A stretch of 64,000 nt of DNA from contig CALSUG010000001.1 in assembly GCA_943789475.1 (NCBI GenBank), forward strand, positions 1-64,000, given 5' to 3'. This DNA is from an uncultured Alphaproteobacteria bacterium (GTDB taxonomy: Bacteria; Pseudomonadota; Alphaproteobacteria; Micavibrionales; UBA1664). Below, piece by piece: positions 1 through 64,000 of this stretch. Made by a program: the position numbers and the translations under genes. The notes under the pieces are model-generated. The model saw only the letters and a list, made by a program, of their open reading frames with translations. It ran no database searches and had not been told where the DNA came from. Each line of letters starts with the position of its first letter. The first letter of the stretch is position 1.

Positions 1-858
1 CAGGGCGCTTGGCGGCAACGCCTTTGCTGTTCCGACGCGTCTTGAATGGTTTCGTATGTTTCCAGTGAGATCAATGCTTCATGGTGGCCCTTGCGACGTG
101 TGATGCCCCAAGGCTCATGTTCCATATACCCTGCGTAAATCACGCGGTTCAGCATATCCGTCACCTTTTGCTGGCGGATTTGACCGTTGGGCAGGTCTTT
201 GGGAAACTCAGGCTGGTTTTCCAAGAAACGCTTGATATCGGCCTGCCCTGAGAACCGACCAGAGGCGTAACCCTCCAATGCCTCTTTGACGATGGATGCA
301 ATCGGTTCATCGCGGGTCAGGAGTTTGCCGTGTGATCCCGTCTTTTTGTATTTGTAACCCACAGGTGCAGAGAAGACAGAATAGCCATTCATCATCCGCC
401 CCTTCATGCGGTTGGAGGTTTGTTCTGCGTTCTTCTCGCGCTGGTGTTGAGCCACAGATGCCAGCATGTGTTCAACAAGGCGAGAGTCACTGTCTTCACC
501 AAATTCAATCGACGGGCTTTCCAAGGATGCCGCCAGCATCAGACAGTGTTTCGCGCAGTTTGATATGCGCCTGAACATTGCGGGCAAAACGGCTGATGTC
601 GTCGATGATGACAACGACGCTGTCTTTGGGATGCAGGCGCAGGAACGCCAGCATCCGATCCATTGCAGGACGGCGTTCAAACTTGCCCGACATGTCATCC
701 TGAAATACTTCCACCACATCATAATCTTTATACGTGGCGTATTCACGACAACGGTTTTCCTGAGACGCGAGGCCATCGCCCTCACGTACCTGCTTCGCCC
801 CAGAAACACGGCAATAGATCACTGCCTTGCTTGGTCTTGTTTTGCTTAATCCTGCCAT
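1..858 (-). pseudogene. large serine recombinase (resolvase N-terminal + recombinase domain), frameshifted, runs off window start
   Basis: ORF 505..858 has serine recombinase N-terminus (AVIYCRVSGAKQVREGDGLASQENRC...DDISRFARN). Homologous reading continues in another minus frame (SPSIEFGEDSDSRLVEHMLASVAQHQREKNAEQTSNRMKGRMMNGYSVFSAPVGYKY...) to position 1. Confidence 0.85.
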
Positions 859-1145
859 TGGTCCTCCTCCGCACGGGTCTGTGCCAATTCATTGTTCAAT
901 AAGGATACCAGATCGGTGGAATCGTCTTCCAACGCTTCCTGATCTTCTCCACAGATTTGCGTGGTGGGTTTCAGATCATAGCCGAGATCGACAAACATCA
1001 CGACGATGGACCACAGGGTTTCGATCAGTTCTTTCTGGTCATCCAGCGGCATATCGCTGTCTTCCAGCATGGCGGCGTAAACCTCCCAGTCAACAGAGAG
1101 GCTGGGGCGTGTGGGCGTATTATTTTTATCAGGCGGACAGGTCAT
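846..1145 (-). CDS. conserved hypothetical small acidic protein upstream of recombinase
   Basis: ORF MTCPPDKNNTPTRPSLSVDWEVYAAMLEDSD..., overlaps recombinase start; internal Met chosen. Confidence 0.6.
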   Translation of the reverse strand: MTCPPDKNNTPTRPSLSVDWEVYAAMLEDSDMPLDDQKELIETLWSIVVMFVDLGYDLKPTTQICGEDQEALEDDSTDLVSLLNNELAQTRAEEDQWQD

Positions 1146-1708
1146 GCACGCGCTCCTTTCTTCAAATGTTTTTTGGAAAATGTGTGTCCTCACGTCGCCA
1201 ATTGTTCGGGGCGCACGTGTGGAACAAATATAGAACATATAACCACATTTTCCTGCGATCACGCAAGGAAAATTCACAAATGATCCTATGCGCTTAACCT
1301 GTCACTAGCATGGCAAGGCTGTGGCTATCTCGGGTGTTCAGGGGGTGAATACGGGTGTAGGAATATGTGCCTAGTGAAAATCAGGTGCGTGTTGTGGTAA
1401 TATTGATTTATGAAAAATAAAATATCTCTACTATTTTCGGCATTGGCAGTTTCAGCATCATTATATGCAATGAAGGATTCCAACGTTTCTAATGACAGCA
1501 ACCTCATTATATCGTCTGGCAGTTCTGCTTCGAAAGTGCGATCTGATAAGGAAATCTTAATGCAATCTGGCATTTGGTTTTGTGAATGCGCACCCGATGA
1601 GCAAGTTGCTTCTAGCTCTCAAAAATCTCCACACGGCCCCCAAATGCCATAGTCGATCCGGCATAGGTTAGACTCGGCTTTAGATCCAATATGTGCGTAT
1701 TAAGACGC

Positions 1709-2431
1709 ATGTCATTTGATCCAAAGAATAAGGCTGACAAGGCAAAGCTCTATCCTGTGCTCAAAGCACTGGCCGACCTTGATCCGCGCAAAACACCAGA
1801 ATTGATTATGGATGACGCTGTGGGTTATCCCGTGGCGCGCGGGCAGGACTATGTCCGTAACATGCGCCGAGGTGAAATCGCGGTCACCTATGCCACTTTG
1901 ATCCATCAATGGCTTACAGAGCATCATTTCGAATTAGCACGCCGCCTTGCGCCCGAGATATTCCCAGAGACACCAGAGCAACGCTGGCAAGCCATCGTTG
2001 ACGAACGGGCTATATCAGATCGTTTCCGTCTTGTGCTTGTTCTCGTGACAATGGGCATTGTCGAGCGCGAAAGTCATTTGAAGCCAGCCGATACGATCAT
2101 TCGACTTGGCGAGCGATTTTGCTTTGAGTTAGATGGTGAGGCAGATGGTTATGCCATCGCCATGCAGAGTGTAAGAGGCCAATGGCACAACATCCCGCTT
2201 GGCCCAAACGGTAGGATCAGCGCACCAATTCAATCAGGCCAGAACCGATTACCAATAATGCAAGATGGCAAACTTGATCCGTTGAGAGAAAACAACGATG
2301 AGGGAGTGCACGAATTCATACTGATCACAGCACAAACCGCTGACTTCCCATCCAGTCTCACAAACCTCATCAGTTGGGCTGCTGACAGCCAGTGCAAGTT
2401 GCATCGCGTTACGGTCAAGTTTGTGGCCTAA
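1709..2431 (+). CDS. hypothetical protein
   Basis: 240-aa ORF with native-like composition, no recognised domain. Confidence 0.6.
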   Translation: MSFDPKNKADKAKLYPVLKALADLDPRKTPELIMDDAVGYPVARGQDYVRNMRRGEIAVTYATLIHQWLTEHHFELARRLAPEIFPETPEQRWQAIVDERAISDRFRLVLVLVTMGIVERESHLKPADTIIRLGERFCFELDGEADGYAIAMQSVRGQWHNIPLGPNGRISAPIQSGQNRLPIMQDGKLDPLRENNDEGVHEFILITAQTADFPSSLTNLISWAADSQCKLHRVTVKFVA

Positions 2432-2513
2432 TTATTGGTGGATCAATTTATCCTTAGGCTGTCGATGGCGCCAAATTACGCTTAGAATAGAACTAGGTGA
2501 GTGGAAATTATCA

Positions 2514-3164
2514 ATGCGTCACAACAAAATTCATGCACAAACAATAGAACTCCTGCTGTCATCAATAACAATGACAATGGGCGATGACGGGGCAAAGGCA
2601 TCCTTCTTTTATGGAAGGCCAGGAACTCCGCATTGGGACAGGAGAATGGGAGCAGATATATACTATCATTTTGTTGAATTGAAGCTCGCGTCTCTGTTCG
2701 TGCGAAGCAACGGTCCATCATATCTGCGCGCGCTTGCGATCAGCGACATTACGAGTAAGCTGCAGGATTTTATTTCTAGTAACTTCTGGTATTTAGGCGA
2801 TGAAACTTTTGCAAAATTCCGTGATGAACCACTCAATCAGTGGATTTCTGAAGCAACTAAAGACAACCTTGCAGATGCCCTTTCAAACGCTCGTTTGCGA
2901 GTGATACTACAGTTGCGTGGCTCTGTTGTTCATGGTCGTGCTCCCGACGTTTATGATTCCAGCAAGTATCCAAAATATTATAAAAAATATAAAGCAGACC
3001 CAATTTCTGATCTGGAACTTATCGCCGCTGCATGCCTTAGAAAAACTGTTTTTGATGATAAATTACTCGTTCATGTCGATCCGAACGCAGATATCATCAA
3101 AGAAGCCCAAGCAGCAGGGCGATTGCCGAGAAGGCTAAATAACCAGTCCATCTTGAGCGAATAA
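2514..3164 (+). CDS. hypothetical, largely helical protein; possible HEPN-like RxxxxH motif (LRGSVVHGR)
   Basis: ORF 2421..3164, internal start MRHNKIHAQ; convergent overlap with 3135..4202. Confidence 0.55.
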   Translation: MRHNKIHAQTIELLLSSITMTMGDDGAKASFFYGRPGTPHWDRRMGADIYYHFVELKLASLFVRSNGPSYLRALAISDITSKLQDFISSNFWYLGDETFAKFRDEPLNQWISEATKDNLADALSNARLRVILQLRGSVVHGRAPDVYDSSKYPKYYKKYKADPISDLELIAAACLRKTVFDDKLLVHVDPNADIIKEAQAAGRLPRRLNNQSILSE

Positions 3165-4202
3165 CTCTTTGATCCGCTCATTGACAACCACCAGATCAGC
3201 CCATTGTTTCGCACCCGATGTGCGCAAGCCTTTGAACGCAGATACGTTGCCCATCTTAGCAGTTCCCACATCACAGAAGAAGTCAGAAGCTTCACCCAGA
3301 TCGTTGCAGATACTGTCAGCTCCAGCAACGCGGGCTAAATTCACTACATCAAAGAATGAGGGGATAACGACCTCTCGATTGAAAGCACTTTGCTCTTCGT
3401 TCGAAGGAATATCGTTAGGATCAACGTTCGCAGCACCATTCAGTACAGCTTTGCGTTGAGCTAAGATTAATGGCATTTCCGTCACATGCCCCAATAGTTG
3501 AAAAATTCGTGTGGCAGCTTTGGGATGGGAAGAGTGTGCTTCAACTAGCTTGGCGTCCTCGCGCTCAATCAACATTATCATCGCCGCTATGGCAGCAATT
3601 CGTGCGCGCAGGCTAGGCCATTCATCGGTAGAATATGCATCCAGAACTAGATCGATCGCATCATGGTCAGCTTGTAGCTCAAGGCAAGGCTCAACCATTG
3701 GCTTGATTGTAGCGTCTAAATCATCGAAAATACTGGTCTTACTTACACCGCGAGATGTTAGAGCAAGGCGTTTCCCACGTGCTGTTTCGCTAAGGAATGT
3801 GCGGCCAACGATATCGAAGTGGCCTAGCACAAAGTGTTGCATTTCATGAAGCATCAACCATCCCAATGACATTTGGACGGCATCTGTCTTTTCAACTAAC
3901 AATGGCGAGTGGACACCCAAAATGAAATTACTCTCGCTAAGTGCGTCATTCCACAGCGTCGTGATGGCAGGTAGGACACCACCACCGACATGGATTTTCA
4001 ATCCACCTTCTTCTCGTTCTGCCAATGCCCAAAAATCAACATCGTCGTGAAGATCGAGACGGGGAATGACAGGAAAAGGAATGCCCGTCAGTTCGGAAAA
4101 CTGAGCGAGTGCTAAATGTAGGGATTTTCGAAGATATTCGATTTTCAATTCCCTTTTGGTGCAGTCATAAATTCCGCCGAACACAAGCACATCAACCAAC
4201 AT
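3135..4202 (-). CDS. putative gluzincin zinc metallopeptidase (M48-like)
   Basis: GWLMLHEMQHFVLGHFD (HExxH), downstream ELQADHDAID and SSHPKAATRI, an M48-like arrangement. Confidence 0.7.
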   Translation of the reverse strand: MLVDVLVFGGIYDCTKRELKIEYLRKSLHLALAQFSELTGIPFPVIPRLDLHDDVDFWALAEREEGGLKIHVGGGVLPAITTLWNDALSESNFILGVHSPLLVEKTDAVQMSLGWLMLHEMQHFVLGHFDIVGRTFLSETARGKRLALTSRGVSKTSIFDDLDATIKPMVEPCLELQADHDAIDLVLDAYSTDEWPSLRARIAAIAAMIMLIEREDAKLVEAHSSHPKAATRIFQLLGHVTEMPLILAQRKAVLNGAANVDPNDIPSNEEQSAFNREVVIPSFFDVVNLARVAGADSICNDLGEASDFFCDVGTAKMGNVSAFKGLRTSGAKQWADLVVVNERIKELFAQDGLVI

Positions 4203-4274
4203 ATAGAGTTCAAGATGGCTCTATTTAGAAGTTCTGACGTGGGTCACATCAATAAGTGATCAGGGTGCAAAATA

Positions 4275-5633
4275 TTATGAGAAAACTTCCATCATATCTT
4301 TTTCCAAATCTCCAATTTCTTTTGAAATGCACTTCCTAAATAGCTTGTCCAACTCGGCCCCTTCTAGGGTCTCAATTTCTTCCAGTGATTTCTGCGGCAG
4401 GAGAATGCCAATTTCCGCTCGTTTTTGCGCATCGTCAAACTGATCGAAATTCAAAAAGTATTTTGAATCTTCATAGTTGAAGCGAATTTCGTGATATGCA
4501 CGTGTGAAAGTCTTTAAGCGTTCACGGTCAGCCGGATCGAGTACTTTTTTTGCTTGTTGTGACACGAAAGCGTCTAGACGCTTCAGCTGTTGTGTGTTGT
4601 TTGATTGAGCAAAGAAGAACAGCCATCCGACTCTTCTACCGTCAAAAATGCAACCTGATATACGAAGGTTCATTCTCCACAAGATTGGTCCCTTGTTGGA
4701 ACGATACTTCATAGCGGAAAACAACTTCATCAAATTGCTAAACATCTTTTTGTAGGATGAACTTCGAACTTCAATTTTGCTCTGGCAAAAGTGATACCCA
4801 AGATAGTCGATCCCCTCCGCCAACGAAACGAGAATACTCTTGCTACCACTTCCTACAGGGTGGCACTTAATCTTTCGCTTCGATTTTAGAAGCACTGGTA
4901 TTTCCGTAGAGAGACGTTTTGCAGTTGAATAGTCGGCTAAAACGAGCATGTCATCGACGAAGCGAAAATACTCAATTGATTTATCGGTTTCGAACTTTTT
5001 ATCCATCTCGCTTAGGTAGAGAGATGCCAAAATGTTCGAAATACTCAGCCCCTGTGGAACACCTGTGATTGGGACGCTGCCCGAACCAGAATGGCTACCA
5101 GTTGGAGTCTTAATAGCATCTTCTACTAACTTTAAAAGTTGCTTCTGCCGAATTGTTCTCCTCAAGATCCGCATGAGAATCTTGTGATCAATTGAAGGGT
5201 AGAAATTTTGAATGTCCAGCCTCAAATAGTAGTTTGACGCGGGCTTTGCGGCTGAAGTTCTATGGATTCTCTTAATGTAATGATGGGGCGGCTGCGAAAC
5301 ATGCTCGGGATATATTTCGGCGAGTAGTTCTGAGAGAAATTTCAAAACTAGTTTGTCTCGGACAGTGGGGATTGAAATTTGACGAGGGTTTTTTCCAGCA
5401 CCTTTTGAAATTAATTTCTCACGATAGGACGTATATTTGTAAGTTCCTGAACTCACCTTCCTCAGAATAATGGCGATTTCATTGTCGATATCGTTACCAA
5501 ACCTCTCAACACGAATACCGTCTTTTCCAACTGCCGCTCCACTTTCGATGAACTGCGCGTGAAGGTCGAGAAGATGAGCCTTGGTTAGGCGCAAATGGAA
5601 ACGCTTGGCGGGCTTCAAGTTTACCAAATCCAA
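4275..5633 (-). CDS. reverse transcriptase, unknown-group/defence-type
   Basis: RT motifs: YYLRLDIQNFYPSID, GVPQGLSISNILASLYLSEMD, YFRFVDDMLVLAD; no group II intron maturase domain seen. Confidence 0.9.
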   Translation of the reverse strand: MDLVNLKPAKRFHLRLTKAHLLDLHAQFIESGAAVGKDGIRVERFGNDIDNEIAIILRKVSSGTYKYTSYREKLISKGAGKNPRQISIPTVRDKLVLKFLSELLAEIYPEHVSQPPHHYIKRIHRTSAAKPASNYYLRLDIQNFYPSIDHKILMRILRRTIRQKQLLKLVEDAIKTPTGSHSGSGSVPITGVPQGLSISNILASLYLSEMDKKFETDKSIEYFRFVDDMLVLADYSTAKRLSTEIPVLLKSKRKIKCHPVGSGSKSILVSLAEGIDYLGYHFCQSKIEVRSSSYKKMFSNLMKLFSAMKYRSNKGPILWRMNLRISGCIFDGRRVGWLFFFAQSNNTQQLKRLDAFVSQQAKKVLDPADRERLKTFTRAYHEIRFNYEDSKYFLNFDQFDDAQKRAEIGILLPQKSLEEIETLEGAELDKLFRKCISKEIGDLEKDMMEVFS

Positions 5634-6229
5634 AAAATTGAGCCTATACTAGCGACCACGACTGCTATCGGCAGGATCACCAGTAATAAGTGGTGTATTG
5701 CCCAGCGAACTAACATCCAAAATGACCACGAAATCGGGGTGCCAGTCGGGCTATGCATATTCTTTTTGTTGGGAAAGGTTCTACCAATAACCAAGCTTTC
5801 GTAGTCTGTGTCAGAGTGATTTGGGTACGACGACAAAATATCATGGTACTGTTGTAGAAGTTCTGAGGCGTTTTCGTTGCTATCATGTAATCTCTGCAAT
5901 CGCAGGTAACACTCACGATGCAGTGTAGCGATCTCGCCAAATTTGAAGCCAAATACAATTATTGACGCTGCAAGAATGAACACCGAATAAACTACTGTGT
6001 AGGCATCGAGGGGCACTTCCGCTGGAAGTAAGTCCCGTAACAGGGTAATCGCTATGACGATGATGGATAGCATTGAAAGTGCTAAATGGGATATGACGTC
6101 ATACCTTCGAAATCGACGTTCAGCATAAATTCGAGATTTGCATGTTATCCAAATACGATCTTTCACTTCAATATTCTCTTCAGTCATCTTCGTCAAAATT
6201 CTTTCTCCAAATAGGCGTGTGCGGGACAA
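5621..6229 (-). CDS. SLATT-like two-TM protein, predicted membrane effector
   Basis: TM helices (HLALSMLSIIVIAITLL; AYTVVYSVFILAASIIVFGFKFGE), helical E-rich middle, C-terminal TM; stop overlaps RT start by 13 nt. True start may be 6187. Confidence 0.65.
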   Translation of the reverse strand: MSRTRLFGERILTKMTEENIEVKDRIWITCKSRIYAERRFRRYDVISHLALSMLSIIVIAITLLRDLLPAEVPLDAYTVVYSVFILAASIIVFGFKFGEIATLHRECYLRLQRLHDSNENASELLQQYHDILSSYPNHSDTDYESLVIGRTFPNKKNMHSPTGTPISWSFWMLVRWAIHHLLLVILPIAVVVASIGSIFWIW

Positions 6230-6429
6230 GATGTTCTAAGGATTATCCCCTCCGAAGAAGGTAGTGATGAAGTAAACTTCACCGCTCGAATGTAAACACT
6301 CGCGTACCTAAGTTCAGCCCTTTCGAGCTAGCAGCATAGCTGCTCCCCCGCACACTCGCCCAAGGTGCCTAACTGATTGAGTTTTGTCTACCAATAGTTG
6401 TTGCATAGCATACGAATGTAGTCGCATGA

Positions 6430-6842
6430 GTTACACGCCAATAAGATCACCCTCAATCGACAGAACCTGCGAATTGTGTTTCAGATGACACCAAACGCTG
6501 AGATCCCTGCGGCCATCGTACAGCACTAAGTCGTGCTGCGAGATGTGGGTCAAATGACCCGTTGGCGCTGCGACCCTATGGGCACCTTACAGCACTAAGA
6601 TGTGCTGCGAGATGTGGGTCTATGACCCATTTACGCTGCGATCCCTTCGGACACCTTCCGCCAATAAGTGATGGCGCGAGATGTGTGTCAGATGACACTA
6701 GACGCTGCGATCCATGCGGACAACTTCCAGCATTAAGGAATGCTGCAAGATGTGGGTCGTTGACCCGTTTCCGCTGCGACCCTACGGACAACTTCCAGCA
6801 TTTCTTAATGCTGCAAGCTGTGTGTGGTAGTACCACACGTCT
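6430..6842. repeat. array of about 5.5 tandem ~69-bp units, each with two strong hairpins (and a weaker third)
   Basis: Units start 6497, 6567, 6635, 6704, 6773 (gctgcgaYcc...cagcac-loop-gtgctgcgagatgtgggtc-loop-gaccc); degenerate half unit before 6497. Confidence 0.9.
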
Positions 6843-6848
6843 TGACAA

Positions 6849-7117
6849 GGGGGCTGCTGCGCTCCCCCGTTGTATCCCCCAAAGCTGATGGCCGAGATTG
6901 GCACTGAGCCAGTCACGACCATGCAAACATATCTGTGTTTGATCCCTCGTCGGGGAGATTTCATCTCTCCCCAACACCCCATATCCCAACCGTTCGCCGA
7001 TTGAATACCGCCAGCTTGTCAAAGCTGAACTTGATCAAGGGGCGATGCTCAGCCCCTTGAAACCCTCGTCAATCCTGTGGTGGTTGATCGCCAATCAGGG
7101 GAGCTTGTCCGCTCCCC
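6849..7117. promoter_or_regulatory. four GC-rich hairpins in the ardA leader
   Basis: GGGGG..CCCCC 6849-6868; GGGGAGAtttcaTCTCTCCCC 6952-6972; CAAGGGGC..GCCCCTTG 7036-7059; GGGGAGC..GCTCCCC 7098-7117. Confidence 0.6.
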
Positions 7118-7315
7118 CAATACCCCCATGACAACTAGGGCGGCTGCCCCCGCGCAGATCAAAGGGTGGGTCCTCGCCATGCTCGGTTCGCTGCGCTGCA
7201 CCTGTGCGTGGCTCTGGTCCTGCCTATGGCACCTTTGATCCTTGCCCCCCGCTCCTCGGCGGAAGCCAGACGGGTTTATGCGCAACCCGTCAGAACAAAG
7301 AAGAGGAACAAGACA

Positions 7316-7822
7316 ATGCCGCAACTACACGCTCAACCGTATGATATTTCCGCCAATGGCTTCTATTTTGAGAGCCTTGAAGAATATTCGACAAAAGCGA
7401 TCAGCAACCGCAACGATTACGGCGATCCCGTCGAAGAATATGAAATCCAGTTCATTGATGGCGATCATATTGATTGTGATCTGACCAAGGCATGGGCGAT
7501 CAACCAAGCCAATATAGGGCCGTATTTTGATGCCTGCGAAAGTTGGGAAGACCACGACAAGCGCGTGTTTATCATCGCCGTTGGCGAGGTTGGATATAGC
7601 TTTGACCCCGCGACCGTTTCACCATCTGGTTTTGATGTTGATATCTATCACGTGGACAGCATGAAGGAACTGGCGCAGCAGTTTGTTGATGAAGGCATCT
7701 TTGGCGACATCCCTGACCATCTAGCCAACTACATTGATATGGATGCCATCGCCTATGATCTGGCTATGGATTACACCGAGACAGAAATCGCAGGCGAACG
7801 GCTAATCTATCGGGTGGCTTGA
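7316..7822 (+). CDS. ardA: ArdA-family antirestriction protein
   Basis: MPQLHAQPYDISANGFYFESLEEYSTKA...NRNDYGDPVEEYEIQFIDGD...INQANI...VDSMKELAQQFVDEGIFGDIPDHLANYIDMDAIAYDLAMDY. Confidence 0.93.
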   Translation: MPQLHAQPYDISANGFYFESLEEYSTKAISNRNDYGDPVEEYEIQFIDGDHIDCDLTKAWAINQANIGPYFDACESWEDHDKRVFIIAVGEVGYSFDPATVSPSGFDVDIYHVDSMKELAQQFVDEGIFGDIPDHLANYIDMDAIAYDLAMDYTETEIAGERLIYRVA

Positions 7823-8640
7823 GGCTGTCCGATACTTGTGGAAACAGTTTTTTGTTTACGGCGGCGTAGATAAAATATGTGGATTGCCGCAAGGATCATA
7901 ATCAGGGCAGACAAGAATAGCACGGCCATGTCTTCCTGATATTTGCTTCCATAATAGACAAACGCAAAACCATCTTCATAGCTGCGGCCAGTGTCTTCCA
8001 TGAATCGATAGATGCGCTTGTGATCGGACAAAATCATCACGGCGCTGCCCGCCGTGAAAAGCAGTGATGTCGCACATGTCGCCCATGCCATAAGTCGAGA
8101 CGTTACAAGCCATTTAATGGGTTTTTGGGTGGTGCGAACCATCCGAATGCGGCGCTCCACTGATGCAAATTTCACAAGCAGGAAGCGGAAGCCGAATACA
8201 GAGGCCACGCATAGAGCAGCGGCCATCAAAGCATTGGCGATATATTCCCCGTCTGCTGTCAGCTCTTCGATTGCGTGAAGTGGCGTTCCTGAAAACGCTG
8301 ACAACGAGTACACAACGACGAACGCAAGCAAAGCAAGAAACCCGCCGCAGAAATAAAACTCCTTGCGGGTGCCAAGCAAAGCCATCGCGTATGCAGGAGG
8401 TACAATCATCAACATGACAATTGCTGCACAGGTCGCACCAAACTCGTCCCAGTAGGCGTATGCCCAAAGGGAAAAATGCATAATGCTATACAGCGGCAGC
8501 AGAAATGACCCAAGGGTTGCCGCGATCACGACCAACACAAATGCAACGGCAAATAGGCCGAAAAGCCCTAGTGCAGCGCCGCCAGAGTTGCCGCGCCCAC
8601 TCATGGTCTGACCTAACATAAAACCTGAAAAGAAGCTCAT
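7807..8640 (-). CDS. multi-TM membrane protein, hypothetical
   Basis: ORF from MSFFSGFMLGQTMSGRG; several hydrophobic helices. Confidence 0.6.
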   Translation of the reverse strand: MSFFSGFMLGQTMSGRGNSGGAALGLFGLFAVAFVLVVIAATLGSFLLPLYSIMHFSLWAYAYWDEFGATCAAIVMLMIVPPAYAMALLGTRKEFYFCGGFLALLAFVVVYSLSAFSGTPLHAIEELTADGEYIANALMAAALCVASVFGFRFLLVKFASVERRIRMVRTTQKPIKWLVTSRLMAWATCATSLLFTAGSAVMILSDHKRIYRFMEDTGRSYEDGFAFVYYGSKYQEDMAVLFLSALIMILAAIHIFYLRRRKQKTVSTSIGQPQATR

Positions 8641-8679
8641 GGCTGAACCTTCTGATTGGGTCAGCATGGGCATGTTAGG

Positions 8680-8811
8680 AAAGGGTTCCCTTTTCAGACC
8701 CGCGCTGAGTAACGATTTGGAGCGACATCCTCGCAAAGAAAACTGTGGAAAACCAACAACGGGATGACATCTTGGGTGATTTCTGCGATGAATATCAAAA
8801 GGGAACCCTTT
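8680..8811. promoter_or_regulatory. inverted pair of dyads AAAGGGTTCCCTTTT / AAAAGGGAACCCTTT in divergent promoter region
   Basis: Perfect 15-bp inverted copies at 8680-8694 and 8797-8811; each is itself an AAAGGG-N2-CCCTTT dyad. Confidence 0.7.
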
Positions 8812-8874
8812 TAGCAATAGGAAAACACCATGAAACCCGCTTGTGAGAACGATTTAGCCTGCTACGATTTTGGC

Positions 8875-9333
8875 ATGAATGAAGATAAACCAGAGGGGCG
8901 GAAGATTGGATATGTCCGCGTATCCGACAAAGATCAAAGTGAAGATTTACAAATCGACGCGCTCAAAAACGCAGGGTGTGACCTGATCTACGGTGACCAC
9001 GGCGTGTCAGGGGCAATCACCAAGAGATGTGGCTTGGACCACGTGCTGGCAAGCCTTGAGGCAGGTGACACACTGGTAGTCTGGAAGCTGGATCGGCTGG
9101 GGCGATCAACCATCCATCTTTTGCAATTGCTCAGCGATCTACGAGATCGCGGTGTGGATTTTCAGGCGCTCACACAGGGCATCGACACGACGACAGCAGT
9201 TGGGCGAATGCTTTACGGCCAGTTAGCCGTGTTTGCCGAGTATGAGCGCAGTTTGATATCCGAACGCACCAAGGCGGGAATGGCCGCCGCAAAGGCGCGT
9301 GGTGTCCATGTTGGTAGACCAAAAGGCGGCTAG
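8875..9333 (+). CDS. serine resolvase/invertase family recombinase, short (no C-terminal HTH visible)
   Basis: KIGYVRVSDKDQSEDLQIDALKNAGCD...DTLVVWKLDRLGRSTIHLL...AEYERSLISERTKAGMAAAKARGVHVGRPKGG then stop. Confidence 0.88.
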   Translation: MNEDKPEGRKIGYVRVSDKDQSEDLQIDALKNAGCDLIYGDHGVSGAITKRCGLDHVLASLEAGDTLVVWKLDRLGRSTIHLLQLLSDLRDRGVDFQALTQGIDTTTAVGRMLYGQLAVFAEYERSLISERTKAGMAAAKARGVHVGRPKGG

Positions 9334-9397
9334 CAAGCACACACCAATTGGTTGTTGAACCATCCTTAGTGTTAGTTCATTTTGACTTCGACCAGCC

Positions 9398-11635
9398 ATG
9401 CTTGTGAGTTTCATTTTGACCCAAAATACAACTGAAATCAAAGTTGAATACAACAAAGTCCAACAATCTCTTGTTGTGGCATCGCCTGATGGGAAGTTTG
9501 AACTTGCTTCGATTAGCAATGATGCTTTGCTAGAAGTAATAGATAGAACCAAGGATGAACTGGGTGAAGTTAAACTTCTTAATCTGGTTGGATTGAAGCT
9601 CGAACGTGAATTCAGTTGCTCAGAACTTACCAACGTTGAAAATTTAATTTGTGTTGGCTGCGACTTCCCCTCCTTTGATTATTCGTACGTGAAATTTGAT
9701 TTAGTGCAGCTAGATGAATGCAAATTTGGGTACTTTATTTCAAAGTCCATTCGAAGCAACGGTCACCTAATCATCACTAATTGTGTAGTGACGGGAGCAA
9801 CGGTTGGCTTGCGAAATGAAGCATTATCGGGGCTTATCGACATTCGAAATGCTCACGTAAGCGGACATATTTCAATATCAAATCTTGATTTCTCCACTGC
9901 AAATAAGTCCTCGGCTTCTTACACAGGGATTTCGATTGATGCGTCAACTGTAGATGGTCGGATGACGTTGGACCAAATTGGAGATGCACGGTCGATAAAT
10001 TTGAAGGATTTGAATATCGAACATGGGTTCTGGTTGGGCGATAGCAAGCTTTTGTATGGCGCAACATTCAAGAACATAACATCAGGGTCTGGATTCGAAG
10101 TAAAGGGCTCCCAGTTTGGCTGGCAAGTCTTTCTGAGAAATGTGACCGCCAAAGGCGATATAAAAATATCGAACTGTGAAATTTCAAAAGAAAAAGGCAA
10201 GGCGCTCAGCCTTGCTGGCATTCACGTTACTGGAACATTGTTTATTCAAGAATGTCAAATTATTGGCCAGTGTTTCTTGCACACAGTTGTGACCGAAATG
10301 AATGTCGATATTTCATCGAATAAACTTCTTGGAAATGACAGTGACGATATCGAACTGATGCGACTTGTTTCCAGCAAAATTGGTGGGTTTATCATAGTTA
10401 AAGAAAATTGCATTCAGGGAATGGTTCATTTTTGGCGGTTAGACATTAATGCAAAATTGAGCTTCAAAGATAATTTTTGCAAGTCTGTAGCAAAGCTGTC
10501 TAAGTCAACAAATTCTAGGAATGCCTTCACCGCTAAGAACTGTATCGTTGGCGATGATATCGAAATTGTTAACTCGAGATTTGATGGTGGTGTTTGTGCC
10601 TTCGGGTCGATAGTGAAGGGACGATTTGATTTTCTAAACAATCACTTCACATTGTCTGGTATGAAAATTGCCGCGCCATCAAAGAAAATTTCTAGTATCA
10701 TCAGAGCGGTACAATTTTTTTGGGGGAGTGAGGTTACAGCGTCTATAAACCATACGTTGGGGGGATGTACGCAAAACTTGGATCTCTCTGATATGAAAAT
10801 CCAAGGCGATTTGAAAATCTCTAAGTTCACACAGGCCGAGGGAGTTAGAGTATACGTAAGACTGGATAACACATCTTGCAGAACGTTATCCGATGGTAAC
10901 TTTAGTGAGGTCACGGGATTACCTCCGTTTGTTTCCTATGAATCTCTATTTATCAAGACAGTTGACGAAGAAGAACCCGTTCGAGAAATTCGCAAGAGAA
11001 TTGATAGAATGTTTAAATTCGGAAGACGTGGTAATTATTTGCCAACTGGGCCCCAGCCGTTTGCACACTTGGCGCGGCTGCTCAATGCTCGCGGAGATCA
11101 GGAACTGGCGGACTACGCAACTCTGAATATGAAGCGTGCTCTAACAAGACAATCAAGCAGCATTTCTCGACGACTATTTGGAAGAGTTTTTGATTTGACC
11201 TTCGGTTATGGTCTTTCGAAGATCAAAGCTCTAACTTCGATATCAGTATGGGTTTTGTTGGGTACGGTTGGGGTACAGTTAGCGCAAGACAAGGAAATAA
11301 TGGTAGTCGACGCCCTTAAGGTCGTTGAACTTGGTAGTTCGACGCGGTTAAGTTACCCGAGCGACATAGCTGCTCATAAACCAACGCCTATTGTGGCGAT
11401 TTGTGATCGCGATATTGTACCAGCCTTATATGCTTTCGAACTCATGGTTCCGATAGTAGACTTAGGCCAAGAACGTCAATGTAGTTTACTAACTTCGCCG
11501 CAAGAAAATTCCGTGACTGCGATTGAGTTGAATTATTGGTGGGTGGCAAAATACTTGTACACGCTCATCGGTTGGTTGATAATTTCGATATCTATTGTAA
11601 CGTTTTCTGGGGCAATTCGAATTAAGGACAGCTAG
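9398..11635 (+). CDS. large beta-helix-like protein with C-terminal two-TM domain
   Basis: Repetitive short strand-rich segments (IDIRNAHVSGHISISNLDF; MTLDQIGDARSINLKDLNI; IKISNCEISKE), then GYGLSKIKALTSISVWVLLGTVGV and WWVAKYLYTLIGWLIISISIVTFSG. Confidence 0.7.
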   Translation: MLVSFILTQNTTEIKVEYNKVQQSLVVASPDGKFELASISNDALLEVIDRTKDELGEVKLLNLVGLKLEREFSCSELTNVENLICVGCDFPSFDYSYVKFDLVQLDECKFGYFISKSIRSNGHLIITNCVVTGATVGLRNEALSGLIDIRNAHVSGHISISNLDFSTANKSSASYTGISIDASTVDGRMTLDQIGDARSINLKDLNIEHGFWLGDSKLLYGATFKNITSGSGFEVKGSQFGWQVFLRNVTAKGDIKISNCEISKEKGKALSLAGIHVTGTLFIQECQIIGQCFLHTVVTEMNVDISSNKLLGNDSDDIELMRLVSSKIGGFIIVKENCIQGMVHFWRLDINAKLSFKDNFCKSVAKLSKSTNSRNAFTAKNCIVGDDIEIVNSRFDGGVCAFGSIVKGRFDFLNNHFTLSGMKIAAPSKKISSIIRAVQFFWGSEVTASINHTLGGCTQNLDLSDMKIQGDLKISKFTQAEGVRVYVRLDNTSCRTLSDGNFSEVTGLPPFVSYESLFIKTVDEEEPVREIRKRIDRMFKFGRRGNYLPTGPQPFAHLARLLNARGDQELADYATLNMKRALTRQSSSISRRLFGRVFDLTFGYGLSKIKALTSISVWVLLGTVGVQLAQDKEIMVVDALKVVELGSSTRLSYPSDIAAHKPTPIVAICDRDIVPALYAFELMVPIVDLGQERQCSLLTSPQENSVTAIELNYWWVAKYLYTLIGWLIISISIVTFSGAIRIKDS

Positions 11636-11927
11636 GTGCTCTAGTTTTCTTACCTTTGGGAACTGTGATTGTCCGATGGACGACGTTTGGGTCGTTTCTA
11701 TCGATCTGAGGAATGCGTATCATGCTTTCAACTGGAGGACATCCTTCCACCGAGTCCTCTTCTGGTGGCTGCCCTTCCTCGGCAAGTTTGTTTTTAAATG
11801 GGGTATTTTCTAGCGGGTGCTGCGGCAAACGCCCATCAGGGACACTTTTTTTTGCATCCATACTGTCTACTAGGCCATCCATTAGCCTAGATATTACTAA
11901 GTCTCGAAATATGTTTTTTAACTTCAT
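11622..11927 (-). CDS. hypothetical small protein
   Basis: ORF from MKLKNIFRDLVISRLMDG with AGGAGGG upstream; convergent overlap with 9398..11635. Confidence 0.5.
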   Translation of the reverse strand: MKLKNIFRDLVISRLMDGLVDSMDAKKSVPDGRLPQHPLENTPFKNKLAEEGQPPEEDSVEGCPPVESMIRIPQIDRNDPNVVHRTITVPKGKKTRAPSCP

Positions 11928-11934
11928 TTGCCCT

Positions 11935-11971
11935 CCTAATTTAGGTAAGTATAGCTTACCCAAATTAGGAG
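11935..11971. promoter_or_regulatory. 15-bp near-perfect palindrome, possible operator
   Basis: CCTAATTTAGGTAAG-tatag-CTTACCCAAATTAGG upstream of the 11622..11927 ORF. Confidence 0.5.
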
Positions 11972-12244
11972 TTGGTTAAAATTGTTTAAAATACAATCTA
12001 ATCTATTGCGTTGCTAGCATCCTCATGAAATCTGATTTTCGAATAGCTCCGCAAGAGACTGGCTCCCCCAACTCTGTCAGACGAATGTTGCACTGCCAAC
12101 TCGTACGGTATGGATGCTCCTTATATAAGAAAGCTTCAAAGTACGACGCGCCCGTGTCGGCAAACCTAAACTATCGAAGGCTATGAATAAGGCTTTGGAT
12201 GAATTGGAAAAGTTTGAGGTTCTCAAGGGGCGATAGGGAGCAAC

Positions 12245-12853
12245 CTATTCATCATATCCCTTTGGGTTGATATATAGAGGGCTTGGTTCATTGCTGAAAT
12301 AGCGCTTCTTTTCATCCTCAAGAAGAAGAACATCCAACATGCCTTTCAGCGTTCGCCCTTTCCACTGGGGTTCTTGGCGCAAGAGATCCGCATCAATAAT
12401 ATATTGAGCAATGTCCGTGCCTTTACACTCCAGCCAATCAAGATATTTCCAGCGACCTCGCGACATGCTAACCGTCACTGTTGCACCAGTCGCATCAACA
12501 ACATCTCTGGCTATACATTCCTGATGGTGGGGAATTTTCTTCACCGACGTTGAGCGATTGGGATTGATGAACAAAGGTACATCATCACCCGCGCGGTGAC
12601 GACGTGCTTCGTCGTTGACAAGCATAATCTCCACATATCCAGAAAATGATGTGTGAAACATCGGATTGTCATGACGCTTTAAATCACAGTCCATCGTGAA
12701 CTTATCCATATCTGCGCCAATGGAGGCCAACCAATCAAAGTGTTTCCAGTGAGGTTCAGGAAGTCTAATCACTTCGTCCACGCCAAAGGCGTTTCTTACA
12801 AGTCTGCCCGTCCATTCGTGGTTTGGTAAAAAGTCACTATTTAGAATACTCAT
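12245..12853 (-). CDS. hypothetical protein with internal duplication (possible ribbon-helix-helix-like repeats)
   Basis: Two similar halves: EVIRLPEPHWKHFDWLASIGADMDKFTMDCDL...PLFINPNR and ATVTVSMSRGRWKYLDWLECKGTDIAQYIIDADL...PLYINPKG. Confidence 0.65.
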   Translation of the reverse strand: MSILNSDFLPNHEWTGRLVRNAFGVDEVIRLPEPHWKHFDWLASIGADMDKFTMDCDLKRHDNPMFHTSFSGYVEIMLVNDEARRHRAGDDVPLFINPNRSTSVKKIPHHQECIARDVVDATGATVTVSMSRGRWKYLDWLECKGTDIAQYIIDADLLRQEPQWKGRTLKGMLDVLLLEDEKKRYFSNEPSPLYINPKGYDE

Positions 12854-12893
12854 CCCAAACATTATGTCACAAGTACTGACATAAATCCACAAT

Positions 12894-13523
12894 TTATCGG
12901 GACTGACCGTTGTTTCGGTCTTTGTCTGCCGCTCGCTGTTGCTCTCTCTCAGTAATCTCTTTTTCTATCTCAGCTTCCAAGAAAGCACTGTCATATTCGT
13001 AGGTTGCAAGCGCGACTGCTTGAATTTCAGGCGTTTGCTCAGGGGTCTTTTTCCAAGCTCCATCATTGAAGTGCGCCATTCGTTCCTCGCTATCATAATC
13101 CCCTTTGGTCACAATCATTTCGCTAATATGACCGCCACGGATATTGTCCTGAGATGGCTGCTCCGCCATCCAAGTTCTCACACGAAATCCATTGAACTCT
13201 TCTTCATACGTATGGTCACCATTGCGGAGTTGATCTTGCCATTCTTCATCGCTCATAGGCACGTCCCCTGACTGAGAGGTGTTAGGCGTTTGTCCATTTG
13301 AACGTGACGACGAAGTCCCGAGATTTAAGCCTGTTCCCAATGGGGAGTAGCCCGTGTTCTTTTCGTTCTTCGGGTCATGTTTGGGCGCAGTATTGTCGCG
13401 AAGAGGCCCGTCGTCATCTTCGAGATCAATATCCATATCGGACTCGAAAACTACCTCGATTTCAGTTCCTTCTGCCGCCAGATTGAACGGCTCTTTCGGT
13501 CGTTTGTCTTTGTTTTGCGCCAT
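12894..13523 (-). CDS. hypothetical acidic, low-complexity protein in mobilisation module
   Basis: 209-aa ORF just downstream of the coupling protein. Confidence 0.6.
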   Translation of the reverse strand: MAQNKDKRPKEPFNLAAEGTEIEVVFESDMDIDLEDDDGPLRDNTAPKHDPKNEKNTGYSPLGTGLNLGTSSSRSNGQTPNTSQSGDVPMSDEEWQDQLRNGDHTYEEEFNGFRVRTWMAEQPSQDNIRGGHISEMIVTKGDYDSEERMAHFNDGAWKKTPEQTPEIQAVALATYEYDSAFLEAEIEKEITEREQQRAADKDRNNGQSR

Positions 13524-13581
13524 TGTAAGGCTCCTTCAATGAAAGGGATATGCGGGCAGCAAATACCGCCCGCGCAAATGA

Positions 13582-15246
13582 TCAATCGTGCATGCTGCGC
13601 CCAAGTGCCTTGAGTTCTGTATCTTCATGCCATCTGACTTTGGTTGCACGTAGCGGATGCATGTTTTCAAGGAAGGCGATTTGATGGGTTTGGGGGAAAC
13701 GCATCAATTCATCTGGAAAGGCCAATTTGCGTTGGGCTGGGGTTGATGTGTCTGACATCGACGACGACTTGCCACTTTCAGAGAACGTCCGAGAAACAGC
13801 ATTGCTAAATGACCAAACCGTAGTTTCACCGCACAGGCTAGAAAAATACTCAGCCGTCATTTTGTCACTCGAACCAAAGTAATTGATCATCCCCGAGTTT
13901 GAAACGAAGCTCTGCCAACCCTTGTCGTAGATACGATCCAACTGGTTGAAATCCTGAACAATACCCCAAATCTGCATGCCATACCCTGCCATGAGGCCAT
14001 AGGCCTGCTCAACCATTGCTAGACGACCCAGAGCAGCAAATTCATCCAACACGAATAGAATGGATTTTTCAGGTTTGGTTTCAATGTTGCGCGCATTCAC
14101 AGTGATTGCTTGCTGCACTAACAGGCGCAACCAACGGCCAAAGGTGTTTAGGCGATCTGCAGGCAGCACCAAATAAATTGTCATAGGCTTTGTTTTAAGG
14201 TCTTCAAACTTGAAGCTTGAGGTCATCATATTCATGCGAATGCGATCACTGTCCAAGAAATGTGTATGCGCTTGCGCGGTGGCAATCACACTTGCTTTAA
14301 GCTTTTCTTCCTTTTGCAAACTTCTTGCACCCGTGCTGCTGACGATTGGGTGGGGTGATTTTTCCATCTTGGCAAAAGTCTTATCCAGTTCAGATTGTTT
14401 CTGAACCAAAAGTTCACGCACACGCGGCAGATGGCGCTTACCATCCTCCTCGGCATCAGTTGCAACATGCATGATTAAGCCTTGGAGCAAGGCCTTGGCT
14501 TCCTCATCCCAAAATGGGTCTTTGCTATTGCCTTCAACGACGAGTGCCGATGCAAGCAGCATCGCATTTTCTGGCAAGTCGGGATCACTGGTATCAAGCC
14601 AATCCAACGGATTAAAAGCAGACACCTGAAGGTCATCTAGCGGGGTAATCGCCCATGGATCAACGATATGGATTTCATGACCCATTTTGTGGCGTGCCTC
14701 AGCGGTGCTGAAGGCGTTCTCCCCCTTAGGATCAATCACCAACGCCGACCCCTCATAGGTCAACAGGTTTGGAATGATCTGCGTGGTGCCTTTGCCCGCT
14801 CTGGTGGGTGCAACGGTCAACAAGTGACGATCACCCTTGTAGGAAACCCATTCCAAATCGCCTTGAGCATTTTCAAATTGCCCGATGCGAATGCCATCGG
14901 TGCCAAACGCCTTTTTCTCAGAAACATCTTCATGCGTCGCCCAACGGCTAGAGCCAAAGGTTGTTGGTTTATCAAAGAAGCCAGCGGCAAGACCGCCGAG
15001 CCAATAGGCAAGCCCAAACACGAATGCACCGATTGCCAACAGGACAGCTGCATTCCAGCCCAGAATATTATTCAGGAATATGGTCGCAAATACCAACACA
15101 CCTGCGATGACGTATAGTGCGATTTTGCGAAAAGCAGCAGATTTTGGGGAAAACAGCCACCCTAGCAAAAAGCCGACACCAAACGATGCTACGACCATGA
15201 CGATACGTACAATCGTCATGCCGAAATAATAAATGAGTTCATCCAT
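13582..15246 (-). CDS. type IV coupling protein, VirD4/TraG family
   Basis: N-terminal TMs, Walker A VAPTRAGKGTTQIIPNLL, VIDPKGEN, Walker B ILFVLDEFAALGR. Confidence 0.95.
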   Translation of the reverse strand: MDELIYYFGMTIVRIVMVVASFGVGFLLGWLFSPKSAAFRKIALYVIAGVLVFATIFLNNILGWNAAVLLAIGAFVFGLAYWLGGLAAGFFDKPTTFGSSRWATHEDVSEKKAFGTDGIRIGQFENAQGDLEWVSYKGDRHLLTVAPTRAGKGTTQIIPNLLTYEGSALVIDPKGENAFSTAEARHKMGHEIHIVDPWAITPLDDLQVSAFNPLDWLDTSDPDLPENAMLLASALVVEGNSKDPFWDEEAKALLQGLIMHVATDAEEDGKRHLPRVRELLVQKQSELDKTFAKMEKSPHPIVSSTGARSLQKEEKLKASVIATAQAHTHFLDSDRIRMNMMTSSFKFEDLKTKPMTIYLVLPADRLNTFGRWLRLLVQQAITVNARNIETKPEKSILFVLDEFAALGRLAMVEQAYGLMAGYGMQIWGIVQDFNQLDRIYDKGWQSFVSNSGMINYFGSSDKMTAEYFSSLCGETTVWSFSNAVSRTFSESGKSSSMSDTSTPAQRKLAFPDELMRFPQTHQIAFLENMHPLRATKVRWHEDTELKALGRSMHD

Positions 15247-15267
15247 GTAGAGAAATTCCTTTTGAAA

Positions 15268-16020
15268 CTATCGTGAAAGACCAAGATCACGCCCGCGCCG
15301 TTTTACGGTCGGTGGAGACGACTGAGTGGGACTGAGTGACCGGCGCATTTTTGACGCCAACAGTTTTCGCTCTTCGGCATGTTTGCGTCGGAGTTTTTGG
15401 AACTCTCGCTGCAACGCACGGCGTTCCTTGATGTGTTCTTTGACCATGAAATCGCGCTGATCTTGATCGCGTTTTGCAGCCTTGCGGGCATCCAATTCGT
15501 TTTGTTGACGGATGGATTTTGCCTGCCCTGTAAGGCGATCAAATAGGCCACGCAGGCCCTTGCTGAGGCGGTCAGAGCGGGCTTTGGTTTCTTCCGCCCA
15601 ACGTTTGGTTTGACCGTCATTCAACCGCTGGCGCTCGTCTCGGTGGGCGTTGTTCATATCCCGCAGTTCGTCGCGCAATGGATCAAGGTCGCTGTTCTGG
15701 CGGTCTTTGATCTGGCTGATATAGCCGCGCATCTGATCTGTGATTTTGGAACGGATGGTGGATTGAGTTTCATCGACGGATGGCAGGTTTTCAGGGGAGC
15801 CGAGTTTGGCTTTCACATCTTTGGCTTTGATGCCCGTCCATTTGGCAATCGAATGAACATTGCCATCGGCATCCAAGGCAACGAACCCACGGCGATCACC
15901 ACGCGCGAGAAAATAACCGCGATCTTCGAGTGCATTCTTAAAACCGATCTGACTGTCGCATCGCTCCCATGCTTGCTGAAACGCCTGTTTGATCTCACGC
16001 GGATCAAGCCCTTAGAGGGT
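15268..16020 (-). pseudogene. relaxase/mobilisation protein C-terminal part, 5' truncated
   Basis: Open frame GLDPREIKQAFQQAWERCDSQIGFKNALEDRGYFLARGDRRGFVALDADGNVHSIAKWTGIKAKDVKAKLG... continues from the junction into ORF 15268..15876. Confidence 0.75.
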
Positions 16021-17012
16021 AAGTACATGTTGCTTTTCACCCATTTAAACAAACCTTTTATATAACCAAGGTATTTCCTTTGTGTGCTTATATCTAGAGC
16101 AGGTAAACCTAAACTTTTCCCTATAGTAATTTGTTCAGGTAATGCCTTACCTTTTATTGCCTCCGTTTTAGTCCTATTTGTTGGGGTCGACATGATATTC
16201 TTTTTTACATTTCTGACAGCATCATGATCAGTCAATAAAGTTGCGATGTTATAATCACGTCCTAACAGCTCAATAAGATAATTCATTTGCTGTTCATATG
16301 TTTTTATAGTGTTTGCAGAAACAAGATTTTGTATCTCTTCTAAGTATTGATCAACAATATCACCAAGTTTATGAGCCTTTGAAACCTCTGTATGTTCTAC
16401 AGTACCATTAAGCAATGTGTAGTTTGTTACTTGAGAGTTATAATTCAAAAGATCGTTGATATAATTCAATCGAGCATATTTATAAAACTCTCTCATCTTG
16501 ATATAATCATCACTCACCTTATTGATATCAATTCCCTTTTCATCAACAATTCTTTGAATAGTCTTATCGACATCATACTCAACATCATCATCATCAAGAC
16601 CTGCTAACAGATACTCAAGGGTGTCATCATGTTTCTCTTGAATGATTACTTCTAAATCATTCTTAACTTTTTGAAGATTTGCGACATTGGCCTCAGGCAA
16701 CACACCATCTTTATCAATTTGGCTTTTTGCACGTTCTAATACGCCTTTATAATAATCAATATAAATAGATCTTATTTCCTTATGATCCATAGGTGTATTT
16801 TCCAATCGCTGTTTGAGTTTCATGCTATGATATTCCAATATCTTAGCCAAGTATAATGCTTGCTTTGGACACCTTGTTTGTAATGAGATAGATACACGGT
16901 TTTGTGTAGATACTGGGTAGCGAAAGTAATAGATCGCATGTCTTGAACGGATCAAATGACTGGGATTAAACATGTTTAGGTCGCACCTTTCGGTTACACC
17001 TTGTTCATCCAC
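16020..17012 (-). pseudogene. tyrosine recombinase/integrase, N-terminal part only
   Basis: MFNPSHLIRSRHAIYYFRYPVSTQNRVSISLQTRCPKQALYLAKILEYHS... with core-binding region; catalytic domain missing and ORF runs out of frame into relaxase DNA. Confidence 0.8.
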
Positions 17013-17050
17013 ACACTATCTTATTGAGATAATTAAGTATTTAAGAAAAA

Positions 17051-17127
17051 TGGTCGGGATGAGAGGATTCGAACCTCCGGCCCCCTGGTCCCAAACCAGG
17101 TGCGCTACCAGACTGCGCCACATCCCG
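17051..17127 (-). tRNA. tRNA-Pro(TGG)
   Basis: Cloverleaf; anticodon loop from CCTGGTTTGGGACCA; T-loop GGTTCGAATCC; 3' CCA encoded. Confidence 0.95.
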
Positions 17128-17148
17128 AACATGAAAAAGGTTTTACCA

Positions 17149-17610
17149 TCATTTCATAGATGATTGCAAGCATTCATCTGGCAAATTCGACAATAATTTT
17201 GAACCAATTTCTATTTTATATTTTTGTGCCATACTTGCGTTTAGTTCAACCACAGTACATGTCGTAATATCAGGCCCGCGTGGTGACAAATCATGCGGCA
17301 TCGCATTACGTTCGATATGAACAAGTGTGTTCGTATTATCAAAAAAAAGCATATCTAACGGAATTAAAGTATCCTTCATCCAAAATTTTAATATAGATGG
17401 TTTGGGGTAGAGAAATATCATCCCCTCACCTTCATGCATTTTTTCAACAAACATCAACCCCTGTTGCGTTTCTTTGTCTGTACGAGCCACATCAACAAAA
17501 AACACCGCCTGATCCCCAGACGGTGTTTGGATTGTAATTTCATCCTTTGCCTGACAAGCGGTAACGCTTATCAAACAAAGGAGTATAACCAATCTAGCGT
17601 AAGTAAACAT
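17149..17610 (-). CDS. DUF192 family protein
   Basis: Signal peptide; TQQGLMFVEKMHEGEGMIFLYPKPSILKFWMKDTLIPLDMLFFD. Confidence 0.88.
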   Translation of the reverse strand: MFTYARLVILLCLISVTACQAKDEITIQTPSGDQAVFFVDVARTDKETQQGLMFVEKMHEGEGMIFLYPKPSILKFWMKDTLIPLDMLFFDNTNTLVHIERNAMPHDLSPRGPDITTCTVVELNASMAQKYKIEIGSKLLSNLPDECLQSSMK

Positions 17611-18952
17611 ACTCTAGATATACATGAGCAACCGCGATTGTTGCAATCATTAATGGGAAACCCAATTTCATAAATTTCAAAAATGAAATGCGTTGCCCTG
17701 CACGTTCAGCGAATGATGCCACCATAACGTTTGCAGATGCACCAACAAGTGATCCGTTACCGCCTAGACATGCCCCAAGAGATAAAGCCCACCAGATTGG
17801 AAGGATCGCTTCATGACCACCCATTTTATCTTGCATCGATTCAATCAGTGGAATCATTGTCGCTACAAATGGAATATTATCAACGATTGCCGAGAAGACC
17901 GCAGATGACCACAAAACAAGAATCGCCGTGAACGCAATATCACCTTGTGTGAAGTCAAGAAGCTCTTGCCCCAACAGTGATAGAAGACCTGCGCGCTCCA
18001 CCCCATAAACCAACATGAACAATCCCATAAAGAAGAAAATAGTTTCCCATTCAACTTCACCTAATGCTTGGTGAACTTTATGAGCCTGCTCTTCTGGGCC
18101 AAACTTGTATATCTCAAGTAACATAAGAACCGCAGCACCAACAAGTGCTACTGAACCTGGCTCAAGACCATGACCGTGCCCCCAAACAAATCCAAAGATT
18201 ACAAGTGCCATCACAACAAGAGATTTCATCAACAATGGTACATCCGTTAAGGCTTCACGTGGTTCAAACGCCATCAAGCGAGCACGTAAGCGCATGCTCA
18301 CTTCAAATTTACGCCCCCAAATCAAATCAAAGAAAACCAAGATGAAAGCAAGAATAATGAACGCAGCAGGAGCAGTGTTATAAACAAAGTCCATAAAGCT
18401 AAATCCAACAGCCGAACCAATCAAAATGTTTGGTGGATCACCAATCAATGTCGCCATACCACCAACGTTAGATGCAAATATTTGCGAAAATAGAAATGGA
18501 TATGCATTTAACTTCAACTGATCTGTTAACAATAATGTAACAGGAACAATCAACATAACCGTTGTCACATTATCAAGCAATGCAGAGAAAACAGCCGTAA
18601 TAATAGCCAATCCCGCTAATAACGAACGCGGGTTACCCTTCATTGTTTTTGCCGTTAAAATCGCAACATATTGGAACACACCAGATTTTTTAGTGATACC
18701 AACAATTGCCATCATACCAATGAGTAAGAAAATTGTATTAAAATCAATTCCTTGAACGGCCGTATGCTGATTCATCACACCCAAGAAAATCATAAGGCCA
18801 GCCCCAATTAAGGATACAACCGCACGGTTTAGTTTCTCAGAAATAATGAAGGCATACGCCACACATAAAATTATAGTTGCAGTAATCATTGGATCCCAAC
18901 CAAAGATCACTGATGGGTCGGCGGATGCTCCGCCATGAGGATTCGGTGACAT
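17594..18952 (-). CDS. NhaD/ArsB-like (ion transporter superfamily) transporter
   Basis: Multi-TM; LLDNVTTVMLIVPV, NVGGMATLIGDPPNILIGSA, SAIVDNIPFVATMIP. Confidence 0.85.
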   Translation of the reverse strand: MSPNPHGGASADPSVIFGWDPMITATIILCVAYAFIISEKLNRAVVSLIGAGLMIFLGVMNQHTAVQGIDFNTIFLLIGMMAIVGITKKSGVFQYVAILTAKTMKGNPRSLLAGLAIITAVFSALLDNVTTVMLIVPVTLLLTDQLKLNAYPFLFSQIFASNVGGMATLIGDPPNILIGSAVGFSFMDFVYNTAPAAFIILAFILVFFDLIWGRKFEVSMRLRARLMAFEPREALTDVPLLMKSLVVMALVIFGFVWGHGHGLEPGSVALVGAAVLMLLEIYKFGPEEQAHKVHQALGEVEWETIFFFMGLFMLVYGVERAGLLSLLGQELLDFTQGDIAFTAILVLWSSAVFSAIVDNIPFVATMIPLIESMQDKMGGHEAILPIWWALSLGACLGGNGSLVGASANVMVASFAERAGQRISFLKFMKLGFPLMIATIAVAHVYLEYVYLR

Positions 18953-18973
18953 TTTATCTATTCCCTATTTTTA

Positions 18974-19471
18974 TTATTCTTGATTGTCCGCGTCCGTCTC
19001 GTCGTCCGCTTCCATTTTAAGTAAAGATTCAAGAGCAGATTGCTCAGAAATCAAACCTTTCAATTCACCTGTTGCTTCATCAACAATCGGAAGAGGTGAA
19101 CCGTATTTCGTCAACATGCGTAATGCTTCCCACGTTGTTGTTTGTGGTACAATTTTAATGGTTTCATCCGCCGTAACATGATCACCTACACGAGATGGGT
19201 ACATCTGTTTCATGCGTGATGACAAGAATGTGCTTGCCCCCGTTGCAAAATCCAATGATCCGATTCCGTCCGTCAAATACGATGGTACCAAAGATTTTAT
19301 AATTTCATGTGCAGAAAACATGCCTTTAAAAACATTGTTTTCATCTACAACGGGAATTGCACGAATTTGTTTTTCGTCGATAAGACGCAAAGCAGTTTCA
19401 ACAGTTTCATCGCAAGAAACGGTGCAAACATTTGTGATACCTAGCTTTGATAAAATGCGTTCAGGTGACAT
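18974..19471 (-). CDS. CBS-domain protein
   Basis: Two CBS repeats: ETALRLIDEKQIRAIPVVDENNVFKGMFS; WEALRMLTKYGSPLPIVDEATGELKGLIS. Confidence 0.85.
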   Translation of the reverse strand: MSPERILSKLGITNVCTVSCDETVETALRLIDEKQIRAIPVVDENNVFKGMFSAHEIIKSLVPSYLTDGIGSLDFATGASTFLSSRMKQMYPSRVGDHVTADETIKIVPQTTTWEALRMLTKYGSPLPIVDEATGELKGLISEQSALESLLKMEADDETDADNQE

Positions 19472-19592
19472 TTTATAACCTTTTTTGTTGTTAATTTATA
19501 ATTTTAAAACCTTATAGATCATTGAAAACCCATAAAATCGGCCGAACTATACGCCCCTTACATACCATTGCAACAAAAAAGTGAACTTATTT

Positions 19593-21341
19593 TTACAGTG
19601 AAGATCGAAGTTGTTTATACAAACCTGTTTTTCTACGAATAAGCTGAGCATGTGCGCCCTGTTCAACAATTTTTCCTTTATCCAATACGATAATCTTATC
19701 CGCATTTTCAATCGTAGACAATCGATGTGCAATGACAATTGTTGTTCGTCCTTTTTGTAATTTTTCTAGGCTATCTTGAATGAAGCGCTCTGAATCATTA
19801 TCCAATGCTGATGTCGCCTCGTCCAATAATAATATAGGCGCATTTTTAAGGAAGGCGCGAGCAAGTGCGATACGTTGGCGTTGCCCACCAGACAAGGTTG
19901 AACCATTTTCACCCAATTGCGTTTCATATCCATTAGGTAACTCCATAATAAAATCATGAGCAAAGGCTGACTTAGCAGCCTTTATAATATCTTTTTCACT
20001 CGCTCCATCCAAACCATAAGCAATATTCGCCATGACACTATCATCAAAAATAACGACCTCTTGTGAGACCCAAGCAATATTTTCACGAAGAGATTTCAAT
20101 GATACTTTTTGCGTATTCTGGTCATTAATAAACACACTCCCTCCAACCGGATCGAAAAAACGTGGGATCATATTTAGAATTGTTGTCTTACCACCACCTG
20201 ATGGCCCCACAAGTGCAGTCACCTGACCAGCCTTAGCGATTATACTCACATCATTCAAAACTGTTTCACCATCATCATAGGCAAATGAAATACCTGAAAA
20301 TTCGACGTCCATCGCCTTTTTCGTTTTTAACGCAGGCGCACGCTTGTTTTTTTCAATACCAACAGGTGTATCCATAACCTGCATGACGCGATCCGCCGCG
20401 CCAAGCCCAACATTGACGTTATTATTCAACTTTGCCAGCTTTTTCATGGGCTCATACGCCATTAGAAACGCTGCAATAAAAGACATGATGTCCCCTGCAC
20501 TACTTGTACCTTTTACAACTTGAAATCCACCGTATGAAATAATTCCAAACAATATAACACCAACCAACACATCATTAATTGGTGTTGATAGATTACTTGT
20601 TTTTGTATTTTTAATATTAAGGTCTCTTACTTTTACTAACGTTTGAAGTGCGCGTTTTTCTTCAAATTTTTCACGGCCAAAGGCACGCACCTGTCTAATA
20701 GCCTGAAATGTTTGTGCCAAACCTGATGTCATATGTGATATTGCATCTTGTGTTCTATTTGAAATTGATCTTAATTTTTTTCCTAAACGTGCAACATAAA
20801 ACGCCGCCAGTGGAAAAATAGTAAATGCCGCTAATGCCAAAATCCAATCACGGTAAAACATCACTCCGACAAGAATAATAAGCGTCATTAGGTTTTTACC
20901 AAGACCTGTCATACTGTCGGCTAATGCCGCGCGCATAACTTGCACATCTGAAATCATTCGTGCGACCAATGATCCACTATGGTTATCATTAAAAAATTTA
21001 AGATCCAGTCTGATCATGTGTTTAAACAAATCATTTTGAATATCCGCAACCAATGAATGTCCAATTTTTCCCATTTTAACGGTATGAAAATACGAAGAAA
21101 TTCCCCGCATGACTAAACAAACAAATAATAATCCAGCAATAGGAAAGATTTTCGATTCATTTCCTTGCACCATGATATCGTCCATCACTGGGCCAATAAT
21201 CCATGCAAACACACCCGTCATTCCTGATGCAACAACCATCCAAAACAATGCAACGACCAAATCACTGATATACGGTTTAATATAGCTGATAAAAATACGT
21301 TTAAGGAGCGGAAGTGCGTTTGAGCTGTTTTGTGTCATCAT
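19593..21341 (-). CDS. msbA: MsbA-type ABC transporter (TMD-NBD)
   Basis: Six-TM ABC exporter; GPSGGGKTT, LSGGQRQRIALARAFLKNAPILLLDEATSALD. Confidence 0.85.
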   Translation of the reverse strand: MMTQNSSNALPLLKRIFISYIKPYISDLVVALFWMVVASGMTGVFAWIIGPVMDDIMVQGNESKIFPIAGLLFVCLVMRGISSYFHTVKMGKIGHSLVADIQNDLFKHMIRLDLKFFNDNHSGSLVARMISDVQVMRAALADSMTGLGKNLMTLIILVGVMFYRDWILALAAFTIFPLAAFYVARLGKKLRSISNRTQDAISHMTSGLAQTFQAIRQVRAFGREKFEEKRALQTLVKVRDLNIKNTKTSNLSTPINDVLVGVILFGIISYGGFQVVKGTSSAGDIMSFIAAFLMAYEPMKKLAKLNNNVNVGLGAADRVMQVMDTPVGIEKNKRAPALKTKKAMDVEFSGISFAYDDGETVLNDVSIIAKAGQVTALVGPSGGGKTTILNMIPRFFDPVGGSVFINDQNTQKVSLKSLRENIAWVSQEVVIFDDSVMANIAYGLDGASEKDIIKAAKSAFAHDFIMELPNGYETQLGENGSTLSGGQRQRIALARAFLKNAPILLLDEATSALDNDSERFIQDSLEKLQKGRTTIVIAHRLSTIENADKIIVLDKGKIVEQGAHAQLIRRKTGLYKQLRSSL

Positions 21342-21361
21342 TATTCTGTTATAATGTATTT

Positions 21362-22309
21362 ATGGTGAAATCATGTCAATTAATAGCGGTATTTATCGTC
21401 TTATTTACATCTCAGGTCAAGGCAATAGAATTGCAATTCCCTGTTGCATGCCGTTTAATGGATAATTGTTGGATCACCAATCACGTTGATTTAGATCGAA
21501 ATAACAGACATGCCGAAGATTATATGTGCGGCACAAAAACAACGGATGGATCAAAATCCACACACATATCCCTTGGATCATTATCCGCAACAAAACAAAA
21601 TATACCGACCATCGCCACAGCCGACGGGCAAGTAACCATTGCACAAAACAACACAGGCTTTTGTGGAACCCGTGTCTTGATCGATCATGGTGGAGGATGG
21701 GAAAGCAATTACTGTCACCTTAACCCAAAAACTTTACAAGTTCACGAAGGGCAACATGTAAAGAAAAATCAAATCATCGGATCAATTGGCATGAGTGGAC
21801 AAACAAATTGGCCCCATCTGTCCTATGCCTTACTCCGTAATGGTATGGTATTTGACCCGTTTAGTGGCCGCACCAATTTGGAGGGATGCTCTCGTGCATC
21901 TCAACCATTATGGGGTGCAAAGATGAACCCTTTATACGAACCTGCCCATGTCGCATCAATTGGTTTTAATTTCGGTTTTCTTGATGGAAATAGAATTAAG
22001 TCTGGCACGATAAAGGCGGCAACTGCGATGAAACATGACACACCACAAATGTCATTGTGGACATTAATGATGAACATTCAAAAAGGTGACAAAATTGAAA
22101 TGAAGATTGTGGAACCATCTGGACGATTGCTTAAAAAGAAAACTGTAACATCGAAAAAGAATACAAAATATTACCCTGTTTATCTCAGCACCCTTCGGGG
22201 AAATTTCTTATGGGATAAAGGTATTTATAAAGGCATTATCACTGTAACACGAAATGTGAATGGTAATGATATCAAAACAGGAAAATTCACATCGGTTGAA
22301 CTGCGTTAA
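21362..22309 (+). CDS. M23-family peptidase, secreted
   Basis: Signal peptide; ADGQVTIAQNNTGFCGTRVLIDHGGGWESNYCHLNP, LSYALLRNG. Confidence 0.8.
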   Translation: MVKSCQLIAVFIVLFTSQVKAIELQFPVACRLMDNCWITNHVDLDRNNRHAEDYMCGTKTTDGSKSTHISLGSLSATKQNIPTIATADGQVTIAQNNTGFCGTRVLIDHGGGWESNYCHLNPKTLQVHEGQHVKKNQIIGSIGMSGQTNWPHLSYALLRNGMVFDPFSGRTNLEGCSRASQPLWGAKMNPLYEPAHVASIGFNFGFLDGNRIKSGTIKAATAMKHDTPQMSLWTLMMNIQKGDKIEMKIVEPSGRLLKKKTVTSKKNTKYYPVYLSTLRGNFLWDKGIYKGIITVTRNVNGNDIKTGKFTSVELR

Positions 22310-22972
22310 TTAAAACTGGATAATACGATCCATACGTTTTGCCAGATCCATATTATGCGTTGCGATTAACGCCCCTACTCCTGATTTTTGAACAAGATCT
22401 TTAAACATTTTAAAAACTTCTTCTGCCGTTTCTGGATCAAGATTTCCTGTTGGTTCATCCGCCAATATCAATTTTGGCTTATTCGCCAACGCCCGCGCAA
22501 TGGCTACGCGTTGTTGTTCACCACCTGATAATTTTGCTGGTCGACTATCCGCGCGTTTTGATAATTTTAAACTATTCAACAAATCCATTGCACGGCTCGA
22601 TGAATCGGCCTTACCAACACCATTAATAATTTGTGGTAGCATAATATTTTCAACAGCTGAAAATTCAGGTAACAAATGATGGAATTGATAAACAAAACCA
22701 ATATCTGAACGACGAATATTTGTTCGTTTAACTTCGTTCAATTTTGTCACGTTATTTCCGTTAATGTGTAAATCACCTTTATCTGTTTGATCTAACAATC
22801 CTAAAATATGAAGTAACGTTGATTTACCAGATCCACTAGGTCCGACAAGCGCTACCATTTCACCCGCGTTCACTTCACATGAAAAGTCATTCAATATTTG
22901 TAATGGTGTTCCATCCGCCTGCACATAAGATTTAGATAGGTTTTTAGCGTTTAATATCGTTGGTTTATTCAT
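22310..22972 (-). CDS. lolD: lipoprotein-releasing ABC transporter ATPase LolD
   Basis: [50 protein letters not shown]. Confidence 0.92.
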
Positions 22973-24212
22973 AGCGTAACACCTCCACTGGGTCGAGCTT
23001 GGCCGCGCGCCATGCGGGGTACAATGTCGCCAATAATGATATAACTAACGCCATAACAACGACACTGATGACCTCACTCCAATTCACTTGTGCAGGTAAT
23101 TGTGTCAGAAAATAAATTTCCGCAGAAAATAATTCTGTCCCTGTTAAGTTTTGCAATCCTTGACGGATCGTTTCAATATTTGTTGCAAAACCAATTCCTA
23201 ATGCAGTTCCCGCGGCCGTTCCCGCGACACCAATCATACCGCCAGCTAGGACAAATATTTTCAACATTGAGCGGCGTGACGCACCAATTGTACGCAAAAT
23301 CGCGATGTCTTTTGCCTTATCCTTTACCAACATAATCATCGATGAAACAATGTTAAATGCAGCGACCAAAATGATAAGCGTTAAAATCAAAAACATCACA
23401 TTACGTTCAACTTGTAACGCGTTAAAGAAACTACCGTTGCTTTGACGCCAATCATAAACAGTCAAATCAGACGGAATTTGCGATACAACGTCATCCATAT
23501 AATCAGGTGTTTTTTGTGGATCACTCGTAAACATTTCTATCGTTGTAATCGCATCAGGCAGGTTGAAAAATTGTTGAGCCGCAGTCAATGGCATAAACAC
23601 AAACCCTTGATTATATTCATACATCTCAACATCAAATATGGCCGATACTGAAAAACGACGAGATCGCGGCAATGTTCCAAACGGTGACGCCTTCCCCTGA
23701 GGCGACAACATCACAATGTCATCCCCTGGTAGTAAACGATATTTACGCGCCAATTCACGACCAATAATGACACCCGTACCGTCATTAAAAGCCTTCATAT
23801 TGCCGTCAATGATTGCATCCTTCAAAACAGGTTTAGATTGAAAAGTACCCACTGAAAGTCCACGAACCATCACACCCGTTGATGCACCAGATACAGAAAA
23901 CAATGCTTGTTTTTCAATTTGAGGAAGAACAGCCGTTATACCATTCACTCCGTTTAACACCTTAACCCAATTATCATAAGGGCGAAGATTTCCTGTGTTA
24001 CTTACCACATTCATATGACCATTAAGGCCAAGAACTTTTCCCGTCAATTCAGCGCGAAAACCATTCATCACTGACATAACGATAATGAGTGTCGCCACCC
24101 CTAATATAATACCAAGGAATGAAAATGCTGATATGACGGACACAAAACTTTCCGATTTACGCGCACGTAAATATCGAAATGCCATCATGCGTTCGAATGG
24201 AGTAAAAATCAT
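22965..24212 (-). CDS. lolC: lipoprotein-releasing ABC permease LolC/E
   Basis: FERMMAFRYLRARKSESFVSVISAFSFLGIILGVATLI; overlaps lolD. Confidence 0.9.
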   Translation of the reverse strand: MIFTPFERMMAFRYLRARKSESFVSVISAFSFLGIILGVATLIIVMSVMNGFRAELTGKVLGLNGHMNVVSNTGNLRPYDNWVKVLNGVNGITAVLPQIEKQALFSVSGASTGVMVRGLSVGTFQSKPVLKDAIIDGNMKAFNDGTGVIIGRELARKYRLLPGDDIVMLSPQGKASPFGTLPRSRRFSVSAIFDVEMYEYNQGFVFMPLTAAQQFFNLPDAITTIEMFTSDPQKTPDYMDDVVSQIPSDLTVYDWRQSNGSFFNALQVERNVMFLILTLIILVAAFNIVSSMIMLVKDKAKDIAILRTIGASRRSMLKIFVLAGGMIGVAGTAAGTALGIGFATNIETIRQGLQNLTGTELFSAEIYFLTQLPAQVNWSEVISVVVMALVISLLATLYPAWRAAKLDPVEVLRYE

Positions 24213-24272
24213 GAGTTACCTTGTATCATAAAAATGTCAAAATAAAGATTCCTTTTATAAGGGATCCCTCAC

Positions 24273-24689
24273 TTAAAACATATTCAGTTCCATTTTGGCC
24301 GTTTCGGACATAAATGATGGTGACCATACAGGATCCCAAACAATTTCGACTTTAACTTCACCAACACCTTCAACAGGCATCAATGCGTTCATAACCCAAC
24401 CAGGCATTTCTTGCGCAACAGGGCAACCTGGTGACGTTAATGTCATTTCGACATATGCATCCGTTACACCGGCATCCGCATCATCGGTTAAAACAACCTT
24501 CAAAATCAAACCAAGTTCATAAATATTGGTTGGAATTTCAGGATCATAAATTCCCATCAATGCCTTACGACATGCAGACCACAATTTGTGATCTTTGCTT
24601 GCCTCTAATTGAGGTGGCTCTTGTAATTCATCATATTGATCTTCACCGACGGCTTGCTTAACCATTTCACTATCTGCAAATTGTTTCAT
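24273..24689 (-). CDS. sufT: SufT/DUF59 family Fe-S assembly protein
   Basis: GIYDPEIPTNIYELGLI...MTLTSPGCPVAQEMPGWV...VEIVWDPVWSPSFMSE. Confidence 0.88.
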   Translation of the reverse strand: MKQFADSEMVKQAVGEDQYDELQEPPQLEASKDHKLWSACRKALMGIYDPEIPTNIYELGLILKVVLTDDADAGVTDAYVEMTLTSPGCPVAQEMPGWVMNALMPVEGVGEVKVEIVWDPVWSPSFMSETAKMELNMF

Positions 24690-25882
24690 AATAATAATTT
24701 TTTCACCTTCTCTAATCCGCTTAACAAGCGTTCAACGTCTTTCATATCATTATATATCCCAAATGAGGCACGGACGGTACCATCAATGCCAAATCGTTGC
24801 ATTAATGGCATACAACAATGATGCCCCGTACGCACGGCCACACCCGCTTGGTTCAAAATCATTCCAATATCACTGTGATGTGCACCATCAATGGTAAATG
24901 ATACCACAGGTGCTTTATGATTCGCCGTGCCAATCACGCGTATGTCATCGCCCAGACCATCCATAGTCGCGTTTAATAACGCATTTTCATGCGCGATCAC
25001 GTCGCCCATGTTCAATGCGTTCATGTAATCAATTGCCGCACCAAGGCCAATTGTATCAACGATTGATGGCGTTCCCGCCTCAAACCTTGCCGGCGCTTGC
25101 TTATAAGTTGTGCGATCAAATGTGACGGTTTCGATCATATCACCACCACCTTGATATGGAGGCATAGAGTTCAAAACATCTTCCCTCCCCCACAACACAC
25201 CGATTCCAGATGGACCATACAATTTGTGTCCCGTAAAGACAAAAAAGTCAGCGTTCAAAGCCTGCACATCCACCGCACCATGAACAATTGATTGCGATCC
25301 ATCGATTAAGATTTTTATATCTTTATCATGCGCACGTGTTGTTTTAACAATGCGTTCTACGTCATTAATTGTGCCCAGTGCATTTGATGTATGCACCATC
25401 GATACAAATTTTGTTTTATCCGAGAGCAATTTTTCAAACGCATCATAATCTAAAACGCCATCATCAGTCACAGGTATAACACGGATAACAATGCCCATTT
25501 GATCTCGAAGAATTTGCCATGGAACGATATTGGCGTGGTGTTCCATCTCGGTCAAAATAACTTCGTCACCTTCGTTCAAAAACCTACGGCCATATGATTG
25601 TGCAACAAGATTTACACCTTCCGTCGCGTTACGCGTAAATACAATTTCATTTTGCGATTTTGCATTAATGAATGATTGTACCTTGCCACGCACGCCCTCA
25701 TACAATGTCGTTGTTTGTTGGCTGTAATCATACAAACCACGGTGAATATTGGCGTAATGATCATTCATAACATTCGTCATGGCATTAATCACTGTTTTCG
25801 GCTTCTGTGCGCTGGCGCCCGTATCTAAAAACGCGAAATCCTTGCCATGCAAGGCAGGAAAATCTGGCTTTAGATTAAGCAT
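24686..25882 (-). CDS. sufS: cysteine desulfurase SufS
   Basis: FLDTGASAQKPKTVI, TRNATEGVNLVAQS, FTGHKLYGPSGIGVLWGRE, RTGHHCCMPLM. Confidence 0.93.
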   Translation of the reverse strand: MLNLKPDFPALHGKDFAFLDTGASAQKPKTVINAMTNVMNDHYANIHRGLYDYSQQTTTLYEGVRGKVQSFINAKSQNEIVFTRNATEGVNLVAQSYGRRFLNEGDEVILTEMEHHANIVPWQILRDQMGIVIRVIPVTDDGVLDYDAFEKLLSDKTKFVSMVHTSNALGTINDVERIVKTTRAHDKDIKILIDGSQSIVHGAVDVQALNADFFVFTGHKLYGPSGIGVLWGREDVLNSMPPYQGGGDMIETVTFDRTTYKQAPARFEAGTPSIVDTIGLGAAIDYMNALNMGDVIAHENALLNATMDGLGDDIRVIGTANHKAPVVSFTIDGAHHSDIGMILNQAGVAVRTGHHCCMPLMQRFGIDGTVRASFGIYNDMKDVERLLSGLEKVKKLLL

Positions 25883-26906
25883 CCAAACTTCTCGTGATTT
25901 TGTCTTCAATAAATTCATGTACGGTCTCGTTGTCTTCTACGCTTTCTAAACTTTCCGCAACAAAGGCTTGAAGTAACATCGCATGGGCCTGTTCCTTTGG
26001 AATACCACGCGCCATTAAATAAAATAATGGTTCTGCATCTGGTTGTGCCGTCACCGCACCGTGTGAACATTTCACATCATCGGCATAAATTTCCAATTCA
26101 GGTTTCGTGTCCATTTCACAACGTTCGGATAACAACACACTGTTACAAAATTGATAACCATCTGTTTGTTGTCCCGATTGATGCACATGCACCTTACCCT
26201 GAAACACACCACGCGAACGTCCGTTCAAAATATTACGGTAGTTTTGATTAGAATAACATTTTGGTGCAATATGTTCGATCAAGATGCATGTATCTGTATG
26301 TTGTTCGTCATTTAAAATTTTTGCACCTGACAAATAACATTCACCATTTTCACCATTTAATGTTGCGTGAATTTGATCGCGAACAAATGATCCATAATTG
26401 CTTAATGAATACGCATTATATTTGGCATCCGCATCAATGTGAATTTGCGTTAAATTTGTAACGACGCCTGCGCCCTCACCTGTGCGAATATGTGTCAGAT
26501 TTGCACCCGCCTCAACACGAATTGTCATTGAACGGTTACACCATCCAGCCACATTAACATGTTCATAAACGGTCAGAGTTGATCCCGCCTCAAGGTGAAT
26601 ATTGATATGCCCGATTGATTTCACATTTTCATCAATATCCAATGATAGGTGAACTGGTTTTTCAACCACTTCCCCCTTTGGAATATGAAGCGAGAAAACA
26701 TCCTGCATATCATTCCACAATTGCATATCGCCATACACATCTTGTGCCCATGATGTCACGGCAACATCGGCATCACTCACCCATTTATCATCACCATCAT
26801 ATCCAACGGATAATGGTTGTTCACTATATTCACTTGCGACATAGGCCGGAAGGTTAGAATATTTCCACCGCTCAAGCTTTGGTGTTGGTAATTGTAACGC
26901 ACCCAT
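25875..26906 (-). CDS. sufD: Fe-S assembly protein SufD
   Basis: DTKPELEIYADDVKCSHGAVTAQPDAEPLFYLMARGIPKEQAHAMLLQAFVAE. Confidence 0.92.
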   Translation of the reverse strand: MGALQLPTPKLERWKYSNLPAYVASEYSEQPLSVGYDGDDKWVSDADVAVTSWAQDVYGDMQLWNDMQDVFSLHIPKGEVVEKPVHLSLDIDENVKSIGHINIHLEAGSTLTVYEHVNVAGWCNRSMTIRVEAGANLTHIRTGEGAGVVTNLTQIHIDADAKYNAYSLSNYGSFVRDQIHATLNGENGECYLSGAKILNDEQHTDTCILIEHIAPKCYSNQNYRNILNGRSRGVFQGKVHVHQSGQQTDGYQFCNSVLLSERCEMDTKPELEIYADDVKCSHGAVTAQPDAEPLFYLMARGIPKEQAHAMLLQAFVAESLESVEDNETVHEFIEDKITRSLDA

Positions 26907-26908
26907 AA

Positions 26909-27658
26909 TTACGCAGCCTCGCTAATGAAATCAGTGTAACCTTGCTCTTCCAAATCTTTGGCCAATTGTGCATCACCTGATTTAATTATTTTACCATCTG
27001 CCATGATATGCACATGGTCAGGCACAATATAATCCAACAAACGTTGATAATGCGTAATCACAAGGAAAGATCGTTCATCCGCGCGCAATGCATTCACACC
27101 ATCCGCAACAATACGCAGAGCATCAATATCCAATCCAGAATCCGTTTCATCCAACACACAAAATGATGGATCCAACATGGCCATTTGTAAAACCTCATTC
27201 CGTTTTTTCTCGCCACCCGAAAAACCAACATTCACAGGACGCTTTAACATTTCATCCTTAATACCTAATTTTTCTGTTGTTTTACGAAGCAATTTAATAA
27301 AATCAAGTGTTTCCAAATCACCTTCGCCACGTGCATTACGCACCGCGTTTAAGGCCGTTTTAAGGAAAGTTGTCATTTGCACTCCTGGTATTTCAACAGG
27401 ATATTGAAATGCCAAAAACACACCCGCCGCCGCACGTTCATCCGCCGACATTTCCAAAATACTTTCACCATTGAACAAAATGTCACCTTGTGTCACTTCG
27501 TAATCTTCATGACCGGCAACGATATAAGACAATGTGGATTTACCCGCACCATTCGGCCCCATAATCGCGTGAATTTCGCCCTTACCAATCGTTAGATCAA
27601 CGCCCTTTAAAATCGATTTACCATCAATTTCCGCATGTAAATTTTTAATTTCAATCAT
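26909..27658 (-). CDS. sufC: Fe-S assembly ATPase SufC
   Basis: [44 protein letters not shown]. Confidence 0.95.
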
Positions 27659-27673
27659 TTTAACTCTCTTCTC

Positions 27674-27904
27674 TTACTCAATAATTTTTGTTAACTCTTT
27701 AATACTATCGCCTTCTGCAATCACGGCAAACGCCTTGGGATTATCATTAAACATTGTTGCGCGAATATCATCCTCTGTCGCTACAACCTCGTGAAGTAAT
27801 TCTTCATATTCCGCCAACTCCTTAATATAACGTAATATTAAAGGAACATCATTTTCAATTGCGCTTCTGTATGTAATATCGATGTTCATATCATCCCTTC
27901 GCAA
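27674..27904 (-). pseudogene. GNAT acetyltransferase N-terminal remnant
   Basis: ITYRSAIENDVPLILRYIKELAEYEELLHEVVATEDDIRATMFNDNPKAFAVIAEGDS then unrelated tail and stop; acetyl-CoA binding part absent. Confidence 0.65.
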
Positions 27905-28361
27905 TCAATATCATACCAACAAGGGCACATGCAATTCCAACGCCTTGTAGTGGGCGAATAACCTCGCCCAACACCAACATTCCTACCACGATCGTGACTG
28001 AAATCGAAAAACCATTTTGCAATATCGCGACAAGGCTTGCCTGACCACCAGCCTTATAACCATGTGCCAAAAATATATTTGCCCCCGCGACACCAATTCC
28101 CGCAATCATGGCGTATAACGTACCCTTTGCATCCATCGCGCCAGAAAAAAACGGTTCACCACTGCTCAAACGATTCCACAAAAAATATCCAATGGATACA
28201 GATGCCATCGAAATCGAAAGCACAAGCGAACCTAGCGCAGCATCCATATGCCCTGATCCAACCTTGAACATGATATTACGCATAGCAAGACCAAGACCCG
28301 AAATCATGGCCAACACCCACCAATATTGCATGATTGTTGAAAGCATTATAACGCGCTCCAT
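27891..28361 (-). CDS. EamA/DMT-type small transporter
   Basis: Five-TM protein ending [27 protein letters not shown]. Confidence 0.75.
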
Positions 28362-29212
28362 TCAATCGCACCGCGACCTGATTTTTGTAAAAAATCATTC
28401 GCCTTTGAAAAATGTTTACACCCTAAAAAGCCACGATGCGCGGATAGTGGTGATGGGTGTGGCGCGGTAAGGACAAGGTGTTTATCCCCGTCAATCATCG
28501 ATGCCTTGTTTTGCGCATGTGCGCCCCACAACATGAACACGACGGGTTTATCCAATGCATTCACTTGCTCTATCACTTGATCCGTAAATTGTTCCCACCC
28601 TTTACCTTGATGCGATGCCGCCTGCCCCGCCTCGACAGTCAGGCAAGTGTTGAGCAATAACACGCCTTGTTTTGCCCATCCTTCTAAAAAACCATAGGTT
28701 GGAACATCCATGCCCGTATCCGCATTCAATTCCTTGTAAATATTACGCAAGGACGGTGGAATTTTAACGCCTTTTTGCACACTAAAGCTCAGGCCATGTG
28801 CCTGTCCCTCGCCATGATATGGATCTTGACCAAGAATAACGATTTTCACATTTTCAATCGGGGTGAGTTCCAACGCACGAAAGATGTTATCATTGCTTGG
28901 GTACACGATTTTACCCGCGGCAATTTCCGCGGTAACAAATGATAACGGTTTTTTTTTCAATAAATTTAAGTGTTTCATTTTATTCTTTTTAACTAAATAA
29001 GCTCGACTATTTCTATAATTCAAAAAATTTATAAATCTATTCAAATCTTTTATTATGAAGATTAGTCCAATTAGAGAGAATATTGCTAAAGGTATTGTTA
29101 CAAAACTAAAAACCCCCAGCATCATTAAACTAGACATTGTCCATTCAACACTAAAAACAATTAGTAAAGTGATCGTCAAAAAAAAATAAGAAAAGCCTTT
29201 TAATATATCCAT
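28346..29212 (-). CDS. ung: uracil-DNA glycosylase with possible N-terminal 2TM extension (conventional start may be 28978)
   Basis: [77 protein letters not shown]. Confidence 0.9.
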
Positions 29213-29226
29213 ATAATTACTTAGCG

Positions 29227-30699
29227 TTACCCAACGCTCCCTTCAAGACTAATACCTACCAACTTCTGCGCCTCAACGGCAAATTCCATCGGCAGGTGTT
29301 GCATCACTTCCTTACAAAAACCATTCACGATCAACGCCGTTGCTTCTTCCTCATTCAATCCACGTTGCGCACAATAAAACATTTGGTCTTCACCAATTTT
29401 CGACGTCGTTGCTTCATGTTCACATTTCGAATTCATGTTTTTACATTCGATATACGGCACGGTATGCGCGCCGCACTGATCGCCAATCAACAATGAATCA
29501 CACTGGGTAAAGTTTCTTGATCCCGTTGCCTTTGGCATGATTTTAACCGCACCACGATATGTGGAATCCGATTTACCAGCAGAAATCGTTTTGGACACAA
29601 CACGGCTTTTTGTATTTTTGCCCAAATGGATCATTTTTGTGCCCGTGTCCGCCTGTTGACGCCCATTGGTAATAGCGACCGAGTAAAATTCACCTTGGGA
29701 ATTATCACCTTTTAAAATACATGATGGATATTTCCACGTAATGGCAGAACCCGTTTCAACCTGCGTCCATGACACCTTTGAATTTTCACCCTCGCAAAGC
29801 GCACGTTTAGTCACGAAATTGTAAATTCCACCCTTGCCGTTTTCATCACCTGGATACCAATTTTGTACGGTAGAATATTTAATCTCTGCATCCTTATGCG
29901 CGATTAATTCAACAACCGCCGCGTGCAATTGATTTTCATCACGCATTGGCGCGGTGCAACCTTCGAGGTAGGACACATAACTTCCCTCATCCGCAATAAT
30001 CAATGTACGTTCAAATTGCCCTGTTTCTTTCGCATTAATGCGGAAATAAGTCGACAATTCCATCGGGCAACGCACGCCCTTTGGCACATACACAAATGAT
30101 CCATCGGTAAACACCGCACTGTTCAAACATGAATGTTTATTGTCCGCCGGTGACACAACAGACCCCAAATATTTTTTTACCAATTCAGGGTGATTTTCAA
30201 CCGCTTCGGAAATTGAACAAAAAATAACGCCTGCGTCTTCTAATGTTTTCTTAAAAGTTGTCGCAACGGATACGGAATCAAACACCACATCAACGGCCAC
30301 GGGCATTGCACCTTCAACACCTGCCAATACTTCTTGTTCACGCAATGGAATACCCAATTTTGCATACGTTTCCAATAATTTTGGGTCAACCTCGTCCAAT
30401 GATTTTGGTTTTACTTGTGACGATTTTGGCGCGGCATAGTAATAGTAATCTTGATAATCCAACGGTGTAAAATCAACCTTTGCCCACTGTGGCTCGTCCA
30501 TTGTTTGCCATTTGCGATAGGCATCCAAACGCCATTGCAACAACCATTCAGGGTCTTTTTTCTTTTCAGAAATCAAACGAATGATGTCTTCGTTCAACCC
30601 CTTTGGGGCATATTCCATCTCAATGTCGGTTTCAAATCCGGCCTCGTAAACGCCGGCCATTTCTTCGACTTGTTGTATTGTTTCTTCTGTTGCTGCCAT
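29227..30699 (-). CDS. sufB: Fe-S assembly protein SufB
   Basis: [35 protein letters not shown]-type region and [28 protein letters not shown]. Confidence 0.95.
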
Positions 30700-30708
30700 G
30701 ACTTCTCT

Positions 30709-31110
30709 CTATTTTACCAAATCGCTAATGCGGATTTCATCCAATGTTTTCTTAATTGCTATGTTTACCTTGTTCCATTTGTTTTGTGGAGCGTAAAGCC
30801 GTGCCAATGCACAGTCATTTTGTGCATCATTCTCACATGGGGATAGCTCTAACGGTCCCTCAATCGCCTCCACCACGTCGGTCACACTGATACATGCCAA
30901 TGATAGTGGTACAATATATCCGCCATTTGCACCACGTTGCGCGGTTATGATCTTTTTCGACGCCATCATTTTCAACACTTTTTGTACCGTAGGCTCGGGC
31001 AATTGCGTTTTCCCCGATACAAAAGACGCACTCACAGGTTTACCCGCCTGATCACCAAGACAACCAAGGACAATAACGGCGTAATCCGTGAGTTTTGAAA
31101 GCTTTAACAT
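30709..31110 (-). CDS. Rrf2-family transcriptional regulator (suf operon)
   Basis: MLKLSKLTDYAVIVLGCLG...GKTQLPEPTVQKVLKMMASKKIITAQRGANGGYIV. Confidence 0.9.
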   Translation of the reverse strand: MLKLSKLTDYAVIVLGCLGDQAGKPVSASFVSGKTQLPEPTVQKVLKMMASKKIITAQRGANGGYIVPLSLACISVTDVVEAIEGPLELSPCENDAQNDCALARLYAPQNKWNKVNIAIKKTLDEIRISDLVK

Positions 31111-31524
31111 TTAATTAGTACCAATCTTAGACCTATATGGAATTTTATAGTGATATAATTGATTTTGGTCAAGATATTAACGTTTCCTAAACATTTTATC
31201 GCCATAATTAAGGTTAAGAATAGGAGCATAGGAAAAAATGATTACAAAGGCGTTCAAAATGGCAGCATACGGATTAAACTGTTTAAAACAGGTTATGAAT
31301 TCAGATATTCCAGAAGTTCAAACAATCAAAAAAATTGGTGTGGCCATCGCTAACGGTACTTTGCAAGGTATTCATATGATTGGAGAAGCATCATTCCCTC
31401 AAACGGTCTCCCCTTCCCCTGCATACAGCACAATAAAAAATGGATAATTTAAAATTTAAAATTAATTGACATATTTTTTAATTTGATTTACATTACCCTT
31501 AACAACTTGTTAAGGAATTGAATA

Positions 31525-32615
31525 ATGTCACCATATATTGAAAAAGAAGATCGCGTTGCCACAGCCGAACTAATAATGGAAGCGTCAAGCAACCTTCCTG
31601 TTGAAAGAGAAAGCAACTTCCCCACCACAGAAGAGCTAGGCAATTTTTTAAATACGGAATACACGTTTTTAAACGATCCTTTTGGTACACTCAGACAACT
31701 TCAAAAATCCATTCTAGAAGTTGGAAAAAGACTGCAAGAACATAAAGATGCAGGTCATGAACACATATTCAACCGCACAATCGCAATGGGAAATCATGTA
31801 CGACTATTATCTAAAATACCTAAAAATAAATCCGATGCATTCAAGTTAATAAAACATGACGTACAATCACTTGGAAGGAAAGCTGTAAGAGCATCCCTAT
31901 TATCTGTAACGGCGCTTGCAACAACTGTCGTCGCTGTCGCAGGTATTGGTTTGTATTCAAAAATCAATCAGGCACAAGATATGGATGAGATCCTAGAAGC
32001 AAACAATGCCATTGGTGAGGCCGCGACATCATGCCTTATAGAAGAAGTTCAGTCTGTTTACCCTAACGCAACGCTTGATTTCATTGCAGCACACGATCGC
32101 TGGTATTATGAACGTTATAATGATCCTGACCCAACCGTTCAGCATGTTGCGTCTCAAATGCTTGACAGCGTTCGCCAAGGCACTCCATTAAGTGATTACT
32201 ATCAACAAAAATAGAAGATCCCGATTTCGCCAAACGTGTTCGAGACACAGCATTCGCACAACAACTTGGCGACCTTGTCTTATTAAGAGACCGAGATTGG
32301 ACTGAAATAAATTCAGTTACGATTGATCCAGAGGCCGGCAATGTGAACTACTCAATTACAAACGTTGTAAGTGATACACCAATAATTCATAGTCACAGTA
32401 TAAGAAACAATCTATATAAAATTAGCACCCCTCTTGGCAATCTATTTACGTCGATATCAAGATCTGGTCTTAGAAGCCATTCCAGCGGTGATTATGGAAG
32501 AGATGGATTTTCTCAACATACAAAAACACCCAATTCATCAGAAGCACAACAAGCACATCAAAAGCAAAAACAACTTTATAGCGCCCTCAGACAGTGCATG
32601 ACATTGAGAAAATAA
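31525..32615 (+). pseudogene. hypothetical TM protein split by frameshift in an A-run
   Basis: ORF 31525..32214 ends at caacaaaaatag; one added A gives QQKIEDPDFAKRVRDTAFAQQLGDLVLL... which runs into ORF 32343..32615. Confidence 0.6.
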
Positions 32616-34178
32616 TTACTTCACATCCATAAATTTGATGTTCGGGTATTTATCTTGAACATCTTGTAAATGCCATGCATTACGTGCGATGAAGACAGGA
32701 TCTTGATCATGATCCATGGCAACGGCGGCATTATTATTATCCAAGAATTTTTTCATTTCTTTTGGATCATCGGAATATACCCACCGTGCGGTATAGAGCT
32801 CCGTCGCTTCGAACCGTACGGGACAATTATATTCGCTACGGATTCTGTCTTTCAACACATCAAATTGCAATGGTCCAACAACGCCAACAACCCAACCGCT
32901 ATCTAAATTCGTTTTGAATACGCGCGCGGCGCCTTCTTCGGCCAATTGCGTTAATGCCTCTCCCAAATGTTTTGCCTTCATCGGGTCATCAGGGCGCGCA
33001 CGTTGCAAAATTTCGGGTGCAAATGATGGAATATCAGTAAATTTAAACTCTTCACCCTCGGTCAAACCATCACCAATGCGCAAGTTACCGTGGTTTGGAA
33101 TACCAATAATATCTCCTGCAAAGGCTTCTTCCGCCATTTCGCGGTCTTGCGCCAAAAATAATTGTGGGGAATGGATCGCGATCATTTTACCTGAACGAGA
33201 ATGTTTCAACTTCATCCCCTTTCTAAATCGACCTGAACATATACGCGCAAATGCAATACGGTCACGGTGTTTAGGGTCCATATTCGCCTGAATTTTAAAA
33301 ACAAAGGCTGATACTTTTTTCTCATCTGGTTCAATGTCACGTGTGTCTGTCTTTTGCGGGCGCGGACTTGGCGCCAATTTCTTCACACCGTCCAACAATT
33401 CACGTACACCAAAATTATTAATCGCCGATCCAAAAAATACAGGTGTCATTGCCCCATCACGATATGCATCCATATCAAATTCTGGACATACGCCCTTTGC
33501 CATTTCGACCCCTTCGATATAGTCGTTATAACGCCCCTCATCCAACAACTCTTTTATTTGCGGATCATCATACCCTTGTGCCGAAATTGCCGCCTCGGTC
33601 GCCTTTTTCTCAACCAACGTAATGGTATCATCAAAAATATTATAAACCCCTTTAAAATCACGCCCCTGCCCTATTGGCCAATTCGCAGGCGTCACATCCA
33701 AGGCTAGTTTTTCTTCGACCTCGTCCAAAACCTCTAACGGATCACGACCATCGCGGTCCATTTTGTTAATAAATGTAATGATAGGAATATTACGCAGGCG
33801 ACAAACCTCGAACAATTTACGTGTTTGTGTTTCGATACCTTTGGCGGCATCCAACACCATAATCGCACTGTCCACGGCGGTAAGGGTTCTATATGTATCT
33901 TCGGAAAAATCTTCATGACCTGGCGTATCAAGAAGGTTAAATGTGTGTCCCTCATATTCGAACGTCATAACGGATGATGCCACGGAAATTCCGCGTTCTT
34001 GTTCAACCTTCATCCAATCTGACGTTGCACGGCGGCGATCACCCTTGGCCTTGACTTCACCAGCCATTTGAATAGCACCACCAAAAAGGAGAAGTTTTTC
34101 CGTCAGAGTCGTTTTACCCGCATCAGGGTGAGAAATAATCGCGAATGTGCGTCGTTTGGTAATTGTGTCTGTTAACAT
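32616..34178 (-). CDS. prfC: peptide chain release factor 3
   Basis: TFAIISHPDAGKTTLTEKLLLFGGAIQ, RGISVASSVMTFEYEGHTFNLLDTPGHEDFSEDTYRTL. Confidence 0.95.
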   Translation of the reverse strand: MLTDTITKRRTFAIISHPDAGKTTLTEKLLLFGGAIQMAGEVKAKGDRRRATSDWMKVEQERGISVASSVMTFEYEGHTFNLLDTPGHEDFSEDTYRTLTAVDSAIMVLDAAKGIETQTRKLFEVCRLRNIPIITFINKMDRDGRDPLEVLDEVEEKLALDVTPANWPIGQGRDFKGVYNIFDDTITLVEKKATEAAISAQGYDDPQIKELLDEGRYNDYIEGVEMAKGVCPEFDMDAYRDGAMTPVFFGSAINNFGVRELLDGVKKLAPSPRPQKTDTRDIEPDEKKVSAFVFKIQANMDPKHRDRIAFARICSGRFRKGMKLKHSRSGKMIAIHSPQLFLAQDREMAEEAFAGDIIGIPNHGNLRIGDGLTEGEEFKFTDIPSFAPEILQRARPDDPMKAKHLGEALTQLAEEGAARVFKTNLDSGWVVGVVGPLQFDVLKDRIRSEYNCPVRFEATELYTARWVYSDDPKEMKKFLDNNNAAVAMDHDQDPVFIARNAWHLQDVQDKYPNIKFMDVK

Positions 34179-34237
34179 GGACGATTGTTACCGCATATCA
34201 ATCATCCATGGCAATGTTTATTTTGTTCAGAAAGCGA

Positions 34238-34609
34238 TTACATACGATGTATAGGAGCTTTTGATGGTTCAACTTCACAATCGCGCATTTGGTCAGCAAT
34301 CTGTTCCATAACTCCCCGTGCACCATTTTCTTTCAGATACGGCAAAACCATAAAAGGATTTTCTGATGAAGCCTCATCTGGCATTACAACACCATAATCT
34401 CCTTTATATTCCTCAAAATCACCAGCAGGGTCTAAATTAATTTTAATTCCAAATGGTTGAGCCGTATTTCTTTGTACCAACTCAATTGATTGAATAGCTG
34501 CAGAATCCGGATAAAATATAACATTAGAGCCACTAGTTCCGCGACCGTCTGTTACAATAACAATCGCATTACCATTATATTTTCCTGAAAATTCAATTTT
34601 ATTCGTCAT
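34238..34609 (-). CDS. hypothetical protein
   Basis: 123-aa ORF, no recognised domain. Confidence 0.5.
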   Translation of the reverse strand: MTNKIEFSGKYNGNAIVIVTDGRGTSGSNVIFYPDSAAIQSIELVQRNTAQPFGIKINLDPAGDFEEYKGDYGVVMPDEASSENPFMVLPYLKENGARGVMEQIADQMRDCEVEPSKAPIHRM

Positions 34610-34654
34610 ATTAATATCTCCTTATATTGAAAATTAATACAAATAAAAAATATG

Positions 34655-36160
34655 TCAATAAATTCTTTCTTTCGGGAAGGTACATGTCACAACCGTGCCC
34701 TCACCCTTTGTTGATTCAATAGCAAGCTTTCCACCATGCATATCCATCATTGCCTTGGCAATAGGAAGACCAAGCCCCGTACCTTGCCCTTTATTCAAAC
34801 TTGGGTCCGACACCTGACCAAAGGGCTCTAAAACCTCTGTAATGCGTTCTTGTGGAATACCAATACCATGATCCGTTACCGACACGATAATATCATCGTC
34901 ATAAGCGATCGATATAACAACTTCGCCACCACTCTTTGAAAATTTCACCGCGTTACTCAACAAATTTAAAAACACTTGTCTTACCAACCGTTCATCCAAA
35001 GACACCATTGGTATATCGTCAGCTGTATCAAGGCGTAAGGTGACATTAAATTGTTCTGCACGCGCAATCATCAGGCGTTTTACACTTCGCAACAAACCCA
35101 CAATATCAATGTTTTCTTCATCAAGTGGCATTTTACCAGCCTCAATTTTAGACATGTCGAGGACATCATTAATAATTTGCAACAAATGCTGTGCCGAAAA
35201 TTTAATATCACCCAAATATTCAATGTAATGCGGGTTTTCAATAACGCCCAACGTGCCATTAATCATCATTTCTGAAAAACCAATCACTGCATTCAATGGT
35301 GTACGCAGTTCATGTGACATATTCGCAAGGAATGCCGATTTTGCCTTATTCGCATCATCTGCCTCGTCCTTGGCACGGCGTAAATCACGTTCAATTTTCT
35401 TTAATTCAGACACATCAACAACGGTTGTAATACGAAATGATCGCCCATTCGATAATTCCATCATTGATGAAGTTACCATCACATTCATTATGGATTGATC
35501 TGCTCGTAATATACGAATTTCACCAAAATTCTTTTTTCGTTTCTGTAACGCATCTTGGTGACGTCCCCACGCTCGCTCATGATCTTCTGATGGAATAATT
35601 TTAATTAACTCTTCCCCCATTAAATCAATCGCTTTCCAACCAGTTTGCTTAATAAAAGCATCATTAACACGAACAAAACGGCCATGATGGTCCGTCACAG
35701 TAATTCCAACATCACTAACATCAAAAACGGTTGTAAACATGGATATCGCATCATCACGTTCGCGTTGCACCGCGGCTTGTTCTGTTGCTGGTGGACGTGC
35801 TTGCATTTCAACCAACACAACATCGTCGTCTTCATTTTTAACAGGGTTAAGCAAAAACGATTGAATCTGCATGTGTCCTGGAATTTTTGGCAGAACCTGT
35901 ATTGAAATAGGTACATGAGATTCAAAACAAACAGTTAGGGCTTGTAAAATATGCGTTGTATTCGCCGTATCCAAAAAATCACGTAAATACATACCATCAA
36001 TAGTTTCACATGCCCCTTCCGCATTAGGGCAAAAATAGTTCACCGCAGATTGGTTTGCATGAGCAACGTAAAAATGGTCTTTTTTCTCTTGAAAAATAAC
36101 AAGTCGAGCAAGAGGAGAAACCTCGAATAATTTTTGATAATCAATGACTTGTTTACTCAT
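34655..36160 (-). CDS. PAS-domain sensor histidine kinase
   Basis: PAS region; AFLANMSHELRTPLNAVIGFSEMM; VSVTDHGIGIPQE; GTGLGLPIAKAMMDMHGG. Confidence 0.93.
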   Translation of the reverse strand: MSKQVIDYQKLFEVSPLARLVIFQEKKDHFYVAHANQSAVNYFCPNAEGACETIDGMYLRDFLDTANTTHILQALTVCFESHVPISIQVLPKIPGHMQIQSFLLNPVKNEDDDVVLVEMQARPPATEQAAVQRERDDAISMFTTVFDVSDVGITVTDHHGRFVRVNDAFIKQTGWKAIDLMGEELIKIIPSEDHERAWGRHQDALQKRKKNFGEIRILRADQSIMNVMVTSSMMELSNGRSFRITTVVDVSELKKIERDLRRAKDEADDANKAKSAFLANMSHELRTPLNAVIGFSEMMINGTLGVIENPHYIEYLGDIKFSAQHLLQIINDVLDMSKIEAGKMPLDEENIDIVGLLRSVKRLMIARAEQFNVTLRLDTADDIPMVSLDERLVRQVFLNLLSNAVKFSKSGGEVVISIAYDDDIIVSVTDHGIGIPQERITEVLEPFGQVSDPSLNKGQGTGLGLPIAKAMMDMHGGKLAIESTKGEGTVVTCTFPKERIY

Positions 36161-36198
36161 ATTACTATAAAGACAAAAAATATGCCAAAGCGCAAGAG

Positions 36199-36828
36199 TT
36201 ATTCCGTACCAAAGAAACGGTCACCAGCATCACCAAGACCCGGAACAATAAACGCATTTTCATTCAAATAATCATCAATAGCCGCGGTATAAACAGGAAT
36301 TGTTGGGTATTTATCTTGTAATACCTTTATCCCTTCGGGTGCACATAACAATGTTACAATCACAATATCATCCACTGTTGCTCCCTCACGGATAAGAACA
36401 TCCAAGGTTGCGATCATTGATCCACCCGTTGCCAACATGGGATCAACAACAAATATTGGACGATCCATTTTTTTCGGCAATCTGACCAAATATTCAATTG
36501 GTTGGTGTGTTTCTTCATCGCGTGCAAGGCCGATATGCCCCGTATCGGCATGTGGTAACAACCGCCCCATACCTTCGGACAATGCCAACCCTGCGCGTAA
36601 TATAGGAACAATCAACGGTGTTCCCTCCACCATTACACCATCATATGATGTTAATGGTGTTTGAACCGTTGTTGGTTTCGTCGGCATATGTTGCGTTGCA
36701 TCGGCGCACAAGAAAACAGCGATTTCCGACAGATATCTACGAAAATCCATATCAGATGTGTTTTTATCACGAATTCTTGTTAAACGGTCTTGAACAATTG
36801 GATGGGTATTAATGTGTATATTTTGCAT
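36199..36828 (-). CDS. upp: uracil phosphoribosyltransferase
   Basis: VPILRAGLALSEGMGRLLPHADTGHIGLARDEET; VVDPMLATGGSMIATLDVL. Confidence 0.94.
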   Translation of the reverse strand: MQNIHINTHPIVQDRLTRIRDKNTSDMDFRRYLSEIAVFLCADATQHMPTKPTTVQTPLTSYDGVMVEGTPLIVPILRAGLALSEGMGRLLPHADTGHIGLARDEETHQPIEYLVRLPKKMDRPIFVVDPMLATGGSMIATLDVLIREGATVDDIVIVTLLCAPEGIKVLQDKYPTIPVYTAAIDDYLNENAFIVPGLGDAGDRFFGTE

Positions 36829-37025
36829 GATTAACCACTACCACGAATATTCATGTTCTCAAAACGACTTATTTAAGTCGGTTAAGTTTAAACGCGCCCA
36901 CCTAACCCATTGATTTCGTTCATTCCGACTTAAACGACTTAGGTTTTTAATTTCTAATTATAAAAACGCATTCATAACGTTGATGGAATGATTATACATC
37001 AACACCAACGAGGCATGTAAATTAA

Positions 37026-38216
37026 CTAGTCAACCAACCATTCTTTTTCCAATTGATCCAATGTGCCATCCTTAATGCTCGCGCGGACTTCACGCATCAA
37101 CCTTGTCATTGTCGCGATATTATGCACGGACAAAATATGCGTTGCCAATGGTTCGTGTGATTTAATCAAGTGATGCAAATATCCCTTTGAAAATGTTTGT
37201 GAATAATAATGATCTTGTGTTTCATCCAACGGCGTTGGATCATCACGGAAACGACCATTACGCAAATTCATACGTTCGTTCGGCTCACCTTTTTTCAACG
37301 CCCAACCATGGCGTGCAATACGTGTTGGCGTCACACAATCAAATGTATCAATCCCCATACGCACACCTTTAAACACATCACGCATGGAACCAATTCCCAA
37401 TAAATGCACAGGGCGATCTTCGGGAACATTTGGCATACACCATGATACGACCTCGTCATAAATTTGATCGACCGTCACACCAAGTGATCCACCGATTGCG
37501 GTTCCAAAAAATGGTTGAGATGATACAAAATCACAAGATGCCTTGCGTAAATCTTCATACACGCCACCTTGCACAATACCGTACAACCCTTGTGATCCAT
37601 CGGCACCGCGTTTGAATTCCTCGAGTGAACGCATCTCCCAACGGTGAGACATCTCCATCGATTTCGCCATATAATCACGATCAAGGTGATATGGTGGACA
37701 TTCATCCAAACAATAAATTAAATCCGCGCCAATTTTACGTTGGGCATCGATTGAACTCTCTGGTGTTAGAATAAATTTTGATCCATCGATGTACGATTTG
37801 AAGACTGCGCCCTCTTCAGTAATGTCCAATAATAATTTTTCTTTTGGATTTTGCTTACGACGACCTTTAATTTCGTCTGCGACGGTCCCCTCACCAAAGG
37901 CAAAGATTTGGAATCCTCCGCTATCCGTCATCATTGGACCTGTCCACCCCGTCATGCCGTGTGCGCCACCTAATTTTTCAACGATGTCTGCGCCAGGTTG
38001 TACGACCAAGTGGTATGTGTTGACCAAATGAATGTCCGCGCCCGCCTCTGCCGCTTGTTTAGATGTCATACAGCGCAACGCGGCCTTTGTACCACAAAAG
38101 ATATAATTGGGCGTTTCAATCGTACCGTGCGGTGTTTTCAACTTTGCGATTCGCGCACGTGATTTAGGATCTTTAAATTCGATATCGAATGAGTGATTAG
38201 GATACAGATCAGACAT
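37026..38216 (-). CDS. tgt: queuine tRNA-ribosyltransferase
   Basis: HLVNTYHLVVQPGADIVEKLGGAHGMTGWTGPMMTDSGGFQIFAFGE; DCVTPTRIARHG. Confidence 0.93.
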   Translation of the reverse strand: MSDLYPNHSFDIEFKDPKSRARIAKLKTPHGTIETPNYIFCGTKAALRCMTSKQAAEAGADIHLVNTYHLVVQPGADIVEKLGGAHGMTGWTGPMMTDSGGFQIFAFGEGTVADEIKGRRKQNPKEKLLLDITEEGAVFKSYIDGSKFILTPESSIDAQRKIGADLIYCLDECPPYHLDRDYMAKSMEMSHRWEMRSLEEFKRGADGSQGLYGIVQGGVYEDLRKASCDFVSSQPFFGTAIGGSLGVTVDQIYDEVVSWCMPNVPEDRPVHLLGIGSMRDVFKGVRMGIDTFDCVTPTRIARHGWALKKGEPNERMNLRNGRFRDDPTPLDETQDHYYSQTFSKGYLHHLIKSHEPLATHILSVHNIATMTRLMREVRASIKDGTLDQLEKEWLVD

Positions 38217-38253
38217 TTAATTGAGCTTTCTTATATTTAACTTCAAACAAAAC

Positions 38254-38276
38254 AAAACCCCGTAAAACGGGGTCTT
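38254..38276. terminator. rho-independent terminator-like hairpin
   Basis: AAAACCCCGtaaaaCGGGGTCTT. Confidence 0.6.
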
Positions 38277-38304
38277 ATCAAAATAATATGCATTCGCGCA
38301 ATAA

Positions 38305-38598
38305 TTATGCTGCCGCAGCTTCTTTTTTTGCAACAACTTGTTTGCGCACTGGACGAAGGCTTGCTTCTAATTTAGTTGGCGCTGTGTCCAATAACCATGC
38401 ATCAAATCCACCTTTGTGTTCCAATGTACGAAGACCAGCCGCCGTTACTTTAATCTTAAAGAATTTTTCCAAAGACTCACTATAAACGCGTGTTTCTGTT
38501 AGGTTTGGCAAAAATTTACGGCGTGTTTTATTATTTGCGTGGGATACGTTATTTCCCGAAACAACACCTTTATTTGTTACAACACAACGACGTGACAT
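38305..38598 (-). CDS. rpmB: 50S ribosomal protein L28
   Basis: MSRRCVVTNKGVVSGNNVSHANNKTRRKFLPNL. Confidence 0.94.
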   Translation of the reverse strand: MSRRCVVTNKGVVSGNNVSHANNKTRRKFLPNLTETRVYSESLEKFFKIKVTAAGLRTLEHKGGFDAWLLDTAPTKLEASLRPVRKQVVAKKEAAAA

Positions 38599-38717
38599 TT
38601 TAATATTCCTTATATTTATAATTCAATTCTTGGCGGACAATACGCAAAAATAAAATGCATGTCAACAAAATGCTTTTCAAAACACTATTATTTCGCCTTC
38701 ATTTATAACAAAAACGA

Positions 38718-40052
38718 TTATGAGGACACTTTTTCTAAAGACCTCAAGATATCCAGTACAGATTGAGAGTGCAATTCAACTTGCTTTATCTCCTCTAGTG
38801 CAGCATCAACTCGCCCTGCATTAAAATGTTTAACCGCCTCAACACCATGCGCATGGACCTTTTCATGCGGCACAACAAGATCTTGAAATTTTCTATTATT
38901 TAAATATGCAGGATCTGAAACCTTATCATACCACTTACCCAAACGGCATGAATGATGATCCGCTAATTCATCTGCATTCAACCCCTCTTTTCCAACAACC
39001 ATATTAACAAGTCGCTTTTTCCACAACACGTGATCAGATTGCGCTAATTTAACAATCTTTCCCTCGATATTTAAATCCGATAGGCGATTAATTTGTTCTG
39101 TTATCATATTTTCAACAACGGACATCGAATCAACAATTTTTTCAATACCATCAACGCTCTTCGTACTACTAAGCGCAATATCTGATATACCATCTGACAC
39201 TTCATTTGCCGCCTGGGCCTGCTCTTGCAATGTTCTAGAAATATTTTGCGTTTCCGTTGTCACACTATCTGTCTTGTTACGAATAGATCCTATTTTTTCA
39301 AATAAGGCCCCCATTGATTCACGACCACCTGATACCGCATCTAAACTATTATTCATCGATTGCGTGATTGATGTCATTTCATCTCTTAATTCCAATATAA
39401 TATTTGAAATTTCTTCCGTTGCCTCTGCTGTGTGTGCGGACAACACCTTTACCTCATTTGCAACAACCGCAAACCCTTTACCGGCCTCCCCAGCTCTGGC
39501 TGCCTCAATTGTCGCATTCAATGCCAACAAATTTGTTTGTGATGATATTTTTTTAATCGTTCCTAAAATATCCGTAATATTATCTGATAGTGCATTTAGA
39601 TTACTAATACGTGATGATGTTTCCGAAACGGCATCCCCAATTTGTTCCATATTGTTTTGCACGTCACGGCAGGATTTCTCCCCCTCAACACTTGATGATT
39701 GCGCGTCTCTTGCTTGATCAGAGATATTACTTCCATAATTTCCAATTTCACGCACCGTTGCTGTCATCTGTTCGCCGGCTGCCGCAATCGATTGAGCCTT
39801 ATGATTGACTTCTCTAAGATCGTAAAACATTTGTGCCGAAAACACCGCCGTTTCATTGGCCTCAACAGATAGGGAAACAACATTATCCAAATCCGCCACC
39901 GATTTTTCTTGTAAAGTAATTCTCAATTTATTCAATGCTTGAGATATTTTGTCTTCTCCCATTACTTTTTGAGAGTAATCTCCTGCTATCAAAGAATTTA
40001 AAAAATTTAAAACTTCACTATTATCTTCCATTACTGTCTTCCCCATAAACAT
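38718..40052 (-). CDS. soluble methyl-accepting chemotaxis protein with CZB domain
   Basis: MCP hairpin tip [38 protein letters not shown]-terminal [10 protein letters not shown]...[11 protein letters not shown]...HEKVHAHG (CZB-like). Confidence 0.88.
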
Positions 40053-40154
40053 ATATAAAAATACACCCTACGGAATTCGTAAAAAAATAAAAGCGTCTCG
40101 TGATACAATTGAATGTTTTTTTAGATTTGAATAAATCTATTTTCTAAGGATCAA

Positions 40155-40204
40155 TGGTGGGTGATAACGGGCTCGAACCGCTGACCCTCTCGGTGTAAAC
40201 GAGA
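40155..40204. repeat. attachment-site copy: tRNA-Val 3'-end duplication, left end of island
   Basis: tggtgggtgataacgggctcgaaccgctgaccctctcggtgtaaacgaga; matches 47988-48037 with 2 mismatches. Confidence 0.92.
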
Positions 40205-40340
40205 CAAACACCATATTCATACAAATTAATATCAATGTACAAACCTTTATAATCCTTGCTTTTGAAGGAAATACAGCATATCAATATATGTACAGAACTT
40301 TACAAAAATAGATAAAATTTGCGGCACCAATGAGGCACCA

Positions 40341-41402
40341 ATGACTAAAAAAAATAAAGAAATATCAAAAAAATTACAAAATACTTTCACTTTTACGGTG
40401 TCACAGTTAAAAAAATTAGAAAAAAAATCCACTCGCGAGTACTATCACGACTCAAAGGAAGATGGCCTTACATTGTGCATCACTCCAGCTGGAACAATGA
40501 CCTTCTACATTCGCAAAAGATACAACGGAAAAGATGAACGATTTAGAATCGGTAAATTTCCTGACATCACCATCGAACAGGCTAGGAAAAAGGCACAAAC
40601 CATTAAAGGGCAGCTTGCTACAGGAGAAGACCCTATAGGCGATAAACGACGGTTACGAATAGATATTACATTTGGTGAAATGTTTGATCGCTATATTGAG
40701 GATTATGCCCAAAACCATACAAAAACATGGGAACAAGACATTGCAGACATTAATGGTAAAGCCTCTCACTGGCTAAAACGCAAAGCCTCAACCATTACAC
40801 ATGCCGAGATTGTAAAAATTCATAATCAGGTTGGAAAAGATCACGGAAAATATGCGGCAAATCGTTTCATAGAACGTCTAAATAGTATCTATAATCGCTC
40901 TATAAAATGGGAATGGCAGCATCCTAATCCTGTTACTGGAATCCAAAAATTTAAAACGCAGGCAAGAGAACGATTTTTAAATAAAGAAGAAGTTTCGTTT
41001 CTAGTACAATCATTAGAAGAAGATCACGATCAAACTGTCGTCGACTATATATGGCTCTCACTGTTTACTGGGGCGAGAAAAAGCAACATTCTATCCATGA
41101 AATGGGATGATATATATTTTGAAACGCAACAATGGAGAATGCCAGAGACTAAAAATGGCTCCCCTGTCACTATTCCCCTTATCCAGCGCGCGGTTCACCT
41201 GTTAGAGAAAAGAAAACGAGGAACCAACTCTAAATGGGTTTTTCCAAATGACACAAAGCAATCAAAAACAGGACATTATTCAAATCCGAAAAGAAGCTGG
41301 AAAAGAATTTTAATAAGAGCCCAAATTTTATCTTGGAAAAACAATGAAAAATACGCCTCTATCGCCGCCTTCAATCAAAGTATTTTAAAAGCATTGAAAT
41401 AA
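40341..41402 (+). pseudogene. P4-type tyrosine integrase with internal deletion in catalytic domain
   Basis: DUF4102-like N-terminus, GARKSNILSMKWDDI (first catalytic Arg); HxxR and GH..T segments absent; ends NNEKYASIAAFNQSILKALK. Confidence 0.8.
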
Positions 41403-41499
41403 AAATCCCCCAGCAGCTCTACTCGGGACTTATTCAAAACAATAATCCTTAATACCCACATAACGAAATTTAATCCCGTTATGAGAAAGGATATTAATA

Positions 41500-41694
41500 A
41501 TGAATGATAAACTATTAACACGAAAAGAAGCTGCCGATTATTTAGGAGTACCACCATCAACACTCGCTGTTTGGGCCTGCACAGGGCGATATGACCTTCC
41601 CTACATAAAAATTGGAGGTGTTATTCGCTATCAACTATCTGAAATTATCGCATTCACTGAACGTCATACGCGCAGACAATCTCAGGAAGGATAA
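41500..41694 (+). CDS. AlpA/excisionase-like HTH protein
   Basis: LLTRKEAADYLGVPPSTLAVWACTGRYDLPYIKIGGVIRYQLSEIIAFTERHT. Confidence 0.8.
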   Translation: MNDKLLTRKEAADYLGVPPSTLAVWACTGRYDLPYIKIGGVIRYQLSEIIAFTERHTRRQSQEG

Positions 41695-41702
41695 GAAATT
41701 TC

Positions 41703-41891
41703 ATGAACATAGAAAAATATATGCGAATTGATCATGTCTGTCGTTACCTGAACAAATCACAAAGTACTTTATACCGTTGGCGCATTCAAGGAACTGGCCC
41801 CCAATATTATCAAATTGGTGGAATGGTTTACTACCTAAAAAATGATATTGACGATTGGCTCAATAAAACAGTCACAAAATCATGGTTCTAA
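41703..41891 (+). CDS. second AlpA-like HTH protein
   Basis: MRIDHVCRYLNKSQSTLYRWRIQGTGPQYYQIGGMVYYLKNDIDDWLNK. Confidence 0.75.
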   Translation: MNIEKYMRIDHVCRYLNKSQSTLYRWRIQGTGPQYYQIGGMVYYLKNDIDDWLNKTVTKSWF

Positions 41892-41894
41892 AAA

Positions 41895-41926
41895 TAAGGG
41901 AGGCACCTATCTCCCTTATTTTTCGC
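41895..41926. terminator. terminator-like hairpin
   Basis: AATAAGGGAGgcacctatCTCCCTTATTTTT. Confidence 0.6.
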
Positions 41927-42033
41927 CTACAATTCGGTCATTTTAGTGCAAATAAATCAGCACTCTCAAAAAACATAAAAGTCACCAAAAACACTTGTAG
42001 AACAATACCTTGAGTGCGAGAAAGCATCATTCA

Positions 42034-42594
42034 ATGAAAACAGATCACTTATATAGTAATAATAAATATATACAAAACACACGTTCTCAACATTTGAACA
42101 ACAGTGCGGTTGATAAGATTACAGATGTAGCCTTTTATTTAGACAGCATTGATATGGGGTACAGTCATCACATTACGATAGATACGGAATACAATGGAAT
42201 ATCCAATACCCAACAATTTCTATCCTCTTTTCTCAACAAAATGTATAAATGGCATAAACGGCACAAAATCGTGTTTCACTATGTATGGGTGTTGGAGAAT
42301 GTTGGAGCAGTTGGCGTGCATGTTCACCTGCTTATTCACACCTGTACAAAGCACTTCGACAGACTAAATCAAAAAATATCAAATTGGTTACCATTTAAAC
42401 GCGATGATAATAAGAGAAACAAATATTCGAATATTAACATCTCATTGATATGGGATTTGGAGGGTATAATCTCATATATCTGCAAAGGGCTCGACAATTC
42501 AATACATCATGACCATGTTTATACAAAAAGTGGTCGAGGGTATCAGGGGCGCATTTATGGGCGACGATGGGGTATGTCACGATTGCAGATATGA
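42034..42594 (+). CDS. HUH endonuclease (Rep/relaxase-like)
   Basis: VGVHVHLLIHTC (HUH-type) and downstream ISYICKGLDN (candidate catalytic Tyr). Confidence 0.65.
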   Translation: MKTDHLYSNNKYIQNTRSQHLNNSAVDKITDVAFYLDSIDMGYSHHITIDTEYNGISNTQQFLSSFLNKMYKWHKRHKIVFHYVWVLENVGAVGVHVHLLIHTCTKHFDRLNQKISNWLPFKRDDNKRNKYSNINISLIWDLEGIISYICKGLDNSIHHDHVYTKSGRGYQGRIYGRRWGMSRLQI

Positions 42595-42630
42595 TGGCAA
42601 TACCCCCTTTTTTGCAGGTAAATTGAAAAA

Positions 42631-42670
42631 CAGTCCGTCATGCCCCTCAAAGGGCTAATGACGAGACTGT
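42631..42670. promoter_or_regulatory. interrupted hairpin downstream of HUH gene
   Basis: CAGTC-c-GTCAT-g-CCC-ctcaaa-GGG-cta-ATGAC-ga-GACTG. Confidence 0.6.
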
Positions 42671-42723
42671 CAATTTATCAAGAAAAAGCCCTGAGAATTT
42701 TTGTTTTTTTATAAAAGAAATAC

Positions 42724-43473
42724 CTAGGCCACATGTGCTTTTGCAGTTTTAGGAACAGGGAATTGTTTTTGCACCTCAAGACCATCAAAACGAGCAACAA
42801 TCTGCTTTAGACTCTGAACATGGGGAACCGCTGGTAATTTCGAAGGCAAAACATCCTTCTTTACCCATACCGCAGACATCCCTGCTTGCAAAGCAGGCAT
42901 CACATCTCTATCAAGATTATCGCCCAACATAACACACTCACTAGGGCTACACCCAACTTCATCCAGCGCACGCATCAACAATCCATTTGTTTTATGCACA
43001 CCCATTTTTGATGATGTGAACAAACGATCTACATATTCAGACAAACCCAAACGTTTTATAGTTAATTCTTGAGCATCATGTGGTCCTTCACTAACAACCA
43101 TGACATTCAGACCACTTTTTTTGCAGGCTTGTAAAATCTCGAGAGCCCCCTCTTTCAGAGTGAGAACTTGGGATAATGAATCATCATAGACATTTAGACA
43201 TTGATCCAAATGAATATGAGGCAATATAGAAAAGCGATCGAATAGTTTTTCAAATCTTTGGCGACGATAGAATACAGAAGGAATGTCCTCAACAAAGTGC
43301 GTTGACTGCCCCTCTTTTAAAATTGCCCCATACGCAGAGCGCATGTCATCGTGATACAAACCAAATTCTTCATGTAGATAATCATAGACCATTTCCATCG
43401 CCGCGCGTGAGGCAAGAGAAAATTCATGCAAAGTATCATCTAAATCAAAAGCAACCCAACGCACATCCGTCAT
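42724..43473 (-). CDS. HAD-family hydrolase
   Basis: VRWVAFDLDDTLHEF; VMLGDNLDRDVMPALQAGMSAVWV. Confidence 0.88.
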   Translation of the reverse strand: MTDVRWVAFDLDDTLHEFSLASRAAMEMVYDYLHEEFGLYHDDMRSAYGAILKEGQSTHFVEDIPSVFYRRQRFEKLFDRFSILPHIHLDQCLNVYDDSLSQVLTLKEGALEILQACKKSGLNVMVVSEGPHDAQELTIKRLGLSEYVDRLFTSSKMGVHKTNGLLMRALDEVGCSPSECVMLGDNLDRDVMPALQAGMSAVWVKKDVLPSKLPAVPHVQSLKQIVARFDGLEVQKQFPVPKTAKAHVA

Positions 43474-43493
43474 TATAAATTCTGTTTCCAAAG

Positions 43494-44348
43494 TTATTTA
43501 ATTCCATAACCTTGTACATCATTTCTACGTGTGTTTGCAAATTTTTTCGTTGTTTCCGCGTAAACCCTATTATAAATGGGCATTAAAACCTCGCTTATTT
43601 TTTGTCTATGCCCATCTGTCAAAAGACCGTGACTGGGAACATCATTGCGAATACCATCACTATTCATCAGTGTTGTAAAAATATCTTTTGGATTACGTTT
43701 TGTATAAATTTCTTTTTCTTTTGCATCACGATAAACAAAATTTGCGCCAAATTCGCTTTTAAAATCTAACATTTCAGGCACAAATTTAAGTCCCCAATCT
43801 TTACAAACAGCTCCAAAAACAACCTCTTGTGACTGGCGATCTTGCACCATGTATTCATAAGTATATGCCACTGTATCAGGACGAATAGAACGAGCATGTT
43901 CGTATGTATCTTCTAGTGTTTTGTAAGCAAGTATAAAGCTATCAATATCACCCCACCCTTTTGAGAGCCAACTGTCAAATTCATGCAATGGATTACGAAA
44001 CGTAAAAACAGGTCGGGCATCCATTATCTCTTGATTCGAGGGAAATACAGGAAAGTTACATTCATTTAACTCAGGAGTGCCCGTATGGCGGTCATTACCG
44101 TACTCTTCCTTACTAACAATCATTCTTGCACCACGCGCCTCAGCTTGTATTTTTACGGGATGTTCAGGATTATCAAATATAGAGTAATCAGGATTAAATG
44201 CTCTTGATGCGCTGGGAGTTTGACGTTCTGCCATATTTCCCATCAATACATTTCTACTTGTAACACTTATATCGGGGTGCTCCCCCATCACACGCATAAA
44301 CAACGTAGAACCAGAACGCGGCGCGGCAACAAATATTCTTAAATCCAT
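43494..44348 (-). CDS. sulfotransferase-like protein
   Basis: N-terminal RIFVAAPRSGSTLFMRVMGEHPDI (PAPS P-loop-like) and VFTFRNPLHEFDSWLSKGWG. Confidence 0.75.
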   Translation of the reverse strand: MDLRIFVAAPRSGSTLFMRVMGEHPDISVTSRNVLMGNMAERQTPSASRAFNPDYSIFDNPEHPVKIQAEARGARMIVSKEEYGNDRHTGTPELNECNFPVFPSNQEIMDARPVFTFRNPLHEFDSWLSKGWGDIDSFILAYKTLEDTYEHARSIRPDTVAYTYEYMVQDRQSQEVVFGAVCKDWGLKFVPEMLDFKSEFGANFVYRDAKEKEIYTKRNPKDIFTTLMNSDGIRNDVPSHGLLTDGHRQKISEVLMPIYNRVYAETTKKFANTRRNDVQGYGIK

Positions 44349-44417
44349 AATTTTCAACTCAAACAATTAATTTTCATAAAAATAACACGCTTAAGTTTAA
44401 ATTATGGTTAATAAAGA

Positions 44418-45806
44418 TTAAAAATTTACCACACCAGATGTTTCAGTAATAGCTGATAAAATTTGAATAGCTTCCTTACCCTCCAATTTGAACGCTCTGT
44501 ACTGTTTAAACAAATCCACCGTATCGATGCTAGACAGTTCTTTTCTCACTATAAAAGCCTCTAAATTTGATGGAAATGCCCTATCCCGATCAGACGGCAC
44601 AGTATCCAAAAATGTATTTAAGATCAAAAGCCCTTTAGGTTCTGTATTATTCCCCTCCAAAACATCTAAATCAAAATCTATGCTTTGCAAAAGATCACAA
44701 TATTCTTTTTGTAACGCACTACGATCTTTTGGCAATGTTTCATATGATTTTCCAACTTCTTCTACCCACTCTGCTGCTTGACGTACATTAGGTTTCCCAC
44801 AAGCTTTTTTAAGTCCCTTCACCTCTGCGACCAATAGCACTCCATTATAGTTAATCAGCAAATCAGCGGCACCATCTGGCCCCTTACAAACAGCACATCC
44901 CAATTCTTCAAAAAAGCTCTTAACAACATCTTCCAATGGAATACCCGTACCTGACAGCAATAACTTCCACCTTTGTAAATTTAATACCCTAGTTTCTAGC
45001 TCCTCTATTTCAGATTGTGTTTTTTCAAGTAAATCTTCTTTTTCAGATAAAGTTACTTTTGTGTCACCTTCATAAGGAGATTCATAAACATCACTCCATT
45101 CAGGCAGAGTAATAGATTGTTCCCCTTCTTCCAATAAATAGGCATCGCATACCTCATCTAAAAATTTCAAATATGGTATATATGAATCTTCATAGGATAA
45201 ATTTTGATGATTTATAAGAGGTGCATATAGTATGACCCCTTCATCATTATCCCTCTTCACAATTCCACCAACAGGCTTACCGCCATGTTTAGAGGTAAAC
45301 AAAACATCCATAGAAGGATGATTCAATATAACTTTATAATGTAGAAGAGACTCTATATCTGCGCTAATTCCAACACCTTTGGCATTTTTAAAATTAACAT
45401 TCATGCCTGTTTTACGAACTGGTTTAGCCTTACCGTAATGCATATTAGGTAAAATTTTATCATTTACTTCATCACACAGTATAATCAATTTTTTAGGATA
45501 CTTTAAAAAATCTGTTTCCAGCTCACGAAATTTTTTATCTAGCAATCTAGCAACTGTACCGAGTCCAATTTTACGATCATTATCGTAGTAATGATGTATG
45601 CTGTCATGAACACTCTCAATTTCCCAAAAAATTGTATCATATTCAGACAGATCACGATCACAGAAACAGCTATCATTTTCAACAAAGTAGTAGTCCCTTC
45701 CGATACACGTAAACATCATATGCTTCTTAAAAATACGTCTCTCTTCAGGCGTTTTTATCATTTCAGTCAAGCTAGCTAAATTTGTTTTTTTATCCATATT
45801 AATCAT
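44418..45806 (-). CDS. hypothetical protein with C-terminal PD-(D/E)XK nuclease-like domain
   Basis: FFEELGCAVCKGPDGAADLLINYNGVLLVAEVKG; N-terminal part unrecognised; coiled coil between. Confidence 0.6.
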   Translation of the reverse strand: MINMDKKTNLASLTEMIKTPEERRIFKKHMMFTCIGRDYYFVENDSCFCDRDLSEYDTIFWEIESVHDSIHHYYDNDRKIGLGTVARLLDKKFRELETDFLKYPKKLIILCDEVNDKILPNMHYGKAKPVRKTGMNVNFKNAKGVGISADIESLLHYKVILNHPSMDVLFTSKHGGKPVGGIVKRDNDEGVILYAPLINHQNLSYEDSYIPYLKFLDEVCDAYLLEEGEQSITLPEWSDVYESPYEGDTKVTLSEKEDLLEKTQSEIEELETRVLNLQRWKLLLSGTGIPLEDVVKSFFEELGCAVCKGPDGAADLLINYNGVLLVAEVKGLKKACGKPNVRQAAEWVEEVGKSYETLPKDRSALQKEYCDLLQSIDFDLDVLEGNNTEPKGLLILNTFLDTVPSDRDRAFPSNLEAFIVRKELSSIDTVDLFKQYRAFKLEGKEAIQILSAITETSGVVNF

Positions 45807-45895
45807 TCCATTTATTTTAATAAAAACATAAACCGTTGAATTTTCAATAACAACCATTTACAACTTTTATTGAGCTTTATTTAAAAGCTTGGGGC

Positions 45896-46028
45896 TTAAG
45901 AACCTCTATCAGATGCGGCAATGATACAGCCGTGAATGTGTCGTTACTCAGCTATGTCTGGGTGGCGGTGTCATGTCCAAGGCGTATACCCAAAAGCATC
46001 GCGCTACTTCATCTGATGTAGTTCTTAA
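45896..46028. other. structured intergenic element (ncRNA or MITE-like) closed by long-range inverted repeats
   Basis: TTAAGAAC 45896-45903 / GTTCTTAA 46021-46028; TCAGATG 45909-45915 / CATCTGA 46010-46016; internal CGGC/GCCG and TGGGT/ACCCA pairs. Confidence 0.55.
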
Positions 46029-46083
46029 CACCCAGTCACCAGAGCAATCAAGCTTTGGTGATTGATTGTTGGAGTACATACGC

Positions 46084-47367
46084 ATGACGAAAAGATTACC
46101 CTTAAAAGAAAAGCTATCCATTACGGTATATGGAGCTTGGTTGTTTGCCTCATTCATAATCGCAACCGAAATAACCAGTAATTTCAGTCATCATATTATA
46201 GCAACAATCTTAATATCATCCCCTGTGCTTGCATCACTGTTTTTGCGCTGGTTCAAAGACAACACTTCTAACTCACTATGGCTTTCAATATTTAACCTTA
46301 CAATTCCAACAATTGCTATGATCCCTATGCTGATCAATGAGCGCGATTACAATATCTATGGAGGTTATACAATTCCATTAATAGTTGGGAGCATGTATAG
46401 CGTATTACTAATACTAAACTATTTGGAAAAATCACAAGATGAAAAACCAAAGATAAAAAGAAAAGTATATAAATTAATATGTTTTTTAAAGAGGCATAAA
46501 ACAATGATAACAAAAGGATTTTTAATCACTCTTATCTTTGCATTAAGTTTTGAATTAATCTGCATTATTGGAAAAACAAACAACAATAAATTGGGCAATT
46601 TTAAAAACGGAATAGTTGTTATAGGTAAATATTTAATGACACCTAAAAACAACCAACATTTCGAACCGCAGAAAAAAGATGAAGATCAGATAATATCTTC
46701 TTTTTTAAAACAAACGAACTTCTTAATTGAACAACTACAAAAAGCTCCGATAAAAATCAACTCTGATGTGACACTAACATCTATCAAAATAAATAAAAAA
46801 CACATCACTTATGATTACAAGCTTAGTGATACAAAAGCATCAATGGTAAAATTAGATGTAGTCCCCCACGGTCTTGAATTATTTCTATTTTGCCATGATG
46901 AAAGCATAAAGTATTTAAACCAAAATGGTTTTTCTTTTGCCTATAATCAATATAACAATGGCGAAAAAATATACACAAAAAGTATCGCGCAAGGAGAGTG
47001 CCAAACACTGCAAAATCCAGTAACGCACGAAGATATTCCACACACGATTACAAAAACAGAAACTTGGACAAACGAGCACACAACCATAAAAGCCGAAATA
47101 TGGGATACAGGACACGTTAAACTTACTGGGGACACCATGTGGGGTTTAAATAGAAAATACGGCCCCTCTACAGGAGACATGGAGGGCTTTGTCGATATTG
47201 AAGAATACAACAACACCCAATTCTCAATTGGAACACCTAAAAATGAATGTTACGTCTCTTTCACACGTATCAATGCTCAGACGATGCATTTAGATGATAA
47301 TTACATGTGTGGCGGAATAAATGCTCGTTTTATAGGTGAAGTAAAATTAACGGAAACAAAACCTTAG
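46084..47367 (+). CDS. membrane protein, hypothetical
   Basis: N-terminal TM helices, soluble C-terminal domain; no family recognised. Confidence 0.6.
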   Translation: MTKRLPLKEKLSITVYGAWLFASFIIATEITSNFSHHIIATILISSPVLASLFLRWFKDNTSNSLWLSIFNLTIPTIAMIPMLINERDYNIYGGYTIPLIVGSMYSVLLILNYLEKSQDEKPKIKRKVYKLICFLKRHKTMITKGFLITLIFALSFELICIIGKTNNNKLGNFKNGIVVIGKYLMTPKNNQHFEPQKKDEDQIISSFLKQTNFLIEQLQKAPIKINSDVTLTSIKINKKHITYDYKLSDTKASMVKLDVVPHGLELFLFCHDESIKYLNQNGFSFAYNQYNNGEKIYTKSIAQGECQTLQNPVTHEDIPHTITKTETWTNEHTTIKAEIWDTGHVKLTGDTMWGLNRKYGPSTGDMEGFVDIEEYNNTQFSIGTPKNECYVSFTRINAQTMHLDDNYMCGGINARFIGEVKLTETKP

Positions 47368-47589
47368 CTTTTCTTAACATTCAACAACCTAAAAACACCC
47401 CAAACACTGTTTGAGACAGAACTTGATCATATTTTTGCAAATAAAATATGTCGAATTAACTCATGTTTAGTATTTTCAAGCTTAGAACAGGCATTATCGC
47501 CGCAGTAGTTGGAACATCTGTTATCGCATATACAGGCCAAAATAGCGATCAGCCCTATGCGTTAAGAGCAGAAGAAATAGATTTAGATA

Positions 47590-47841
47590 CTATCCAAGGG
47601 TCTTCTTTGGCACCAAAGACATCGTTGCTCCCTGTTCCGCGTCCGTAGAAACAGCCTCTTCAAGCCAGTCAATAATGGATGGTACATTCTTACCAAGATA
47701 AGCACATCCACCTACAAACGCCGCCGAAATTGCAATAATAGCTAAAAATTCTTTGACCTGCATGTGAGGCACCTCATCGTCTTTCAAACGATAGTTAAAT
47801 GCTGACCTTGCGTTTTCGATAATGTTTTTTGACATCCACAT
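47590..47841 (-). CDS. small single-TM hypothetical protein
   Basis: MWMSKNIIENARSAFNYRLKDDEVPHMQVKEFLAIIAISAAFVGGCAYLG; convergent with small ORF 47463..47648. Confidence 0.45.
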   Translation of the reverse strand: MWMSKNIIENARSAFNYRLKDDEVPHMQVKEFLAIIAISAAFVGGCAYLGKNVPSIIDWLEEAVSTDAEQGATMSLVPKKTLG

Positions 47842-47987
47842 AATAATGCATATTTTATGGCAAAAATCAAATTCTTGTCACTGATTATGAAAGTATATTG
47901 AGAAAACATAGGTCAAAAAAAAACGGCACCAATGCGGCACCGTATATTTCATATCTTTTTCAAATCTGCTGAAACACGCAGAAAATA

Positions 47988-48063
47988 TGGTGGGTGATGA
48001 CGGGCTCGAACCGCCGACCCTCTCGGTGTAAACGAGATGCTCTCCCAACTGAGCTAATCACCC
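47988..48063 (-). tRNA. tRNA-Val(TAC)
   Basis: GGGTGATTAGCTCAGTTGGGAGAGCATCTCGTTTACACCGAGAGGGTCGGCGGTTCGAGCCCGTCATCACCCACCA. Confidence 0.96.
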
Positions 48064-48177
48064 TTGCCAAAGATTTGTACGTTTTAACCTACTCTATTTT
48101 GAAATGCAATGCCTAAAATGCAAAAAAACGGCCATAAAAATATGACCGCTCTTTAAAATTACGAAAAACGTATTAAC

Positions 48178-48453
48178 TTATGAGTTAACAGCGTCTTTAA
48201 GTGCTTTACCAGCAACAAATTTAGCTTGCTTAGAAGCTTTGATTTGAATTGCTTCACCTGTGCGTGGGTTACGACCAGTTGTCGCAGCACGGTTTGCAGT
48301 TTTGAATGTACCAAAACCGATCAATTTAACTTCATCGCCTTTTTGCAAAGCAGCTGTAACAGTTTGGATAACTGCGTTCAATGCTTCTTCAGCTTTTGTT
48401 TTTGAAAGGTCAGCTGTTTGTGCAACTGCATCAATTAATTCTGATTTGTTCAT
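48178..48453 (-). CDS. hup: DNA-binding protein HU
   Basis: [29 protein letters not shown]...[30 protein letters not shown]. Confidence 0.95.
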
Positions 48454-48592
48454 AATAATACCCCTAAGGTTAAAAGTTAGTTTTACAAAAAGATAAATTT
48501 TATCATTTACCACCTTTCCTCGCAATCCATTGCACAGCAACGGTTTGCGGTTCAAAAGGCAAGATCATCATGGCACTTGGGTGTCATCCATG

Positions 48593-51007
48593 TCAATGAT
48601 GAATTATGCAAGAATCCTTGTTTTCTGCGGTTTTTTCACTTGACCCAACGCTATCTCCTTGATTTTCAACACATATTGGTTCTAATTTTTTTACCAATGC
48701 ATGGGATAAAACCTGTGTAATACCGCTCACAGGTATAATTTCCAACGATTTTTTAACATTATCAGGAATATCGGCAAGGTCTTTCGCATTATCCTCAGGA
48801 ATCAAAACAGTCTTAATTCCACCGCGCAGTGCCGCCAAAAGTTTCTCTTTCAATCCACCAATCGCAGTCACATAACCACGCAAATTAACCTCACCTGTCA
48901 TGGCGATATCACGTCGCACCTCAATATCTGTCAATGACGACACAATTGCAGTCACCATGGCCGCCCCCGCCGATGGCCCATCCTTTGGCACTGCACCTTC
49001 GGGAACATGAACGTGAACTGATTTTTTCTTGAGAGATTCGTAATCAATACCAAATGTTTCTGCACGAGATTTAATCAACATCTCGGCAACCTTGATCGAT
49101 TCTTTCATAACATCTTTCAAATTACCCGTTGTTGATACCGTACCATCCTTACCAGGGGTGGTTACAGCCTCAATAGATAACAAATCACCACCCGATTCAG
49201 TATAAGCCAATCCTGTAACAACACCAACGCGATCTTGCGTATCAACCTCTCCATATTTATGTTTGCGAACGCCAGCATATTTTTCCAATGATTTAGGTGT
49301 AATCGAAATTTTCGATTTTCCCTTCATTAGAATATCTTTAATCGCCTTACGACATAGATTCGCAACCTCACGCTCAAGGCTACGCACCCCTGCTTCACGT
49401 GTGTAGTAACGAATCAAATCACGCAAAGCACTATCAGACAGCCTAAACTCGTCTTTTTTAAGTCCCGCAGCCTTCATTTGTTTAGACAATAAATGACGCT
49501 TAACGATTTCCATTTTTTCATCTTCGGTATATCCAGAGATACGGATGATCTCCATACGGTCTAACAATGGTTGCGGCATGTTATAGCTGTTCGATGTGCA
49601 AACAAACATCACATCCGACAGATCATAATCCAACTCCATAAAGTGATCGTTAAATGTATTATTTTGCTCTGGATCCAAGACCTCTAACAACGCTGCTGCT
49701 GGATCACCACGCATATCGCTGCCCATTTTGTCAATTTCATCCAACAAAAACATTGGGTTTGTGACCTCGGCCTTTTTCATACCTTGAATAATTTTACCAG
49801 GCATTGACCCAATATAGGTACGGCGGTGACCACGAATTTCGCTTTCATCGCGCACACCACCTAGCGACATACGGACGAATTTACGATTCGTTGCCTTTGC
49901 AATGGATTGCCCCAATGATGTTTTACCAACACCTGGAGGTCCCACGAGGCACAAAATTGGCCCTTTCACCTTGTTTGTCCGCTGTTGCACAGCCAAATAT
50001 TCTAAAATTCGTTCCTTCACCTTGTCCAAACCATAGTGATCTTTATCCAAGACAGCCTTTGCCTTGCGGATATCTTTGTGAACGCGTGATTTTTTACCCC
50101 ATGGCACAGACAACATCCAATCAAGGTAATTACGAGATACCGTTGATTCTGCCGACATTGGTGGCATTTGCTTTAATTTTTTAAGTTCTTTTTCAGCCTT
50201 CTTTTTGGCCTCTTTCGATAACTTTGTTTCTCGTATTTGAGTTGCCAATTCCGCCAATTCATCTTCAGGCGTATCATCATCGTCATGCAATTCCTTTTGA
50301 ATTGCTTTCATTTGTTCATTCAAATAGTAATCGCGTTGCGTTTTTTCCATTTGTTTCTTAACGCGATTACGAATTTTTTTCTCAACACCCAAAACTCCCA
50401 TTTCATCTTCCATATATTGAAAGATTTTTTCTAAACGTTCCGCGGTATTGGTAAGCTCTAGCAATTCTTGCTTAGCTTCCAATTTTAACGCCAAATGCGA
50501 CGCGATATTATCCGCCATTTTATCGGCTTCTGTAATTTGATTAACCGAAACCACGACTTCTGGTGGAATTTTTTTATTTAATTTCACATACTCTTCAAAC
50601 TGGTCACAAACAGCCTTAGACAAAACTTTTAGCTCTTCACTTTCTGTGTGTTCCGTTTCGACCTTGGACACGGATGCACGCATAAAATCACCAGAATCAT
50701 CAATGCCACCAACCGCCATACGATCACCACCCTCAACAAGAACTTTAACCGTTCCATCAGGCAATTTAAGAAGTTGGAGAATCGTTCCTATCGTTCCAAA
50801 ATCATATAAATCTTCAGCCTCAGGATCGTCTTTTGATGGATTCTTTTGTGTCACCATCATTATCTTCTTTTCACCCTGCATCACGGCATCCAATGCCTGT
50901 ACAGATTTATCCCGCCCAACAAATAAAGGCACAATCATATGAGGAAACACGACAATATCGCGTAGAGGTAGCAATGGGATTAGCTGTTTATTCAACTCTT
51001 CAGTCAT
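48593..51007 (-). CDS. lon: ATP-dependent protease Lon
   Basis: LVGPPGVGKTSLGQSIAKATNRKFVRMSLGGVRDE; catalytic PKDGPSAGAAM. Confidence 0.96.
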   Translation of the reverse strand: MTEELNKQLIPLLPLRDIVVFPHMIVPLFVGRDKSVQALDAVMQGEKKIMMVTQKNPSKDDPEAEDLYDFGTIGTILQLLKLPDGTVKVLVEGGDRMAVGGIDDSGDFMRASVSKVETEHTESEELKVLSKAVCDQFEEYVKLNKKIPPEVVVSVNQITEADKMADNIASHLALKLEAKQELLELTNTAERLEKIFQYMEDEMGVLGVEKKIRNRVKKQMEKTQRDYYLNEQMKAIQKELHDDDDTPEDELAELATQIRETKLSKEAKKKAEKELKKLKQMPPMSAESTVSRNYLDWMLSVPWGKKSRVHKDIRKAKAVLDKDHYGLDKVKERILEYLAVQQRTNKVKGPILCLVGPPGVGKTSLGQSIAKATNRKFVRMSLGGVRDESEIRGHRRTYIGSMPGKIIQGMKKAEVTNPMFLLDEIDKMGSDMRGDPAAALLEVLDPEQNNTFNDHFMELDYDLSDVMFVCTSNSYNMPQPLLDRMEIIRISGYTEDEKMEIVKRHLLSKQMKAAGLKKDEFRLSDSALRDLIRYYTREAGVRSLEREVANLCRKAIKDILMKGKSKISITPKSLEKYAGVRKHKYGEVDTQDRVGVVTGLAYTESGGDLLSIEAVTTPGKDGTVSTTGNLKDVMKESIKVAEMLIKSRAETFGIDYESLKKKSVHVHVPEGAVPKDGPSAGAAMVTAIVSSLTDIEVRRDIAMTGEVNLRGYVTAIGGLKEKLLAALRGGIKTVLIPEDNAKDLADIPDNVKKSLEIIPVSGITQVLSHALVKKLEPICVENQGDSVGSSEKTAENKDSCIIHH

Positions 51008-51143
51008 TTTATATCTTTCGTTTTATCAATTTGATCAAAACATGAACTCATTCCACCCTATCAATAGGCATAGAATATTAATGTCTTATTAAGATATGAT
51101 ACGAAATTGGCGAAAAAACGGCAACACTATTTATTATTTCATC

Positions 51144-51171
51144 AAAAAAGGAGCAAAAATGCTCCTTTTTT
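51144..51171. terminator. terminator between clpP and lon
   Basis: AAAAAAGGAGCaaaaatGCTCCTTTTTT. Confidence 0.8.
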
Positions 51172-51201
51172 AAAAATATCCAATAAAATCAGGTAAAAAG
51201 A

Positions 51202-51849
51202 TTACTTTTTATCTTCTTTTGGCTTTGGAATATCGTCACGCGTTGCAACAACATGGTCAATAAGACCAAATTTTTGTGCTTCATCCGCTGACATAAACGT
51301 ATCACGCTCCATCACACGTTCGATTTCTGGTAATTTTTGGCCAGTGTGATGAACATAGATATTGTTCAATTTTTTACGCAGACCCAAAATTTCTTTTGCT
51401 TGAATTTCAATATCTGTGGCCTGTCCCTGTGCACCACCTGATGGTTGATGAACCATTACACGTGAATTAGGTAATGAGAAACGCATACCCGGCTCACCCG
51501 CTGTTAAAAGCAATGATCCCGCAGACGCCGCCTGCCCTACACATACTGTCGAAACCTTTGATTTGATGTATTGCATCGTGTCATACATCGCAAATGCAGA
51601 CGTTACAACGCCCCCTGGTGAATTGATGTAAAATGAAATCTCTTTATTTGGGTTTTCAGATTCCAAGAACAACAATTGTGCACAAATCAATGATGACACA
51701 GTGTCATTAACACCACCTGTTAAAAAGATAATACGCTCTTTCAACAAACGTGAGTAAATATCAAATGAACGTTCACCACGCGCCGTTTGTTCAACGACCA
51801 TTGGTACAAGTGAGCTGTTATAAAATTCTATCGGATCTCTATCCATCAT
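51202..51849 (-). CDS. clpP: ATP-dependent Clp protease proteolytic subunit
   Basis: [59 protein letters not shown]. Confidence 0.96.
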
Positions 51850-51928
51850 TTTTTCCTTATTTTTAAATATGAATCACATCTACGATGCTAGAGATTTTGA
51901 AACATCATGGCAAGAGGCCGAAAAAAAG

Positions 51929-51961
51929 AAAAAGCCCCCATCATAATGACAAGGGCTTTTT
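51929..51961. terminator. terminator downstream of tig
   Basis: AAAAAGCCCcc...aaGGGCTTTTT. Confidence 0.7.
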
Positions 51962-51987
51962 AAATTTCATTCAATTAAGAATAGTGA

Positions 51988-53394
51988 TTATTTCTTAGCA
52001 TCCGCTTTCTTTTTCGCTGGTGCTTTTTTCTTCGCAGCTGGCTTTTTCTTTGCTGGCAACTCGTCATCTTCTTTTGTTAACTCTTCAACAGATACTGATT
52101 TTTCCGTTACATCCGCCAATTCAACAATGTAATCCACCACTTTTTCTTCAAACAATGGTGCTTTCAAAGAATCTAAAGCATTTTTGTTCTTTTGATAAAA
52201 TTCAAAAACTTGTGCTTCTTGACCTGGATATTTTTGCGCTTCGGCGATTACTGCCTTTTGCAAATCATCTTGACCAATTTGGATTTTTGCTTCTGTTCCA
52301 ATTTCAGAAAGAACAAGACCAAGTTTCACACGACGTTCCGCGATTGCTTTTAATTCTTCTGTTTCACTGTCGTCCAATTTTACATTTGTGCAATCATGGT
52401 CTTTACCTTCTGCATGCATTTGCTGATGGCGTTCTTGTTCCATTTGCTTGGTAATCATTTCCAATTCTTGTTCCAACATCATTGATGGCAATTCAAAATC
52501 ATGACCTGTATCCAATTGGTCCAACAATTCACGCTTTAACTTCATACGTGAGAATTGTGCATATTCACCCGCCATTTGTTCACGCAAGATTTTCTTCAAT
52601 GCTTCCAAATCATCCATACCCAACTTTTTCGCCAAGTCATCGTTGATTTCAGAATCACATTTTTCATGAATTTCATGGATGTGACATTCAAACACAGCTT
52701 CCTTACCTTGTAATTCTTCTGCACCATAATTATCCGGGAATGTTACCGTTACCGTTACATCATCGCCCGCCTTTTTACCGATCATTTGGTCTTCGAAACC
52801 TGGGATGAACATGTTTGCACCCAATTCAAGATTGAATTTTTCACCAGCCATTCCATCACGTTTTTCACCATCAACTGAACCATCAAAATCGATAACCGCA
52901 ATGTCACCTGATTTTGTTGCACGTTTTGTTGTGATTGCCTTGCTGTCTGAATTTTGTGATGCGATTTTTGTTAATGCGTCTTCCAATGTTTTATCATCAA
53001 CGTCTGCAACAGGTTTTGTTAATTTCAAACCTTTTACATCCATAACTTTAAATTCAGGCATTGCCTCAACTTCCATTTTGAATTTAAGGTCTTCGCCTTT
53101 TTCAAAAGAAATGATTTCGATGCGTGGCTGTGCCGCTGGCTTAATCTTGTTATCGTTTAACACTTTTTGTGATTCACGGTTTACCGCTGTTTCAACGATT
53201 TCCCCTAAAACAGAATCACCATATTGTGCTTTCACAACATTCATTGGCGCCTTACCTTTACGGAAACCCTTCATTTGAACCGTTACCGCGATTTCCGCCA
53301 ACCTTGTTGTTTGCAATTTTTCGATCTCGGATGAAGTCACAGTAACTTCGTATCCGCGCTTCAAACCTTTGTTTTCAATTTCTTTAGCAGCCAT
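51988..53394 (-). CDS. tig: trigger factor
   Basis: Ribosome-binding region MKGFRKGKAPMNVVKAQYGDSVLGE, FKBP-like domain, Lys/Ala-rich tail. Confidence 0.93.
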   Translation of the reverse strand: MAAKEIENKGLKRGYEVTVTSSEIEKLQTTRLAEIAVTVQMKGFRKGKAPMNVVKAQYGDSVLGEIVETAVNRESQKVLNDNKIKPAAQPRIEIISFEKGEDLKFKMEVEAMPEFKVMDVKGLKLTKPVADVDDKTLEDALTKIASQNSDSKAITTKRATKSGDIAVIDFDGSVDGEKRDGMAGEKFNLELGANMFIPGFEDQMIGKKAGDDVTVTVTFPDNYGAEELQGKEAVFECHIHEIHEKCDSEINDDLAKKLGMDDLEALKKILREQMAGEYAQFSRMKLKRELLDQLDTGHDFELPSMMLEQELEMITKQMEQERHQQMHAEGKDHDCTNVKLDDSETEELKAIAERRVKLGLVLSEIGTEAKIQIGQDDLQKAVIAEAQKYPGQEAQVFEFYQKNKNALDSLKAPLFEEKVVDYIVELADVTEKSVSVEELTKEDDELPAKKKPAAKKKAPAKKKADAKK

Positions 53395-53532
53395 TTGCAT
53401 TTCGTCTTTCCTTATCAACGTTAAATTAATGTGAGTGTTAGATAGCGCAGAAAACGTACCCATGCAAGGAATTTTCAAAAAATACTAGACATGAAAAACA
53501 AATCACCATATAACGTTCATCAATATTGGAAC

Positions 53533-53618
53533 GCGGCTGTGGCGAAATTGGTAGACGCACCAGATTTAGGTTCTGGCGCCCCTAGGGCGTGAAGGTTCAA
53601 GTCCTTTCAGCCGCACCA
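53533..53618 (+). tRNA. tRNA-Leu(TAG)
   Basis: Class II tRNA; anticodon stem CCAGA-TTTAGGT-TCTGG; 3' CCA. Confidence 0.93.
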
Positions 53619-53649
53619 ATATTTAAAGTTGTTATTATACATCAACTTA

Positions 53650-53726
53650 TGGCGATTGTAGCTCAGTGGTAGAGCCCTCGGTTGTGATCCGAGTTGTCGC
53701 GGGTTCGACCCCCGTCAGTCGCCCCA
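53650..53726 (+). tRNA. tRNA-His(GTG)
   Basis: ggcgattgtagctcagtggtagagccctcggttgtgatccgagttgtcgcgggttcgacccccgtcagtcgcccca. Confidence 0.93.
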
Positions 53727-53828
53727 TTTTTTTCTTTTCACGTGCAATCGTATACCTTCAATAAAAAGTGACTGCAGTCACAAAAATTGGTAGCATAAAT
53801 GAAATTGCAAAGAAGCTGATACCACCGA

Positions 53829-53954
53829 ATGACACTTACAAACACCGAATGTATGAACTTAAAAGGCAAGGAAAAACCATACAGAAAAGGCGATAATGGT
53901 GGTTTATACATGCAAATTATGCCCAATAATTCAAAATATTGGCGATATAAATAA
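53829..53954 (+). pseudogene. P4-type integrase (DUF4102 N-terminal) remnant
   Basis: Short frame MTLTNTECMNLKGKEKPYRKGDNGGLYMQIMPNNSKYWRYK* resembling integrase N-termini, about 100 nt from tRNA-His. Confidence 0.75.
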
Positions 53955-54053
53955 AGATTTCTAGGAAAACAAAAGCAATTAGCGACAGGTGTTTAAGAGG
54001 ACATCACTTGAGGCTATATATATTTTAGACATTTTTATGTTTCCTTTCAAAAA

Positions 54054-54494
54054 TTATGGCGTAACAGCAACACTTTTAATAAGTTTAGAATTGCGATCAT
54101 AAAGTACAGTCACAAATGCATTTATTCCATTCGGTGATAGAAATAGTTTTCCTAGTAATCCACGCCAAGTCCATTTATCATAGCTCACGGCATGTCGTTT
54201 GTTATCAATCATTTCAGGGGTTAGATAAATTCGCGGATCGGCTCCACCTATGCGAACCAAAATTTTGTCTACTTCTCCTCTTGGTGTTCCAACAGGAAAG
54301 CGATATTTCAAATAATCATTAAATTCGCTTGGCGTTTTAAAACGATTAAAACTAAATTCCTCATCAGGAAATGGTGACTGCCAATCCACAGGACGATCTT
54401 CCATTTTTAACTGGTTATAGTTTTGCGCTATTACTGCGTTGCTTAAACCACACACTAAAAAAAAGCACATCATCATTACATAAATTTTATTCAT
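54054..54494 (-). CDS. hypothetical secreted protein
   Basis: Signal peptide MNKIYVMMMCFFLVCGLSNAVIAQ. Confidence 0.6.
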   Translation of the reverse strand: MNKIYVMMMCFFLVCGLSNAVIAQNYNQLKMEDRPVDWQSPFPDEEFSFNRFKTPSEFNDYLKYRFPVGTPRGEVDKILVRIGGADPRIYLTPEMIDNKRHAVSYDKWTWRGLLGKLFLSPNGINAFVTVLYDRNSKLIKSVAVTP

Positions 54495-54713
54495 TACGAT
54501 TCCTTTTGAATTTCCTGTTCTGAATACGACATTAATGAGGCTATAAGGAGAGTCAACAGAGGTGATAATGATAGTAAAGGGTGTATGTGGCTATTCATTA
54601 CCCCCCTCGTTCGTCATAATCCTTGTTAATATCTTACTATAGTGTACTTGCGTTTCATACCTTGCGCGATATGATGAAGGCATAGACAAATATATGTAAG
54701 GAATATTCAAGAC

Positions 54714-56147
54714 ATGTCCAAGGCCATCACATCCGTTAAAAACGCATCTGAATTTTTTAAATTATTAGATGCTAATGACATTGAGTTTGTTGATTTTGTT
54801 TTTTCCGACAATCGTGGGAAATTACAACACACGACATATGCGCGTAGTTTTATTGATGCCGATTTCATGAAAGAAGGATTTTATTTTGACGGATCATCCA
54901 TTGCGGGATGGCGCGAAATTCATACATCGGACATGAGTTTAAAACCTGATTTAAACCGTATTTGCCTTGATCCATTTACGGCACAACCAACCATTCTTGT
55001 TTTTTGTGATGTTTTCGATCCTGCCACGGGTGAACCGTACAACCGTTGTCCACGTCAAATTGCGAAAAAGGCCGAACAACACCTGAAAAATACTGGCATT
55101 GCCGATACCGTTTATATGGGGCCAGAGGCTGAATTTTTTATCTTTGACGATGTTCGTTATAAACATGGCATGTTTGAAAGTGGGTATAAGCTTGATTCAA
55201 TTGAATGCCCTGAAAATTCAAACAAGGATTACGGTAGTGACGGTAACACAGGTCACCGCCCAACCGTTAAAGGCGGATATTTTCCCGTTGCACCAGTGGA
55301 CAGCGCACAGGACATTCGTTCCGAAATGTTATCCGTTTTAGATGGCGTTGGTATTGAAGTACAAAAACATCATCACGAGGTTGCGCCCTCTCAACATGAA
55401 TTAGGTTTTGAATTCGATACGTTAACCGCGTGTGCCGACAAATCTCAACTATTCAAATATGTCGTTCACAACGTTGCCCATGCATTTGGTCAAACCGCAA
55501 CATTTATGCCTAAACCTGTTCAAGGTGACAATGGATCAGGTATGCATTGCCATCAGTCATTGTTTAAAGGGAAAGAACCTGTCTTTGCTGGTGATAAATA
55601 CGCCAATTTGTCCCAAGAATGCCTATGGTATATTGGTGGTATCATCAAACATGCAAAGGCGTTGAACGCATTTACAAACCCATCAACCAATTCTTACAAA
55701 CGTTTGGTTCCTGGATACGAAGCACCTGTACTGCTTGCCTATTCCGCGGGTAACCGATCCGCCGCATGTCGTATTCCTGTCGCCACGTCACCAAAGGCGC
55801 GCCGTGTCGAGGTTCGTTTCCCTGACCCAATGGCCAATCCATATTTGTCCTTTGCCGCGATGATGATGGCCGGCCTTGATGGTATTAAAAACAAAATTGA
55901 TCCCGGTGAAGCAATGGACAAAAACCTATATGCCCTACCCGCCGATGAACTATCCAAAATACCAACGGTGTGCAGGTCATTACGTGAAGCATTAGACAGC
56001 TTACGTGACGATCACACATTCTTGTTAGATGGTGATGTATTCACAAAAGATATGATTGATGCCTATATCGACCTTAAAATGGAAGAAGTCGAAAAATTCG
56101 AACTTGCTCCTCATCCAATCGAATTTGAAATGTATTACAGCGGTTAA
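54714..56147 (+). CDS. glnA: glutamine synthetase
   Basis: FYFDGSSIAGWREIHTSDM; MPKPVQGDNGSGMHCHQSLFK; NRSAACRIP. Confidence 0.95.
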   Translation: MSKAITSVKNASEFFKLLDANDIEFVDFVFSDNRGKLQHTTYARSFIDADFMKEGFYFDGSSIAGWREIHTSDMSLKPDLNRICLDPFTAQPTILVFCDVFDPATGEPYNRCPRQIAKKAEQHLKNTGIADTVYMGPEAEFFIFDDVRYKHGMFESGYKLDSIECPENSNKDYGSDGNTGHRPTVKGGYFPVAPVDSAQDIRSEMLSVLDGVGIEVQKHHHEVAPSQHELGFEFDTLTACADKSQLFKYVVHNVAHAFGQTATFMPKPVQGDNGSGMHCHQSLFKGKEPVFAGDKYANLSQECLWYIGGIIKHAKALNAFTNPSTNSYKRLVPGYEAPVLLAYSAGNRSAACRIPVATSPKARRVEVRFPDPMANPYLSFAAMMMAGLDGIKNKIDPGEAMDKNLYALPADELSKIPTVCRSLREALDSLRDDHTFLLDGDVFTKDMIDAYIDLKMEEVEKFELAPHPIEFEMYYSG

Positions 56148-56154
56148 AAGTAAA

Positions 56155-57309
56155 TTAACGTAAACTTTCAATCATGTGTTTATATGTCGCCACAGAGAGC
56201 GCCCATTTCTCCATGTCCGTTCCACGTGGCGGCATCATCATAGAAAAAACATAATTCTTGCCATTTTCCTTTGGTGTACGAATAACCGTCATCCAGAATT
56301 CACGCACAACGGGACTATCATTATAGGCAACGTAGTCATCATTTTTCTTTTTTCTTAATGGATACACTTCCGTTACGTTCATTATCGTATCAAAATCAAC
56401 TTTAATTTCAGGCCGCTCCAATACATCACCTGCCTCATATCCCTTTTCAAATATATGATTTTGCCTTACCTTGATAATACTAGGCAGTCCCACGGGGTAA
56501 ACACGCTTATCTAAATGATCTTTTAACGATTTTGAACTCACGACAGTTGCATCGGCAGTCGCAAAAATAAATTTATTGATATCCGTTGCCTTTAAATCAA
56601 AATCAATACGATTGATTGCTTCACCAATATTAGTTTCAAATTTCCAACTTCGTGGAAATTCCGTATACAAACTATCAAGATATGAATATTTTGTCATTTT
56701 TTCTGGCGGAACTATTTGATACTTATTTGTGAATTCAAATGATTTCATTGAAAATATTTGCACATCACGATCACTTTGCCACAATAAAGTCGGAATAACA
56801 TACTCCACCATAACAAGCCTATTTTCATTCCTAAAACCACGCCCACGAACGATTTCTGTCCGCCCCTGATTATCCAACCGAATATAAAAAGCTTCAAAGC
56901 TGTTTCTCGACACATCATCCTCTATACCACGCAATGTATAGCCCATCTTCAAAACCATAGACACAAACCAATTTTTTGCAGAAATTAATCGGTTTAACTC
57001 TATCGATTTCACACTAACATAAGGGCGAATATCCTCAATCGCAGGACCATAGGCATTAAAAATTTCACCGTATAGGCTGTCATTCTTAATTTCATTTTTC
57101 AATTTATCATCGGCAACAATTGTAAAATTATTTGGAATTTCTATCGTAAAATTCAAACTAGAATCGCGCTCATATTTTGGTTCAATTTTTTGCGCGTTCG
57201 ATACAAATGTATTGATGTCTAACGAATGTACATCAGGTAGTTTTTCCAACTTATCTTGTGACATAGATGGAAATGAAATTATCATGAAAAAAAATAATAA
57301 ACGGATCAT
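56155..57309 (-). CDS. hypothetical secreted protein
   Basis: Signal peptide; 384 aa; no family recognised. Confidence 0.6.
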   Translation of the reverse strand: MIRLLFFFMIISFPSMSQDKLEKLPDVHSLDINTFVSNAQKIEPKYERDSSLNFTIEIPNNFTIVADDKLKNEIKNDSLYGEIFNAYGPAIEDIRPYVSVKSIELNRLISAKNWFVSMVLKMGYTLRGIEDDVSRNSFEAFYIRLDNQGRTEIVRGRGFRNENRLVMVEYVIPTLLWQSDRDVQIFSMKSFEFTNKYQIVPPEKMTKYSYLDSLYTEFPRSWKFETNIGEAINRIDFDLKATDINKFIFATADATVVSSKSLKDHLDKRVYPVGLPSIIKVRQNHIFEKGYEAGDVLERPEIKVDFDTIMNVTEVYPLRKKKNDDYVAYNDSPVVREFWMTVIRTPKENGKNYVFSMMMPPRGTDMEKWALSVATYKHMIESLR

Positions 57310-57713
57310 GTCTTTGGTAACTCCAATGGTTTACGATTTTCATCAATTGATACAAATGTGAATACACCTTCGGTCACCATTCGTGATTGATCTTCTGTAC
57401 GTGCTCTTGCCCATGCTTCGATGTGAACCGCAATTGATGTACGCCCCTTACGCTTTATATCAGTATAAAAACTAACTTCATCACCAACAAATACTGGTTT
57501 GTGAAAATTCATTCCCTCTACCCCAACGGTTACAACACGACGGCGTGTAATTTCAGTTGCAACACTCGCGCCAGCTAAATCCATTTGAGATAATAACCAT
57601 CCACCAAATATATCACCATAAGCGTTCGTGTCCGCAGGTAGCGGTACAACACGTATCGTTGGGGTTTTTTCTGGGGGAGAAATCATGTCTTTGTCATTTT
57701 TCATCTTTACCAT
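57306..57713 (-). CDS. acyl-CoA thioesterase, YciA/hotdog family
   Basis: PADTNAYGDIFGGWLLSQMDLAGASVATEITRRRVVTVGVEGMNFHKPVFVGDEVSFYT. Confidence 0.88.
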   Translation of the reverse strand: MVKMKNDKDMISPPEKTPTIRVVPLPADTNAYGDIFGGWLLSQMDLAGASVATEITRRRVVTVGVEGMNFHKPVFVGDEVSFYTDIKRKGRTSIAVHIEAWARARTEDQSRMVTEGVFTFVSIDENRKPLELPKT

Positions 57714-57743
57714 TCTATTGTATTTCCGCACTATGGCAAGGAT

Positions 57744-59696
57744 ATGACGCAAAACACACAAAATAATTATGATGCATCCCAAATTGAGGTTTTAGAAGGA
57801 TTAGAGCCCGTTCGTAAACGTCCGGGCATGTATATTGGTGGTACGGATGAACGCGCCCTTCACCATCTTGTTAGTGAGATTTTAGACAACTCTATGGATG
57901 AGGCGGTAGCTGGTCATGCCAATCGTATTGAAATTACAATTCATAATGATAATTCCGTTACAATATCCGACAATGGTCGCGGTATCCCCGTTGATGAACA
58001 TCCAAAATATCCAGGAAAGTCAGCGTTAGAAGTCATCATGACAACGCTTCATTCTGGTGGTAAATTTTCTGGTAAAGCATATGAAACATCAGGTGGACTA
58101 CACGGTGTTGGTATTTCCGTTGTGAACGCCCTATCATCCGAAATGTGGGTTGAAGTTGCAAAAGATAAAAACCTTTATAAACAATCATTTTCACGCGGAC
58201 TTGCAACAAGCACCTTAGAAAACAAGGGTGCTGTGAACAACCGTCGGGGAACAACCGTATGGTTCAAACCCGATCATGAAATTTTTGGGCCTAAGGCAAA
58301 ATTAAAACCCGCCACACTCTATGAAAAAACACGTTCAAAGGCTTATCTTTTCCGCGGTGTTGAAATACGTTGGGTAAACGAAGTCGAGGGATCGAGCACC
58401 CCTGCCGAAGATAGGTTCCATTTTCCAAATGGTTTGGCCGATTTTTTAAAAAATGAATTAGAAGGTAAGGACCTTATCAATCCACAAATCTTCAGTGGCC
58501 TTGTTGAATTACCCGATCAAAAATCAAAGGTAGAATTCGCCGTTGCATGGCCTGATCTTAAATCTGATGGATTTACAAAATCATATTGTAACACTGTTAT
58601 CACACCACAAGGTGGAACACATGAAAGTGGCCTACGCGCCGCATTAACACGTTCGCTCAAGGCCTACGGTGAAATGACAGGGAACAAGCAAGCCGCAACG
58701 ATTACCGCAGATGACATCATGAACGGTGCGTGTGTATTGCTGTCCGTTTTCATTCCTGACCCTCAATTCCAAGGTCAAACAAAGGATAAATTGGCCACCG
58801 CCATGGCATCAAAGGTTACGGATACAGCTGTCAAAGATCGTTTTGACCACTACCTAACCGGTGATCCCGCCGTTGCCGCCGATATTTTAGGCGCTGCATT
58901 ACAAAATGCAGAAGAACGTAACCGTCGTCGCTCTGCAAAAGAGATGAGCCGTAAGAGTGCCACACGTAAAACACGTCTTCCAGGTAAGTTAGCCGATTGT
59001 TCTCGTCGATCATCCGATGATACCGAAATTTTCATTGTTGAGGGTGACAGCGCGGGAGGATCAGCCAAACAAGGCCGTCACCGCGAAACACAGGCCATTC
59101 TTCCCCTACGCGGTAAAATTTTGAACGTCGTCAGCGCGACAAAAGATAAGATCCGTGCGAACAGTGAAATTCAAGACATTACAATGGCACTAGGGTGTGG
59201 ATTGGGTAAAGAATTCGACCTTGATGCCCTGCGTTATGAGCGTATCATCATCATGACAGATGCGGATGTTGATGGGGCACATATTGCGGCCCTCCTCATC
59301 GCATTTTTCTATTCCGCGATGCCCGGGTTAATCGAAAGCGGTTCACTATACCTTGCACAACCACCATTATATCGCTTAACCGCTGGCAACATCACTGCAT
59401 ATGCCATGGATGACAATCATAAAGATTTATTAATGGAAACAACATTCAAAGGTAAATCAAAAATCGAAATGGGACGATTTAAAGGTTTGGGTGAAATGCC
59501 CGCGGCGCAATTAAAAGAAACAACCATGAATCCCGCCAGCCGTACTTTGTTGAAGGTAACATTGCCCGATACCGTTGATGGCGTTAATCCTGTTGATGCA
59601 TTGGTTGATGATCTTATGGGTAAAAATGCCGAAGCACGATTTAATTTTATCCAAGATAACGCCGTTTATGCGAACGATGATGCATTGGATATTTAA
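57744..59696 (+). CDS. parE: DNA topoisomerase IV subunit B
   Basis: IEVLEGLEPVRKRPGMYIGGTDERALHHLVSEILDNSMDEAVAGHA; IVEGDSAGGSAKQGR; MTDADVDGAHIAALL. Confidence 0.9.
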   Translation: MTQNTQNNYDASQIEVLEGLEPVRKRPGMYIGGTDERALHHLVSEILDNSMDEAVAGHANRIEITIHNDNSVTISDNGRGIPVDEHPKYPGKSALEVIMTTLHSGGKFSGKAYETSGGLHGVGISVVNALSSEMWVEVAKDKNLYKQSFSRGLATSTLENKGAVNNRRGTTVWFKPDHEIFGPKAKLKPATLYEKTRSKAYLFRGVEIRWVNEVEGSSTPAEDRFHFPNGLADFLKNELEGKDLINPQIFSGLVELPDQKSKVEFAVAWPDLKSDGFTKSYCNTVITPQGGTHESGLRAALTRSLKAYGEMTGNKQAATITADDIMNGACVLLSVFIPDPQFQGQTKDKLATAMASKVTDTAVKDRFDHYLTGDPAVAADILGAALQNAEERNRRRSAKEMSRKSATRKTRLPGKLADCSRRSSDDTEIFIVEGDSAGGSAKQGRHRETQAILPLRGKILNVVSATKDKIRANSEIQDITMALGCGLGKEFDLDALRYERIIIMTDADVDGAHIAALLIAFFYSAMPGLIESGSLYLAQPPLYRLTAGNITAYAMDDNHKDLLMETTFKGKSKIEMGRFKGLGEMPAAQLKETTMNPASRTLLKVTLPDTVDGVNPVDALVDDLMGKNAEARFNFIQDNAVYANDDALDI

Positions 59697-59760
59697 TAAA
59701 AAAATTGACTTTTAACCATTATTTATTTTATTGTCGTAAAAAATTAACAAAGGATAAAAC

Positions 59761-60234
59761 ATGAAAAAATTAGCAAGACCCGCTACAGCAATGGCTATTG
59801 TTGCAGGATTATCTGTCGCAGGATGTTCGACAGATCCAACAGGAAACACTCCTGCAACCCTTATTGGTGGTGGGATTGCTGGTGCCGCCGCACAAGCATT
59901 AGGTGCAAGTGATCTTGGAATTGCTCTTGCTGTTATTTTAGGTGCTACAGGCGGCCAAGCAATCAACACTGCTCGCACAGGTGGATGTGTTATGACAGGT
60001 ACTGCAAACCGTATGTTCAGTGGCGGTCACGTATTCCAAAACCCACGAACAAGACAAATTATACAATGCCCTCCTGTTTCCGTAGCAAACGCAAAAATAG
60101 TTAATGGACTTTACGATTCACCTAATTGGCATCCAGTTCAGGCGACATACCGTCAACCATATCGAACAAACGGATTACCCCAATATGGTAACAATGGAAA
60201 TCGTGGCCCACGAATTGGTGGATTCAATTATTAA
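59761..60234 (+). CDS. small lipoprotein with Gly-rich segment
   Basis: Lipobox-like LSVAGC; GGGIAGAAAQALGASDLGIALAVILGATGGQ. Confidence 0.7.
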   Translation: MKKLARPATAMAIVAGLSVAGCSTDPTGNTPATLIGGGIAGAAAQALGASDLGIALAVILGATGGQAINTARTGGCVMTGTANRMFSGGHVFQNPRTRQIIQCPPVSVANAKIVNGLYDSPNWHPVQATYRQPYRTNGLPQYGNNGNRGPRIGGFNY

Positions 60235-60240
60235 AAATAA

Positions 60241-60260
60241 AAACACCCAATCGGGTGTTT
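60241..60260. terminator. bidirectional terminator
   Basis: AAACACCCaatcGGGTGTTT plus T-run. Confidence 0.8.
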
Positions 60261-60271
60261 TTTTATACCTG

Positions 60272-62140
60272 TTATAATTTGAAGTAGAATTTTGCAATCA
60301 ACGTAAATGTGATCCACATGATGATCATTAATGGGATCCCCGCATTCATAAAATCTTTGAATTTATATCGTCCTGGCCCCATCACCATCAAGTTGGTTTG
60401 ATATCCAATTGGTGATGCAAATGAACAATTCGCGCCCAATACAACAACAATAGCAAAGATCATTGGATCTATATTGGCGTTCACCGCCAAATTCATCGCA
60501 ATCGGCGTATATAAAATCGCACAGGCATTGTTCGTCAACAGGTTCGTTGTTATCGCCACAAGGATGAACAAAATAGATGCCATTACCAAGGGATCGTTGG
60601 CATAAGGCATAATGGTCAAAACATCGGCCATTGCCGCCGCCCCCTTTGTCACCTGTAACGTTGTCCCAAGCGCAAGCGCAGCCCCAACAAGTAAATAAAT
60701 TTTCCGATCCACCGCGCGCAATGCCTGACGCATATTCAAACATCCACTGGCGACCATAGCCATCGCCCCAGCAATAGATGCCACAGGGATGGGTAAAAGG
60801 CCAAGTGCGGCAGATCCAATCGTTGCTAAAAATATAGCCATAGCAATCGGCGCTTTGCTAGTCAACGGCATGTCTTTTATCGTACCCGCCATAACAATAA
60901 AATCCGTGTTTGCACGCATAGATTCCAGTGATCCTTGTGACCCTGCGATCAACAACACATCACCTGATTCCAAACGCACACGCCCCAAACGACGACGTAC
61001 TACGCGTGCCCGACGTTGAATCCCCAATACAATGGCACCAAATTGTTTGTCAAATCCAGCCTGATCCACCGACATATCAATCATACGTGATGTAGGGGTA
61101 ATCATAACCTCAGCCATCACGCGAGTATTAGGCTCATACTCACTATCCGTACTTTCCAATTCATCATCAGAATTTTCTTTCTCAATGACTTCTTCAATAT
61201 CTTGATCAGATAATAAATAACCAGGGTTAGAGCTCAACACATCCATCAAGGCATTACGCGTGGCCGCAACAATAATAATATCCCCCTTTTCAATCGCATA
61301 CCCTTCGAATGGTGGCAAAATAACATGACCCGACCGTTGGATCATTCGCACATTCATATCAGGCAGTTTTGAGAATTGTCCTTGAACACACTCCATACCT
61401 ATTAATTTACTGCCCTCTTCAATATCCAGCTCAGCAATGAATTGTTTATCGCCACCTGTTAATTGCGATGTAAAGGACGAACGATCTGGTAAAAAACGTG
61501 GTAATATAAATGCCACATAAATAAAACCAACACCTGCCATCATCATGCCAGGCGCCGTAAAATCAAAAAATTGTAGAGGTTCATACCCCAAATCTTGCAT
61601 GGCACTGGCAACCAACAGGTTTGTTGATGATCCGATCAATGTTGTCATACCACCAAGGATCGCACCAAAACTAAGTGGTATCATCACACGGCTTTGTGAA
61701 AATTGAACATTAGCACATAAAGATTGAAGTAATGGAATGGCCAAAATAACAAGCGGTGTATTATTCATGAATGCGGATGCTGCCATAACAAAAAAGATAA
61801 GCAAAATAACCGCAATTTTACCCCACGCCTTGTTTTTCACCATAAACAATCGTGTAATTGGTCGCAATGCCTCGGTTTGCAACATCCCCTGTCCCATAAT
61901 TAATAGCGCCAATACTGCCAATAATGATGGATTTGCAAATCCCGCAAGTAAACTCGATGGGTCTAACTGGTTTTTTCCAATAACATCATTTAGCGGAAAT
62001 ATTTGACCATATATCAATAAAACAGCGACAATAGATAACGCTGTCATTTCTAAAGATATCTTTTCTTTGGCAAAGCTGTATACAGCCATCAATGTGACAA
62101 TAATGCCAAACCACATATGAAATTCAATGGGCATTATCAT
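60272..62140 (-). CDS. SLC13/DASS-type transporter with TrkA-C domains
   Basis: Multi-TM with two soluble TrkA_C-like regions; MTTLIGSSTNLLV; GANCSFASPIGYQTNLMVMGPGRYKFKDFMNAGIPL. Confidence 0.88.
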   Translation of the reverse strand: MIMPIEFHMWFGIIVTLMAVYSFAKEKISLEMTALSIVAVLLIYGQIFPLNDVIGKNQLDPSSLLAGFANPSLLAVLALLIMGQGMLQTEALRPITRLFMVKNKAWGKIAVILLIFFVMAASAFMNNTPLVILAIPLLQSLCANVQFSQSRVMIPLSFGAILGGMTTLIGSSTNLLVASAMQDLGYEPLQFFDFTAPGMMMAGVGFIYVAFILPRFLPDRSSFTSQLTGGDKQFIAELDIEEGSKLIGMECVQGQFSKLPDMNVRMIQRSGHVILPPFEGYAIEKGDIIIVAATRNALMDVLSSNPGYLLSDQDIEEVIEKENSDDELESTDSEYEPNTRVMAEVMITPTSRMIDMSVDQAGFDKQFGAIVLGIQRRARVVRRRLGRVRLESGDVLLIAGSQGSLESMRANTDFIVMAGTIKDMPLTSKAPIAMAIFLATIGSAALGLLPIPVASIAGAMAMVASGCLNMRQALRAVDRKIYLLVGAALALGTTLQVTKGAAAMADVLTIMPYANDPLVMASILFILVAITTNLLTNNACAILYTPIAMNLAVNANIDPMIFAIVVVLGANCSFASPIGYQTNLMVMGPGRYKFKDFMNAGIPLMIIMWITFTLIAKFYFKL

Positions 62141-64000
62141 TCATTTAAATCCGATGTTGTTGAATGATCGTAGGCCTTTGTTTCAAACTCACCCAAATTT
62201 TTAAGGAACAATCTTATAAATACGCTTGTATCACTTGCCCCCGTTGAATCACGTTGCAAGTCGCGTTCAACTTCTGTTGTCACGCCAAAACAATCATCGT
62301 TATAGGTTATGCCAACACGCCCTTCTCTCATCCCTTCATCTTGACCAAGGTCATATAAAATGGATGAAGACGTAGACCAAGTTTCATTAATTTTATGGTT
62401 TGCACTCACTTGAACTTGCTCACGACTATCTTCAAATTCTGACCCAACAGCCCCTTTTTCAAATAAATACACTGCTGATAAATCAGTATCATAAATAGAT
62501 GTTCCACCATAAAGTTCATGACGTTCAACACCCAATTTACGCCCGTTTAATTGAAAACGATAATTCAAATTATGTTTATGACTGTTAAAACTTGCGCCAA
62601 TTTGTCCTACAATGTCCGATGATTGCTGATCTAAACCAGATCCCGCCGAGAATGGATTATCATCGTTGTCAAAGCGATAGCTTTGTCCTAAACCAAATGT
62701 GAATTCATCACCATTCTCATGATAATATCCACCTTCTAAACCATAATTAACACGTGTACGATCTTCCACACGGTCCAATCCTGGAAAACGGTCTATTGCA
62801 AAGAGATTGTTATAATCAATTTGTGCATCGCTACTATCTTCATTGGGAATATCACTGTCATTATTAACATCTGGCCGTGCGGTAAACGAAATCCGTGGCT
62901 TTAAAGCTAGGACAGCATTTTTAATTTCATTTTGTAATGGATAAGTTAACTCAAGATTAGCCGTTGGAATAAAACGAGTATCTAGTTTTGAATTATCTTC
63001 GGCTGGATTGGTTTTGGCAACATCACGGTCACTTGTATAATAACTGTCCCCGCGAACTGACAAATCTAACTGGGAAACAACGCCCGCAGGCAATACACCA
63101 CGCGTCTTCCACCCAAGAGATGAATTAAGTCTGCTCATATCTTGTTCATCACCGTCACGATATAGCGATAGAAATGATGTATCCCATTGCCAACGTCCAC
63201 CTAATGTCCCATCTGGTTTTCCTACAAAATGCATATTTGCATACGGTAATGCATTTGGTTGATCTACATTTTTATCAAGGCGCAAATCCTGGAATGCTAA
63301 CAATTCAACAGATGCGTAATCACGGTCATCAAACCGTTCAACATATAATCTATTTTCCAAAACATCTTTACCATCGATGTTATATTGATCTAAATACTGT
63401 TCATCAGATGCTAACGCTATTTCAGCACCAGAACGCCATTTATCCGTCATATTCCACAACGCATCAACATCAATATGTCCGCGAAATTCCTCTTCAACCC
63501 TTGTGTCAATACCATTAATGCTATCAGTACGTTCAGACGATGTTGCAGATGTATTAACCTGAACAAACGCATTTTCAAATCGTTTACGCATTTCAAGGTT
63601 CAATTGTGGTTTTTCCTTCGTAAATACACGAATCCCTGCGGTAACATCTAAACTTGGCGATATTGCCCAATAATATGGGGCCATAAAATTAAAACCATAA
63701 TCGCTGCCAAATTGAATATCTGGCGTTAAAAAACCTGATTTTTGTTTTACTGACCCATCGGGATGAGCAAAATATGGTGTATAAAATACAGGCACGCCCC
63801 ATGCCTCAAATGTTGCATTCTCGTATAAAATGATTGCTTCGTCTTTATCATGAGTAACGTCCGTTGCCTTCAATGCCCATGCGGGTGTTTTATCTGGATC
63901 ATTCTTACATTCACGACACGGTGTATAACGCGCATCCTTTAACACATGTTTTTGTGATGTTTCACGAATAGCCTTTGCCGCCCACAAACGTGATCCATCA
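62137..64000 (-). CDS. lptD: LPS-assembly protein LptD, partial (5' end outside window)
   Basis: YTPCRECKNDPDKTPAWALKATDVTHDKDEAIILYENATFEAWGVPVFYTPYFAHPDGSVKQKSGFLTP then beta-barrel repeats. Confidence 0.92.
   Translation of the reverse strand, partial: DGSRLWAAKAIRETSQKHVLKDARYTPCRECKNDPDKTPAWALKATDVTHDKDEAIILYENATFEAWGVPVFYTPYFAHPDGSVKQKSGFLTPDIQFGSDYGFNFMAPYYWAISPSLDVTAGIRVFTKEKPQLNLEMRKRFENAFVQVNTSATSSERTDSINGIDTRVEEEFRGHIDVDALWNMTDKWRSGAEIALASDEQYLDQYNIDGKDVLENRLYVERFDDRDYASVELLAFQDLRLDKNVDQPNALPYANMHFVGKPDGTLGGRWQWDTSFLSLYRDGDEQDMSRLNSSLGWKTRGVLPAGVVSQLDLSVRGDSYYTSDRDVAKTNPAEDNSKLDTRFIPTANLELTYPLQNEIKNAVLALKPRISFTARPDVNNDSDIPNEDSSDAQIDYNNLFAIDRFPGLDRVEDRTRVNYGLEGGYYHENGDEFTFGLGQSYRFDNDDNPFSAGSGLDQQSSDIVGQIGASFNSHKHNLNYRFQLNGRKLGVERHELYGGTSIYDTDLSAVYLFEKGAVGSEFEDSREQVQVSANHKINETWSTSSSILYDLGQDEGMREGRVGITYNDDCFGVTTEVERDLQRDSTGASDTSVFIRLFLKNLGEFETKAYDHSTTSDLNE

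Follow-up and report, generated by a model that had tools for sequence, protein, structure and literature searches.

What is a tandem array of double hairpins, lying between a defence system and an antirestriction gene in an uncultured alphaproteobacterium, derived from, and what does it do? In the 64,000-nucleotide stretch of DNA analysed here (the window), the array extends from 6428 to 6841 on the plus strand and consists of five units of about 69 bp and a degenerate sixth, with two hairpins, A and B, per unit. The unit starts given in a first-pass annotation (6497, 6567, 6635, 6704 and 6773) are all correct, and every stem pair it quoted is present in the sequence; the degenerate unit is placed at 6428-6496. 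TRF reports the array at 6495-6822, with a period of 69 and 4.8 copies.

Units 1 (6497-6566) and 2 (6567-6634) share CAGCAC/GTGCTG as hairpin A and GGGTC/GACCC as hairpin B, unit 3 (6635-6703) has CGCCA/TGGCG and GTGTC/GACAC, and unit 4 (6704-6772) combines CAGCATT/AATGCTG with GGGTC/GACCC. Unit 5 (6773-6841) has the same hairpin A as unit 4, while its hairpin B, GTGTGGTA/TACCACAC, coincides with the inverted repeat of an origin of transfer (oriT). The outermost unit keeps hairpin B, with hairpin A decayed; it scores 52.8 bits (E=3e-12) with model R1 and 35.3 bits with model R3, having been among the six units from which R1 was built and also used in building R3. The layout of hairpin A is CA.CTT, stem, TAAG loop, stem and C(A/G)AGATGTG, after which hairpin B follows, and CA.CTT and AAG.TG form a longer outer stem. 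The loops had been described as freely variable, which is not quite the case: the loop of hairpin A usually contains TAAG, and in 21 of 33 units this lies exactly 8 nt before C(A/G)AG.

A protein repeat can be ruled out, because unit lengths of 70, 68, 69 and 69 bp break any reading frame. The fold, on the other hand, is strong on both strands: compared with dinucleotide shuffles, the 413 nt are more stably folded (z=-5.7 on the plus and z=-6.8 on the minus strand), and none of 100 shuffles is as good. Among the six window units 7 of 19 pairs have changed on both sides, compared with 2.5 in shuffles (0 of 500 reach 7), and 86% of the cells pair, compared with 29-41% in slid registers. For held-out units the corresponding fraction is 87%, and double changes occur in 34 cells, where shuffles give 13; these alignments are fitted to the model structure and units within one array are related, so the counts do not represent independent events. 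In total, pairing is maintained across 17 loci.

The compensatory stem changes first read from the window are thus borne out, both there and in homologues, including the held-out ones. They had been ascribed to selection on the structure of RNA or single-stranded DNA and not on protein. Protein is indeed excluded and the compensation holds, but covariation alone is no proof of selection, since the two arms of an imperfect palindrome can also be made to match by template-switch repair. Such quasi-palindrome correction is a known mutation route and can mimic covariation.

The repeats and hairpins are real, but they do not form a standalone element, as the last unit is continuous with a 71-bp site at 6812-6882 on the plus strand and the last hairpin of the array doubles as the inverted repeat of that site. 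The site is composed of a CAAG box, the inverted repeat, CTTG, a GGGGG/CCCCC hairpin and TTGTATCCCCC, that is, a conserved inverted repeat beside a nick-like sequence. It scores 93 bits with the oriT model R2, of which it is itself a part. Plasmid pTF4.1 and one genome (G123) have homologues immediately upstream of their mobC-relaxase genes, and a Levilactobacillus plasmid has a weaker one next to mobC. Further, in the family of Phaeobacter sp. 11ANDIMAR09 an oriT of this class is present in 39 of 298 sampled genomes. When 39 sites (36 distinct) are aligned, 97% of the cells are paired and 10 of the 17 pairs show double changes, in an alignment that is fitted to the structure. Judged by its sequence, the site is an oriT of the MOBP/MobC type, and nicking is predicted.

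Each unit of the array is a copy of the left half of this oriT. Of the 39 oriTs, 18 show a TAAG box, 8 variable bases and a CAAG box ahead of the inverted repeat, and 12 of these 18 lack an array; where there is an array, a left arm complementary to the 8 variable bases is present, and hairpin A is the result. The array very probably descends from the oriT, with the left half of a MOBP/MobC-type origin copied in tandem and in part decayed. Since the unit repeats part of such an origin, extruded or single-stranded DNA during conjugation appears a likelier reading of the structure than RNA. In several oriTs the TAAG box is preceded by a GTACTAC motif, which is similar to the central part of the oriT inverted repeat; at L245, L246, L231 and L281 it is followed by T-rich sequence directly left of the box.

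Other MOBP origins are nicked at TATCC, and here we would expect the nick near the TATCC of TTGTATCCCCC, at about 6875-6882. If so, the plus strand would be the one transferred, the ArdA-like antirestriction gene (ardA; 7313-7822, plus strand, Pfam ArdA 5e-7) on the far side of the oriT would belong to the leading region, and the array, in this inferred orientation, would enter last. Antirestriction genes usually sit in the leading region (PMC11541004). Between the oriT and ardA, at 6941-7118, there are more GGGG/CCCC hairpins that recall the one in the oriT; an ACCC-type motif comes after each of them. The ardA leader at 7150-7260 (GATCAAAGGGTGGGTCC...GGCACCTTTGATCC) is conserved on plasmids of Acetobacter, Rhizobiales and Paracoccus and can form a long hairpin, with a fold no better than that of shuffles; it is a candidate leading-region element. 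It was also the only part matched when 6200-7320 was compared with plasmids and phages by distant blastn.

Using covariance models, we find units adjoining an oriT in 16 further loci in the family and order of Phaeobacter, 8 of them held out. The first 8, which were used in the refined model, comprise a second array in Phaeobacter sp. 11ANDIMAR09 and others in G801 (two), G616, G858, G600 and G750 (two); the rebuilt model then matched the held-out genomes G1115, G1038, G1095, G1014, G914, G1036, G901 and G1123. At every one of these loci the oriT overlaps the last unit, an adjacency that is partly built into the model because the terminal unit contains the oriT repeat, and the internal units are the independent evidence. 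Weak R1 matches in G534, G557, G690, G728 and G771 (E 0.003-0.008), as well as L281, are not counted as arrays. The number of units varies from one to five, some loci having a single unit only, and the outer units are decayed. The array is missing from most oriTs of the class and is therefore an optional extension, one that transfer does not generally require.

The array structure is real, wider than this window and absent from Rfam, which at gathering score matches only four tRNAs in the window. The family had not been recognised at first, but the unit is recognisable as part of a MOBP/MobC-type oriT. Neither a known Rfam family nor a REP match, the findings named beforehand as refuting, turned up: REP or BIME elements require many dispersed copies, and in the window genome the unit model finds this array only. 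Integron attC sites can be rejected as well, the RYYYAAC and GTTRRRY core boxes being found in 0 of 34 units. In viral contigs, scanning with a 17-mer pattern yielded 14 matches, all isolated and none accompanied by a second unit, and TGTGGTANTACCACA is too short to be informative there. With reverse transcriptase relatives in DRT10-carrying plasmids, partially checked by tandem-repeat search and blastn, no such array was found. No description of such arrays was noticed in the papers retrieved by the literature searches, which does not prove that none exists.

On its other side the array borders a defence system. The UG17 reverse transcriptase gene (4275-5633, minus strand, PADLOC RT_UG17 6e-142) and a SLATT gene (5621-6229, minus strand, PADLOC RTasSLATT 6e-61, Pfam SLATT_5) make up DRT10, the name given to UG17 together with a 137-nt ncRNA upstream of SLATT (PMC12632851). 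A predicted ncRNA with a long-stem fold (GUGUGCGGG/CCCGCACAC) lies in the position described there, at about 6217-6356 on the minus strand and outside the array. The array itself is not this ncRNA, which is about 137 nt long, directly upstream of SLATT and always found with the UG17 reverse transcriptase, as it lies upstream of the predicted one. Nor is it a part of DRT10, since arrays elsewhere adjoin Gabija, Hachiman or SIR2-HerA instead.

Where the cargo could be identified, the array borders it and the backbone of oriT and ardA is on the opposite side. The cargo is DRT10 in the window and at L003, Gabija at L211, SIR2-HerA at L232, Hachiman at L233 and the candidate defence gene PDC-M11A at L234. 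Complete related islands have mobC, a relaxase, VirD4, ardA and a serine recombinase; the Phaeobacter island has mobC, a MobA/VirD2-type relaxase, VirD4, a large serine recombinase and an oriT on whose far side ardA lies. In the window mobC lies kilobases from the oriT, the VirD4/TraG coupling protein gene is at 13582-15246 (minus strand, Pfam T4SS-DNA_transf 2e-86) and the relaxase gene is a C-terminal remnant at 15268-16023 (minus strand), 37% identical to the C-terminal part of the G123 relaxase and with one stop within the matched stretch. From their gene content, the array-bearing islands look like mobilizable elements that carry defence genes as cargo. Beside the window cargo, at 3135-4202, there is a gene of 355 aa with weak similarity to Lit (2.5e-7), and similar-looking genes occur in other islands. 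In the Phaeobacter island a retron-like reverse transcriptase is inserted between oriT and ardA (L003:2611-4380), so cargo is also taken up on that side of the oriT.

The window and the Phaeobacter island are identical from 1.4 to 6.75 kb (about 5.4 kb of cargo), except for one 655-bp gap, and diverged on both flanks. The right-hand crossover falls inside the array, at the 3' end of unit 4 (about 6754), and the Phaeobacter array has one unit fewer. The two hosts look to be of different orders, because a gyrase-family protein of the window genome is 59% identical to that of Phaeobacter and 70% identical to those of two members of its own order.

We lean towards the view that the array is an extended, structured arm of the oriT, predicted to help the relaxosome and to serve as homology for cargo exchange. 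What is directly observed is where the array lies, its homology to the oriT, the covariation, its place at the border of the cargo, a single crossover and a single change in the number of units. According to this proposal the units, read as extruded or single-stranded hairpins, would help MobC and the relaxase to assemble or act beside nic, much as the tandem TraM and TraY sites do in F, and repeats at the cargo border would also provide homology for swapping cargo, through which the number of units changes. It is supported by the oriT homologues just upstream of mobC-relaxase genes, by the order of TAAG box, eight bases, CAAG box and inverted repeat common to units and oriTs, and by the covariation in units, held-out units and the oriT inverted repeat. 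It is weakened by the window relaxase being a remnant and by unit numbers and outer decay of the kind a passive array would show. For service to the relaxosome, taken by itself, our analysis would put the chance slightly below even.

The main rival is that the array is a passive by-product serving no function: slippage or unequal crossover would duplicate oriT halves, the palindromes would stay matched through template-switch repair, and the copies would decay away from the oriT. The variable unit number and the decayed outer units fit this, as does the ability of quasi-palindrome correction to imitate covariation, and hairpin A is somewhat more alike between neighbouring units than across arrays (mean identity 0.73 versus 0.66, a weak difference). 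Against it, inner units keep their flank boxes while the stems differ, and pairing is kept across the 17 loci, an upkeep that exceeds what is expected of neutral copies, though it is no proof. We regard a purely passive origin as rather unlikely.

It is also conceivable, but improbable, that the units form a dedicated platform for exchange, where the relaxase, another recombinase (and not merely RecA) or host machinery would recombine folded copies of part of the oriT and so swap phage-defence cassettes during conjugation. The array being the cargo border, with one crossover inside it, is in line with this, and so is an arrangement in G016, where two inverted oriT copies about 1.5 kb apart (L059:5050-5119 and 6588-6657) flank one uncharacterised gene; that pair adjoins a large serine recombinase. 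However, the left borders cut the unit at varied points, as homologous or random crossovers would and one fixed site would not, the crossover point is away from the expected nick, and attC core boxes are lacking. A transcribed structured RNA, either a non-coding RNA or a leader read by RNA-binding proteins or DRT10, is very improbable despite strong folds on both strands and covariation, as arrays adjoin unrelated cargo and an oriT every time, G-T wobble counts single out no folding strand, Rfam has no match, and 6180-7340 holds no sigma-70-like promoter, which is weak evidence in this group.

If the oriT-arm reading is true, a long array of half-sites conserved in shape and not in sequence can form part of an origin of transfer, which would suggest that folded DNA is recognised well beyond the nick hairpin. 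The oriT and unit models further give a handle for finding defence-carrying mobilizable islands in Rhodobacteraceae. In one case, a complete defence system has been exchanged between islands whose hosts seemingly belong to different orders, with a crossover located at the oriT arm.

The oriT class is known, and what appears to be new is the tandem structured half-site arm on it. The oriT of pTF4.1 and the mobC-nic module of RA3 (PMC4175270) have the same CAAG/CTTG-armed inverted repeat, GGGG/CCCC hairpin and C-rich nick-like end, and in RA3 the ribbon-helix-helix protein MobC binds a palindrome and stimulates transfer (PMC4175270). Such sites stand upstream of mobC-relaxase in pTF4.1 and G123. 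However, oriTs of the pTF4.1/RA3 type have no tandem array, while here mobC is kilobases away and there are up to five repeats of the left half.

In how it might work, the arm is best compared with the oriT of F, where the relaxosome is assembled and transfer made efficient with the help of tandem sites for TraM (sbmA-C) and TraY (sbyA, sbyC) beside nic (PMC12117103). Both have repeated accessory sites in one stretch beside nic, but the TraM and TraY sites are double-stranded sequence motifs, whereas hairpin A keeps its pairing as the stem sequence changes. REP and BIME elements likewise have alternating short palindromes in tandem; the array is not dispersed and is tied to one oriT. The ncRNA of DRT10 is also structured, adjacent and upstream of the SLATT-RT pair (PMC12632851), but the one predicted here is a separate 140-nt fold, and arrays are also found in elements without DRT10. 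Integron attC sites, finally, similarly keep structure with a variable stem sequence and have exchangeable cargo next to them, but they have core boxes that the array does not, and its 69-bp units follow each other with no genes between.
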